From: Butyrivibrio sp.
Lineage (GTDB): Bacteria > Bacillota > Clostridia > Lachnospirales > Lachnospiraceae
NCBI GenBank assembly: GCA_024690485.1
Contig: JAILPB010000041.1
Coordinates: 1 to 54,435 of the forward strand
Length of the DNA: 54,435 nucleotides
Direction: 5' to 3'
Positions 1 through 54,435 of the stretch are shown in pieces. A program made the position numbers and the translations under genes. The notes under the pieces are model-generated. The model did not search any database. It was given only the letters and a program-made list of their open reading frames with translations, and was not told where the DNA came from. Within the stretch, counting starts at the first letter, position 1, and every line of letters starts with the position of its first letter.

Positions 1-207
1 AAATTCAAAGAACAGTTCGTGGAGGATTTAAAAGCAAAACTTGAAGAAGGCGGCGAGAAGTACCAGGTAGAGACCAATGAGGTTCAGAAGATGAATGAGA
101 CTTATGAAGCAGTCACGGTTAAGCCTGAGGAATCGATTGTCGGTGTTAACCTTAATCTCACCGAGATCCATGAACGCTACGACAGAGGCATTATGTTTCA
201 AAGCTAA
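1..207 (+). pseudogene. C-terminally truncated DUF5688-like fragment (5' end outside window)
   Basis: The frame is open from base 1 (FKEQFVEDLKAKLEEGGEKYQVETNEVQKMNETYEAVTVKPEESIVGVNLNLTEIHERYDRG), resembles the N-terminal part of DUF5688 proteins, then stops at 207. Confidence 0.4.
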
Positions 208-839
208 AGGATACTGGTAAGAAAGCAGCTATAGGAGTGGCTGCTACTGTTGGCGCAACTGCATTAACTGGTGGACTTGCTTTAGCATTTGCACCTGAAA
301 TCGCGGTGGTGCTCGCAGGTGAAACTGTTGCTGGGTTATACGGAGCAGCTGCTACCAATGCAGCATTAGCGGCAGTTGGCGGTGGAGCTTTGGCGGCAGG
401 AGGACTGGGAATGGCTGGAGGCACTGCAATTCTTACCGGTGGTGGAGCTATACTTGGTTTGGCTGGAGCAGGATCAACGTCGTTGTTTGCTATTATGTCA
501 CAGACCTCAGAGAAGTTCACATTAAATGAGTGTGCAAAGCTCCTGACATTCAGTAAGATGGTAATAGTGGACAAGTACAAGAGGTTAGAATTACTAAATC
601 CGGTTATTACAGGAGTTGAAGATTGTATTACTCAAATCGAATCTGAACTTAGTAGCTTAGGCACTAAGACAAAGGAAGGAAAACAATCAAAAAAACGCAT
701 AAATTCAAGCCTTAAGTATTTGAAAAACTGTGTTAGAGAATTAGATGCGTTGCTTAATCCATCAAATAGAGCTTTTTCTGATAAACTGAAGACTATAGGT
801 GGAAGTGCTAATTTACGTATAGGACAATTGGGAAAATAA
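174..839 (+). CDS. Gly/Ala-rich (glycine-zipper-like) hydrophobic protein with helical C-terminus; start uncertain (frame open from 174, ORF track start GTG 237)
   Basis: ORF with GGGALAAGGLGMAGGTAILTGGGAILGLAGAG segment; coding extends in frame upstream of 237 (YVSKLKDTGKKAAIG). Confidence 0.5.
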   Translation, partial: TLRQRHYVSKLKDTGKKAAIGVAATVGATALTGGLALAFAPEIAVVLAGETVAGLYGAAATNAALAAVGGGALAAGGLGMAGGTAILTGGGAILGLAGAGSTSLFAIMSQTSEKFTLNECAKLLTFSKMVIVDKYKRLELLNPVITGVEDCITQIESELSSLGTKTKEGKQSKKRINSSLKYLKNCVRELDALLNPSNRAFSDKLKTIGGSANLRIGQLGK

Positions 840-846
840 TGAAGAC

Positions 847-879
847 AAATGGGCTGTCAATTGCTGACAGCCCATTTTC
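847..879 (+). terminator. Rho-independent terminator
   Basis: Perfect 13-bp stem AAATGGGCTGTCA/TGACAGCCCATTT, loop ATTGC, just after the stop at 839. Confidence 0.8.
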
Positions 880-1253
880 CATCCTTATCTCTTATTGTTT
901 GTAAAGGCTATTAAATAGACCTTGATATTACCGTGCATATACCTAATGGATGGAGGTGGTATATGGTTGATAATATATCTACGGCGGTGAATGACAGACT
1001 TACTTTTTGTGTTTATCAGCCACATATTGCTTGAGAATGTTTAGCAGGAAGTTTTTCTCCATAGGGCTTAATGCATCAATATATTTTGCTTGATAAAGAA
1101 TAATCTCACTAACACATATACATATGTTTGTGATAAAGCTTCAACATAAATGTTTGTGAGGAAATTTGAACATTTGAACTTCTTTTATTCTTCAATCAAA
1201 AAATAGATGAACAGATGATAAATAATTCTTAATATCATAAGTATCGAATATTA

Positions 1254-1280
1254 ACCCCGGCTTTGGCCGGGGTGTTTTTT
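1254..1280. terminator. Terminator hairpin
   Basis: ACCCCGGC-TTTG-GCCGGGGT followed by GTTTTTT on the + strand; abuts the 3' end of the minus-strand CDS. Confidence 0.75.
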
Positions 1281-1761
1281 AGCCGTTATGGTACTCAAGT
1301 TCTTGTTTATAATATGGATTGTTATGCTCCTTTGCATATATTTCACGCATATCTTCTTCGATACTGTAAAAAAGACCATATTCTCTGAAAAACTCCAATA
1401 CAATACCGCCATAATGGTGTGATAGATTTTCATCAGTAAAGTTATAACGAGCAATGGCCCAAATGGTGCTTCCACATAACCAGCGATTTTCAAGGTTAAG
1501 GTCACTCTCGGATCTTGTGACAAAACCATAATCTTCATGATAAAAGCGTTCTATAAATTTCTGTAATTCCGGTTCTATTTTGACATTATTGTCCATCCAT
1601 TGTTCCAGCTTTCCATAAACATATATGTCTGGAAGTCTGTAAAAGAATCCCATAAAACCACTTACTTTATCGGGCTCTTTAATGCCATATCCTCGTTGGC
1701 AATCTTTATATACCTCTTCATAAGATAATAGTTTTGAATCATCATGATAAATCAGTCTCAT
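1279..1761 (-). CDS. Hypothetical protein
   Basis: 160-aa ORF preceded on the minus strand by AAAAGGAGGTACAG (RBS). Confidence 0.7.
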   Translation of the reverse strand: MRLIYHDDSKLLSYEEVYKDCQRGYGIKEPDKVSGFMGFFYRLPDIYVYGKLEQWMDNNVKIEPELQKFIERFYHEDYGFVTRSESDLNLENRWLCGSTIWAIARYNFTDENLSHHYGGIVLEFFREYGLFYSIEEDMREIYAKEHNNPYYKQELEYHNG

Positions 1762-2235
1762 AATCTGTACCTCCTTTTATAAAAATGCCCATAAAAAGAG
1801 GCCCATCGACTGATGAGCCTTAATTATACATATTAGACCCATCATTCAAGCATTCGCACCTTGCTTTTACAGTAGGTTGCGGAAGGGTCATTGAGCTTGT
1901 CTCTCGCCTTCTCTTTATGGTAATTAGAACATATCAGTTTTTTACAGATAAATCAATTAAGAGACTATAAAAATGCATTGTTTTGGAAATAAAATACCAT
2001 GCTGGTTTTCCTATGATGAAACTTTTTATCTGGGGGAGAGTCATCCTAAAATCCCCAGTAGTCCGAATCCCCAAAACTGACTACGATTTTACTACTTTTC
2101 AGTGTTATAAAATGCCAAGTTCCGCTAAGTTTTGCCATTTTGAATGATTTTATGTACAATGAATTGGTTAAATATCGACCGCGCAAATTAGCGCATTTTA
2201 GCGCATAAGAGAGCATATTCGGAAAGAGAGATTGA

Positions 2236-2826
2236 ATGATAAGAATTTTATTCGTCTGCCACGGCAACATATGCCGTTCCACAATGGCAGAATTTATTAT
2301 GAAAGATATAGTTAGAAAACAGCATATGTCAGAGAAATTTCACATTGAGTCATCAGCGACTCATACTGATGAAATATGGAACGGACAGGGGAGTCCCGTG
2401 TATCCGCCGGCAAAGGCAAAGCTTAGGGAACATGGGATAGGAACCCCTGACAACGAACTTGGTGTTTCTGAAAAGAGAGCACGCCTTACTTCGAGGACGG
2501 ATTACGATAAATTTGATTATATTATCGGAATGGACAGCGCCAACATCAGAGATTTGACGAGGCTCTTTAGCGGCGATCCTGAAAATAAAGTCTATAAGAT
2601 GCTGGAGTTTGCGGATAGAAGTGGTGATGTGGCTGATCCCTGGTATACTGGCAATTTTGACGATACCTGGAATGACTGTTCTGAGGGCTGCCATGGTCTT
2701 TTTAGGAGGATAGTTACTGATCCGAAGTACATCGATGAGCTAAGTGATGACAATTGTTTAAATGCTTATGATGATTACGAAAGTCCTGATCAGGGGCTTA
2801 TTCATGATGATTTTCCAAGAGGTTAA
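2236..2826 (+). CDS. Low-molecular-weight protein tyrosine phosphatase
   Basis: N-terminal P-loop FVCHGNICRSTMAEF and C-terminal DPWY motif. Confidence 0.93.
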   Translation: MIRILFVCHGNICRSTMAEFIMKDIVRKQHMSEKFHIESSATHTDEIWNGQGSPVYPPAKAKLREHGIGTPDNELGVSEKRARLTSRTDYDKFDYIIGMDSANIRDLTRLFSGDPENKVYKMLEFADRSGDVADPWYTGNFDDTWNDCSEGCHGLFRRIVTDPKYIDELSDDNCLNAYDDYESPDQGLIHDDFPRG

Positions 2827-2828
2827 AA

Positions 2829-3503
2829 ATGATACGAGATATTAATCTGGATGAGATTTCAGATGGAAAACTATATGAAGCAGGGGATATGGCAAAACTT
2901 GGAGTCGATGATTGCAAGGGATGCCATGCTTGCTGCTGCGGTATGGGGGACACGATAACGCTGGATCCTTATGATGTGTACAGACTTGAAAAAGGTCTTG
3001 GGAAAAGCTTTGAGGAGCTGCTTTCTGAGAATCTTGAGCTAAGAGTGGCAGATGGGATTATTTTGCCATGCCTTGCAATGAAAAAGTCCGAAAACGCAGA
3101 TATAGGCACAGAATCTGAGGGCTGTACTTTCCTGGATGCTAACGGAAGATGCAGTATTCATCAGCATCGTCCGGGAATATGCAGACTTTTTCCTTTGGGA
3201 AGGATATTTGAAGATGGTACCCATAGATACTTCCTTCAGGTAAATGAGTGCCGTAAAGAGAGAAATACCAAAATAAAGATTAAGAAATGGATTGATACAG
3301 CAAATTTTCAGAAGTATGAAGATTATATCGATAAATGGCATTACTTCCTAAAAGAGTTCACTGAAAGAGCACCTCAAATGGATACAGCAGAGCTCAAGGC
3401 TCTGAATATGAAAATATTACAGGCTTTTTATATAGAATCATACGATACGGAAGCCGATTTTTACGGGCAGTTTGAATCAAGAATGGAAAATTTCACGGGA
3501 TAA
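2829..3503 (+). CDS. YkgJ family cysteine cluster protein
   Basis: CKGCHACCCGMGDTITLDPYD and CSIHQHRPGICRLFPLG cysteine clusters. Confidence 0.88.
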   Translation: MIRDINLDEISDGKLYEAGDMAKLGVDDCKGCHACCCGMGDTITLDPYDVYRLEKGLGKSFEELLSENLELRVADGIILPCLAMKKSENADIGTESEGCTFLDANGRCSIHQHRPGICRLFPLGRIFEDGTHRYFLQVNECRKERNTKIKIKKWIDTANFQKYEDYIDKWHYFLKEFTERAPQMDTAELKALNMKILQAFYIESYDTEADFYGQFESRMENFTG

Positions 3504-3665
3504 AATATATATAGGAATAATTATTTACATAGAATATTTTTTTCTCTAAAATAAAAATATAAATAAATGATAAACAATACATTTTTGACTTTTAGAAGGA
3601 TAATACAGGTTGTATAATTAAGGTGATTTATAGTATAAGGCGTAATTTACTTGCAGGGGGAATAT

Positions 3666-4034
3666 ATGAGAAAACGAGTTCTTATTGCTGATGATACAAC
3701 TTTTTTCAGAGAGATGCTTAGAGATATCCTGAAAAAAGGCGACTACGAGATTGTAGGTGAAGCAACAACTGGTGATCAGGCTGTGAAAATGTATGAGGAG
3801 TTTAAGCCTGACCTTTTGATCCTTGATATAAACATGCCTGTTATGAATGGTATAGATGCGCTGACCGAAATTATGGACAAGCATCCTGATGCCAATATTA
3901 TCATGTGCTCAGATCAGAAACAGGAGCCAATGATTGTTATTGCTCTTAAGCGCGGTGCGAAGGATTTTGTCATCAAGCCGTTTTTGTCTACAGACGTATA
4001 TCACGCATTAGATAAAGTATTTGGAAAGGAATAA
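3666..4034 (+). CDS. CheY-like single-domain response regulator
   Basis: RVLIADDTTFFREML...DLLILDINMPVMNG...KPF receiver motifs; start corrected to ATG 3666 behind CAGGGGGA. Confidence 0.92.
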   Translation: MRKRVLIADDTTFFREMLRDILKKGDYEIVGEATTGDQAVKMYEEFKPDLLILDINMPVMNGIDALTEIMDKHPDANIIMCSDQKQEPMIVIALKRGAKDFVIKPFLSTDVYHALDKVFGKE

Positions 4035-4078
4035 TTGAGCCAAAGGTTCAGAAAATATAGATTTGGCGGTAGTTTCAT

Positions 4079-4115
4079 CCTCCTTGTCGGGTGGTCCTGA
4101 TAAGGAGGTTTGTTG
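4079..4115 (+). terminator. Terminator hairpin
   Basis: CCTCCTTGTC/GATAAGGAGG stem followed by TTTGTTGT. Confidence 0.65.
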
Positions 4116-4177
4116 TAAGTACTTAAGTTTCAAAGGGCGTTGTAGTATACATGATCACAATGGAAAGGAGATTGGCT

Positions 4178-4741
4178 ATGGCAGACAACAAGTGGAGATG
4201 TAGGGCAGAGGATCTGAAGGGAACTCAGACAGAGAAAAATCTTCAGGAAGCTTTTGCAGGAGAATCAATGGCAAGAAATAAGTACACATTCTTTGCTTCA
4301 AAGGCTAAGAAGGATGGATATGTACAGATTTCCAACATATTTGCTGAGACCGCAGCAAACGAAAAAGAGCATGCAGAGATATGGTACAAGATACTTACAG
4401 GTATCGGTTCTACCATAGAAAATCTTCAGGTGGCTGCTGATGGAGAAGGCTATGAGTGGAAAGAAATGTATCCATCATTCGCCAAGACTGCGAGAGAGGA
4501 AGGCTTTGACGAGATAGCAGAGCTCTTTGAGGGCGTCGCAGCTATTGAGAAGGAACATGAGGAGCGCTATAAGAAGCTTCTTAAGAATATAGAGGATAAG
4601 ATTGTTTTCTCCAGAGACGGAGATGCTGTATGGCAGTGCGGAAACTGCGGCCATATCGTTATAGGTCCCACAGCTCCGAAAGTTTGCCCTGTTTGTAATC
4701 ATCCACAGGCTTATTTTGAGCTTAAAAAGGAGAACTACTAA
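4178..4741 (+). CDS. Rubrerythrin
   Basis: Ferritin-like EXXH helices plus C-terminal rubredoxin CxxC (CGNCGHIV...[12 protein letters not shown]); start ATG 4178 behind AAAGGAG. Confidence 0.95.
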
Positions 4742-4831
4742 TTAGATAGAAACCATTAATCCGGTTATCATGCCGGTTTTGGCGGACAGAAGATTCTGGC
4801 TGCGTTTAATATAATCAAGGAGGTTTAGACT

Positions 4832-5206
4832 ATGAAGTTCTACAAGTGTGAGCATTGCGGTAACATCGTAACTAAGCTTAAAGATTCAGGTGCACCTATT
4901 TCATGTTGCGGCGAAAACATGAAAGAGCTGGTTCCCGGCACATCCGATGGCGCTTTGGAAAAACATGTGCCTGCAGTTACTGTTGACGGCAGCAAAGTAA
5001 CTGTTGTGGTTGGTGAAGTAGAGCATCCCATGCTTCCCGAACATTTCATCCAGTGGATATGCCTTGAGACAGATAAGGGCTGCATGTTTAAGAATCTCAA
5101 TCCCGGAGAAAAGCCCTGCGCTGAATTCGTTCTGGCAGCAGGCGAGAAGGCAGTTGCAGCTTATGAGTACTGCAATCTTCATGGCTTATGGAAGAAGGAT
5201 ATCTAA
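4832..5206 (+). CDS. Desulfoferrodoxin / superoxide reductase
   Basis: MKFYKCEHCGNIV ... EKHVPAV ... EHPMLPEHFIQWI ... EYCNLHGLWK. Confidence 0.95.
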   Translation: MKFYKCEHCGNIVTKLKDSGAPISCCGENMKELVPGTSDGALEKHVPAVTVDGSKVTVVVGEVEHPMLPEHFIQWICLETDKGCMFKNLNPGEKPCAEFVLAAGEKAVAAYEYCNLHGLWKKDI

Positions 5207-5284
5207 AGAAAACTATTTAGACCTATTCGGAACCCGCATTTTTGCGGGTTCCATTAAATTACAGACGTAAACAGGAGACAGGAA

Positions 5285-5785
5285 ATGGAATTTACTACCC
5301 TATGTTACCTTGAAAAAGACGGAAAATATCTGATGCTTCACAGAACAAAGAAGGAGAATGATGTAAATAAGGATAAGTGGATCGCCCCGGGTGGACATAT
5401 TGAGGACGGGGAAAGCCCCGAGGAGTGCGCCATCAGAGAAGTCCTTGAGGAAACAGGATATAGGGTAAAAAGTCTTAAATTCAGAGGCCTTGTGACCTTC
5501 TATTCCGAAGCCACAGTAGATAGTGATTCTTTAACAGATTATATGTGTCTTTTTACCAGCGATGATTTTGATGGAGAGGAGATTGTCTGTAACGAGGGAG
5601 AGCTTTCCTGGGTTGATAAGAACTCATTAAGAGATCTTAATTTGTGGAAAGGTGACCTGATTTTTCTGGATCTCATACGGGATCCCCAGAGGCCATTCTT
5701 CTCACTAAAGCTTACCTATCACAGGGATGAGCTCATAAGAGCGGTGCTTGATGGAAACGATATTAAAATAAATCAAGAAAAGTGA
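5285..5785 (+). CDS. NUDIX hydrolase (8-oxo-dGTP diphosphatase-like)
   Basis: Nudix box GGHIEDGESPEECAIREVLEETGY. Confidence 0.92.
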   Translation: MEFTTLCYLEKDGKYLMLHRTKKENDVNKDKWIAPGGHIEDGESPEECAIREVLEETGYRVKSLKFRGLVTFYSEATVDSDSLTDYMCLFTSDDFDGEEIVCNEGELSWVDKNSLRDLNLWKGDLIFLDLIRDPQRPFFSLKLTYHRDELIRAVLDGNDIKINQEK

Positions 5786-5825
5786 TTAAATATGTCACTA
5801 TAAAAAAGAGATATAAGTGTTAAAA

Positions 5826-5866
5826 TAAAATTCATCAAAATTGTTTGATGAATTTTATTTTTGCAT
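5826..5866 (+). terminator. Rho-independent terminator
   Basis: AAAATTCATCAAA-ATTG-TTTGATGAATTTT followed by ATTTTT. Confidence 0.8.
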
Positions 5867-5937
5867 TAATTTAGCCGATATATAAGGGGAGTAATCTTTT
5901 TGAATTGACAGAAAATAGCCTTTAAGGAGGAGATTAT

Positions 5938-7932
5938 ATGAAAAACTTTGAAAAATACAAGAAACAGTATTATATGCCGCCTACACCTACATATGAGTGG
6001 GTTAAGAAGGATTATATCGATCATCCGCCCATCTGGTGCAGCGTGGACCTTAGAGATGGAAACCAGGCCCTTATTGAACCCATGAGTCTTGATGAGAAGC
6101 TTGAGTTTTTCACTATGCTTGTTGAGCTTGGATTCAAAGAGATTGAGATCGGATTCCCTGCTGCTTCTGAGACAGAATTCGAGTTTGCACGTACCCTTAT
6201 CGACAAAAACATGATCCCTGACGACGTGACCGTTCAGGTACTGACTCAGGCCAGAGAACACATCATCAAGAGAACTTTCGAGGCCGTTAAGGGCGCTCCG
6301 AAGGCTATAATTCATCTGTACAATTCAACATCTGTTGCTCAGCGTGAGCAGGTTTTCAAGAAAAACAAGGAAGACGTTAAGCAGATAGCAGTTGAGGGTG
6401 CAAAACTTCTTGATAAACTGGCAAAGGAGACATCCGGGAACTTTTCATTCGAGTATTCTCCTGAGAGTTTCCCGGGAACAGAGGTGGACTATGCGGTTGA
6501 AGTCTGCAACGCTGTTCTTGATGTGTGGAAGCCTACAAAGGATAACAAGGTTATCATCAACATTCCCACAACTGTTGAGATTGCAATGCCTCATGTATTT
6601 GCAACTCAGGTCGAGTATATTCACCACAACTTAAAATACAGAGATGCCGTTACATTGTCTCTTCATCCCCACAACGACAGAGGCTCAGGTATAAGTGATG
6701 CTGAGCTTGGCTGTCTTGCAGGTGCTGACAGAATTGAGGGTACACTTTTTGGAAACGGTGAGAGAACCGGTAACGTAGACATTGTTACTTTGGCTATCAA
6801 TATGTATTCCCACGGCGTTGATCCAAAGCTTGATTTCAGTAATATCAACAAGATCGGTGAGGCTTACGAGAGACTTACCAGAATGCGCATATTTGAGAGA
6901 CAGCCTTACGCAGGACAGCTGGTGTTCACTGCTTTTTCAGGATCTCATCAGGATGCTATCAGCAAGGGCTTCTCCTGGCATGAAGCAGGAAAAGACAATG
7001 GAATCTGGTCTGTGCCTTATCTTCCCATCGATCCCAAGGATCTGGGCAGAGAGTACGACGGAGATGTTATCAGAATCAACTCCCAGTCAGGTAAAGGTGG
7101 CGTAAGCTACATCTTGAAGACAAATTATGGTATGATGGTACCGAAAGAGATGCAGACTGATGTAAGCTACACCATCAAGGATGTATCTGACAGGGAGCAT
7201 GCTGAACTTGCTCCCGGCCGTATTTACCAGATATTTGAGGATAAATATGTTCACAATGAGTCAGTATTTAAAGTAGCTGACGTTCATTTCAAGCAGGTAA
7301 ACGGAATACTTGCCCAGGTTACTGTTTCTCACGGCGGAAAAGAAAATGTGGTTGAGGCAAACGGTAATGGTCGTCTTGATGCGGTAAGTAATGCATTTAA
7401 GCAGTACTTTGGAATAAGCTACGAGCTCTCTGTTTACGAGGAGCACGCACTTAGCCGCGGTTCATCATCAAAGGCATGTACTTATGTAGGCATTACCTGT
7501 GACGGCAAGAAGTACTGGGGAGTTGGAATCGATGAGGATATCATCAGATCCTCCATAAATGCCCTTACTGTGGCTGTTAACCAGCTTGATGCAGTAAAAG
7601 CAAGTACAGATGCCAAAGATGAACGAATTAGTGCTATACTTAATTACATCCAGGAAAATTATTTAACGGTTACGCTTGATGATCTTTCCAAAGAGTTTTA
7701 TCTTTCGAAGCCATATTTGTCCAAGTATATTAAGGAAAAGTCCGGAGTTACTTTCGGAGAAAACGTTAAAAAGATAAGGCTTAAGAAGGCAAGCATTCTT
7801 CTTAAGAACGGCAACATGAAGGTAGAGAGAGTGGCAGAGGCTGCAGGCTATCAGAATGTTGAGCATTTTAACAGACTTTTCAAGAAAAAATACGGTATGA
7901 CACCGGTACAGTATCGCAGCAGCAGCCGCTGA
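5938..7932 (+). CDS. leuA: 2-isopropylmalate synthase (LeuA) with C-terminal AraC-type HTH domain
   Basis: DRE-TIM motif [14 protein letters not shown], HxHNDRG, LeuA allosteric dimer domain, then AraC HTH (~7621-7929: [24 protein letters not shown]...[29 protein letters not shown]). Confidence 0.95.
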
Positions 7933-7976
7933 TAATCTGGACCTGGAAATAATTGTTTTTATAAGGGGAGGAAAAA

Positions 7977-8423
7977 ATGAACTACGAAGAAATCGTCGCA
8001 AAAGTAAAGGATGCAGCTAAAAATGTTGATGTAAGCAATGTGCAGGAGCATGCTGCATATCAGTTCAATATCACCGGTGAGGGTGAAGGAGCTTTCTACA
8101 TCGAGATCAATGATGGAAAGATGGATGTTCAGCCTTACGAGTACTTTGATCGTGATATTCTTGTTTTCACATCTGCTTCAGATCTTGTGGATATCCTTGA
8201 GGGCAAGACTGATTTCGTAAATGCTTATCTTACAGGCAAAATCAGCGCTGAGGGTGACCTTAGAAAGGCTGATCTGTTAAAGGGCATCGGAGCTGTTAAG
8301 AAGGAGGCTGCAAAGAAAGCACCGGCTAAGAAGGCACCGGCAAAGAAAGAGGCAAGTAGTAAAACAACAGCAAAAAAGACAACAGCAAAAAAAGCACCGG
8401 CTAAAAAGACTGTAAAAAAGTAA
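7977..8423 (+). CDS. SCP2 sterol-binding-domain protein with Lys/Ala/Pro-rich tail
   Basis: GEGEGAFYIEINDGKMDVQP...DLVDILEGKTDFVNAYLTGKISAEGDL SCP2-like core, then KKAPAKKAPAKKEASSKTTAKKTTAKKAPAKKTVKK. Confidence 0.82.
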   Translation: MNYEEIVAKVKDAAKNVDVSNVQEHAAYQFNITGEGEGAFYIEINDGKMDVQPYEYFDRDILVFTSASDLVDILEGKTDFVNAYLTGKISAEGDLRKADLLKGIGAVKKEAAKKAPAKKAPAKKEASSKTTAKKTTAKKAPAKKTVKK

Positions 8424-8439
8424 TTCGGTGATATTCACT

Positions 8440-8471
8440 CAGGCTGCTGCATTTTGTAGCAGCCTGTTTTT
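8440..8471 (+). terminator. Rho-independent terminator
   Basis: AGGCTGCTGC-ATTTT-GTAGCAGCCT followed by GTTTTTCG. Confidence 0.88.
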
Positions 8472-8534
8472 CGTTTTGGTAAGCGTAGCAATATCAAAAC
8501 ATCATTATTTTTATTTATTGAGGTAGGAACACAT

Positions 8535-9947
8535 ATGGCAAGTAACAAAAAAGTTGACGTACTGATTATCGGAGCAGGCCCGGGAGGAATTTTCTGTGCC
8601 TATGAGCTCATTGAAAAAAGACCTGATCTTAAGGTTATGATAATCGAAAAGGGAAGATCTATTGAGAAGAGACAGTGCCCCAAGAGAACCACAGGTAAGT
8701 GCATGGGCTGTAAGCCCTGCTCAATAACCACAGGTTTTGCGGGAGCTGGAGCCTTTTCTGATGGAAAGTTATCCCTTTCTCCTGATGTAGGAGGTACTTT
8801 GCCTGATATTTTAGGATATGATGAGGCAACAGCTCTGATAAAAGAGTCTGATGACATCTATCTTAAGTTTGGCGCTGATACCAGCGTTTATGGTGTCAAC
8901 AAGGAAGAAGAAATAAGAGAGATAAGAAGAAAGGCTATTAATGCCAACCTTAAGCTGGTTGAGTGTCCCATAAGACACCTTGGAACAGAAGAGGGATATA
9001 AGATCTATAAGAAGCTCCAGGAGCACCTTGCAGACAAGGGAGTAGAGCTTATGTTCAACACAATGGTTGATGAGATCATTGTGGATAACGCAGCAGCAAC
9101 AGGTGTTAAGATCCACGGCGGTGAGATAATCGAGGCAGATGAGATCGTATCTGCTGTAGGCAGAGAAGGCGCTGACTGGTTCAGAGCTCAGTGCGAAGAG
9201 ATCGGCATCGAGACAAAGCCCGGAACAGTAGACGTTGGTGTCAGAGTTGAAGTAAGAGATGAGGTAATGCAGAGCCTTAACGAGAACCTTTACGAGGCTA
9301 AGCTTATTTATCATACCCCCACTTTTGATGATAAAGTTCGTACATTCTGTACCAATCCTTCAGGTGAAGTTGCTACAGAGTACTATGAAGGCGGCCTTGC
9401 AGTAGTTAACGGTCATGCATACAAGAGCAAGGAATACAAGACAAACAACACTAATTTTGCGCTTCTTGTTTCAAAGAACTTTACAAAGCCCTTTAAAACA
9501 CCTATAGAATATGGTAAAAAGATAGCAGAGCTTGCAAACATGCTTTGTGATGGCAAGATTCTTGTTCAGACCTACGGCGATTTCAAGCGCGGAAGAAGAA
9601 CAAATGAGGAGAGACTTGCAAGAAACAACCTTATCCCTACACTTAAGGATGCGGTACCCGGTGACCTTTCACTTGTATTCCCTCACAGAATCATGGTGGA
9701 TCTCGATGAAATGATCCAGGCACTTGATAAGGTAACTCCCGGAATTGCTTCAGAGGAGACACTTCTTTATGGTGTTGAGGTTAAGTTCTACTCCAACAAG
9801 GTTATTGTAAATACTGATTTTGAGACAAGCATCAAGAACCTTAGAGCAATCGGAGACGGAGCAGGCATAACCAGAGGACTGCAGCAGGCAAGCGCTAACG
9901 GTCTTAAGGTTGCAAGAAGCATCCTTTCCAAGATTGAAAACAAGTAA
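8535..9947 (+). CDS. NAD(P)/FAD-dependent oxidoreductase
   Basis: VLIIGAGPGGIFCAYEL dinucleotide-binding motif; C-terminal AIGDGAGITRGLQQASANGL. Confidence 0.9.
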   Translation: MASNKKVDVLIIGAGPGGIFCAYELIEKRPDLKVMIIEKGRSIEKRQCPKRTTGKCMGCKPCSITTGFAGAGAFSDGKLSLSPDVGGTLPDILGYDEATALIKESDDIYLKFGADTSVYGVNKEEEIREIRRKAINANLKLVECPIRHLGTEEGYKIYKKLQEHLADKGVELMFNTMVDEIIVDNAAATGVKIHGGEIIEADEIVSAVGREGADWFRAQCEEIGIETKPGTVDVGVRVEVRDEVMQSLNENLYEAKLIYHTPTFDDKVRTFCTNPSGEVATEYYEGGLAVVNGHAYKSKEYKTNNTNFALLVSKNFTKPFKTPIEYGKKIAELANMLCDGKILVQTYGDFKRGRRTNEERLARNNLIPTLKDAVPGDLSLVFPHRIMVDLDEMIQALDKVTPGIASEETLLYGVEVKFYSNKVIVNTDFETSIKNLRAIGDGAGITRGLQQASANGLKVARSILSKIENK

Positions 9948-9972
9948 TGTCCAAAAGATATCGAAAGTGAAT

Positions 9973-11079
9973 ATGCTAAGAGAACTTAAGAATTTTTACA
10001 TCAGAAATAAAATACAAAAAACACTACGAAAGACTGCTGTGGTGGCAGTCTTTCTTTTGGTGTTATCAGCAGCATCCGGATGCAAGAAGCTTGATAATAC
10101 CAGAATTGTGTTTACAACAGGCTTTTCAGGGGATGAGCTTTTTAGGATAGAGGAAATGACCTGCACTGAGTCAGAGTTTATGGTTTATCTGGTAAATGAG
10201 CAGGATACCTATGAAAACGGATTTGGACGTGATATCTGGAATGTGAGCGTAGGAAATGAGACCATGGAGGAGAGAGTTAAGGAGAACTGCCTTTCAACTC
10301 TTGCCCAGGTAAAAGCCATGAATCTCCTTGCTGTAGAAAATGGCATTGTTTTGACGGATTCGGAGCTTTCACTTGCAGAAGAAGCGGGAAAGGCTTATTA
10401 CAACTCTCTGTCAGAAGATGAGATCAAGGCCATGAAAAATGTTTCCAGAGAAACGATAATAAAGCTTTATGAGGAGTATGCTCTTGCTGATAAGCTTTAT
10501 AAGTACATCATCAAGGACATCAATCCTGAGATAAGTGATGATGAGGCAAGAACCATAACTGTAGAGCAGATTGTTTTAAATACCTGGAAGCTTGATGCAT
10601 CTGGAAATAAGGAATATTTTGGTGCTGTGGAAAAGGCACAGGTTTATTCCACTGCCAGAGATATTCTTTCACAGATAAACGCAGGTACAGATTTTGACGT
10701 ACTACTTGAGCAGTATAGCGAAGCTGAAGAAGGTACGGTTTCCTTTGGTAAAGGCGATGTAGACGAAAAAATAGAGGAAGTTGCTTTTAACCTGGATACC
10801 GGAGAAGTCAGCAAAATTATCGAGACCGAGGATGCCTATGTTATCCTTAAGTGCGTAAGTACCTTTAACAGAGAAGAGACAGAGGTAAACAAAGTAAGGA
10901 TCGTTGAGGAGAGGAAGCGCGAAGTTTTCGGACAGCAATATGACGCTTTCACAGCTGACCTTTCAAGGGTTATGAACAATGAGCTTTGGGAAAAGATAAC
11001 CCTGTCAACATTGGAAAACGTCACAACAACATCCTTCTTCGAAGTATATGACAAGTATTTTAACGGTAACGGGAGTTAA
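9973..11079 (+). CDS. Peptidylprolyl isomerase (parvulin/PpiC-SurA-like) lipoprotein
   Basis: Lipobox LSAASGC; parvulin-like region ITVEQIVLNT...ILSQINAGTDFDVLLEQYSEAEEGTVSFGKGD; start corrected from 9910. Confidence 0.82.
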   Translation: MLRELKNFYIRNKIQKTLRKTAVVAVFLLVLSAASGCKKLDNTRIVFTTGFSGDELFRIEEMTCTESEFMVYLVNEQDTYENGFGRDIWNVSVGNETMEERVKENCLSTLAQVKAMNLLAVENGIVLTDSELSLAEEAGKAYYNSLSEDEIKAMKNVSRETIIKLYEEYALADKLYKYIIKDINPEISDDEARTITVEQIVLNTWKLDASGNKEYFGAVEKAQVYSTARDILSQINAGTDFDVLLEQYSEAEEGTVSFGKGDVDEKIEEVAFNLDTGEVSKIIETEDAYVILKCVSTFNREETEVNKVRIVEERKREVFGQQYDAFTADLSRVMNNELWEKITLSTLENVTTTSFFEVYDKYFNGNGS

Positions 11080-11100
11080 ACGAGCTCGTTACCGTTTATC
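11066..11100 (+). terminator. Possible terminator hairpin
   Basis: AACGGTAACG ... CGTTACCGTT around the stop codon. Confidence 0.45.
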
Positions 11101-11176
11101 TTTATCAATAAATTCAAGGACAAGTACGGCAAGGGTTTTGTTTTGCTTTCCTGGTTCCATCAGAAACCTATAATTG

Positions 11177-11203
11177 TTAGCACTCACTACAAATGAGTGC
11201 TAA
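11177..11203 (+). promoter_or_regulatory. CIRCE element (HrcA operator)
   Basis: Exact TTAGCACTC-N9-GAGTGCTAA. Confidence 0.95.
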
Positions 11204-11210
11204 TTTTTTA

Positions 11211-11239
11211 TTGACTTTTATGCGAACGGGTCTTAAACT
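11211..11239 (+). promoter_or_regulatory. Predicted sigma-A promoter of htpG
   Basis: TTGACT-N17-TAAACT immediately downstream of CIRCE. Confidence 0.6.
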
Positions 11240-11346
11240 CATATTTATGGGTGTTATTATACAGTTAGTAGAACACCAACCTGAAAAATAATCATAGCGC
11301 GGAGCTTGAAAACATGCGATATCCGCGATTATATGGAGGCAATACA

Positions 11347-13422
11347 ATGGAGAAAAAAGGTAATCTTTCAATTAACTCAGAGAACATGTTCCCTATTATC
11401 AAGAAGTGGCTGTATTCAGATCACGACATATTCTATCGTGAGGTTATTTCAAACGCATGTGATGCTATCACTAAGATAAAGAAGATGGACATGATGGGAG
11501 AGTATACTCTTCCCGATGGTTTTAAGCCTTGCGTAAAGGTTGTTCTTAACGATAAGGATAAGACAATCAAGATCACAGATAACGGTATCGGTATGACAGC
11601 TGAGGAGGTTGAGGAGTACATCAACCAGGTGGCTTTTTCAGGCGCTACAGACTTCCTTAATAAGTACAAGGACAAGGCTAATGCTGACCAGATCATCGGT
11701 CACTTCGGTCTTGGCTTCTATTCAACATTCATGGTATCTGATTATGTTGAAATCGATACCCTTTCATATAAGTCAGATGCTGAGTCTGTTCACTGGACCT
11801 GCGATGGTGGCTCTGATTTCGAGATGACAGATGGCGATAAAAAGGAAGTTGGTACAACAATCACCCTTCATCTTTCGGATGACTGCCTTGAGTTCTGCAA
11901 TGAGTACAAGGCTCGCGAAGTAGTTGAGAAGTACTGCTCATTTATGCCTTATGAGATCTATCTTTCAAGAGAAAACGAAGAAGGCACTGAGACAATCAAG
12001 GAATCTGAGAAGCGCGATGACGATGTTGTTATCGAGGAGATCCATCCCGAGAAAAAGGAAGGCGAGGATAAAGAGCCAGAGACTGAGCTTAAGATAAAGA
12101 GAAGGCCTCAGCTTCTTAACGACATCCATCCTCTTTGGGCAAAGACACCCAAGGACTGCACAGATGATGAATATAAGGAATTCTACAGAAAGGTATTCCG
12201 TGATTACAAGGAGCCTTTATTCTGGATTCATCTTAATATGGATTATCCCTTCAACTTAAAGGGTATCCTTTATTTCCCCAAGATCAACATGGAGTTTGAG
12301 TCTGCTGAGGGAACAATCAAGCTTTACAACAATCAGGTATTTATCGCTGATAACATTAAGGAAGTAATTCCTGAGTATCTTATGCTCCTTAAGGGTGTTA
12401 TTGACTGTCCTGACCTTCCTCTTAACGTATCAAGAAGTGCACTTCAGAACGACGGCTTTGTTAAGAAAATTTCTGATTATATCAGTAAGAAGGTTGCTGA
12501 GAAGCTTGCAGGACTTTGTAAGACAGATAAGGAAAACTACGACAAGTACTGGGAGGATATTTCTCCCTTCATTAAGTATGGCTGCTTAAAGGACGACAAG
12601 TTCTGTGAGAAGATGAATGATTACATCCTCTTTAAGAATCTTGATGGTAAGTATCTCACTCTTCCCGAGGCACTTCAGATCAACAAGGAAGCGGAAATGG
12701 CAGCAGCTGCAGAGGACGAGAACGGCAACAAGGTTGAGGCAGAAGTTGTTGTTGAGAACGGTAATGCAGTAAATGATGGTGACAAGGCTGATGTTGATGC
12801 AAAAAAAGAACCACGCACAATTTACTATGTAACTGATGAGCAGCAGCAGAGCCAGTACATTAACATGTTCAAGGCTCAGAAGATGGAAGCTTTCATTTTG
12901 AATCACAACATCGATGTGCCTTTCATACAGCAGCTTGAGTCCAAGAATCAGGATATCAGATTCCAGAGAATCGATGCTGACCTTACAGATACCTTTAAGA
13001 GCCGTACATCCAAGAAAGCTGCAAAGGAATTCGAGGAGATTGAGAAGAATCTCGGAGATAAGATGAAGAAGGCCCTTAAGAATGATAAGCTTGTAGTTAA
13101 GGTTGAGAAGCTTAAGGATAAGAATATTTCTTCAATGCTGACAGTATCTGAGGATGCTAGACGTATGCAGGATATGATGAAGATGTATGCTGCAAATGGA
13201 ATGATGATGGGCGATTTCGGAATGGGCGGACAGACCCTTGTTCTTAATGCAAATCATCCTCTTGTGAAGTACGTAATGGAGAATGAGGAAGGCGAGAATG
13301 TGAGCACAATCTGCGAGCAGCTCTATGACCTTGCAAGAATCCAGAACGCTCCTCTTGATGCAGAAGCTATGACAAAATTTGTAAAGAGAAGCAATGATAT
13401 TATGATGCTTCTTGCTAAGTAA
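11347..13422 (+). CDS. htpG: Molecular chaperone HtpG (Hsp90)
   Basis: FYREVISNACDAITK, ITDNGIGMTAEEV, IGHFGLGFYSTFMVSD; start ATG 11347 behind GGAGG. Confidence 0.96.
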   Translation: MEKKGNLSINSENMFPIIKKWLYSDHDIFYREVISNACDAITKIKKMDMMGEYTLPDGFKPCVKVVLNDKDKTIKITDNGIGMTAEEVEEYINQVAFSGATDFLNKYKDKANADQIIGHFGLGFYSTFMVSDYVEIDTLSYKSDAESVHWTCDGGSDFEMTDGDKKEVGTTITLHLSDDCLEFCNEYKAREVVEKYCSFMPYEIYLSRENEEGTETIKESEKRDDDVVIEEIHPEKKEGEDKEPETELKIKRRPQLLNDIHPLWAKTPKDCTDDEYKEFYRKVFRDYKEPLFWIHLNMDYPFNLKGILYFPKINMEFESAEGTIKLYNNQVFIADNIKEVIPEYLMLLKGVIDCPDLPLNVSRSALQNDGFVKKISDYISKKVAEKLAGLCKTDKENYDKYWEDISPFIKYGCLKDDKFCEKMNDYILFKNLDGKYLTLPEALQINKEAEMAAAAEDENGNKVEAEVVVENGNAVNDGDKADVDAKKEPRTIYYVTDEQQQSQYINMFKAQKMEAFILNHNIDVPFIQQLESKNQDIRFQRIDADLTDTFKSRTSKKAAKEFEEIEKNLGDKMKKALKNDKLVVKVEKLKDKNISSMLTVSEDARRMQDMMKMYAANGMMMGDFGMGGQTLVLNANHPLVKYVMENEEGENVSTICEQLYDLARIQNAPLDAEAMTKFVKRSNDIMMLLAK

Positions 13423-13452
13423 TATTGAAAAACCACTGTTAAATCAGTGTAA

Positions 13453-13490
13453 AACAGGTCGGAATAAGTGAATGTTTCCGATCTGTTTTT
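13453..13490 (+). terminator. Rho-independent terminator
   Basis: AACAGGTCGGAA...TTTCCGATCTGTTTTT. Confidence 0.8.
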
Positions 13491-13715
13491 GTCTTATGGT
13501 AAATATACTGTTATGTTAAGTGGATAGCGCGATTTTTGTAGATTACGTTATATTATATGGAAACGATTTGAGGTTTAATTGGCCAAATATGCAGATTACA
13601 TGCTAGTATTTGGTGTAATAAGTTGTAAAAATGGCTTGTTGTCTGCGCTTTATTGTGCTAAAGTAAGTTTGCATTAGAAAAAATCTAGAAAAACAGGCAT
13701 GGAAGGAGGTATGAC

Positions 13716-14417
13716 ATGCCATCTCTTGTTGATGTACAAGATATTTGTAAAGTTTATAATCCGGGAGAGAATGAGGTAAGAGCTCTTGATCATGTGTCTC
13801 TTACTATTGAGCAGGGTGAATTTGTTGCGATCATAGGACAGTCAGGATCCGGAAAATCAACCCTTATGAATATGCTCGGATGCCTGGATACACCCACAAG
13901 CGGAAAATATTATCTGAATGGAGTGGACGTATCTCATATGACGGATGACCAGCAGTCTGATGTCAGGAACAGAGAGATTGGCTTTATTTTCCAGGGATTT
14001 AACCTTATCCAGTCACTTACAGCCCTTGAAAATGTGGAGTTGCCTTTGATGTACAGAGGCGTTGCCAAGAAGACAAGAATGGAGTTGTCAAAAGCAGCTC
14101 TTGAAAATGTGGGACTTGCAAAACGTATGGATCACAAGCCTACAGAGCTTTCAGGTGGTCAGCAGCAGAGAGTTGCCATTGCGAGAGCCATAGCTCAGGC
14201 TCCGCCGATACTTCTTGCGGATGAGCCTACAGGTAACCTTGATAGCGGTTCAAGTAAGGAAATAATAAACACTATTAAAAGTCTTCACGCAGAGGGACGA
14301 ACAGTTATCCTAATCACTCACGACCCGGGCATTGCCCATCAGGCCAAGAGAATCATTACTATAAGTGATGGAAAGATAGCAAGCGACGTGATCAACGAAG
14401 ACTATAAACCCATGTGA
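13716..14417 (+). CDS. ABC transporter ATP-binding protein (MacB/LolD-type)
   Basis: Walker A GQSGSGKST, signature LSGGQQQR, Walker B ILLADEPTGNLDS. Confidence 0.95.
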   Translation: MPSLVDVQDICKVYNPGENEVRALDHVSLTIEQGEFVAIIGQSGSGKSTLMNMLGCLDTPTSGKYYLNGVDVSHMTDDQQSDVRNREIGFIFQGFNLIQSLTALENVELPLMYRGVAKKTRMELSKAALENVGLAKRMDHKPTELSGGQQQRVAIARAIAQAPPILLADEPTGNLDSGSSKEIINTIKSLHAEGRTVILITHDPGIAHQAKRIITISDGKIASDVINEDYKPM

Positions 14418-14438
14418 GAAATTCTGGAGGATTGATAA

Positions 14439-15917
14439 ATGAAGCTTTTTAAGAAGAAAGAGGCAGTTGAAACAGTAGATGGCGCTGTAAAGCCTAAGAA
14501 GAAGTTAAAGAAAAGGTGGATTGCTCTTATAGTTGTGGCACTTCTTATTGCCTTTGTGGTTGTAAGAAATATCCAGGCAAGTAATGCACCCATTACAGTA
14601 ACAACAGTTCCTGTAATGTCTGGAGATATCGAGGAAGTTGTTTCAATAAGCGGAAATATCACATCTGATGAGACTAAGACTTACTACTCAGATATCACCG
14701 CTCCTGTGGATCAGCTTGAGCTTTCAGCAGGCGACAGAGTAAATAAGGGTGATGTGCTTTTTGCTTATGATGAGTTAGACCTTGCAGAAGCTAAGACAAA
14801 GGCAGAACTCAGCCTTCAGCAGGCAAACGGAAACTACAGCGGAAGCATTGAAAAGAATAACAAAGCTACAGACGTACTTACAGGTCTTAGCATTCATGAC
14901 ATCAACACAAGACTTGATGAGATCACTGCAGAAGTTGATGCATTAAACGACAAGATCACTGAGAAGACAAGCCGTATGAACCAGACCCTTACTGACCTTC
15001 AGAAGACAAGTCAGGATATAGACCAGAACGGCGTTTCTGATTCTTACGATGCTACTCAGAAGAATGACAGTCCTGAGACAAGACACACTGAGGACGGAAC
15101 ACAGATGTCTCTTGAGATTCAGAATGCAATAGCAGACGTTCAGTATGCTCTTTCCAACGATCCTGAAATACAGGAATGGAACAAGCAGATAACAGCTCTT
15201 AATGAGGAAAAGCAGGATCTTACCGAGCAGGCAGGAGCAGAGCAGAGTAAGCTTACTTCAGGTGAAAAGAGCGCACTTGATGCTCAGAGACAACTTACTG
15301 AGCTTGAGAGCACAAATACAATAGCAGATATCGAAAATGCAGAAGGCGGTGTAAAAGCTGATTTTGCAGGTGTTGTAACAGAAGTTGCAATTGAAAAAGG
15401 TGCGACAGTTACAGCAGGAACCAAGGTTATGACAGTTGAAAGTACTGATAATGTCAGAGTAGACGTTCAGATTTCCAAGGCTGATCTTGGTAAGGTAAAT
15501 GTTGGACAGGCTGTTGATGTAACTGTTAACGGCAATACTTACGAAGGCGAAGTTACAAAGATTGCAGGCGCTGCAGAGAAAAATGCCAGCGGTGTTCCCG
15601 TTGTAGACGGCCAGATCAAGATCAAGAACCCTGATGACAAGATCATTCTTGGCGTTGAGTCTTCAAATAAGATTCACACACAGAAGGCCGAGCATGTTAT
15701 CGTAATCCCTTATGAGTACGTTGGAACAGATTCTGTAGGCGACTTCGTAATGACAGTAGAGAACGGTGTCCTTACAAGAAGAGACGTAACAATCGGTATT
15801 ACATCTACTACCGATGCAGAGATCACAGAAGGCCTTACAGAGGGTGAAAATATCGTAGCTGCCGATGTTTCTACATTGGTTGAGGGTACACCTGCAGTAG
15901 CGATTCTTGGAGAATAA
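14439..15917 (+). CDS. Efflux periplasmic-adaptor-like (HlyD/MacA) subunit
   Basis: N-terminal TM, long coiled coil, lipoyl/barrel-sandwich halves (ADFAGVVTEVAIEKGATVTAGTKVMTVES). Confidence 0.9.
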   Translation: MKLFKKKEAVETVDGAVKPKKKLKKRWIALIVVALLIAFVVVRNIQASNAPITVTTVPVMSGDIEEVVSISGNITSDETKTYYSDITAPVDQLELSAGDRVNKGDVLFAYDELDLAEAKTKAELSLQQANGNYSGSIEKNNKATDVLTGLSIHDINTRLDEITAEVDALNDKITEKTSRMNQTLTDLQKTSQDIDQNGVSDSYDATQKNDSPETRHTEDGTQMSLEIQNAIADVQYALSNDPEIQEWNKQITALNEEKQDLTEQAGAEQSKLTSGEKSALDAQRQLTELESTNTIADIENAEGGVKADFAGVVTEVAIEKGATVTAGTKVMTVESTDNVRVDVQISKADLGKVNVGQAVDVTVNGNTYEGEVTKIAGAAEKNASGVPVVDGQIKIKNPDDKIILGVESSNKIHTQKAEHVIVIPYEYVGTDSVGDFVMTVENGVLTRRDVTIGITSTTDAEITEGLTEGENIVAADVSTLVEGTPAVAILGE

Positions 15918-15925
15918 TAACTATA

Positions 15926-17140
15926 ATGGATAAATTTCTTGAATATCTGGAAAGTGCCATAAAAAATATTCGCAGCAATAAGCTAAGGACAGGCCTTACG
16001 ATGCTGGGAATCATAATAGGTATCGCATCTGTTATAGCGGTTATCACCATCGGAAACGGAATGGCTGATTATGTATCAAATGAGGTCAACTCGATCGGAG
16101 GAAACATTGCGGCCATTTACCTTGATACAACTATTACCGATGACTGGTTTGACAATGATGATCTTACTCAGCTTAAGGAGGACTTTCCGCAGCTGCTTGG
16201 CGCATCCTATTACCTTGGCGATATGGGTTTTGTGGCAGGTAAAAAAGGAACCTTTGATTCATATATCTACGGAGCAACTGCTGACTATAAGTACACAGCG
16301 GGTACCAAGCTGAAAACCGGCTCCTATTTTACCGATGAGCAGGTTGCATCGGGAGCGAAGGTATGCGTTCTTATGGAGACGGATGCAAAGCATCTCTTTG
16401 GAACAGCGGATGTTATAGGAAAAACCGTAAATGTAACTCTTAACGGTGCGACTGTAGAGCTTGAGATCATAGGTATAAAAGAAAACTTCAGTGAGATGAT
16501 AACGAAGGTAATGGAGCTTGATGAAGGCTATACTGCAATGATAGAAATGCCCATTACTACATTCGGAAATTCTTACGGATACTATATTGAAGATTTTAGC
16601 TCTATGGAGATTTACTGGCCACAGAACCAGCCTGAGTCAATAGTTACAAATGTCACCAGATACTTTGAAAACAAAAAGGGGCTAAGGGGACAGAACGCAA
16701 TTCAGTATATGAGCATGAGTGATGTATCATCAGAGGTCAATTCCGTAATGGGTGCGATCACTACATTTATTTCACTGGTTGCGGCCATATCTCTTCTTGT
16801 AGGAGGAATCGGAGTTATGAATATCATGCTGGTTTCTGTTACTGAGAGAACAAGGGAGATAGGAATAAGGAAATCAATCGGTGCAAAGACCGGCTCCATA
16901 CTTGTTCAGTTCCTTGCCGAGTCGTCGATTATATCCTTTATGGGCGGAGTAGTCGGAGTTATTGTCGGTATCGCGGGAGCCAAGATAGGAGCTTATTTTC
17001 TTAAGTTCCATGTCAGTGTTGACCTTGTCACCGTGGTTATTGCTACTGTATTTGCAACCGGAATAGGACTTTTCTTTGGAATCTATCCTGCAAGAAAAGC
17101 TGCTAAGATGAAGCCCATTGATGCTCTTTCAAAACGATAA
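15926..17140 (+). CDS. ABC transporter permease (MacB/FtsX family)
   Basis: LRTGLTMLGIIIGIASVIAV ... VTERTREIGIRKSIGA ... GIYPARKAAKMKPIDAL. Confidence 0.94.
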   Translation: MDKFLEYLESAIKNIRSNKLRTGLTMLGIIIGIASVIAVITIGNGMADYVSNEVNSIGGNIAAIYLDTTITDDWFDNDDLTQLKEDFPQLLGASYYLGDMGFVAGKKGTFDSYIYGATADYKYTAGTKLKTGSYFTDEQVASGAKVCVLMETDAKHLFGTADVIGKTVNVTLNGATVELEIIGIKENFSEMITKVMELDEGYTAMIEMPITTFGNSYGYYIEDFSSMEIYWPQNQPESIVTNVTRYFENKKGLRGQNAIQYMSMSDVSSEVNSVMGAITTFISLVAAISLLVGGIGVMNIMLVSVTERTREIGIRKSIGAKTGSILVQFLAESSIISFMGGVVGVIVGIAGAKIGAYFLKFHVSVDLVTVVIATVFATGIGLFFGIYPARKAAKMKPIDALSKR

Positions 17141-17157
17141 TTTGTTGAGGTATATTT

Positions 17158-18372
17158 GTGGAATATCTAAAAAGCGCGTTAGCCAGTATTAGACATAATA
17201 AGGGAAGATCCTTTCTTACGATGCTTGGTATCATAATCGGTATTGCATCGGTTATTACGATTCTGGCTATCGGTAACGGAATGAAAACATATGTAAATAC
17301 CAGTTTGGATGAGATAACAAACGGTGCTGTTACCATTAACATCGATCCTAAAAAGACCGACAGATTTTTGACCCCCGCTAATCTTGATACCATTGAGGGA
17401 GCGGTTAATGAAATATACGGATTGACACCCAGATTTTCAGGCAATGTTGGATGCCACATGAGAGAAGATATGATTGTTTTTCTTGAAGGTGGAGCTCCTA
17501 TAGTTGAGAGGGAGTTCACCGATGGCATGTATAAAGGGCATTGCTTCAAGGAAGATGACGTGGAGGGTGCACGAAGTGTAGGTGTAGTTGACCAGCGTAC
17601 TGCTATTCTTCTTTTTGGAACAGATGATGTTATTGATAAAACGATCGAGGTTACTTACAACACCGGAAGTACTGAAATAACCATAATAGGTGTTGCGGCA
17701 AGTACTCCTGATAGAATTGCTCAGGCTAAGCAGGCAAGACAGCTCAGGCAGGAAAGCTACTATTACTGTGATGTGTATGTGCCATACACTCTGCTTACCC
17801 AGAAGATGGGATATGTGGATGAGAAGATTACTTCATTCCAACTGTATACGCTTCCGGGAATGGCAGATGAAGCTGCGCTTAAGGTAAAGGCAGCAGCTGA
17901 AAACATTCTTTCTCTCAGAGGAGAAGGCGCTGTTAAGATTCAGTCCTTTGCCAGCATGGCTGCGATGTATAACAATATTTTGAATGTTGTGACTCTGGTC
18001 GTTGCACTTATAGCCGCTATTTCACTGGTTGTAGGTGGTATCGGCGTTATGAATATCATGACAGTTACAGTCACTGAGAGAACCAGGGAAATCGGTATCA
18101 GAAAATCCCTTGGTGCAAGAACCTCCATGGTTCTTATGCAGTTCCTTACGGAATCTGCGGTTATAACACTTATTGGCGGAATAATCGGTATGATAATGGG
18201 ATTCATTTTTACCAAGATCGCTGAAAGCTTTATGCCCTTTGCTCCCGTTATAAGTCCTATGCATGTGCTGCTTGTTGTTTCTATATCAATAGCAGACGGA
18301 CTTTTCTTTGGAATATATCCTGCGCGCCGCGCAGCGAAGCTTGATCCTATCGAGGCCCTTCGTCAGGAATGA
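17158..18372 (+). CDS. ABC transporter permease (MacB/FtsX family), paralogue of preceding gene
   Basis: GTG start; SFLTMLGIIIGIASVITILAIGNG ... TERTREIGIRKSLGA ... GIYPARRAAKLDPIEALRQE. Confidence 0.94.
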   Translation: MEYLKSALASIRHNKGRSFLTMLGIIIGIASVITILAIGNGMKTYVNTSLDEITNGAVTINIDPKKTDRFLTPANLDTIEGAVNEIYGLTPRFSGNVGCHMREDMIVFLEGGAPIVEREFTDGMYKGHCFKEDDVEGARSVGVVDQRTAILLFGTDDVIDKTIEVTYNTGSTEITIIGVAASTPDRIAQAKQARQLRQESYYYCDVYVPYTLLTQKMGYVDEKITSFQLYTLPGMADEAALKVKAAAENILSLRGEGAVKIQSFASMAAMYNNILNVVTLVVALIAAISLVVGGIGVMNIMTVTVTERTREIGIRKSLGARTSMVLMQFLTESAVITLIGGIIGMIMGFIFTKIAESFMPFAPVISPMHVLLVVSISIADGLFFGIYPARRAAKLDPIEALRQE

Positions 18373-18386
18373 TAAGTACCTTATTA

Positions 18387-18418
18387 ATTGTCAGATAATA
18401 TGATATAATTATGACAAT
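18387..18418 (+). promoter_or_regulatory. Promoter with overlapping inverted repeat
   Basis: ATTGTCA-N18-TGACAAT flanking a TATAAT -10 (18404-18409), upstream of the DUF5717 operon. Confidence 0.45.
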
Positions 18419-18443
18419 AATGTAAATCTTGGGGATTCGTTTC

Positions 18444-21400
18444 GTGAAGAGTGTTATTGATCGCCTGTTAAAAGGTCAATTTGAATATAATGAAAGAACG
18501 TTGAGCTTCTCTCTGCCTCGTCTGGAGTTAAATATAAAACCGGGCGAGGTTTATGAGGGTAGCTTTACTTTGTATGGGCCCAAAGACAGAGCAGTGCAGG
18601 GCTCTATTTTTTCCTCTGAAATGAGAATGGAGATTCTCACAGCGAACTTTGCGGGTTCTGAGTTTGAAGTTGCCTTTAGATTTGATGGTAAGGGGCTCAG
18701 TGCCGGAGACGTTCTTAAGGGGGATTTCAGTGTTATCTCAAATCAGGGAGAGTATCAGCTTCCCTTTGTTGTGAATGTGGAGATAAGCCATGTTATGTCC
18801 AGTATGGGACAGATTCGCAACATGTTCCACTTTTTGAATCTTGCCAAAACCGACTGGGATGAGGCAAAGAAGTTATTCTATTCTGACGAGTTCATAGAGG
18901 TCTTCACAGAGAATGATTCTGAGTATGAATGCCTTTACAGAGGTCTGTCAGCTATTCCGATGTCTGAAGCAAACCTGGAGGAATTCCTGGTTTCCATAAA
19001 AAAGAAACAGCCTATTACCTACATACAGGATAGGACAAGCATAGAGATTGAGAACCCCACTGCGATTTCCGAGCATACGGTTATGCTTGCAAGGAACGGA
19101 TGGGGCTATACTCATTTGGATGTTATTTTTGACGGAGATTTCCTCTCCTCAGATACTGTAGAACTTACGGATAACGATTTTATCGGGAATAATTGTTTCT
19201 ACAAGTTCCGCATATATACAGAGAAACTTCACGACGGCAACAATTACGGCTCCGTTACCTTTAAGAGCGCATATAACGAGGTTGTGATCCCTGTTACCGT
19301 AAGGATGAATCTTGGAGTTGATCACCTATCTTCCATTGATATGGAAAAAAAGAAGCTGGTAGTTGCGCTTGTTAAGCTCTATGAGGACTTTAGAAGTAAG
19401 AAGATCGGCTCAAGAGAGTGGCTTTCTGAGAGTGGAAAGCTTGTGAATAAAATGAACGCCGTTGACCCCAAGGATCAGGCATTTAGACTTTATACAGCAC
19501 AGTATCTTATAACTGCTTCAAGAGTAAGTGAAGGAAAGTGGATCCTTGATCAGATGAGACCAATACTGGAAGATCCGGAGACAGGAAATGACGCTCTTTA
19601 CTGCTATTATCTGTACCTTACTACACTTGTCAGCAGAGAAGAGAGCGATATTAACGAAGCTGCCAGGAAGATGGAAGGGATCCTTTCACGAAATCAGGAT
19701 AACTGGCGTATTGCATGGCTTCTTCTTTTTATATCAGATACATATATGACAAGCTCCACCGGTAAGTGGCTTATGCTGGAAGAGCAGTTTAACCACGGCT
19801 GCAGGAGTCCGATCATTTATCTTGAGGCTTTAAATGCAATAGTTGAAAAGCCCACAATGCTCTCAAAACTTGGGGATTTTGAACTTCATACTCTCGAATA
19901 CGGGGCAAAGAAGGGAATCCTCCAGGCGTCTGTAATTGAGCAGGCAGTTTATCTTGGCCTACGGGCAAGGAGCTACAACGACAGGCTGTGCAAGGTTCTT
20001 ATGAAGTGCCATGAGATAAAGGGGGATAATGAATCCCTTGAAGCAGTATGCTCCCTTCTCATAAAAGGAAACCGCACAGATAAGGACGCTTTTGCATGGT
20101 ACGAGAGAGGTGTTGAGAGCGATGTGCATATCACCAGACTTTATGAGTATTACATGGCATCCATCTATGTAGATGAGGATGGACTTTTGCCCTGCGATAT
20201 TTCCAAGATGGTGCTCATGTTCTTTTCATATCAGAGCGATCTTGAATATGAGAAAAATGCCATCCTTTACAGATATCTTCACGAGCACAGGGATGAGTAT
20301 CCCGATATATATGATTCCTACAGGCTTCAGATAGAGAAGTTCCTTTTGGAACAGCTTGACAGAGGCCGCATAAACAAGGACCTTGGATATTTATATAAAA
20401 ACCTTCTGACCAGGCAGATGGTTGATGCCAGCAATTGCGATAAGGTTCTGAGAGCACTCTACAGCAATGAGATAAAGACCGATGACAAGCGAATGAAGAA
20501 GGTCATCGTGGTCTATGACAAGCTTGAGGGCGAGCTGGAGTATCCTTTAAATAACGGTATAGCATATGTGCCCCTTTATGGCAGTGACTACGCTGTTTTT
20601 CTTGAAGACCAGCACGGACACAGGTTTGCAGAAGGCATTTCTTTCATAAATCAGAAGCTTATGCTGGCAGGACATCTTAGCCAGTATGCAACACCTTATA
20701 TCCAAAAAGGTCAGGAGAGCCTTGAGCTTTTCCTCTGCGAGCTTGAGAAAAATACCTATACTATCACCATGGAGAACGTGGGAAGATACAGAGAGCTTGC
20801 GGAATCAGAGCAGGTTAGGAAGAAGTGCAGAAGCAGGATCAGAGAGAGCCTTATCAGGTTCTATTACGATAATGACTTTGAGAGGCAGCTTTCCGAGTAC
20901 ATGGAAGACCTTGATCTGGACGGACTTTCAAGCACAGAGAGGGCGGCGATGTACGAGCTTATGGTTATGTCCGGTAACTATGAAAAGGCTTTTGCCCTCG
21001 TTAAGGAATATGGAACCTATAAGCTTGATGCCAGAGTTGTGATGCGTATGTGCGGAAGACTTATGGATAACGAGCTTATGGAAGATAGCGAGGATAATGC
21101 TGGTATTGCATGGTACGCATTTAAGCAGTCAAAGTATGATGAGCAGCTTTTGCAGTATTTGTCTGCGAATTTCAACGGTACAGTAAGACAGATGCGTGAC
21201 CTGTGGAAAGCAGCTACCTCTTATGGAGTAGATGTGTATGATCTGACGAAACGAATCCTTATTCAGATTCTGTACACAGGCGCTCATATTGGGGATAAGA
21301 CATCGCTTTTCAGAGGCTATGTAATGAGAAGCGGCGGAGGAGACGATCTTGAGAGAGCATTTCTTGCCCAGTCGTCTCACGACTACTTTGTCTATAATAT

Positions 21401-22025
21401 GATCACGGATGGTTATATTTTTGAGAGAATAGGCATTCTGGCATCTCAAAAGGTAGAGCTTCATGATGTCTGTAAGATGGCATATCTTAGAAGCTTTACA
21501 GAAACCCATGTGACTGATGTAAAGCCCATGCAGGAGGTTATAGAAGACTTCCTGGGAAGCCTTTTGGAGAAGGATATATACTTTGCATTTTTCATGAATT
21601 ATCTCGGGGAACTGCCTAAGATGCAGAGGTTCTGCGATAAGACCATAATCGAGTACAGGACAACTCCCGGCACCAAGTGCATTGTTCATTACACAGGCGG
21701 TGAGGAAGAGGATGACGAGTATCATACAATTCAGATGCAGGAGATGTATCCCGGAATTTATGACATATCATTTGTCTTGTTCTTTGGTGAGCAGATGCAG
21801 TATTACATAACCGAAGAGAGCTATGGAGGCAGAGGAGAAAAGCTCACAGAGAGCGGAATGCTTTCAAAGAGCGATATAGTTCAGGAAACTGTTGCGGGAA
21901 GATATTCCATTATCAACGATGTCATGATAGGAAAAACTCTTCAGGATTATGAGACAGTGGACAGACTACTTTCTGAGTACTACAGAAAGAGATTTTTAAC
22001 AAACAGATTATTTACTATGATTTAA
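18444..22025 (+). CDS. DUF5717 family protein (large, N-terminal beta-rich, helical-repeat body)
   Basis: ~1190-aa protein recognised as DUF5717-like; GTG 18444 has GGGGA upstream (ORF track start is TTG 18429). Confidence 0.75.
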   Translation: MKSVIDRLLKGQFEYNERTLSFSLPRLELNIKPGEVYEGSFTLYGPKDRAVQGSIFSSEMRMEILTANFAGSEFEVAFRFDGKGLSAGDVLKGDFSVISNQGEYQLPFVVNVEISHVMSSMGQIRNMFHFLNLAKTDWDEAKKLFYSDEFIEVFTENDSEYECLYRGLSAIPMSEANLEEFLVSIKKKQPITYIQDRTSIEIENPTAISEHTVMLARNGWGYTHLDVIFDGDFLSSDTVELTDNDFIGNNCFYKFRIYTEKLHDGNNYGSVTFKSAYNEVVIPVTVRMNLGVDHLSSIDMEKKKLVVALVKLYEDFRSKKIGSREWLSESGKLVNKMNAVDPKDQAFRLYTAQYLITASRVSEGKWILDQMRPILEDPETGNDALYCYYLYLTTLVSREESDINEAARKMEGILSRNQDNWRIAWLLLFISDTYMTSSTGKWLMLEEQFNHGCRSPIIYLEALNAIVEKPTMLSKLGDFELHTLEYGAKKGILQASVIEQAVYLGLRARSYNDRLCKVLMKCHEIKGDNESLEAVCSLLIKGNRTDKDAFAWYERGVESDVHITRLYEYYMASIYVDEDGLLPCDISKMVLMFFSYQSDLEYEKNAILYRYLHEHRDEYPDIYDSYRLQIEKFLLEQLDRGRINKDLGYLYKNLLTRQMVDASNCDKVLRALYSNEIKTDDKRMKKVIVVYDKLEGELEYPLNNGIAYVPLYGSDYAVFLEDQHGHRFAEGISFINQKLMLAGHLSQYATPYIQKGQESLELFLCELEKNTYTITMENVGRYRELAESEQVRKKCRSRIRESLIRFYYDNDFERQLSEYMEDLDLDGLSSTERAAMYELMVMSGNYEKAFALVKEYGTYKLDARVVMRMCGRLMDNELMEDSEDNAGIAWYAFKQSKYDEQLLQYLSANFNGTVRQMRDLWKAATSYGVDVYDLTKRILIQILYTGAHIGDKTSLFRGYVMRSGGGDDLERAFLAQSSHDYFVYNMITDGYIFERIGILASQKVELHDVCKMAYLRSFTETHVTDVKPMQEVIEDFLGSLLEKDIYFAFFMNYLGELPKMQRFCDKTIIEYRTTPGTKCIVHYTGGEEEDDEYHTIQMQEMYPGIYDISFVLFFGEQMQYYITEESYGGRGEKLTESGMLSKSDIVQETVAGRYSIINDVMIGKTLQDYETVDRLLSEYYRKRFLTNRLFTMI

Positions 22026-22036
22026 GGATTTAGTTT

Positions 22037-23344
22037 ATGTCGATATTTGGGGAAGCTAAAACTTCACGAAGATTTGTACTTGGCTATGATCTGGGGGAAG
22101 AAGTCTCACAGATCAGCTTCCTTGCGTCCGATTCTGACCTGCCTGAGACCTTATCAACCCTTGCGGGAGCTGAGCTTTACAATATCCCTACGGTTTTGTG
22201 TAAGCGCAGCGAGGTCAATCAGTGGTTTTACGGAAAAGACGCTATTGCAAAAATAGAGAGCGGAGAGGGAGTCAGGGTTGATCACCTGATTGAGATTGCA
22301 AGAAAGGGCAAGAGAGTTGATGTGGACGGAACGGGCTATGATCCGGTATCTCTCCTTACCTTGTTTGTAAAAAGAACCCTTTCACTTTTATCTATGGAGA
22401 TGTCCATGGATATGGTTGACGCCATTGTTTTCACAACGAGAATAATGGACACAAGAATGATCGATGTTTTATCTGAAGTTACCGGGGCTTTGGCACTTCC
22501 GGTAAAGAGCATTTTTTATCAGAGTTATGAGGATAGTCTCTATCATTACATGCTCTATCAGCCTGATGATCTCACAACACATGCGGTAATTGCCTGCGAT
22601 TACAGCTTCGGAACCATGACAGTTTACGATATGAAGCTTAATCACAGAACAACTCCTGTTGTTGTAACTATTGATAAGAGTAATGAGGACTGCCTTGCAA
22701 TATCCGCAGGAGGTTTTCCTGAGGATCCTACGGAAAAGGCTAAGGTTATAGACAGGCTTGATGAAAGGCTTCTGGATTTTTCAAAAGAGATAATGGATGG
22801 CAGGATTGTCAGCTCTGTGTTCCTTTTAGGAGAGGGCTTCAGAGAGCAGTGGATGCAGAAGTCTCTGGATTTTTTGTGCAGAACAAGGAGAGTTTTCCAG
22901 GGAAACAACCTCTTTAGTAAGGGAGCTAGCATCGCTGCAAGGGAGAAGATAAATCCCACAGACAGGATGGATAAGTATGTGCTCCTTGATGCGGATAAGC
23001 TTAAGTCCAATCTTGGACTAATGGTTAAAAAGCAGGGAAAGGAAGTGTATCATGCCCTTCTTGATGCCGGTGAAAACTGGTATGATGTAAGTGAGAGCAT
23101 AGATATCATCCTTGAGCTGGAAGCTTTCGTGGAGATAATAATCACACCCCTTACGGGCGGTGAGAGACGTATACACAAGATAGAACTTGAGGGACTTCCC
23201 ATAAGACCTGTGAGAACCACAAGGCTTCGAATGAAGATACTTATGCAATCAGCAAATAAGGTTATTATTAACCTTGAAGATATGGGATTTGGTGAGCTTT
23301 TCGAGTCATCAGGTCTGAACTGGACTGAGGAAATATCAGTATGA
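22037..23344 (+). CDS. DUF5716 family protein; Hsp70/actin-like ATPase fold
   Basis: LGYDLGEEVSQISFLA (phosphate-1), VIACDYSFGTMTVYDMKL (phosphate-2), SSVFLLGEGFREQWMQKSLDFL (adenosine), plus Hsp70-like DAIVFTTRIMDTRMIDVLSEVTGALALPVKSIFYQSYEDSLYHYM. Confidence 0.75.
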   Translation: MSIFGEAKTSRRFVLGYDLGEEVSQISFLASDSDLPETLSTLAGAELYNIPTVLCKRSEVNQWFYGKDAIAKIESGEGVRVDHLIEIARKGKRVDVDGTGYDPVSLLTLFVKRTLSLLSMEMSMDMVDAIVFTTRIMDTRMIDVLSEVTGALALPVKSIFYQSYEDSLYHYMLYQPDDLTTHAVIACDYSFGTMTVYDMKLNHRTTPVVVTIDKSNEDCLAISAGGFPEDPTEKAKVIDRLDERLLDFSKEIMDGRIVSSVFLLGEGFREQWMQKSLDFLCRTRRVFQGNNLFSKGASIAAREKINPTDRMDKYVLLDADKLKSNLGLMVKKQGKEVYHALLDAGENWYDVSESIDIILELEAFVEIIITPLTGGERRIHKIELEGLPIRPVRTTRLRMKILMQSANKVIINLEDMGFGELFESSGLNWTEEISV

Positions 23345-24171
23345 GCGGTATAATTCTATGTACGGGAAGGTATGCTACCAGACCGTATTATCTGGAAAAA
23401 ATAGGGCGAAGGATTTATTCCATCGAAGAGCTGTGCTATTGCATGGTTCAGAATGCCTTCATGATAGATAGCGATTTCTTTGGCATGGACCTTGTTGAAT
23501 GGATAGGCGATGAGCTTGGACTTGAAAAGCTCTCCTCGGAGCTTAGGTCTATGCTGGTGCATAACTGCTCGGCGGTTTCTTTTGCAGGAATGATATTCGA
23601 TTATGTGGGTTATTCTCCAAAGGAAGATGTATCAAGAACCGAGGATGTCCTTAGAGGAAACGCGGACATGGATGTCTATGAAAAGAGAATGTCCATGGCT
23701 GAGTACCTTATGAAGCAGGGACATCTGCAGCAGGCCTTTAATGAGTACGAATATCTCTGGCGCCATATGCCTGAGATGGATAAGAATGTAAAAGCAAAGA
23801 TAGAGCATAACGAAGCAGTTATGTATGCCCATCTTTTCATGTATGAGAGAGCAGGGGAGCTTTTCTACAAGGCATGGGAAGATGGCGGAGATGAGGAGTC
23901 CTACATGGGGTTCCTTGCAGCAAAAAGGATGACGCTGGAAGACAGGGAATATGTGGATTTTATATCCAAGAACAAGGAGGCTCACGCACTTTCACTTAAG
24001 CTTGAGCAGCGCCTTGATGAAGCAAATGATCTCTATGATGCCAGCAGCGCCAATATTAAACTCAGGAGTCTTGAGCTTTTTAGAAGCGGTGGCAAGATGA
24101 GCGAGTACTACGAAGAAATAGACAGGATTACGGAGGATATGAAGGCTGAGTACAGGAGCCTTGTGAATTAA
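23341..24171 (+). CDS. Hypothetical protein with probable TPR-like helical repeats
   Basis: ATGA overlap with the upstream stop; MAEYLMKQGHLQQAFNEYEYLWRHMPEMDKNVKAKIEHNEAVMYAHLFMYERAGELFYKAWEDGG. Confidence 0.7.
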   Translation: MSGIILCTGRYATRPYYLEKIGRRIYSIEELCYCMVQNAFMIDSDFFGMDLVEWIGDELGLEKLSSELRSMLVHNCSAVSFAGMIFDYVGYSPKEDVSRTEDVLRGNADMDVYEKRMSMAEYLMKQGHLQQAFNEYEYLWRHMPEMDKNVKAKIEHNEAVMYAHLFMYERAGELFYKAWEDGGDEESYMGFLAAKRMTLEDREYVDFISKNKEAHALSLKLEQRLDEANDLYDASSANIKLRSLELFRSGGKMSEYYEEIDRITEDMKAEYRSLVN

Positions 24172-24206
24172 GTGATAAGTTAGATTGACTATCTTGGGGA
24201 GAGATA

Positions 24207-25403
24207 ATGGGGTTCTTTGATTTATTTAAGAAAAACAATCAGCATAAGGTGGACAGATCCAATCAGCATGAGCTGGAGAACTGGAACGATATTGTCTATA
24301 CCAGAAAAGATATAGACATCGACGATCCTGTCCAGAGAAGAGAATATGTGGAAAACTGCCTGCAGCAAATGGCTGAGGCCAGTAGAGATCTGGATTCACT
24401 GCAGTTTGAATACAGGGCTGTAACTTCTCATCTAAGGGACATGGAGGAAATCGATGCTCTTCCTTCTGCTCAGAGATATGAGGTCAACAAGTGTGCGGAG
24501 CTTATTCTCGACAGTGAAGCCCAGCAAAAGAATTTCAACAAGAGAAAAAGTCGCATGTCTGATGCTGACTTTGAGAGGATGGAGCGCCTTCAGGGAGATG
24601 TTAAAAAGGGCGTAGAGAGCCTAAGGGAAGCTGAGGAGTATCAGAAGAAGGTCAAAAACGACCTTCGCCGTCTTGATGGAGAGAGGCAGGCCTACGAGTT
24701 TAGAAGAACTGAGCTTGAAGTTTCTATAGAAAATATGCACAAGATGATGATCGTTATTGCAGTGGCTCTTGGGGCAATAACACTGGTTCTTCTTGTGCTG
24801 TCCATTGCATTTGGCCTTACCGTAATCTATGGCTATATGGTTGCGATTTTAGTGGCTGCCCTTTCATTTATGTATCTGAATCAGAAGATACATGAGTCCA
24901 GGAAGGAAAAGAAGATTGTCTTAAATACGATTGCCCGTCTTATCCAGCTCCAGAACACAGTTAAGATAAGGTATGTAAACAACAGGAACCTTATTGATTA
25001 CGAGTGTCTCAAATACAAGATTGATAATTCAAAGCAGCTCTACCAGCTTTACAACAAGTATTTGCAGGAAAAAACAGAAAGAGCACGCTACGAGGAGGCA
25101 TCTAAGAAACTTGATAAGAACCAGAAGGCTCTTGTTCAGACCCTTAGAAAATATAGGATAAAGGATCCTGATATCTGGATTCATCAGGCAATTGCCCTTG
25201 TTAATCACAATGAAGAGGTTGAAATAAGGCACTCTCTTGTAGGTCAGAGGCAGTCCCTTAGAAAACAGATGGACTACAACAGGGACATCGTGGCAGGTAA
25301 TGCCAAGAATGAAATTGAGGAGCTGGTAAGGCAGTATCCTATATACCGACAGGAAATTCTCGATATGGTATCAAGATACGAAAATGAGTATCCGGGTGCC
25401 TAA
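24207..25403 (+). CDS. Coiled-coil membrane protein (central TM hairpin)
   Basis: Long charged helices flanking MMIVIAVALGAITLVLLVLSIAFGLTVIYGYMVAILVAALSFMYL; GGGGAGAG RBS. Confidence 0.72.
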   Translation: MGFFDLFKKNNQHKVDRSNQHELENWNDIVYTRKDIDIDDPVQRREYVENCLQQMAEASRDLDSLQFEYRAVTSHLRDMEEIDALPSAQRYEVNKCAELILDSEAQQKNFNKRKSRMSDADFERMERLQGDVKKGVESLREAEEYQKKVKNDLRRLDGERQAYEFRRTELEVSIENMHKMMIVIAVALGAITLVLLVLSIAFGLTVIYGYMVAILVAALSFMYLNQKIHESRKEKKIVLNTIARLIQLQNTVKIRYVNNRNLIDYECLKYKIDNSKQLYQLYNKYLQEKTERARYEEASKKLDKNQKALVQTLRKYRIKDPDIWIHQAIALVNHNEEVEIRHSLVGQRQSLRKQMDYNRDIVAGNAKNEIEELVRQYPIYRQEILDMVSRYENEYPGA

Positions 25404-25497
25404 ATTCCTTGATTTTTTTGTTGCTATTAAAGCTGTATAGGTGTTAGTATAAACGTTGTTGATTTTTTGTTTCTAAACTTATACGGTGGTTATTCAC

Positions 25498-26943
25498 ATG
25501 GCAAATTTTTTTGTAAACGAAAATGATAAGATAGGAGAGGAATGCGGCGTCTTCGGAATGTATGATTTCGATGGTGGAGACGTCGCACATTCTATTTATT
25601 ACGGGTTGTTATCTCTCCAGCACAGAGGGCAGGAAAGCTGCGGTATCGCTGTAAGCGAAACCATGGGGCCTAAGGGGAAGGTAACCAGTCATAAGGACAT
25701 GGGCCTTGTAAATGAAGCATTTAACTCCAAGATCCTGGAAGGGATGCACGGCGATATCGGTGTAGGTCACGTCAGATATTCTACTGCCGGCAGCAGTACC
25801 AGAGAAAATGCTCAGCCTCTTGTTCTTAATTATGTAAAGGGCACTCTTGCCATGGCCCATAACGGCAATCTCGTTAACGCTCCGGAGCTTCGTAGAGAGC
25901 TCGCTTATACTGGAGCAATTTTCCAAACAACAATCGATTCAGAAGTAATTGCATATCATATCGCAAGGGAGCGCCTTAACACTTCAGATGTAGAGGGCGC
26001 TGTTGCCAATGCAATGAAAAAGATCAAGGGTGCATATTCACTTGTTATCATGTCACCCAGAAAGCTTATCGGGGCAAGAGATCCCAATGGATTTAGACCT
26101 CTTGTAATAGGAAAAAGAGATAACTGTTATATCCTGGCATCAGAGACCTGCGCTTTGGATACAATAGGCGCTGAGTACATAAGAGACGTTGAACCGGGAG
26201 AGATAGTAACAATTTCTCCTGATGGCGGAATACAGTCCAACAAGGAGATGTGCAATATATCAGAACCCGGACATTGCATATTTGAATATATCTATTTTGC
26301 AAGACCGGATAGCATTCTTGACGGAGTCAGCGTATATGAGTCAAGAATCATGGCAGGTAGATTCCTTGCCAAGGATTCACCTGTGGAAGCTGATGTGGTT
26401 GTGGGTGTTCCGGAATCAGGTAACTGCGCAGCCCTTGGTTATGCCATGGAGTCAGGAATTCCTTACGGACAGGCACTTGTTAAGAACCAGTATATTGGCA
26501 GAACTTTTATTAAGCCCGGCCAAAAGAGCAGAGAGAGCAGTGTACAGGTTAAGTTAAATGCTCTAAAGAGTGCTGTTAAGGGTAAGAGAGTTGTCATGAT
26601 AGATGACTCCATCGTAAGAGGAACAACCTCAGACAGAATTGTAAGAATGCTTAGGGATGCGGGAGCAACTGAAGTGCATATGAGAATCAGTTCACCTCCC
26701 TTCTTGTGGCCCTGCTACTTTGGTACAGATGTGCCTGCAAGAGAACAGCTTATAGCATATAATAGAAGTGTTGATGATATTTGTAAGATTATCGGCGCTG
26801 ATTCCCTGGGATACCTTGGAGTCGACAGACTTGAGGAGATCGTAGGAAACAGAATAAAGATATGTAAGGGATGCTTTACAGGTGATTATCCTGTAGCACC
26901 ACCCAGCGAAGATATTCGCGGAGAGTATGATATCTTGGAATAA
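25498..26943 (+). CDS. purF: Amidophosphoribosyltransferase
   Basis: ECGVFGMYDFDGGDVAHSIYYGLLSLQHRGQESCGIAV; PRTase motif VVMIDDSIVRGTTS. Confidence 0.96.
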   Translation: MANFFVNENDKIGEECGVFGMYDFDGGDVAHSIYYGLLSLQHRGQESCGIAVSETMGPKGKVTSHKDMGLVNEAFNSKILEGMHGDIGVGHVRYSTAGSSTRENAQPLVLNYVKGTLAMAHNGNLVNAPELRRELAYTGAIFQTTIDSEVIAYHIARERLNTSDVEGAVANAMKKIKGAYSLVIMSPRKLIGARDPNGFRPLVIGKRDNCYILASETCALDTIGAEYIRDVEPGEIVTISPDGGIQSNKEMCNISEPGHCIFEYIYFARPDSILDGVSVYESRIMAGRFLAKDSPVEADVVVGVPESGNCAALGYAMESGIPYGQALVKNQYIGRTFIKPGQKSRESSVQVKLNALKSAVKGKRVVMIDDSIVRGTTSDRIVRMLRDAGATEVHMRISSPPFLWPCYFGTDVPAREQLIAYNRSVDDICKIIGADSLGYLGVDRLEEIVGNRIKICKGCFTGDYPVAPPSEDIRGEYDILE

Positions 26944-27047
26944 AATTCCAAGATAAACAAATAGGCCATTCCAATGCGACTTGCGTCGCAGGGCCTATTT
27001 GTTTACTGAATCATATTCTCACGAAATCCGCAGCAGGTGCGGATTTC
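26931..27047 (+). other. Three consecutive perfect stem-loops between purF and purB
   Basis: TATCTTGGAA-TAAAA-TTCCAAGATA (26931-26955); AAACAAATAGGCC...GGCCTATTTGTTT (26955-27004) with inner TGCGAC-TTGC-GTCGCA; GAAATCCGCA-GCAGG-TGCGGATTTC (27023-27047). Confidence 0.8.
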
Positions 27048-27081
27048 TGTAATTTTATTTAAAAACGGAAAGGATAAACTA

Positions 27082-28515
27082 ATGAGTACAGATCGTTACA
27101 GTAGCCCGTTATCAGAGAGATACGCAAGCAAGGAGATGCAGTATATTTTTTCACAGGATATGAAGTTCAAGACCTGGAGAAAGCTTTGGATTGCCCTTGC
27201 TGAGATAGAGAAGGAGCTTGGTCTTAACATCACACAGGAGCAGATTGATGAGCTAAAGTCTCACCAGGATGACATCAACTATGATGTTGCTAAGGCTCGT
27301 GAGAAGGAAGTGCGTCACGATGTAATGAGCCACGTATATGCATATGGTCAGCAGTGCCCCGGGGCCGCAGGTATCATCCACCTGGGTGCAACAAGCTGCT
27401 ACGTTGGAGATAACACAGATATCATCATCATGACTAAGGCTTTAAAGCTTGTTCGCAAGAAGCTTATAAATGTTATTTCCTGTCTTGCAAAATTTGCTGA
27501 TGAATATAAGGATCTTCCTACTCTGGGATTTACACATTTCCAGCCTGCTCAGCCTACAACAGTAGGTAAGAGAGCATCACTTTGGCTTCAGGATTTCACA
27601 ATCGACCTTGAGGACCTTGATTATGTTCTTGATAATATGAAGCTTCTTGGATCAAAGGGTACAACAGGTACACAGGCTTCTTTCCTTGAACTTTTTGACG
27701 GAGACCTTACAAAGGTAGATAAGCTTGATCCCATGCTCGCTGAAAAGATGGGCTTTAAGGGATGCATGGCTGTTTCAGGTCAGACCTACAGCCGTAAGAT
27801 TGATATGAAGGTTGTAAATGTCCTTGCAGGTATCGCTTCATCAGCTACCAAGATGGCTCAGGACATCAGACTTCTTCAGCACCTTAAGGAAGTTGAAGAG
27901 CCCCATGAAGCAAAGCAGATCGGCTCATCAGCTATGGCTTATAAGAGAAATCCCATGAGAAGTGAGAGAATCTGTTCACTTTCAAGATACGTTATCGTAG
28001 ACACACTTAACCCTGCAATTACTGAGATTTCACAGTGGTTCGAGAGAACTCTTGATGATTCGGCAAACAAGAGACTTTCAATTCCTGAAGGATTCCTTGC
28101 TATCGACGGAATTCTTGACCTGTGCATGAATGTCACTGACGGACTTGTAGTTTATCCTAAGGTTATTGAGAAGCGTCTTATGTCAGAGCTTCCTTTCATG
28201 GCTACTGAGAACATCATGATGGATGCAGTTAAGCTTGGCGGAAACAGACAGGAGCTTCACGAGAAGATCAGAGAGCTTTCAATGATCGCCGGCGATCATG
28301 TAAAGAAGGATGGTAAGGACAACGACCTCCTTGAGATGATTGTAAAGGATCCTGCTTTCCACATGACAGAAGAGAAGATTAAGGAGTGCATGGATCCTAA
28401 GAAGTACACAGGATGCAGTGCTCATCAGGTAGAGAGATTCCTTGCTGAGGTTGTTAATCCAATCCTTGAAGCTAACAAGGCAGAGCTTGGTCTTTCCGCA
28501 GAGATAAACGTTTGA
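27082..28515 (+). CDS. purB: Adenylosuccinate lyase
   Basis: GAAGIIHLGATSCYVGDNTD; signature-like GSSAMAYKRNPMRSE; start ATG 27082. Confidence 0.94.
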   Translation: MSTDRYSSPLSERYASKEMQYIFSQDMKFKTWRKLWIALAEIEKELGLNITQEQIDELKSHQDDINYDVAKAREKEVRHDVMSHVYAYGQQCPGAAGIIHLGATSCYVGDNTDIIIMTKALKLVRKKLINVISCLAKFADEYKDLPTLGFTHFQPAQPTTVGKRASLWLQDFTIDLEDLDYVLDNMKLLGSKGTTGTQASFLELFDGDLTKVDKLDPMLAEKMGFKGCMAVSGQTYSRKIDMKVVNVLAGIASSATKMAQDIRLLQHLKEVEEPHEAKQIGSSAMAYKRNPMRSERICSLSRYVIVDTLNPAITEISQWFERTLDDSANKRLSIPEGFLAIDGILDLCMNVTDGLVVYPKVIEKRLMSELPFMATENIMMDAVKLGGNRQELHEKIRELSMIAGDHVKKDGKDNDLLEMIVKDPAFHMTEEKIKECMDPKKYTGCSAHQVERFLAEVVNPILEANKAELGLSAEINV

Positions 28516-28533
28516 TTTATTTGGAGGATTTAA

Positions 28534-31347
28534 ATGGCAAAAAAGGTATGGGACTATGAAAAGTTCAAGAAGGTTGCAAGAAAAGCTGCAGCCGAAGGAA
28601 TTGTTCTTATAAAGAATGATGGAGATGTGCTTCCTCTTAAGAAGGGAACAGGGCTTGCTGTATTTGGCAGAAGCCAGATGAATTACTATAAGAGCGGAAC
28701 AGGTTCAGGCGGTATGGTTAATGTTGACTATGTTGTGGGAATCTACGAGGCCCTTAGGGATTCTAAGAAGTTTAAGATGAATGAAACTGTAAGAGCAGCT
28801 TACGAGAAGTTCGTTGAAGAAAATCCCTTTGATGTGGGTGAGGGATGGGCAGCAGAGCCCTGGTTCCAGAAGGAGATGCCCCTTACAGATAAGTTTGTAA
28901 AGGCTGCTGCTAAGGAATCTGACGCAGCAGTATACGTAATCGGCAGAACAGCAGGAGAGGATCAGGACAGCAAAAACGAGCCCGGAAGCTATCTTCTTAC
29001 AGATGATGAGAAGGCTGCCTTAAAGACAATCTGCAAAGCCTTTAAGAAGACTATCGTTCTTCTCAATGTTGGTAATATCATCGACATGAAGTGGGTAGAT
29101 GAGATTGGACCTCAGGCCGTTCTTTATGTATGGCAGGGTGGTCAGGAAGGCGGAAATGCTGTTCTTGATGTTTTGGACGGAACAGTAAATCCTTCCGGTA
29201 AGCTTTCAGATACTATTGCTAAAAACATTGAGGATTACGCTTCAACCAGGAACTTTGGTTCAGATAAGAGAAACTTCCAGGCAGAAGATATCTATGTGGG
29301 ATACCGTTATTTTGAGACCTTTAATAAGGATGCGGTTCTCTATCCCTTTGGATATGGACTTTCATACACAACCTTTGATATAGCGCTCGGCGAACTGGTT
29401 TATGATAGTAATGACGGCATTTCACTTGAGGTTCTTGTTACAAACACAGGTGACAAGGCAGGAAAAGAGGTTGTTCAGGTTTATGTAGAGGCGCCTCAGG
29501 GAGTACTTGGTAAACCCGGAAGAGCACTTGTCTCTTTTGGAAAGACAAATCTCTTAAAGCCCGGTGAAATGCAGAGTATTGAGTTCGATATTCCTAAGTA
29601 TTGGATGGCATCCTATGATGACGCGGGTCTCACAAAGCATAAGTCTTCTTATGTTATGGAAGCAGGCGTATATAAAATCTATGCAGGATGCGATGTAAGA
29701 AGCGCTGAGGAAGTAGGCGAGTTTGAGCTTAAAAAGCTTGAAGTGATCGAGGAGTGCGAGGAAGCTTATGCTCCTGTTAAGGGCTTTGACAGATTAAAGC
29801 CCGTAGAAACAAAGAATGGCTATAAGGAAGGATCAGAGAAGGTTCCTGTAAGAACTCTTGATCCAAATAAAAAGAGGAAGGACAGACTTCCCAAGGTTTT
29901 ACCCTATTCAGGTGATAAGGGCTTTAAGCTTAAGGACGTTGAAGATAAGAACGTATCCATGGAGGGCTTTATAGCACAGCTTTCCGATATGGATCTCATA
30001 CATATGATGCGAGGAGAGGGAATGTGCTCTCCTAAGGTAACTGCAGGAATTGCAGGTGCTTACGGTGGTGTGACAGATAGGCTCAAGGCATTTGGTATCC
30101 CTGTTGGCGGATGTTCAGACGGTCCCAGCGGAATCAGAATGGACTGCGGAACTCACGCATTTGCACTTCCTAACGGAACATGTCTTGCATGTACCTTTGA
30201 TGAAGAGGTTAATGAGGAGCTCTTTACATGGGAAGCTCTTGACCTTAGAAGAAACAGAATAGATGCTCTTCTTGGACCCGGAATGAATATCCACAGAAGC
30301 CCTTTAAACGGTAGAAACTTTGAATATTTCTCAGAGGATCCAATCCTTACTGGTAAGCTTGTTTCGGCACAGCTTAGGGGTCTTCATAAGTATGACGTGA
30401 CCGGAGTTATCAAGCATTTTGCAGGAAATACACAGGAGTTTAGAAGACACTTTGTGGATAACGTAGTGTCTGAGAGAGCTCTTCGCGAGATTTATCTTAA
30501 GGCTTTCGAGATTGCAGTAAGAGAGGGCAAGGCTCGTGCCATCATGAGTACATACGGCCCTGTAAACGGTATCTGGACAGCCAGCAGCTATGACCTTCTT
30601 ACCACTATCCTTAGAGAAGAGTGGGGCTTTGATGGTATCGTAATGACTGACTGGTGGGCTATGGGTAATGACGAAGCAGGAGCACCCGGAAGCTATCAGA
30701 ATGTAGCTGCTCAGGTTCGTGCACAGAATGACCTCAACATGGTTAATACAAGCTCTGAGGACAATTCTAACAATGATAATTTAGAGGAAGCTCTAAAGGA
30801 AGGAAAACTTACCAGAGCTGAGCTTGCAAGATGCGCAGCAAATATATGCAGATTTCTTCTTAAGACACCGGTATACAGACATATGCTTGGTGAGGAATCG
30901 GCCCTTGACGAGGAACTTAAAGATGCTGTAACTAAGGAAGATGCAGATCTTCAGGATATTGTAGATATTAAGTTTGCAGCAGATGAACTTGCTATAGATC
31001 CTAAGAAGATCACAGTAGCAAAGGGAGCTTCAACCACATTCCTTATTACAACACCCAGAAGATGTCTTATGGATCTTGAGCTTGTTATGAGAGCAGATAA
31101 GAATCAGCCTGATGTGGCTCAGCTTCCAATGACTGTCTTCCAGGACAGAATGCTTATTCAGTCTGTAACACTTACAGGAATGGATAAGGAGTGGAAGACA
31201 GTTAAGATAAGCCTTCGCCCTGCTGTGCTTGGTAATTCATATATGAAGATATACTTTGCACAGGCAGGTCTTGAGATTAAGTCTGCACGTCTCATAAGAA
31301 CTGAGGACCTTGAGGATAAGTTCAAGAGAGGAATTACAGAACTGTGA
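28534..31347 (+). CDS. Glycoside hydrolase family 3 (beta-glucosidase-like), permuted domain order, no signal peptide
   Basis: N-terminal GH3 C-domain (AAAEGIVLIKNDGDVLPLKK) and Fn3-like region precede the catalytic barrel (GCSDGPSGIRMD, GVIKHFAGN, GFDGIVMTDWWAM). Confidence 0.92.
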   Translation: MAKKVWDYEKFKKVARKAAAEGIVLIKNDGDVLPLKKGTGLAVFGRSQMNYYKSGTGSGGMVNVDYVVGIYEALRDSKKFKMNETVRAAYEKFVEENPFDVGEGWAAEPWFQKEMPLTDKFVKAAAKESDAAVYVIGRTAGEDQDSKNEPGSYLLTDDEKAALKTICKAFKKTIVLLNVGNIIDMKWVDEIGPQAVLYVWQGGQEGGNAVLDVLDGTVNPSGKLSDTIAKNIEDYASTRNFGSDKRNFQAEDIYVGYRYFETFNKDAVLYPFGYGLSYTTFDIALGELVYDSNDGISLEVLVTNTGDKAGKEVVQVYVEAPQGVLGKPGRALVSFGKTNLLKPGEMQSIEFDIPKYWMASYDDAGLTKHKSSYVMEAGVYKIYAGCDVRSAEEVGEFELKKLEVIEECEEAYAPVKGFDRLKPVETKNGYKEGSEKVPVRTLDPNKKRKDRLPKVLPYSGDKGFKLKDVEDKNVSMEGFIAQLSDMDLIHMMRGEGMCSPKVTAGIAGAYGGVTDRLKAFGIPVGGCSDGPSGIRMDCGTHAFALPNGTCLACTFDEEVNEELFTWEALDLRRNRIDALLGPGMNIHRSPLNGRNFEYFSEDPILTGKLVSAQLRGLHKYDVTGVIKHFAGNTQEFRRHFVDNVVSERALREIYLKAFEIAVREGKARAIMSTYGPVNGIWTASSYDLLTTILREEWGFDGIVMTDWWAMGNDEAGAPGSYQNVAAQVRAQNDLNMVNTSSEDNSNNDNLEEALKEGKLTRAELARCAANICRFLLKTPVYRHMLGEESALDEELKDAVTKEDADLQDIVDIKFAADELAIDPKKITVAKGASTTFLITTPRRCLMDLELVMRADKNQPDVAQLPMTVFQDRMLIQSVTLTGMDKEWKTVKISLRPAVLGNSYMKIYFAQAGLEIKSARLIRTEDLEDKFKRGITEL

Positions 31348-31366
31348 TAAATACTAAGATAGAATG

Positions 31367-31465
31367 ACGCTTGCGACATTCTCGCGGAGCGTTTTTATAT
31401 CATAGGAAAGAAATTTCCTATGATTAAAAAATCCCTCGGCAGTGGCGAACTGCCGGGGGATTTTT
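31367..31465. terminator. Cluster of terminator hairpins between convergent genes
   Basis: ACGCT...AGCGTTTTTAT; ATCATAGGAAA-GAAA-TTTCCTATGAT (31399-31424); AATCCCTCGGCAG...CTGCCGGGGGATTTTTA. Confidence 0.75.
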
Positions 31466-31523
31466 ATGGAATGGGTTCAAACTTGTAAGTTCTGCGCCAG
31501 GCTAGAAGATACCTTGCCAAGCG

Positions 31524-32393
31524 TTAGCCCTTTACCGCACCTTCGATCATACCTTCCATGATCTGCTTCTGAGCGATAAGGAAGAGGATGATCATAGGTA
31601 TTATTGCAAGAAGTGCTGCTGTAAGGATCAGGTTCCACTGTTTTACATAAGAACCAACGAAAGCCTGTACTGCAACAGGAAGTGTCTTAACAGGTCCATT
31701 CTGACCAAGCATCATGGAAGGAAGAAGATAGTCATTCCAGATCCACATACCATTCAGAATAGTTACGGTTGTAATAACCGGTGTAAGGAGCGGGAAGATT
31801 ACTCTGAAGAATACCTGCTCCGGTGAGCATCCGTCAATTGATGCTGCTTCTTCAAGATCAAAAGGAATACCTTTGATAAATCCAACAAGGATGAATACGG
31901 TCATAGCTCCGCCAAATCCAAGGTAAGCAAATACGATACCGGGAACTGACTTAAGCATCGGGATTCCTACAAACTTTCCAACATCTCTGAAGGTAGCAAT
32001 AAGAGGAAGCATAACTACCTGGAAAGGAATGATCATTGATGCAATAAATGTGAAGTAAATTACATTTGACCAAGCTGTCTTGTTTCTGCAGATAACCCAT
32101 GCTGCCATTGCTCCAAAGAGAGCAAGTAAGATAAGTGACAGGATAGTAATAAGTGCTGAATAACCAAATGTAGGCCAGAATGTGAAACTTGAGTTGTTCA
32201 CAACTTCACTTAAGTTTGCAAATAACTGCTTAAATGATGCACCATTAAGTCCAATCGGGTTTGCTGTGATATCTCCTGATAATTTAAATGAGTTGATCAC
32301 AACAAGGAAGAAGGGGAATAGTACATATGCAGCAATTATAATTGCGATTACTAAGCGGATTACTACGCTTGATGTTTTCTCTTTTGTATGCAT
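31524..32393 (-). CDS. Carbohydrate ABC transporter permease (MalG-type)
   Basis: EAASIDGCSPEQVFFRVIFPLLTPV EAA-loop motif, multiple TM. Confidence 0.94.
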   Translation of the reverse strand: MHTKEKTSSVVIRLVIAIIIAAYVLFPFFLVVINSFKLSGDITANPIGLNGASFKQLFANLSEVVNNSSFTFWPTFGYSALITILSLILLALFGAMAAWVICRNKTAWSNVIYFTFIASMIIPFQVVMLPLIATFRDVGKFVGIPMLKSVPGIVFAYLGFGGAMTVFILVGFIKGIPFDLEEAASIDGCSPEQVFFRVIFPLLTPVITTVTILNGMWIWNDYLLPSMMLGQNGPVKTLPVAVQAFVGSYVKQWNLILTAALLAIIPMIILFLIAQKQIMEGMIEGAVKG

Positions 32394-33445
32394 TATAATT
32401 CCACCTCCCTTTTATTTGATATACGAACCTGAAGAATTGAAACACAGGCTAGTATAATGAAGAACAATACGGCCTTCGCTTCGCCAAGAGCGTAGTTATC
32501 TTTGATGACAGCAGTATTGTAAATGTTAAGTGCAAGCATTTCGGTTCCGTTTGTAAGATACTGATCTAAGATTTCTACAGATCCCTTACCGTTTGTAAGA
32601 GCAAGGTTTACATCGAACTGCTTAAATGCACTTGTAAGTGTAAGGAATGTACATATTGTAATAGTAGGAGCGATCATGGGAATCTTAATACTGAAAAGAG
32701 TCTGCATGGGAGTTGCTCCATCAATGGCAGATGCTTCAAGTACATCTCCGGGAATTGTGTTAAGACCTGTGATGTAGATAAGCATTATATAACCTGCATA
32801 CTGCCAGATATAAACAATGATTACAGCAAGGAAGGCAGTGTTCGTATCAGCCAGCATTGAATAATCTGTCTTGAAGAGCTCTGTTACTACATTACTGAAA
32901 ATGAACTGCCAAATGTAACCAAGTACGATACCTCCGATAAGGTTCGGAAGGAAGTATGCTGCACGGAAGAATCCAAGACCCTTGATCTTTGATGTGCAAA
33001 GAAGAGCAAGGAGAAATGCAACAAGGTTAACCATTATCATATTACATACAACAAACAAGAATGTTAAAAAGATAGACCAAAGGAAACTTGGCTGTGTAAA
33101 CATGCTTGTGTAATTATCGAATCCAACAGCATTTCTTACTCTGATACCGTCCCAATCAGTGAAAGAATAGCCTATACCCAAAAACAAAGGAATAATAACT
33201 GTTACTGCAAAAGCAAATAAAAGTGGAAATAAAAATAAAATATTAATAATAGTACGATGATGTTTAAGTGTAGGGAAAAAGTATAATCCAAGAACAATAC
33301 CGATTACCCCAACAATTAATGTTGCGCCTCTGTAAGTGGCCTCTGATTTTGTGAAATCAAGATATAGAGACCAGGTAAGCAGTCCCAGTCCTGCAATCAG
33401 ACATATCAAGGACATTGCTTTTTTTGTCGCAGATGGTGTTTTCAT
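32393..33445 (-). CDS. Carbohydrate ABC transporter permease (MalF-type)
   Basis: EASAIDGATPMQTLFSIKIPMIAP EAA loop; ATG 33445 behind AAAGGAGA. Confidence 0.93.
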   Translation of the reverse strand: MKTPSATKKAMSLICLIAGLGLLTWSLYLDFTKSEATYRGATLIVGVIGIVLGLYFFPTLKHHRTIINILFLFPLLFAFAVTVIIPLFLGIGYSFTDWDGIRVRNAVGFDNYTSMFTQPSFLWSIFLTFLFVVCNMIMVNLVAFLLALLCTSKIKGLGFFRAAYFLPNLIGGIVLGYIWQFIFSNVVTELFKTDYSMLADTNTAFLAVIIVYIWQYAGYIMLIYITGLNTIPGDVLEASAIDGATPMQTLFSIKIPMIAPTITICTFLTLTSAFKQFDVNLALTNGKGSVEILDQYLTNGTEMLALNIYNTAVIKDNYALGEAKAVLFFIILACVSILQVRISNKREVEL

Positions 33446-33541
33446 ACGTGAATCTCCTTTATGGCGATAGCCAGGCAATAAAAAATGTAAGCCCCTATAA
33501 ATAAGAAAGAAAACTGTGAATAGTTATAAAAATAGATAAAT

Positions 33542-33565
33542 CGGGCAGAGCATTCGCTCTGCCCG
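33542..33565 (-). terminator. Stem-loop between solute-binding protein and permease genes
   Basis: CGGGCAGAGC/GCTCTGCCCG 10-bp perfect stem, 4-nt loop. Confidence 0.7.
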
Positions 33566-33587
33566 TTTATATTATATCAGATTCAGA

Positions 33588-34955
33588 TTATTCTGCGTAG
33601 TAGCCTTTGATAACCTTAGAAATCTTTGATACGAACTCATCAGCGTCTGCGATTGATCCCTTAGCGTAGTCAGCGAATACCTGACATGTCTCGTTCTGAA
33701 GACCATCCTTCTTAAGCATTGTGTGCCATCCGCTGTAGTTACCAGCATCGATGTAGCTCTTCATGCTCTTGTAGAAAGGATTTACAGCCTCATACTGGCA
33801 ATCATCGAAAGGAGATACAAGACCAGCCTTGTTAACAAGGATATCTTGAGCTGAATCGCCTGCGCACCAGTTGAAGAATGCTTTAGCTGCATCTACGTTA
33901 CCCTCTGAGTAAGCTACCCAGTATGAAGGGGGACCAGCGATGATTGTGTTAATGCCATCCTCAAATGCATAAGGAGCAAATCCACACTCAAAGTTTACGT
34001 CGTCAGGTGATGTTACACACCAGTTACCCTGTGTGATGAATACATACTTGCCTTCCTTGAAGCCGGCAACCTGATTGTCATATGTGCCGTCAACGAGGAG
34101 AGCAGGATCAGAATACTTATTCATCATGCCGATGAACTCAGCAAAGCTCTTCATTCTAGCTTCATCGATCTGACCACCGTCGTTAAGAAGATCGATGTAT
34201 GTTGTGTCGTCAGCCTTAAGACCAGCGTCAAGATACTGACCGAATACGTGAGTACCTGATGACCAACCAAGGTTTGTAGGCTCTGCACACCAGCCAAATA
34301 CAGCTGTGAATCCGAGCTCGTCCTTCTTAGCATCAAGTGTCTCGCAAGCTTCCTGCCAAGCTGCAGGGCTTGTAAGTGTTGAAGGATCTACGCCAGCTGC
34401 CTTAAGGATATCAGCGTTGTATCCAAGAGCTGTAGCCTCAACTGTGTAAGGGAAGCCGATTGTTCCCATTGTGTCGTTAACAAGTTCGAAACCTGTCTTA
34501 TCAGTCCATTCCTCACCTGAGAGGTCAGCCAGAAGACCGTCCCATGTGTCAGCCTGGTTAGCTTCGATAACGAAGATATCAGGCATGTTGTCAGCCTGCT
34601 TCATCTTCTTGAGCTCATCGCCGGCGCTTGTGTCGCCACCGATTGTCTCGATAACTACTTCGTTGCCTGTCTCAGACTTGTAAAGCTCAGCGAGCTCCTT
34701 AAGCTGATCGTTGATTTCAGGCTTGCCGTTAAGAAGACGAATAGCTCCTTCTGCTACAGCTGTGTCAGCTGCTTCAGTAGCATCAGCCTCTTCAGTAGCT
34801 TCAGCTGCCTCTGTTGTCTCCTCGGTAGTTTCAGCAGCTGTCTCTTCAGATGCATCAGCTGCAGGTGTCTCTGTTGTGGAAGTGCTGCCACCGCATGCTA
34901 CCATGCTAAGTGCCATTGTTCCAGCCAGAAGAACAGATAATACTTTCTTTTTCAT
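33588..34955 (-). CDS. Carbohydrate ABC transporter substrate-binding lipoprotein
   Basis: Signal peptide and lipobox LSMVACGG; acidic linker; family 1 SBP sequence. Confidence 0.93.
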   Translation of the reverse strand: MKKKVLSVLLAGTMALSMVACGGSTSTTETPAADASEETAAETTEETTEAAEATEEADATEAADTAVAEGAIRLLNGKPEINDQLKELAELYKSETGNEVVIETIGGDTSAGDELKKMKQADNMPDIFVIEANQADTWDGLLADLSGEEWTDKTGFELVNDTMGTIGFPYTVEATALGYNADILKAAGVDPSTLTSPAAWQEACETLDAKKDELGFTAVFGWCAEPTNLGWSSGTHVFGQYLDAGLKADDTTYIDLLNDGGQIDEARMKSFAEFIGMMNKYSDPALLVDGTYDNQVAGFKEGKYVFITQGNWCVTSPDDVNFECGFAPYAFEDGINTIIAGPPSYWVAYSEGNVDAAKAFFNWCAGDSAQDILVNKAGLVSPFDDCQYEAVNPFYKSMKSYIDAGNYSGWHTMLKKDGLQNETCQVFADYAKGSIADADEFVSKISKVIKGYYAE

Positions 34956-35005
34956 GTTACCCTCCTTTTGTGCAACTTGCTAACCAAAATTATAGATTAG
35001 CGTGT

Positions 35006-35021
35006 ACTTTTGCGCATAAGT
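35006..35021. promoter_or_regulatory. Candidate LacI-family operator, copy 1
   Basis: ACTTTTGCGCATAAGT near-palindrome with central CG. Confidence 0.65.
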
Positions 35022-35098
35022 TTTATGCTATGAAAAAAATACCACTTAAGAGAGCAAAATTCAAGCTTAAAATGCAATTTTAGCTCTGACAAAATAAT

Positions 35099-35116
35099 AC
35101 CTTATGCGCAAAAGGT
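35099..35116. promoter_or_regulatory. Candidate LacI-family operator, copy 2
   Basis: ACCTTATGCGCAAAAGGT near-palindrome; shares CTTATGCGCAAAA with copy 1 in inverted orientation. Confidence 0.65.
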
Positions 35117-35238
35117 GTACTGCAACTGCCCTCTCCAAATTTATTAATTCTTGGTAAAAGTTTTATAAAGAATGTCGAAACGAACTGGATTTCAAGGTTA
35201 AACGATTAAGCCAAGCCTCCTGGCGAAGCAGAAACTAA

Positions 35239-35273
35239 ATAGGCAATATGCACAATTTGTGCATATTGCCTAT
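35239..35273 (-). terminator. Hairpin downstream of the LacI-family gene
   Basis: 16-bp perfect stem ATAGGCAATATGCACA-ATT-TGTGCATATTGCCTAT. Confidence 0.7.
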
Positions 35274-35312
35274 AGGTCTAATCTGAGAGTTGCAGTCATG
35301 AGGCTGCAAGTA

Positions 35313-36335
35313 TTATTTTTCCTTTTTCCTAGCCTTTACTGTATCTCGGATCACAAGTGTTGTGGGCAGAGAAATCTGCTTTGGTGTCTTTTTTCCACCG
35401 ATTCTGTCAAGAAGAGTAGTGGCTGCAAGAACGCCCTTTTCCTTGACGCTCTGATGCACGGTGGTGAGGGCCGGTCTGTGGAGCTGTCCAAGGAGAGTAT
35501 CATCAAATCCTGCAATGGATATATCCTCGGGGACATTCACACCTTTGTCCTTTAGTGCACACATGACCTGCACAGCATAGAGGTCAGATACGCACATGAT
35601 GGCATCGAAATCTTTCGCTCTCTCACAAATCTCGTCCAGGGATTCGTCAATATCCTCTTTTCTGGGTCTTATCTTGAAGAACATGTCTTCCGAGAAGGAA
35701 AGTCCGTTTTCTTTAAGAGCTCTCTTGTAACCGGAAAATCTTGCATAGTCGACGCCGTTTAGGTTATCTGACAGGAAGGCTATTTTTTTATGACCAAGTT
35801 CGATCATGTAGTTGACCATATCAAAGCAGCCCTTCTCGTCATCAAGTCCTACGTTTACGAAATGCTTAATGCCCTCAATGGTGTAGGTGTCTATGCATAC
35901 GATGGGCTTCTTGTATTTTTGACTTACACGGATGCCGTCATCTCCAAGCATACCAAAGAGCAGAAGACCGTCCACGTTCCAGGTGGATACCTGACGCATG
36001 ATCTTGTCTATGTCGCTGGAAATATAGAGCATCATGAAATATCCCGCATTTCTGATGGATTCCTCAATACCACCGATGAGCTCGGAAACGAAAGGGTCCA
36101 TCAGCAGGTTTTCATATTTGTCAGCTCTTGCCTTAAGAGCAACACCTATGATCTTGGATTCATTCTGAGCAAGATTTCTTGCATTTATATTTGGCACATA
36201 ATCCACCTGCTTCAGGTAATCCTCGACGATTTTGATGGTCGCAGGAGATACCTCTTTTGTCTTCCCGTGAATAACGTTAGACACTGTGGTTGTGCTCATA
36301 TTCAGTTGTTTTGCAATTTCTTTAATCGTAATCAT
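35313..36335 (-). CDS. LacI family transcriptional regulator
   Basis: MITIKEIAKQLNMSTTTVSNVIHGKTKEVSPATIKIVEDY HTH; start corrected to 36335. Confidence 0.95.
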   Translation of the reverse strand: MITIKEIAKQLNMSTTTVSNVIHGKTKEVSPATIKIVEDYLKQVDYVPNINARNLAQNESKIIGVALKARADKYENLLMDPFVSELIGGIEESIRNAGYFMMLYISSDIDKIMRQVSTWNVDGLLLFGMLGDDGIRVSQKYKKPIVCIDTYTIEGIKHFVNVGLDDEKGCFDMVNYMIELGHKKIAFLSDNLNGVDYARFSGYKRALKENGLSFSEDMFFKIRPRKEDIDESLDEICERAKDFDAIMCVSDLYAVQVMCALKDKGVNVPEDISIAGFDDTLLGQLHRPALTTVHQSVKEKGVLAATTLLDRIGGKKTPKQISLPTTLVIRDTVKARKKEK

Positions 36336-36567
36336 GAAAAATGAGACCTGAAAAAAATTTGACTTTACAAACAAAAATTTTTGGATATATTGTAAAACTA
36401 ACATGATGAAAAATCATTGTCAAAATTTTTAAAATGCACTTAAACATAGAAAAAACGCGACCAGTTTTATGAACGCAATTTCGATAACCATACCAAAAGT
36501 GCATTGGAAATTTTAATGTAGAAACTAAATAATGTTTTTATGAAATCATTTTTGAAAGGAATTAGAA

Positions 36568-37542
36568 ATGAATAAGACCTACAACAAAATCGCTCCCATG
36601 AAACCTGTTACAGAGGAGATACTTAATAATGTAAGTATTGCAGATATGGCTATTCCGGCTGATATCCCTCATGGTGATATGCCCGGAGACAAGATAGAGA
36701 TTGGCGATAGCCATATTGCAAAGGCTAAGACAGTTTTTCCTATTCTTATTAAATACTTAAGTGAAGTTACAGCTAAGAATCCTTACGGAAGAGCTGTAGT
36801 AACCGTATGTGGTGGATCAGGCGTTGGTAAGTCTGAGATTGCTTCACTTCTTTCTTATATGCTTGAGCAGGCCGGAATCGGCAGCTACACAATGTCAGGT
36901 GATAACTATCCTCACCGTATTCCTATGTATAACGATGCTGAGAGACTTCATACTTTCAGACAGAGTGCTATCAGAGGAATGGTTGATGCAGGTGATATGA
37001 ACGCCGATCATCTTAAGGCAGTACAGGCTTGGCAGGAAGCAGGAGATGATGCTAATCCGGAGCATGTAAAGGAAAATCCATGGTTTGGTTCATATCTTGA
37101 AGCAGGTAAGAAGGCACTTTCTGAGTACCTTGGAACTCCAAACGAGACAGATTTTGCAGAGGTTGACAGCATCCTTGGCGCATTCAAGGATGGTGCAGAT
37201 AAGCTCTGGCTTAAGAGAATGGGTAGAGATGAGACACAGCTCTGGTATGATGAAGTTGATATGACAAACAAGCAGGTTCTTATTATTGAGTGGACACACG
37301 GTAATACAGATTGCATGACTGAAGTTGATGTACCTGTTCTTCTTAACAGCACACCCCAGGAGACTCTTGAGCACAGAAGAAGCCGCGCACGTGACGGTAA
37401 GGTAGACAGTCCTTTCACAATGATGGTTCTTGAGCTTGAGCAGAACAAGCTTATGCAGCAGGCACACAAGGCTAAGATCATCGTTAGCAAACAGGGCGAG
37501 ATCATCAGCTACGATGATTATAAGAAGCTTATGGGACTGTAA
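36568..37542 (+). CDS. P-loop kinase (uridine kinase / adenylylsulfate kinase-like), substrate unknown
   Basis: Walker A VVTVCGGSGVGKSEIASLL; MSGDNYPHRIPMYND lid/substrate-like motif. Confidence 0.75.
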   Translation: MNKTYNKIAPMKPVTEEILNNVSIADMAIPADIPHGDMPGDKIEIGDSHIAKAKTVFPILIKYLSEVTAKNPYGRAVVTVCGGSGVGKSEIASLLSYMLEQAGIGSYTMSGDNYPHRIPMYNDAERLHTFRQSAIRGMVDAGDMNADHLKAVQAWQEAGDDANPEHVKENPWFGSYLEAGKKALSEYLGTPNETDFAEVDSILGAFKDGADKLWLKRMGRDETQLWYDEVDMTNKQVLIIEWTHGNTDCMTEVDVPVLLNSTPQETLEHRRSRARDGKVDSPFTMMVLELEQNKLMQQAHKAKIIVSKQGEIISYDDYKKLMGL

Positions 37543-37565
37543 GATGTGGTATAAAAGGAGAGATT

Positions 37566-39260
37566 ATGAGTAAATTTGTTGACAACGGACCTATGCTTAA
37601 TGCATATCCCGACAGTTGCGGCGGTACTTTAGGTGATATCGTTACAATGCTTGAGAAGAAGGAATTTGCTGACACTTTCAGTTCTTTCTATATTCTTCCC
37701 AGCATCTATAATACTGATTTGGACAGAGGTTTCTCTGTTATTGATTATGGTATCAATGAGGAGCTTGGATCCAAGGAGGATCTTGACAGATTAAGAGCTC
37801 TTGGAATTGATCTTAAGCTTGATTTTATTCTTAACCATGCATCAGTTTTATCTCCTCAGTTCCAGGATCTTTTGAAAAATGGTGAGAAGTCAAAGTATGC
37901 AGACTTTTTCATTAACTGGAATAAGTTCTGGGATGGCTGCGGAGACATGACAGAAGAAGGATACATTCAGCCAAGAGAAGAGTATATCAAGGATATGTTC
38001 TTCAGAAAGCCAGGTCTTCCTATTCTTATGGTTCGTATGCCTGACGGCAAGGAGATTCCTTACTGGAATACTTTCTACCAGGAAGTTCAGTACAGAAGAC
38101 CTGATGCACAGGACGTAATAAGTGCGGTAAGCGATTACAATGAAAAGAACGGCAACGCAGGCGCACCCAGAGTTCAGTACATGGTTGCAGGTAAGGTTGC
38201 AGAGCTTGTTTGTGATCAGCTTGATGATGGTAAAAAGCCGGAAGAAATTGACTTTGGAAAGTATACGAAATATCGTGAAGCGATCCTGGAATTTTTATCT
38301 TGCGGAAGAAAGTATCTTGGACAGATGGATCTCAATATTAAGTCCGACTTAGTATGGGAACATTATAAAAATACTTTAAAAACTTTATCAGGTTACGGTG
38401 CTTCAATAGTAAGACTTGATGCATTTGCATATGCTCCCAAGGAGCCCGGCAAGAAGAACTTCTTAAATGAGCCGGATACATGGGATGTTCTTGAAAAGGT
38501 AAGGCAGATTGCAGATGAGAACAATTTAAGACTTCTTCCTGAAATCCATGACAGCTACGGAGCCGGAATCTATGAGAAAGTAGCCGGAAAGGGTTACATG
38601 ACCTATGACTTCTTCCTTCCCGGACTTCTCATCTATGCTATGGAAAAGAAGGACGGCGATGTCCTCTATAGATGGGCTAAGGAGATTCAGGATAAGAAGA
38701 TCCGCGTGGTTAATATGCTTGGTTGCCATGATGGTATTCCGGTTCTTGATCTTAAGGGATTCATCGATGATTCTGAGATTGAGAAACTTATCGAGACTAT
38801 CGTAGGAAGAGGCGGACTTGTAAAGAATCTTCATGGTCAGAAGAACATGTACTATCAGGTTAATTCTACCTATTATAGTGCACTTGGCGCTGATGATAAG
38901 AAGATGCTTTTTGCAAGAGCTCTTCAGATGTTTATGCCCGGAAAGCCTCAGGTATGGTATCTTGATCTCTTTGCAGGGGAAAATGATTATGCAGCTGTAG
39001 AGAGAGCAGGAGCAGGCGGACATAAGGAAATCAACAGAACAAATCTTACCAAGGAAGATTTGGAAGAGATGATGAAGAAGCCTGTTGTTGAAAAGCAGCT
39101 TGAGCTTCTCAGAATCAGAAATACAAATCCTGCATTTGGATTTGACAGCACACTCAATATGGATAAGCAGGGTTCTGTAATGACATTTACCTGGGAGAAT
39201 GGCGGGAATAAGATTTCTCTTAAGGCAGATTTTGCTACATATGACTACGAGATTTTATAA
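37566..39260 (+). CDS. Glycoside hydrolase family 13 (sucrose phosphorylase-like, GH13_18)
   Basis: DFILNHAS, SIVRLDAFAYAPKEPG, LLPEIHD, MLGCHDGIPVLD motifs. Confidence 0.87.
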   Translation: MSKFVDNGPMLNAYPDSCGGTLGDIVTMLEKKEFADTFSSFYILPSIYNTDLDRGFSVIDYGINEELGSKEDLDRLRALGIDLKLDFILNHASVLSPQFQDLLKNGEKSKYADFFINWNKFWDGCGDMTEEGYIQPREEYIKDMFFRKPGLPILMVRMPDGKEIPYWNTFYQEVQYRRPDAQDVISAVSDYNEKNGNAGAPRVQYMVAGKVAELVCDQLDDGKKPEEIDFGKYTKYREAILEFLSCGRKYLGQMDLNIKSDLVWEHYKNTLKTLSGYGASIVRLDAFAYAPKEPGKKNFLNEPDTWDVLEKVRQIADENNLRLLPEIHDSYGAGIYEKVAGKGYMTYDFFLPGLLIYAMEKKDGDVLYRWAKEIQDKKIRVVNMLGCHDGIPVLDLKGFIDDSEIEKLIETIVGRGGLVKNLHGQKNMYYQVNSTYYSALGADDKKMLFARALQMFMPGKPQVWYLDLFAGENDYAAVERAGAGGHKEINRTNLTKEDLEEMMKKPVVEKQLELLRIRNTNPAFGFDSTLNMDKQGSVMTFTWENGGNKISLKADFATYDYEIL

Positions 39261-39371
39261 AAACAACTCAAAATAAATAAATCATGACGGATTATGGTAT
39301 TCTTATATCGTAATCCGTCTTTTTCTTTTATATGATATAAAAAAGCTCTGCAGAAATTTGAGAGGATAAAC

Positions 39372-40334
39372 ATGATTGGTAATTTGGAATACTACAAAGT
39401 ATTTTATTATGTGGCAAAGCTTGGAGGAATCACGGCAGCGGCAAATCAGCTCAGTATTTCCCAGCCTGCGGTCAGTCAGCAGATAAAGCAGCTGGAAAGC
39501 AGCCTTGACGTTGCGCTTTTTAAGAGGACTTCCCGTGGCATGTCACTTACAGCTGAAGGGGAACTTCTATATAGATATGTGGCAAGAGGCTATGAGCAGA
39601 TGGAGCAGGGAGAGCAGAGGCTTTCTCAGGTGCTAAGGCTTGACGCGGGAGAAGTCAGGATCGGTGCCAGTGATATGACTCTTAGATTTTTCCTTCTTCC
39701 TTATTTAGAGAAGTTCCATGAGCTATATCCCGGCATTAAGGTATCGGTTACTAACGGACCAACTCCCGAGACAATTAAATCTCTGGAGGATGACCTTATT
39801 GATTTTGGAATAGTTTCAACTGCTGATGAGATATCAGATCATAATGGAAAAAATTCTTCTATACATAAGTCAGATTCCGGAAGCGGCGAGCAGTCAAAAG
39901 CAGCCTGTAACCTTAAGTTCCATGAGGTCAGGGAAATAGAGGATATTTTTGTGGCGGGCAGACGCTTTACTTCCTATAAGAATCATATGCTTGATCTTAA
40001 GGATCTGGAAAACATGCCGCTGATTTTCCTTGAAGGCGATACCAGTACCGGAAAATATATAAATAAGTTCCTTGCAAAAAACGACGTTACGATTCATCCC
40101 GAATTCCATCTTGCTACCAGCGATATGATAGTCCAGTTTACGTTGAGGAATCTGGGAGTTGGATGCGTTGTCAGGGATTTTGCCAAGGAATATATTGATT
40201 CCGGAGTTTTGTTTGAACTTAGATTCCAGCAGAGAATTCCTCATCGTCACATGTGCATGGTTACCGACGAGAGCAGACCAAAGTCCATTGCAGCCCGCAA
40301 ACTTATAGAATTGATAATGGAAACGAAAAAATAA
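39372..40334 (+). CDS. LysR family transcriptional regulator
   Basis: LEYYKVFYYVAKLGGITAAANQLSISQPAVSQQIKQLE HTH. Confidence 0.94.
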   Translation: MIGNLEYYKVFYYVAKLGGITAAANQLSISQPAVSQQIKQLESSLDVALFKRTSRGMSLTAEGELLYRYVARGYEQMEQGEQRLSQVLRLDAGEVRIGASDMTLRFFLLPYLEKFHELYPGIKVSVTNGPTPETIKSLEDDLIDFGIVSTADEISDHNGKNSSIHKSDSGSGEQSKAACNLKFHEVREIEDIFVAGRRFTSYKNHMLDLKDLENMPLIFLEGDTSTGKYINKFLAKNDVTIHPEFHLATSDMIVQFTLRNLGVGCVVRDFAKEYIDSGVLFELRFQQRIPHRHMCMVTDESRPKSIAARKLIELIMETKK

Positions 40335-40444
40335 TCAGACGTATTCTTGAGATTCAGTAAATATGCGGGGTTATATAATATAAGCAAAACTTATATTAAC
40401 TATAAATAATATTGATTTTACTTATAAAAGAAATTAAGTTATAT

Positions 40445-40485
40445 TGATTATCGGTGTGAAATGACTCGCACTGATAATTTTTTTA
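40445..40485 (+). terminator. Terminator hairpin between lysR-type gene and purA
   Basis: ATTATCGGTG...CACTGATAAT followed by TTTTTTT. Confidence 0.7.
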
Positions 40486-40533
40486 CTGTTAATACAGTGA
40501 ATTCATGATTATTCATGAGAATGGAGAGAAAAA

Positions 40534-41826
40534 ATGGTAAAAGCAGTAGTTGGAGCAAACTGGGGTGATGAGGGAAAAGGTAAGATCACAGACATGATGG
40601 CTGATCAGGCCGATGTGGTTATTCGTTTCCAGGGTGGAGCCAATGCAGGACACACCATCGTAAATGAGTATGGTAAATTTGCACTTCATACTCTTCCTTC
40701 AGGAGTTTTTCATCAGACAATAACAAATATCATTGGTAACGGTGTAGCACTTAATATTCCCGTACTTATGAAGGAACTTAATTCTGTAGTTGAGAAGAAC
40801 GTTCCCAAGCCGAATCTTCTTATTTCAGATCGTTGTCAGATTGTGATGCCTTATCACATTCTTTTCGACGAGTATGAAGAGGAGAGACTTGCAGGTAAGT
40901 CATTCGGTTCAACAAAGTCAGGAATTGCACCCTTCTATTCAGATAAGTACGCTAAGATTGGTTTCCAGGTTAACGAGCTTTTCGACGAGGAGCTCTTAAA
41001 GGAAAAGGTTGAGAGAGTTCTTGTTACAAAGAACATCTTATTAAGAGAGCTTTATCACAAGCCTGAGATCGATCCCGCTGAGCTTCTTAATACACTTCAC
41101 GAGTGGAGAGATATGGTTGCACCTTACGTTGCAGACACATCACTCTTCCTTGATAAGGCTATTAAGGAAAACAAGACAATCCTCCTTGAGGGTCAGCTTG
41201 GAACAATGAAGGATCCTGACCACGGAATCTATCCTATGGTTACTTCTTCATCAACACTTGCAGCTTATGGCGCAATCGGAGCAGGTATCGCTCCTTATGA
41301 GATAAAAGAGATCGTTGTTGTAAACAAGGCATATTCTTCAGCTGTTGGTGCCGGCGCATTCACATCTGAGATCTTCGGCGATGAAGCTGATGAGCTTAGA
41401 AGACGCGGTGGAGACGGCGGTGAGTACGGTGCAACAACAGGTCGTCCCCGCAGAATGGGTTGGTATGACTGCGTTGCAAGTAAGTATGGCTGCCGCCTTC
41501 AGGGCGCAACTGACGTAGCTTTCACAGTTTTAGATGTACTCGGCTACCTGGATGAGATCCCGGTATGTGTAGGCTACGACATCGATGGTGAGATCACTAA
41601 GGACTTCCCTGTAACTCACCTCCTTGAGAAGGCTAAGCCCGTATATGAGACTCTTCCCGGATGGAAGACAGATATCCGCGGAATCAAGAAGTATGAGGAT
41701 CTTCCTGAGAACTGCAGAAAGTATATCGAGTTTATCGAGAAGGAGATTGGCTACCCGATAACAATGGTATCAAACGGACCTGCAAGAGAAGACATCATCT
41801 ATCGTGAGAGTCCTCTTAAGAAATAA
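40534..41826 (+). CDS. purA: Adenylosuccinate synthetase
   Basis: VVGANWGDEGKGKITDMMADQADVVIRFQGGANAGHT; TTGRPRRMGWYD. Confidence 0.97.
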   Translation: MVKAVVGANWGDEGKGKITDMMADQADVVIRFQGGANAGHTIVNEYGKFALHTLPSGVFHQTITNIIGNGVALNIPVLMKELNSVVEKNVPKPNLLISDRCQIVMPYHILFDEYEEERLAGKSFGSTKSGIAPFYSDKYAKIGFQVNELFDEELLKEKVERVLVTKNILLRELYHKPEIDPAELLNTLHEWRDMVAPYVADTSLFLDKAIKENKTILLEGQLGTMKDPDHGIYPMVTSSSTLAAYGAIGAGIAPYEIKEIVVVNKAYSSAVGAGAFTSEIFGDEADELRRRGGDGGEYGATTGRPRRMGWYDCVASKYGCRLQGATDVAFTVLDVLGYLDEIPVCVGYDIDGEITKDFPVTHLLEKAKPVYETLPGWKTDIRGIKKYEDLPENCRKYIEFIEKEIGYPITMVSNGPAREDIIYRESPLKK

Positions 41827-41952
41827 GAAACTGTACATTTCTATTATAATGTAGTAATCTAATTGAGCTGTTACTAAAATGTGGCAGCTCAATTTTAATA
41901 TTAATGAGATTCCGGATATGGGATCATTTGCTTTTTAATGAGGAGAGATATA

Positions 41953-42858
41953 ATGAGTCAGTTTGATGAAAACAAGACACCTCTATTTAAGAGGGTTGTA
42001 GCTATAATCGGAATCGTTCTTCTTGTGGGTTTATATGTCAACCTGCTTATTCAGGCCATATTTGGCAGCACAGGAATTGGCGGTGCTTTTGTTACAGCAG
42101 CTGCAGCAACAGTTGCAATACCGATCCTGATCTGGCTTGTTCTCTGGGTTTACACAGCTCTTACAGGAAAGAGAACAGTTGCATCTGCTGATCCCTATGG
42201 AAGATATGATGCCACTTCTTTAAATAAAGAAGATAAGGATTCCAAGATCACTACAGTAATCTTTGATATCGGCGAAGTTCTCGTAGATTTTTGTTGGAAG
42301 GACTTCCTTATTAACAAGGGATTTGATGAAGAAATGGCTGAGCGCATCGGTGATGCCAGTGTAAGAACATCTCAGTGGAAGGAAATTGACAGAGGCGTTC
42401 TTGATACAAAGGCTATTATAGACAGTTTTGTTAAGAATGATCCTGAGATCGAAGAAGAGATCAGAAGAGGCTATGATGATTTTTCAGGTCTTCTTAAGAA
42501 AAGAGAGAGAACCATTCCCTGGATCAAAGCTCTTAAGAATAATGGTTACAAGGTACTGTATCTTTCAAACTTTTCAGAGCAGGCACTTAGCGCCAATCCC
42601 TTTATGAATGAGTTTTTAGAGCTGACAGATGGCGGAATCTTAAGCTATAGAGATAAGGTAATAAAGCCCGATGCAGCTATTTACAATCTTCTTATGGAGA
42701 GAAACAACCTTACTCCTAAGGAGTGCGTATTCATTGACGATACAGCTGAGAACATTGAAGCAGCAAAGGCTCTTGGAATGAAGGGTATCGTATTTAAAAA
42801 CTATGAGCAGGTAGACGCAGATCTTGCAGCTCTTGGAGTAAAATACGAGATTAATTAA
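41953..42858 (+). CDS. Membrane-anchored HAD family hydrolase
   Basis: Two N-terminal TM segments, then IFDIGEVLVDFCW, YLSNFS, KPDAAIY, CVFIDDTAENIEAAKALGM. Confidence 0.85.
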   Translation: MSQFDENKTPLFKRVVAIIGIVLLVGLYVNLLIQAIFGSTGIGGAFVTAAAATVAIPILIWLVLWVYTALTGKRTVASADPYGRYDATSLNKEDKDSKITTVIFDIGEVLVDFCWKDFLINKGFDEEMAERIGDASVRTSQWKEIDRGVLDTKAIIDSFVKNDPEIEEEIRRGYDDFSGLLKKRERTIPWIKALKNNGYKVLYLSNFSEQALSANPFMNEFLELTDGGILSYRDKVIKPDAAIYNLLMERNNLTPKECVFIDDTAENIEAAKALGMKGIVFKNYEQVDADLAALGVKYEIN

Positions 42859-42867
42859 AAAAGACTA

Positions 42868-42896
42868 TTGACATGGGTCAGGTTATAGGGTTATAC
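42868..42896 (+). promoter_or_regulatory. Predicted promoter of infC operon
   Basis: TTGACA-N17-TTATAC. Confidence 0.75.
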
Positions 42897-42902
42897 TACC
42901 CA

Positions 42903-43053
42903 AGTATGAAAACAAAGCAGAGGTTTCCACTCTCACCCTGAGGCACAGGCTTTCAGGCGTTAATACATTTCTTTTATAGCAGTAAGTAAGTTATGACTGC
43001 ATGTTATCAGAATGTTATGTGGACTCCTTTGTGAGTCCATTTTTTATTGTTCT
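42903..43053 (+). ncRNA. Probable L20-type autoregulatory leader with terminator hairpin
   Basis: Long 5' UTR upstream of infC-rpmI-rplT ending in TGGACTC-CTTTGT-GAGTCCA-TTTTTTATTG (43020-43049). Confidence 0.6.
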
Positions 43054-43077
43054 AAACAGTTTAGGAGGTACAAAGCC

Positions 43078-43584
43078 ATTAGCGATTTATTCATTAATGA
43101 ACAGATCAGGGACAAAGAAGTACGTGTAATTGGCGTTGATGGGGAGCAGTTGGGTGTTATGTCCATTCAGGAAGCCAAGAAGCTCGCTGATGAGGCAGGT
43201 GTTGATCTTGTTAAAATCGCGCCTAACGCAAAGCCGCCGGTTTGCCGCATTGTTGACTACGGCAAGTTCAAGTATGAGCAGCTTCGCAAAGAAAAGGAAG
43301 CACGTAAAAAGCAGAAGAATGTGGAGATTAAGGAGATCAGACTTTCTCCCAACATCGACACTAACGACCTTAATACTAAGGTTAATGCAGCCAAGAAGTT
43401 CCTTGAAAAAGGAAACAGAGTCAAGGTTACTCTGAGATTCAGAGGCCGTGAGATGGCTCACATGGGTGCAAGTGTGCATATTCTTACTGATTTCGCTGCA
43501 GCTCTTGAAGATGTTGCAGTTATAGATAAGCAGCCTAAGGTTGAGGGACGTAGTATGACAATGTTCCTTACTGAGAAGAAGTAA
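43078..43584 (+). CDS. infC: Translation initiation factor IF-3, ATT start codon
   Basis: AGGAGG (43063-43068), 9-nt spacer, ATT AGC GAT TTA; ISDLFINEQIRDKEVRVIGVDGEQLG...APNAKPPVCRIVDYGKFKYE. Confidence 0.93.
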   Translation: MSDLFINEQIRDKEVRVIGVDGEQLGVMSIQEAKKLADEAGVDLVKIAPNAKPPVCRIVDYGKFKYEQLRKEKEARKKQKNVEIKEIRLSPNIDTNDLNTKVNAAKKFLEKGNRVKVTLRFRGREMAHMGASVHILTDFAAALEDVAVIDKQPKVEGRSMTMFLTEKK

Positions 43585-43711
43585 TTTTTCAGAGCTATTT
43601 ATTTCGGGCTGACACACGACCTAGTCGTGAAATTAAGACACTATGTTCCTTTCCGGGCATCCGGTAAGTTACATATATAGCAGTTATTATACAGCATAGG
43701 AGGATATAGTT

Positions 43712-43912
43712 ATGCAGCACAAGATGAAAACAAACAGATCTGCTGCCAAGCGTTTCAAGGTAACAGGCACAGGTAAGCTGATCCGTAACAAGGCGTATAA
43801 GCGTCACATTCTTACAAAGAAGTCTACAAAGAGAAAGAGAAACTTAAGACAGGCAGCAGTAGTTGATGCTACCAATGTTAAGACTATGAAGAAGATTCTG
43901 CCTTACGTTTAA
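43712..43912 (+). CDS. rpmI: 50S ribosomal protein L35
   Basis: [20 protein letters not shown]. Confidence 0.97.
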
Positions 43913-43960
43913 TCTTAAGTGCAGTACGTTTTATTTGATTAATTTAGGAGGAAAACTATA

Positions 43961-44317
43961 ATGGCAAGAATTAAAGGTGGCATGAATGCCAAGAAAAAGC
44001 ATAAAAGAGTTTTAAAGCTCGCTAAGGGTTATAGAGGCGCTAGATCAAAGCAGTACAGAGTTGCTAAGCAGTCTGTAATGAGAGCCCTTACATCAGCATT
44101 CGCTGGACGTAAGCAGAAGAAGAGAGATATGAGATCACTTTGGATCACTCGTATCAACGCTGCTGCTCGTATCAACGGTATGTCATACTCAAAGCTTATG
44201 CATGGTCTTAAGCTCGCTGAGGTAGAGATCAACCGCAAGATGCTTGCTGAGATGGCTGTAAATGATCCTGAAGGATTCAAGACACTTACAGAGATCGCTA
44301 AGCAGAAGATTGCTTAA
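43961..44317 (+). CDS. rplT: 50S ribosomal protein L20
   Basis: [41 protein letters not shown]. Confidence 0.98.
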
Positions 44318-44345
44318 TCTGAATATAGAAGTTCGAGATTATCAG

Positions 44346-44378
44346 ACCGTATCGCCAAAAAAGGCGGTGCGGTTTTTT
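44346..44378 (+). terminator. Rho-independent terminator of infC-rpmI-rplT
   Basis: ACCGTATCGCC-AAAAAA-GGCGGTGCGGTTTTTT. Confidence 0.88.
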
Positions 44379-44472
44379 GTCGGAAACTAAAATTTCGTTT
44401 TAAGTGTTTGCGACAGATATTTTGGTAAAAATAAAATAATTGTAAAAAAATTTTAAAAATCTAAACTTTCTA

Positions 44473-44501
44473 TTGATTTTTACTATCAAATGTTTTATCA
44501 T
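44473..44501 (+). promoter_or_regulatory. Predicted promoter of riboswitch transcript
   Basis: TTGATT-N17-TATCAT. Confidence 0.6.
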
Positions 44502-44558
44502 AAATTCAAGCGAAAGTGTGAAATATATTTTCAATATGATTGTTAATTAAATAAAATG

Positions 44559-44638
44559 ATTCAGGGCAAAGCTATCGCAAGGTAGTGACGCAAAGCTAAA
44601 AGGGTCTGTCGTATGTACAGATAGCCAGCTGCCTGAGC
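44559..44638 (+). ncRNA. Cyclic di-GMP-I (GEMM-I) riboswitch aptamer
   Basis: TTCAGGGCAAAGCTATC-GCAA-GGTAGTGACGCAAAGCTAAAAGGGTCTGT...ACAGATAGCCAGCTGCCTGA: conserved GGGCAAA, GNRA loop, GACGCAAAGC, AGCC..GCTGCC, and P1 TCAGG/CCTGA. Confidence 0.93.
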
Positions 44639-44686
44639 TTTTATTGATTTGTTGAAGCTCAGAAGAATTCACTAATGTAACTATGT

Positions 44687-44719
44687 CCTGTTTGAAAATT
44701 ATTCGAACAGGGCTTTTTT
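44687..44719 (+). terminator. Rho-independent terminator between aptamer and coding sequence (expression platform)
   Basis: CCTGTTTGAA-AATTA-TTCGAACAGG followed by GCTTTTTTC. Confidence 0.88.
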
Positions 44720-44799
44720 CTGCAAGTTATACCGGTTTTATTTTTTCATCAATGCAGAGAGTTTCCGTAGTATTGAGTTTTTTGAAAGAGGAACCTGGT

Positions 44800-47700
44800 A
44801 TGGCGAGAAGGAATAATATGCGCTTTAGCGCGGAGGAATTTGTAAAAAGTCACGAATTTGCCAGACGCTGGATATCTGTAATGATTGTAATTGCCTTACT
44901 TATAGGAGGCGTTACTTTGATTGCCATGAAGAAGGCTGCATCAGCTGTTACTGAAGACGGTGCTGATGAGATCGGTATGGTCCTTGATGCAGAAGAAGGC
45001 GAGGATGAAGTTACTTTTGAAGATTTCTATGGTGAATCAGCAGACATGGAAGATCAGGAAGATTCTGAAGCTGCAGATGGCTCTGAAGAAGACAGTGATA
45101 ATTCAGATGAAGAAGTATCAGATGAAGAAGTATCAGATGAGACAGAGTATGCTGAAAGCTCTGACGAAGATATTGCATCTGATGACACTGATAGCGATGA
45201 AGATATCCAGAGTAGTGACTCTGATAATGAAGCCACAGATGCGGCTGATATAGATGAGCAGAATACTGATAGCAAGTTAGATGCTGAAGAAACTGAAGAT
45301 ACAGATGTAGAGGATGAACTTACAAAAGATGTGGTTCTTACAGTCTCCTACATTGATGAGGATGAAAATCTCATTCTCGATTCCGATGGAGTTCCTTATG
45401 CTGATGAGAAGGAGATCAACCTTAGTGACAGCATGGAATTCGAAAAAGATGCCCGCAAAATAGAAGGGTATACATTTAAGAAGGCTTACTTTGAGAAAAC
45501 AGACTCAGACCGGGGTGATTCCGAGAAGCTGGATATTACCGGTATAGCAGTAAGGCTCTATACCGGGTCCGACGACTCTGAGTTTAAATATTATGAAGTG
45601 AATATAAATGAGGAAGAGACTCTTGATATAAAAGAGGATACGCAGCTTTTCTTTGTGTATGAAGCAGCCTGGGAAACTGCAGATGATACCAAAGAGGGAA
45701 CGGACAATGATAAGAAGCTTGCAGGATCCGATAAAAACTCTTCCAAAGATGTGCCTGAGTCTGTTGATCTTTCTAAATTTGTTACAGAGACTGTAATTGA
45801 GAGAATGAATGACAAGGGTGAGTGGGAGGTAATCTCCGAAGCCGATATCAAAGAAGGCGATCACCTGAGAATAACTGTCAATTACGTTCTGTCTAAAGAA
45901 GCTGCCGCAAGTGATGATATTCACTTTGACATTCCGGAGCAATACGGAACAGCTTTTTCATCAGAATCAGACCTTGATGACGGAAATGGAAGTTACGAGG
46001 TAACTGACGACAATCAGATTAAGATCCAATATAATGATGATTTTAAGAAAAAACTTTCAGATGATGAAAGCAGCACTGACAAAGACAGCAGTGCTGCAGA
46101 TTCTTCTGCTTCAATAAATGTGTCTAAAAGCAAAAAGCCGTCTATTCTAAGTTCTGTTTCGGGACTTAAGTATATGGGCGGGCTTTTTGATGGTTTCGCA
46201 ATTAAAGCGCATGCAGCCAGAAATGGTAATATAACCGGAAGCGTTACAACAGAGACAGTGGTTTTATCTGATAAGGCAAAAAAAGGAGAGATGACCATTG
46301 TCGATGTTTCAGTTAAGAAGAATCCTGAGAGAGACTATTCAAGCCAGTCAGCTCCATATAAGGGTGGAACAGAGATAAGGTATGGCGACGAGATAAACAA
46401 TGGCGACATGCTTTATTTTACCCTTAGTTATAAGCTTGATATCGGCACACTTAACGAGTCACGAAAATCTGTTAAGTATTCTCTTAAGGATCACAAGATT
46501 ACTCCAATTAACGCTGTAGATGGAATCGTATACGACAATTCATATACTGCAGTTGGTACATTTTCAATATCCGGCGACGGCGTTGTAACCTTTGATTTCT
46601 ATGATGATTTTGTGGAAAAGAATGCTAAGCACGAAGCTTACGGAAACTTCTATTTTCTTGCACAGGCTTCCGCTTCGTCAAATTCTGAAAAGGTTGAAAA
46701 AATCTACGATTTTGGCGACAACGTAACATTTAAGGTTATTATCAACAACGTAAAGGGAAGCGACCTGTCCATTCAGAAGCAGCAGAGCTATGATTCATCA
46801 AAAGGATACATGTATTATGCCATTACTTTGTCCAGCGTAAATGGTACAAAGACAGATATTGTAATTGACGATGTTATCAAGGTGTTCAACGCTACGATGA
46901 CAGATACTACTGAGAATTCATGGCTTACAAGTCTTTTTACTTTTAACAATGTAAAAGGCGCCAGCATTTTCAAAGGAGATTCTCGGAATCCTACATATCT
47001 GACATGGAATCAGTTCAAGGTAAGTAATAGCGGAAGCAAGACAACTATTACTTTGCCTAAGCTTAACGCAAATGAGAAGTATACTCTTCAGTATTACTTT
47101 GAGGTTCCGGAGCAGGTAGCACTTTCTTCTGCAGGAATCAGGCTTAATAACTCAGCTAATGCAAAGTATGACAACGGTAAGAACGTTTCTGCTAATGTTG
47201 ACTGGAGTTTTGGCGGAGTACCTAAGATCAGTAAGGCAGGTGAAGCTGACAGGAATAGTTACACAGTAACCTGGAGAATCACCCTTAACGAAGATCATAA
47301 GAACTTAAAGGGATATACCCTCAAGGATAATTTTGTAACACTGCTTGGGTATCAGTACACCCAAAAGAAAACACCTTACAAAGGAGATATGTGGGTTGAG
47401 AGCAGAGAGCAGTATGCAGGAAAAGGTTCCACACTTTCTCTTGGAAGTAAGATAACACTTGGTGGAAACGGATACACATTTACAAAAGATGATTATACAA
47501 AATATGTATTTGTTTATCAGGTAAGCTATAAGCCTTCTGATGTAATCTATCAGAACTGGCTTGTTAATGAAGCTAATATCAACGATGGCGTAAACAACAA
47601 TAGCACTACGGGATACGCATGGGCCGGAACTGGCAACTATGTGGAAAAAGAAGCCACCGGAATAAACACAATAGATAGTGATAAAGCAAAGGTTCACTGG

Positions 47701-50292
47701 AAGCTTACTCTTAAGGCACCTATAAAGAGAACAGATGGAGCTAATAATTCCGAGTACTTCATGCTCTATGAGGTTCTTGAGAATGCTCAGGTGTTTACCA
47801 GAGAGGATGTTGAATCAGTAAAAACCGCCTTTAGGAATGCCTTTGGAAATGCTTTCGAGGTACAGGCTAAGAATAACTCCAATCAGGGAAGTGTTAACGG
47901 ATGGAGAAGACTTGAGATCAAGATCTTCACTGATGTGCAGACAAATGTCACATTGGAGTTTACATCCACAGCATATATTGCTGAGGGAACAAAGAAGACT
48001 TCTTTTAAGAATAAGGCTTTTGTATATAACAGTAGTAATATTGCAGAGGCTACTCAGGATTTCGAAAAGATTTCTATTGAGAAGTTTGACGGAAATAACA
48101 ATGCAGGAGACACTTCATACGAGTATATGTCTGATACTTTATACAAATCAGGAATACTTTCATGGGTGGTTAAAGCTAATATACCTGCAAATTACGAAGA
48201 AAACGGCAACGACCTTATTTATATCGTGGATACTCTTCCGGAGGATGTGAGCCTTATTAAAAACGGCGAGTATTCCGGAAATGCCTTAAACGGCCTTGAA
48301 GTTGCCGGAGATAACGGATTTAAAAACGCAGCAGCCTTTGGCGATGGAAACTGTAACTTAAAGTTTAACAACGTTAATTACACGAAAACTGTTGAGAAAA
48401 ATAAGATAATCATTTCCTTCAAGGCAAGCGAGGCTAAGGGACAGACTGTATACTTCAGAGTTCGTGCAAAGATAAAGGATGGCTACTTTACGGAAGAAAC
48501 TGTGACAGGAGAGTTTACAAACTCCGTAATGATCAGCAATAACGGTGAGACACCTCTTGACAGTAGCAGCCAGAAGCAGACAATTACCAATACTTCTCAT
48601 GCTATAACTAAGGATGGAAAAAACGTTGAGAACTCACTTAATACAGTTGAGTACGTGGTAGAGGTCAATCCTAATCATGCAGATCTCTTAAAAGAAGGCG
48701 ACACCATAAGACTTACAGATACACTTACTGCAAGTTCTACAGCTGATTTCACTGTAACGCTTGTAACCGGATCTGTGGAAGTTTACGAAGTGTCTGATGA
48801 CGGCACTGAGACTCCGCTTCCTATCAATAGATATACATGTTCATCTTCGGTTTATGCTGCAGAGACAGGAGCGTATCCATATCATTGGAACTATGCGACT
48901 CTTGAGATGAATCTACCTGATGAAATGCATCTTAGAATCAAGTACAGATATCAGTTTGAAGGAACCGCTGATCAGTACATAAGTGCTAATAACAAGGCAA
49001 CCCTCGAAGGAATTGTTGTTTCTAACAACTCTGCAGAGGATAGCAAACAGGTTAAGATTCAGGAAGCAGGAGCTAAGGCGTTTATCAAAGGAATTAACCT
49101 TTATAAGGTGGATAATGATAATCACAATAATTATCTGTCCGGAGCCAAGTTCTCGCTTCATGCATATGACAAGAACAGGGGAACTTTTGTAGCTGTACCT
49201 GCAAATACAGAGGACGGTTTCTATACAACAAACAGTGCAGGATATGTTCCGATAAACAACCTTACCTACAATCTGGCATACAAGCTGGTTGAGGAAGTTG
49301 CTCCCGATGGATACATAAAGAGAGAGACACCTTACTACTTCTGCATTGCATCAACGGATACCGGAAGATATCCGAGGTTGTGCCCTGAAAACTTCTTTAC
49401 AGAACTTAACGGAGAAGAAATAACAGCCGGTGGATCTGTATTTATCGGAAACGATAAGGCAACCACATCCATAGTTGTGGAAAAAAAGTGGGAGAATGAA
49501 GATTCAACAACAAAGCCCAGATTCATAACTGTTAAAGTGGGACGTAGACTTGGCGCAGAGCAGAGTGTAGATAGTTCAAGTTATTACACTGTTAATATAG
49601 ACAGAAGAGATGGCACCAATAGTATAACCCAGTACATAGGATTTCCTTCTGTAAGGAGTGGCTCAACACTTACCTTTAGCTTCTATGTTGACTACTCAAA
49701 TGTGTATAACAAGCTTGCACCGGAGATAAAGATAAACGGCAATACCATAGATTACTCATCAGAGCTTAAGGCCGGAAGTGTTCAGGTGATAACCAAAACT
49801 GTGACAATAAACAGTGATACCAAGATAACTATCACAGATCCCTGGGGAATCAATGATGCTAATAAGTATCCTGCCGAGGCTCATGTGAAGGCACCTCAGT
49901 CAAGTTCAGATGGTAATCAGATAGCTATCGAAGAGAATAACTATAAAGAAATAACCATTACTGAAGATGATGATTGGGTTAGTGAAGTACCTAATCTTGA
50001 AAGATATTATACTGATAAGAATTCCGGAAAGAAGTACATGTGGAACTACTATGTATCTGAAGTTCAGAACGTGTATTACACAGCGAGCTATTCGGAAAAC
50101 AACAAGACAGGCATAGGGTCAGGTACGATTACAATTACCAACTCAAGAAATAAAGTGCAGCCTTATGAGCTTCCTTCCACAGGTGGCACAGGCGAATTGA
50201 TGTATGTGGTGATGGGAATGACGATGATGTTAATTGGCTTAATGTTAAGATTGCACATCGGTCGAAAAATTCGAAAAACTGACAACAACTGA
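44800..50292 (+). CDS. Giant LPXTG-anchored surface protein (acidic Ser/Asp/Glu stalk, adhesin-like repeats, CnaB/SpaA-like domain)
   Basis: Extended signal peptide ARRWISVMIVIALLIGGVTLIAMKKAASA; CnaB/SpaA-like GINLYKVDNDNHNNYLSGAKFSLHAYD...ELVEEVAPDGY-type region (~49080-49365); C-terminal LPSTGG (50170-50184) plus TM and RKIRK tail. Confidence 0.92.
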   Translation: MARRNNMRFSAEEFVKSHEFARRWISVMIVIALLIGGVTLIAMKKAASAVTEDGADEIGMVLDAEEGEDEVTFEDFYGESADMEDQEDSEAADGSEEDSDNSDEEVSDEEVSDETEYAESSDEDIASDDTDSDEDIQSSDSDNEATDAADIDEQNTDSKLDAEETEDTDVEDELTKDVVLTVSYIDEDENLILDSDGVPYADEKEINLSDSMEFEKDARKIEGYTFKKAYFEKTDSDRGDSEKLDITGIAVRLYTGSDDSEFKYYEVNINEEETLDIKEDTQLFFVYEAAWETADDTKEGTDNDKKLAGSDKNSSKDVPESVDLSKFVTETVIERMNDKGEWEVISEADIKEGDHLRITVNYVLSKEAAASDDIHFDIPEQYGTAFSSESDLDDGNGSYEVTDDNQIKIQYNDDFKKKLSDDESSTDKDSSAADSSASINVSKSKKPSILSSVSGLKYMGGLFDGFAIKAHAARNGNITGSVTTETVVLSDKAKKGEMTIVDVSVKKNPERDYSSQSAPYKGGTEIRYGDEINNGDMLYFTLSYKLDIGTLNESRKSVKYSLKDHKITPINAVDGIVYDNSYTAVGTFSISGDGVVTFDFYDDFVEKNAKHEAYGNFYFLAQASASSNSEKVEKIYDFGDNVTFKVIINNVKGSDLSIQKQQSYDSSKGYMYYAITLSSVNGTKTDIVIDDVIKVFNATMTDTTENSWLTSLFTFNNVKGASIFKGDSRNPTYLTWNQFKVSNSGSKTTITLPKLNANEKYTLQYYFEVPEQVALSSAGIRLNNSANAKYDNGKNVSANVDWSFGGVPKISKAGEADRNSYTVTWRITLNEDHKNLKGYTLKDNFVTLLGYQYTQKKTPYKGDMWVESREQYAGKGSTLSLGSKITLGGNGYTFTKDDYTKYVFVYQVSYKPSDVIYQNWLVNEANINDGVNNNSTTGYAWAGTGNYVEKEATGINTIDSDKAKVHWKLTLKAPIKRTDGANNSEYFMLYEVLENAQVFTREDVESVKTAFRNAFGNAFEVQAKNNSNQGSVNGWRRLEIKIFTDVQTNVTLEFTSTAYIAEGTKKTSFKNKAFVYNSSNIAEATQDFEKISIEKFDGNNNAGDTSYEYMSDTLYKSGILSWVVKANIPANYEENGNDLIYIVDTLPEDVSLIKNGEYSGNALNGLEVAGDNGFKNAAAFGDGNCNLKFNNVNYTKTVEKNKIIISFKASEAKGQTVYFRVRAKIKDGYFTEETVTGEFTNSVMISNNGETPLDSSSQKQTITNTSHAITKDGKNVENSLNTVEYVVEVNPNHADLLKEGDTIRLTDTLTASSTADFTVTLVTGSVEVYEVSDDGTETPLPINRYTCSSSVYAAETGAYPYHWNYATLEMNLPDEMHLRIKYRYQFEGTADQYISANNKATLEGIVVSNNSAEDSKQVKIQEAGAKAFIKGINLYKVDNDNHNNYLSGAKFSLHAYDKNRGTFVAVPANTEDGFYTTNSAGYVPINNLTYNLAYKLVEEVAPDGYIKRETPYYFCIASTDTGRYPRLCPENFFTELNGEEITAGGSVFIGNDKATTSIVVEKKWENEDSTTKPRFITVKVGRRLGAEQSVDSSSYYTVNIDRRDGTNSITQYIGFPSVRSGSTLTFSFYVDYSNVYNKLAPEIKINGNTIDYSSELKAGSVQVITKTVTINSDTKITITDPWGINDANKYPAEAHVKAPQSSSDGNQIAIEENNYKEITITEDDDWVSEVPNLERYYTDKNSGKKYMWNYYVSEVQNVYYTASYSENNKTGIGSGTITITNSRNKVQPYELPSTGGTGELMYVVMGMTMMLIGLMLRLHIGRKIRKTDNN
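45106..45135 (+). repeat. Perfect 15-bp tandem duplication in stalk region
   Basis: GATGAAGAAGTATCA x2. Confidence 0.95.
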
Positions 50293-50338
50293 GCGCAAAA
50301 TAATATAAAAATTTTATAAAGAAAATATAAAGTTCATA

Positions 50339-50367
50339 TTGATTTTTACTTATAAAAATTATATTAT
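50339..50367 (+). promoter_or_regulatory. Predicted promoter of coiled-coil gene
   Basis: TTGATT-N17-TATTAT. Confidence 0.6.
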
Positions 50368-50492
50368 CAATCTACACAACTTAAACATATTACTAGAATT
50401 TCTATTACATTAAAGCCGATTTATGAAAGGTTGTTAGAGAGGCTTTGTGCTCTAAGATTTATATTCCCATTTTTTCAATGAGAGGTTAATTT

Positions 50493-51278
50493 ATGGCTCA
50501 GAAAGACCTAAGGAAGCTTAATAGGCAAGAGCTTTTACAGATGATGATAGAGTTCTCTGAGGATGCGGAAGCAGCTAGAGAACACGAATTGGATATTCAG
50601 GAACAGTTTGAGAAGGAAAGAGAGCAGCTCCTGCAGCAGATGGCTGAGGAGAGAGCTGACCTTCTTGCCAAGTTCGATGAAGAGAAAGCTGAGATGAGGC
50701 GGATCTTCAATGACCAGAAGGAAGAACTACGAAATAAATTTCTGAAAGATATAAACGGTCTTAAGGACAGACAGGAGAGAGAAATCTCCGGACTTAAGGC
50801 AAGGCACGAGAGAGAGTTTGAGGGCTTTAGAACAAGGCTAGAGAGAGAAAAAGCTGAGATTCGTGCCGAGGTGGATGACAAGCTTCAGAAGATAGAAAAA
50901 GCAGGAACGCTTGCTGAGGCTGTATTATCCATAAACGGTTTCTTTGATGCCGCACAGAAGGCAGCGGAGCAGTTCACAGAGATTGTGGAAAAAACAGAGC
51001 CTGTTGCAGAAGAAAAGGCAGAGGAGGCTTCTGAGGAGAAAGCTACTACAAAGAAAGCTTCTACTGCAAAGAAAATTACCGCAGCTAAGAAGACTGAAAC
51101 TAAAGAATCAGAGCCTACTGATATAGAAGCTGTTAAAGAAACAGAAGAAACAGCAAAAGAAACAAAAGCTAAAAAGACTACAAAAACAGCTGCCAAATCT
51201 ACCAAGGCAGCCGCTAAGAAAACAACATCTGCAGCAAAAACTACTTCTAAGACATCGACTAAAAAAGCTGCAAAGTAA
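50493..51278 (+). CDS. Coiled-coil protein with Lys/Ala/Thr-rich (histone H1-like) C-terminal tail
   Basis: DLRKLNRQELLQMMIEFSEDAEA N-terminus, long charged coiled coil, then KKTTKTAAKSTKAAAKKTTSAAKTTSKTSTKKAAK. Confidence 0.8.
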   Translation: MAQKDLRKLNRQELLQMMIEFSEDAEAAREHELDIQEQFEKEREQLLQQMAEERADLLAKFDEEKAEMRRIFNDQKEELRNKFLKDINGLKDRQEREISGLKARHEREFEGFRTRLEREKAEIRAEVDDKLQKIEKAGTLAEAVLSINGFFDAAQKAAEQFTEIVEKTEPVAEEKAEEASEEKATTKKASTAKKITAAKKTETKESEPTDIEAVKETEETAKETKAKKTTKTAAKSTKAAAKKTTSAAKTTSKTSTKKAAK

Positions 51279-51361
51279 TCCCAATACAACATTAAGTCAG
51301 ACCTGATAAGAATAAGGTAGTTGAACACGGAATGGAATCACGTTTTTAACGACTTGTCAAG

Positions 51362-51395
51362 TACGAATTTTGCACGGTTTCGTGCAAAATTCGTA
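51362..51395. other. 15-bp perfect stem-loop
   Basis: TACGAATTTTGCACG-GTTT-CGTGCAAAATTCGTA; no U-tract follows on the + strand. Confidence 0.85.
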
Positions 51396-51565
51396 TCCAA
51401 AAGTTAATATGCATATTCTAAAATAATAGAGCTTGCTTGCGAGAGCAAGTGTCTAATGTATATGCAACCTTATTCAGAAGGGGGTTTATATTTCTATCAA
51501 TGCTTGGAATCTAAAAGAGGGGTTAGAGTCCGGTAGAGCAGCAGGGGATTAAGGAGAGTCCTTTA

Positions 51566-52480
51566 ATGCGGGAAATAACCTACGCTGAAATTAAAAATCT
51601 ACACCCGAATTTATGTTCAAAACAGAAAAGAATAGTGGAACGTATACAAGAAAAGGGAAAGCCTTCTGATAATAAGAAGATAGCCACTTTTCCACTTATG
51701 GTCTCGTTTTTTGTATTTGAAATCTGTTTTTTGCTAATTACACATGGGCATTACAGAATTGCTCAGGTTTTGCAGAAGCTGGGTTTTAAAGGAAAAAATC
51801 GTGATGTTGCAGAGACATTAGAGACAGACATCGAAATTAAGTCAGAGGGGGGCTTAAAGGAAAGCAATATGGACGAGCAGGTTCGTGATACAAACAACAC
51901 ATACAGGCCTTCATTGGATGAACTTAAGGCAGAGCTAAGAAGGGAAAAGAGAAAGAAAAACTACACCAAAACACTTCGAAATACAATCGTTGTTCTTGTT
52001 GTGGTTGCGGCTTTTTCTGTACTTGTATCAAGCTTCTTTATCACAGTGCTTAAAGTTACGGGAGACAGTATGACTCCTACTCTTGAGACCGGCCAGATAG
52101 TTATAGCTAATAACTACAGCACATTTGAGCCGGGAGAGCTTATAGCCTTTTATTACAACAACAGAGTTTTGGTGAAAAGAGTCATAGGTTCCCCCGGAGA
52201 CTGGGTGAATATCGATGACAACGGGGTTGTATATGTAAACGGCGAGTCACTTGATGAGCCGTATGTATCTGATGCTTCCCAGTATCCTAATACAGGATCG
52301 GAGAGCGACAGAATTGAGTTTCCTTTTCAGGTGCCTGAAAACAGATATTTTGTTTTGGGAGACCACAGAACGGAATCAATTGATTCAAGGACAAATACAG
52401 TGGGATGTGTAACTCAGGAACAGCTGATAGGTGAAGTTGTTTTCAGAGTATTCCCATTTAATGTAATTGGAACATTTTAA
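51566..52480 (+). CDS. Signal peptidase I with N-terminal extension
   Basis: VTGDSMTPTLETGQIVIAN (catalytic Ser), NNRVLVKRVIGSPGDWV (catalytic Lys), YFVLGDHRTESIDSRT; AAGGAG RBS before ATG 51566. Confidence 0.92.
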   Translation: MREITYAEIKNLHPNLCSKQKRIVERIQEKGKPSDNKKIATFPLMVSFFVFEICFLLITHGHYRIAQVLQKLGFKGKNRDVAETLETDIEIKSEGGLKESNMDEQVRDTNNTYRPSLDELKAELRREKRKKNYTKTLRNTIVVLVVVAAFSVLVSSFFITVLKVTGDSMTPTLETGQIVIANNYSTFEPGELIAFYYNNRVLVKRVIGSPGDWVNIDDNGVVYVNGESLDEPYVSDASQYPNTGSESDRIEFPFQVPENRYFVLGDHRTESIDSRTNTVGCVTQEQLIGEVVFRVFPFNVIGTF

Positions 52481-52510
52481 TAGATTATATCAGTTGGGTG
52501 GATTTAATTA

Positions 52511-54435
52511 ATGGGGACGAGAGATAAAAAAGTTACGATTGAGGGGTTAATAAGAAAGCATAAGCAGGATAAGAAATGGATTTCTGTGATGGTATGCGTT
52601 GCCCTCCTTACAGGGTCACTTACAATGTATACGCTAAATAAGCCGGCAACTGCTGTAACAGAAGATGGAGCCGCCAGCGTCGGTATGACCTATGGCGACA
52701 GCGAATACGCTGATAGCATATGGGAGCCGATTCCTGAGGAAGACTTAGCCGGAACATCAGATGAATCCGATGCTGACGAAAGCGTTGAAGAGAATGCTGA
52801 TGCTGAAACTGAAACATCAGATGAATCCAATGATTCCTCTGAGTCAGGAGAAAACTCTGACGAGACTGCTGATGCAGAAACTTCTGATACAGAAACTTCT
52901 GATGCAGAAGCTTCTGATGCTGAAACAACAGACAATGCTTCCGGAGAAGATACTACTCAGGCTGTAGATTCAGATGCGCCTGCAGATAGCAGCAGTGAGA
53001 GCACAGAAAGTGCTGCGGAAGATGCTCTTGAAAATACCGAGGATCAGCTTGCTCCTGTAAATGAAGATAAGCTTGCTGATGAAAACAGAAAAGGCGTTGA
53101 CGTACCTGATTCTGTAGATCTTGCAGATTATATTACAGAGACAATAGTTGAGAGGCTTGGAAGTAATGGCGAGTGGGAAGTTATTGATGAAGCTGACATC
53201 AGAGAAGATGATAAGCTTCGCATAACTGTTAAATATAGAATGCCTGCTAAAGTAGCAGCAAGTGAAGACATCCACTACGATCTGCCAAAACAATACGGCG
53301 AGGCAGACATGCAGACCGGTGAACTTGAAGATGGAACCGGTGAGATTGAGGTTACAGAAGATAACCGAATACAGATTCAATACAATGACGATGTTAAAAA
53401 CGAGGTGATTGATGAGGAAAAAGATGATACATCTGCATCCCTTAATATTTTTGAAAAAGCCTTTGGCGCACTGATCATTGTGGCACATGCCGAAGAGAAT
53501 GATGGTTATATCACTAATTCCTTCACACTTATGGCAAGTGGAGCTACCAGTTTGGTTGTGGACGAAGCTGAAGTATATAAAGCCGTATATAAATGGGATC
53601 AAAATGGTAATCGATATTTGGTTACCGATCCAAAGGAACTTGAAAAAATAACGGACCAGCCTGTTGAAGAAGGTACTCCTTTATATTTCAAACTTAAGTT
53701 CCATGTTGATCCTAAAACACTGGATGCCAGTAAGCCTGATCAGTGCTCATTTTCATATGACTTAAGGCAGGCAGGTTTTACAACGGTTACTGAAGTGTCA
53801 GGAAGACCGGTTACAGACCTTAACGGTAATCAGATAGGAACTTATAGTATTACAGCGGATGGAAAAGTTACCTTTTATCCAAATGCTGAATATGTAAAGA
53901 GAAACAGCGACGGTGAAAAGCTCGAAGGATATTTTGATTTCGCAGCTGCGCTACATCAAGACAGCGAAAGCGGAAATGATGAAAAAGTCTATGAGTTCAA
54001 CGATAAGGTAAAGATTACCGTAAGGATACTCAAAAACAGTGAACATACTGCTTCCGTTTATAAGCAGCCTGAAGGATATGATCCTAATACAGGAATAATC
54101 AAGTACAGTATCAGGATTTCCACAGGCGACAACGGAACAGGTTCAACCATAGATTTTGATGATGTCATGAGCGTATTTGGCTCAGATGGTAAGACATATG
54201 ACTCACAGCTGACATCACTAATAAACTTTAATAACTGGACTTTCGAAGGATTTACTCTTGTAAAGGAGACTCCAACCGGAACAGTAGAGATGCCCGGATA
54301 TTCACCGCAGCTAAACGGAAACAGATTTAGCATTAAGAATCTTCCGGCATTACAAAAGGGTGAAACCTATAAGCTTACCTATTCATATAAAGTACCTGAT
54401 CAAATAAGAAATCAGATCAAGGTTTACCTGAATAA
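52511..54435 (+). CDS. Second giant surface protein, paralogue of the 44800-50292 product (incomplete, runs off window; absent from ORF track)
   Basis: ATG 52511 opens a frame with no stop to 54435: MGTRDKKVTIEGLIRKHKQDKKWISVMVCVALLTGSLTMYTLNKPATAVTEDGAASVGM...VPDSVDLADYITETIVERLGSNGEWEVIDEADIREDDKLRITV, matching the first protein. Confidence 0.93.
   Translation, partial: MGTRDKKVTIEGLIRKHKQDKKWISVMVCVALLTGSLTMYTLNKPATAVTEDGAASVGMTYGDSEYADSIWEPIPEEDLAGTSDESDADESVEENADAETETSDESNDSSESGENSDETADAETSDTETSDAEASDAETTDNASGEDTTQAVDSDAPADSSSESTESAAEDALENTEDQLAPVNEDKLADENRKGVDVPDSVDLADYITETIVERLGSNGEWEVIDEADIREDDKLRITVKYRMPAKVAASEDIHYDLPKQYGEADMQTGELEDGTGEIEVTEDNRIQIQYNDDVKNEVIDEEKDDTSASLNIFEKAFGALIIVAHAEENDGYITNSFTLMASGATSLVVDEAEVYKAVYKWDQNGNRYLVTDPKELEKITDQPVEEGTPLYFKLKFHVDPKTLDASKPDQCSFSYDLRQAGFTTVTEVSGRPVTDLNGNQIGTYSITADGKVTFYPNAEYVKRNSDGEKLEGYFDFAAALHQDSESGNDEKVYEFNDKVKITVRILKNSEHTASVYKQPEGYDPNTGIIKYSIRISTGDNGTGSTIDFDDVMSVFGSDGKTYDSQLTSLINFNNWTFEGFTLVKETPTGTVEMPGYSPQLNGNRFSIKNLPALQKGETYKLTYSYKVPDQIRNQIKVYLN
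52871..52930 (+). repeat. Imperfect 15-bp tandem repeat (4 units) in stalk region
   Basis: GATGCAGAAACTTCT GATACAGAAACTTCT GATGCAGAAGCTTCT GATGCTGAAACAACA. Confidence 0.9.

Follow-up and report, generated by a model that had tools for sequence, protein, structure and literature searches.

The 54,435-nucleotide stretch of a Butyrivibrio sp. contig analysed here (hereafter the window) carries a gene in which 2-isopropylmalate synthase (IPMS, LeuA) runs into an AraC-type DNA-binding domain. This raises the question of whether a leucine biosynthetic enzyme also acts as a transcription factor and, if so, on which genes and in response to which signal. Our analyses lead us to propose that the fusion gene probably encodes an IPMS that doubles as an autogenous, leucine-pathway-specific AraC-type transcription factor, an activator released by leucine.

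An earlier note on this DNA had described an uninterrupted ORF that encodes the LeuA barrel and the allosteric domain and ends in a full AraC module with two HTH motifs. All of this was borne out: the gene is one intact frame, the five Pfam domain matches (Table 1) all exceed their gathering cut-offs, and the domain boundaries first drawn are correct within a few residues according to Pfam and AlphaFold2. The NCBIfam model PRK03739 (LeuA) matches residues 4-549 of the fusion protein with 807 bits. In the PDB, the nearest relative of the protein is LeuA of M. tuberculosis (MtLeuA), and AraC-type modules separately match residues 560-662. AlphaFold2, run with 25 fused sequences as input (mean pLDDT 75.8), predicted an AraC-type module with seven helices at residues 562-663, the pLDDT of this block being mostly 76-90, preceded by a hinge of low confidence at 557-560; the model is also poor over residues 321-385. 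The top fold match of the model is leucine-bound MtLeuA (3FIG), a match that leaves the HTH out of the test.

Table 1. Positions of the leuA-araC gene, its encoded domains and its upstream elements in the window
Feature	Position	Strand	Basis and remarks
leuA-araC fusion gene	5938..7932	+	664 aa, stop included; ORF, Pfam, NCBIfam, ortholog set
IPMS catalytic (alpha/beta)8 barrel, residues 32-307	6031..6858	+	Pfam HMGL-like, 2.5e-69; catalytic residues invariant
IPMS_D2 post-catalytic domain, residues 328-394	6919..7119	+	Pfam, 1.6e-31; contains Y361
LeuA allosteric (leucine-binding, dimer) domain, residues 424-550	7207..7587	+	Pfam LeuA_dimer, 3.1e-25; pocket residues
Variable hinge, residues 551-560	7588..7617	+	Low conservation; pLDDT <50 at 557-560
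AraC/XylS-type two-HTH DNA-binding domain, residues 561-662	7618..7923	+	Pfam HTH_18 (residues 583-661, 7.3e-19) and HTH_AraC (residues 623-660, 2.6e-15), conservation, AlphaFold2
HTH1 predicted recognition helix, residues 591-602	7708..7743	+	Near-invariant; AlphaFold2 helix
HTH2 predicted recognition helix, residues 641-652	7858..7893	+	Near-invariant; AlphaFold2 helix
Operator O1	5762..5799	+	46.9 bits; overlaps final codons of upstream NUDIX gene
Extended -10	5818..5826	+	TG 5818-5819, hexamer TAAAAT 5821-5826; fixed distance from operator
Perfect 18-bp AT-rich inverted repeat, with ATCAAA/TTTGAT	5822..5861	.	Read from sequence; spans predicted transcription start

The fusion is not peculiar to this contig. 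Among 299 Lachnospiraceae genomes, nearly every one from a different genus, 68 encode the full-length fusion at 64-88% identity, one further fusion (G163) is cut by a contig end, and a scan of GTDB genomes, which placed the window with Butyrivibrio, detected the fusion in many named assemblies, including those of cultured Sporomusa species. At two loci (L148 of G061 and L156 of G078) a stop codon ends leuA at the hinge and an intact HTH lies directly downstream in another frame, with the operator described below kept; this may reflect a recent frameshift, a sequencing error, or a split or recoded gene. Although these two loci indicate that the junction can be broken, we dismiss an assembly artefact, an internal frameshift or chance read-through into an adjacent regulator gene as wholly implausible, because full-length fusions recur in the 68 sampled genomes, in cultured strains and in named assemblies, with sequence conserved on either side of the junction. 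Two of the refuting conditions named in the earlier note, that the fusion is an artefact or is absent from relatives, thus fail, since it recurs across dozens of genera.

Outside the Lachnospiraceae, only three genomes in a sample of 391 Clostridia (G509, G373 and G511) were found to carry the fusion. Two of these additionally contain an unfused LeuA, and the Sporomusa fused proteins are nested inside the Lachnospiraceae in a tree of the enzyme part, which together suggest that the fusion spread by horizontal transfer. On the best enzyme-part tree the fused or unfused state changes about eight times, at least three of these changes falling on well-supported branches. The loci of cultured Sporomusa strains (L101, L102 and L104) combine the fusion, the operator and a T-box leader; enzyme, HTH and operator were probably transferred horizontally together.

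Catalytic residues and most of the leucine pocket are retained. R39, D40, E176, H243, H245, N279, H337 and Y361 are invariant in 89 of 89 fused proteins and are equivalent to the catalytic and communication residues R80, D81, E218, H285, H287, N321, H379 and Y410 of the M. tuberculosis enzyme. The last of these, aligned with Y361, is required for leucine feedback (PMC2704214). The leucine pocket of MtLeuA was reported to consist of G531, G533, L535, A536, V551, Y554, A558, A565 and A567 (PMC2704214); in the fusion protein G476, G478, L480, Y500 and A513 are kept and L497 is a conservative replacement. Two pocket residues differ (A536 to D481 and A565 to S511), so that use of the pocket for leucine by the fused enzyme is probable rather than certain. 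The same two differences occur in most unfused enzymes, and at the leucine-site positions the fused proteins carry residues identical to those of unfused Lachnospiraceae enzymes. The mean majority-residue frequency is 0.88 in the barrel, 0.77 in the allosteric domain, 0.62 in the linker and 0.80 in the HTH domain, which is therefore about as conserved as the allosteric domain. Judging from this conservation, both halves of the protein are under constraint. Loss of HTH-critical residues, named in the earlier note among the findings that would refute its reading, was not observed: both recognition helices are near-invariant, and an invariant DNA target is consequently predicted.

A candidate for such a target lies upstream of the fused genes, in the form of a conserved 38-bp sequence (consensus ATTAAAATAnATCAAnnAAAnTGATTAAATTTnTCACT) composed of a direct repeat, ATTAAA-N4/5-TCA twice, with a period of 22-23 bp. 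The half-sites of O1, ATTAAAATAAATCAA (5762-5776) and ATTAAATATGTCAC (5785-5798), are 23 bp apart. After O1, the best scores given by the motif matrix in the 54-kb window are -0.3 on the + strand and 0.1 on the - strand, and a pattern search returned O1 as the sole match in the searched genome. Considering only loci with enough upstream sequence, and counting G061, G078 and G163 as fused, an operator above 10 bits was found at 59 of the 70 fused loci versus none of the 37 unfused leuA loci (Fisher 3e-19, a p value not to be read literally, the rows being related). Shuffled upstream regions reached at most 7.3 bits. The operator is oriented as the gene in 58 of the 59 cases and was detected at 30 of the 38 fused loci outside the set used to build the matrix. 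With a strict pattern, 39 of the 299 genomes matched, once each, and every one of them has the HTH either fused or out of frame; all but one of these 39 sites are upstream of the gene in question. A reversed-pattern control gave 2 matches. G061 and G078 had appeared to be unfused operator carriers and hence counter-examples, a status rejected on account of the intact out-of-frame HTH just downstream.

The remaining 11 of the 70 fused loci lack a site above 10 bits. At several fused loci an intervening T-box leader pushes the operator beyond the first 400 bp, where it seemed to be missing, and a search extended to 900 bp recovered most of these sites. Some fused genes (L193, L209, L220 and L222) are preceded by no operator that could be recognised and by no T-box core; the target of their proteins may have diverged. 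An independent-pair test showed the link between operator and fusion to be clustered on the tree, with only three well-supported contrasts, which agree where they differ and are too few for significance.

Many further AraC-type HTH proteins are encoded in the genome, and one of them might bind the operator, leaving the fused HTH with a merely structural or residual role. We regard this as very improbable given that the operator goes together with the fused HTH, moves with it into other families and persists at both loci with an out-of-frame HTH, and that the recognition helices are near-invariant. The protein is highly likely to be an IPMS that binds this operator.

The promoter geometry bears on the sense of regulation. 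Anchoring 48 loci on the motif revealed an extended -10 (TRTGnTAnnAT) at a single fixed distance from the operator. This element is found at offset 54-56 in 51 of 54 loci; for its hexamer, 44 of 49 loci agree on offset 58. Sporomusa and the three other-family genomes also carry the operator, with the -10 at the same offset in 6 of 6. The -35 position holds a hexamer match of at best 4/6, such a weak -35 being present in some loci, and a consensus scan of positions 5700-5960 of the window returned no sigma70 -35/-10 pair. Transcription of leuA-araC is predicted to start at about 5833, and the proximal half-site of the operator adjoins the -35 position. The region around -35 is where activators of the AraC family usually bind, and most members of this family are activators (PMC6018408); the RhaS site either overlaps the -35 by 4 bp or stops 1 bp short of it on the upstream side (PMC9429829). 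The layout resembles that of an AraC-type activator site, and the rigid spacing between operator and -10 without a good -35 argues for activation. The fusion protein would likely activate.

Additional elements were detected around the start. A weaker second site is located 63 bp downstream of the operator in Butyrivibrio and 73-74 bp downstream in another clade, near the transcription start, and could serve in autorepression or looping. The inverted repeat of the window, with arms AAAATAAAATTCATCAAA and TTTGATGAATTTTATTTT, could be a second operator, a hairpin in the leader or the NUDIX gene's terminator, and similar hairpins occupy the equivalent place in some close relatives (e.g., L042). 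No Rfam match was obtained in the leader near leuA-araC. Elsewhere in the window, a c-di-GMP-I riboswitch (44555-44636) lies directly 5' of a large surface-protein-like ORF (1869 aa, 44683-50292), and a SAM riboswitch (S box; 1836-1923, - strand), close to the left end of the window, precedes an ORF of 160 aa (1279-1761).

The position of the operator next to -35 and the overlap of second sites with the transcription start would also suit an autorepressor, in which leucine-bound LeuA-AraC covers the promoter and silences its own gene, much as the self-repressing trigger enzyme PutA does for the put genes (PMC8249747). The operator/-10 spacing, fixed across genera with no good -35, the lack of a consensus promoter in the window and the prevalence of activators in the AraC family (PMC6018408) speak against this arrangement, which we consider unlikely. 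Activation by the fusion protein remains our preferred reading.

Strong operator sites are confined to two places: upstream of the fused leuA and, for roughly two thirds of the Butyrivibrio covered, upstream of leuC. Of 30 leuC loci taken from across Butyrivibrio, 19 possess an operator of 20-36 bits, and all 19 (L232, L327, L330, L332, L333, L335, L338, L340, L341, L343, L346-L353 and L355) have the extended -10 at a spacing of 58-60, nearly as at leuA. The upstream regions of leuC, ilvC and ilvD in 25 fused genomes contain no operator, except that of leuC in Butyrivibrio G207. The leuC and ilv promoters of the window's own sub-clade are likewise without a site, and leuC-leuD of G000 sits in an ilv-leu cluster devoid of one. 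The regulon therefore varies within the genus Butyrivibrio, with a leuC site in one part and none in the sub-clade of the window, and the predicted regulon is leuA-araC alone or leuA-araC together with leuC-leuD. We reject a broad leucine/isoleucine/valine regulon, the ilvC and ilvD promoters of the 25 fused genomes having no site. The conserved upstream motif and the accompanying leucine genes that the earlier note had proposed to look for are thus both present. Transcriptional control by the fusion protein is strongly supported in silico by the operator-promoter module before the fused gene and before leuC in Butyrivibrio, and this part of the trigger-enzyme idea put forward in that note gains support.

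From these observations we infer operator binding by the fusion protein, activation rather than repression, and leucine as the effector, the last because the leucine pocket is intact and the targets lie only in the leucine pathway. Leucine is the probable signal. A self-regulating IPMS could instead sense a substrate or product (2-ketoisovalerate, acetyl-CoA or 2-isopropylmalate) through its catalytic barrel: the barrel and active site are fully conserved, leuC is a target in Butyrivibrio and the LeuC enzyme uses isopropylmalate, and 2-isopropylmalate is the known signal of yeast Leu3. We nevertheless find this improbable, as the leucine allosteric domain is kept and directly adjoins the AraC module. 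The enzyme would probably measure leucine and set the activity of its own gene.

In mechanistic terms, the dimeric enzyme would offer two C-terminal AraC modules to the two half-sites of the direct repeat and, bound next to the -35 position of the leuA-araC promoter on its upstream side, would recruit RNA polymerase. When leucine is low, the protein would make isopropylmalate and activate its own gene; when leucine is high, the allosteric domain, placed immediately before the AraC module, would be filled and catalysis inhibited, while the AraC modules would be repositioned or released and activation would end. In many Butyrivibrio, albeit not in the sub-clade of the window, the operator would also drive leuC-leuD. 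Over-production may be curbed by the second, weaker site beyond the transcription start.

The fused genes also differ from unfused ones in their leaders. A T-box core was found at 28 of 37 unfused leuA loci versus 11 of 70 fused loci, several being Rfam-confirmed (RF00230). Nine scored fused loci, in addition to Sporomusa, have both T-box and operator, the operator being located 5' of the T-box leader. The likeliest order of events is that the protein switch first joined the T-box and later often displaced it. The T-box leader presumably performs the same task on leuA, albeit as an RNA-based, tRNA-sensing device unlike a protein switch. On balance, we favour a single leucine-binding event controlling both catalysis and leucine-pathway transcription, in a switch that replaces or supplements the leuA T-box in Lachnospiraceae and passes from lineage to lineage with its operator.

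The fusion protein combines features of several known systems. With MtLeuA (PDB 1SR9, 3FIG), which is of the PRK03739 type, it shares the three enzyme domains (barrel, post-catalytic, allosteric), every catalytic residue tested and most leucine-site residues, but MtLeuA stops after the allosteric domain whereas the fusion protein continues via a short hinge into the AraC module. With AraC and RhaS it shares the two-HTH module, direct half-sites about two helical turns apart adjoining -35 and a possible distal second site; their effector/dimer domain is a cupin, while here it would be an entire IPMS and the regulator would be the regulated enzyme itself. Ada, a DNA repair methyltransferase with an AraC-type HTH, activates its own gene in response to its own methylation. 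It likewise joins an enzyme to an AraC-type HTH, but the fusion protein would be an amino-acid feedback enzyme rather than a methylation-responsive one. The trigger enzymes PutA, BirA and NadR are also enzymes carrying a DNA-binding domain, and the single-target, self-controlling PutA is paralleled by the very small own-pathway regulon predicted here (PMC8249747). The fusion protein differs from these three in its enzyme, in its AraC-type domain and probably in being an activator rather than a repressor, and it places a biosynthetic feedback domain where AraC proteins hold their effector domain. Trigger enzymes with a DNA-binding domain are thus known, while the LeuA-AraC fusion is apparently undescribed within the open PMC literature, where we found no report of an IPMS with an AraC domain; annotation databases will show the architecture.

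The locus provides a defined 38-bp operator and promoter for test. If our reading is correct, it also offers a small leucine-responsive module that synthetic biology might put to use, and a clear instance of a protein switch that has taken over from a T-box riboregulator. Rumen and gut Lachnospiraceae, among which the fusion is widespread, would then possess a natural one-component circuit: the committed enzyme of an amino-acid pathway would catalyse its reaction, sense leucine and control transcription, and deletion of leuA in such bacteria would take away a regulator as well as an enzyme.
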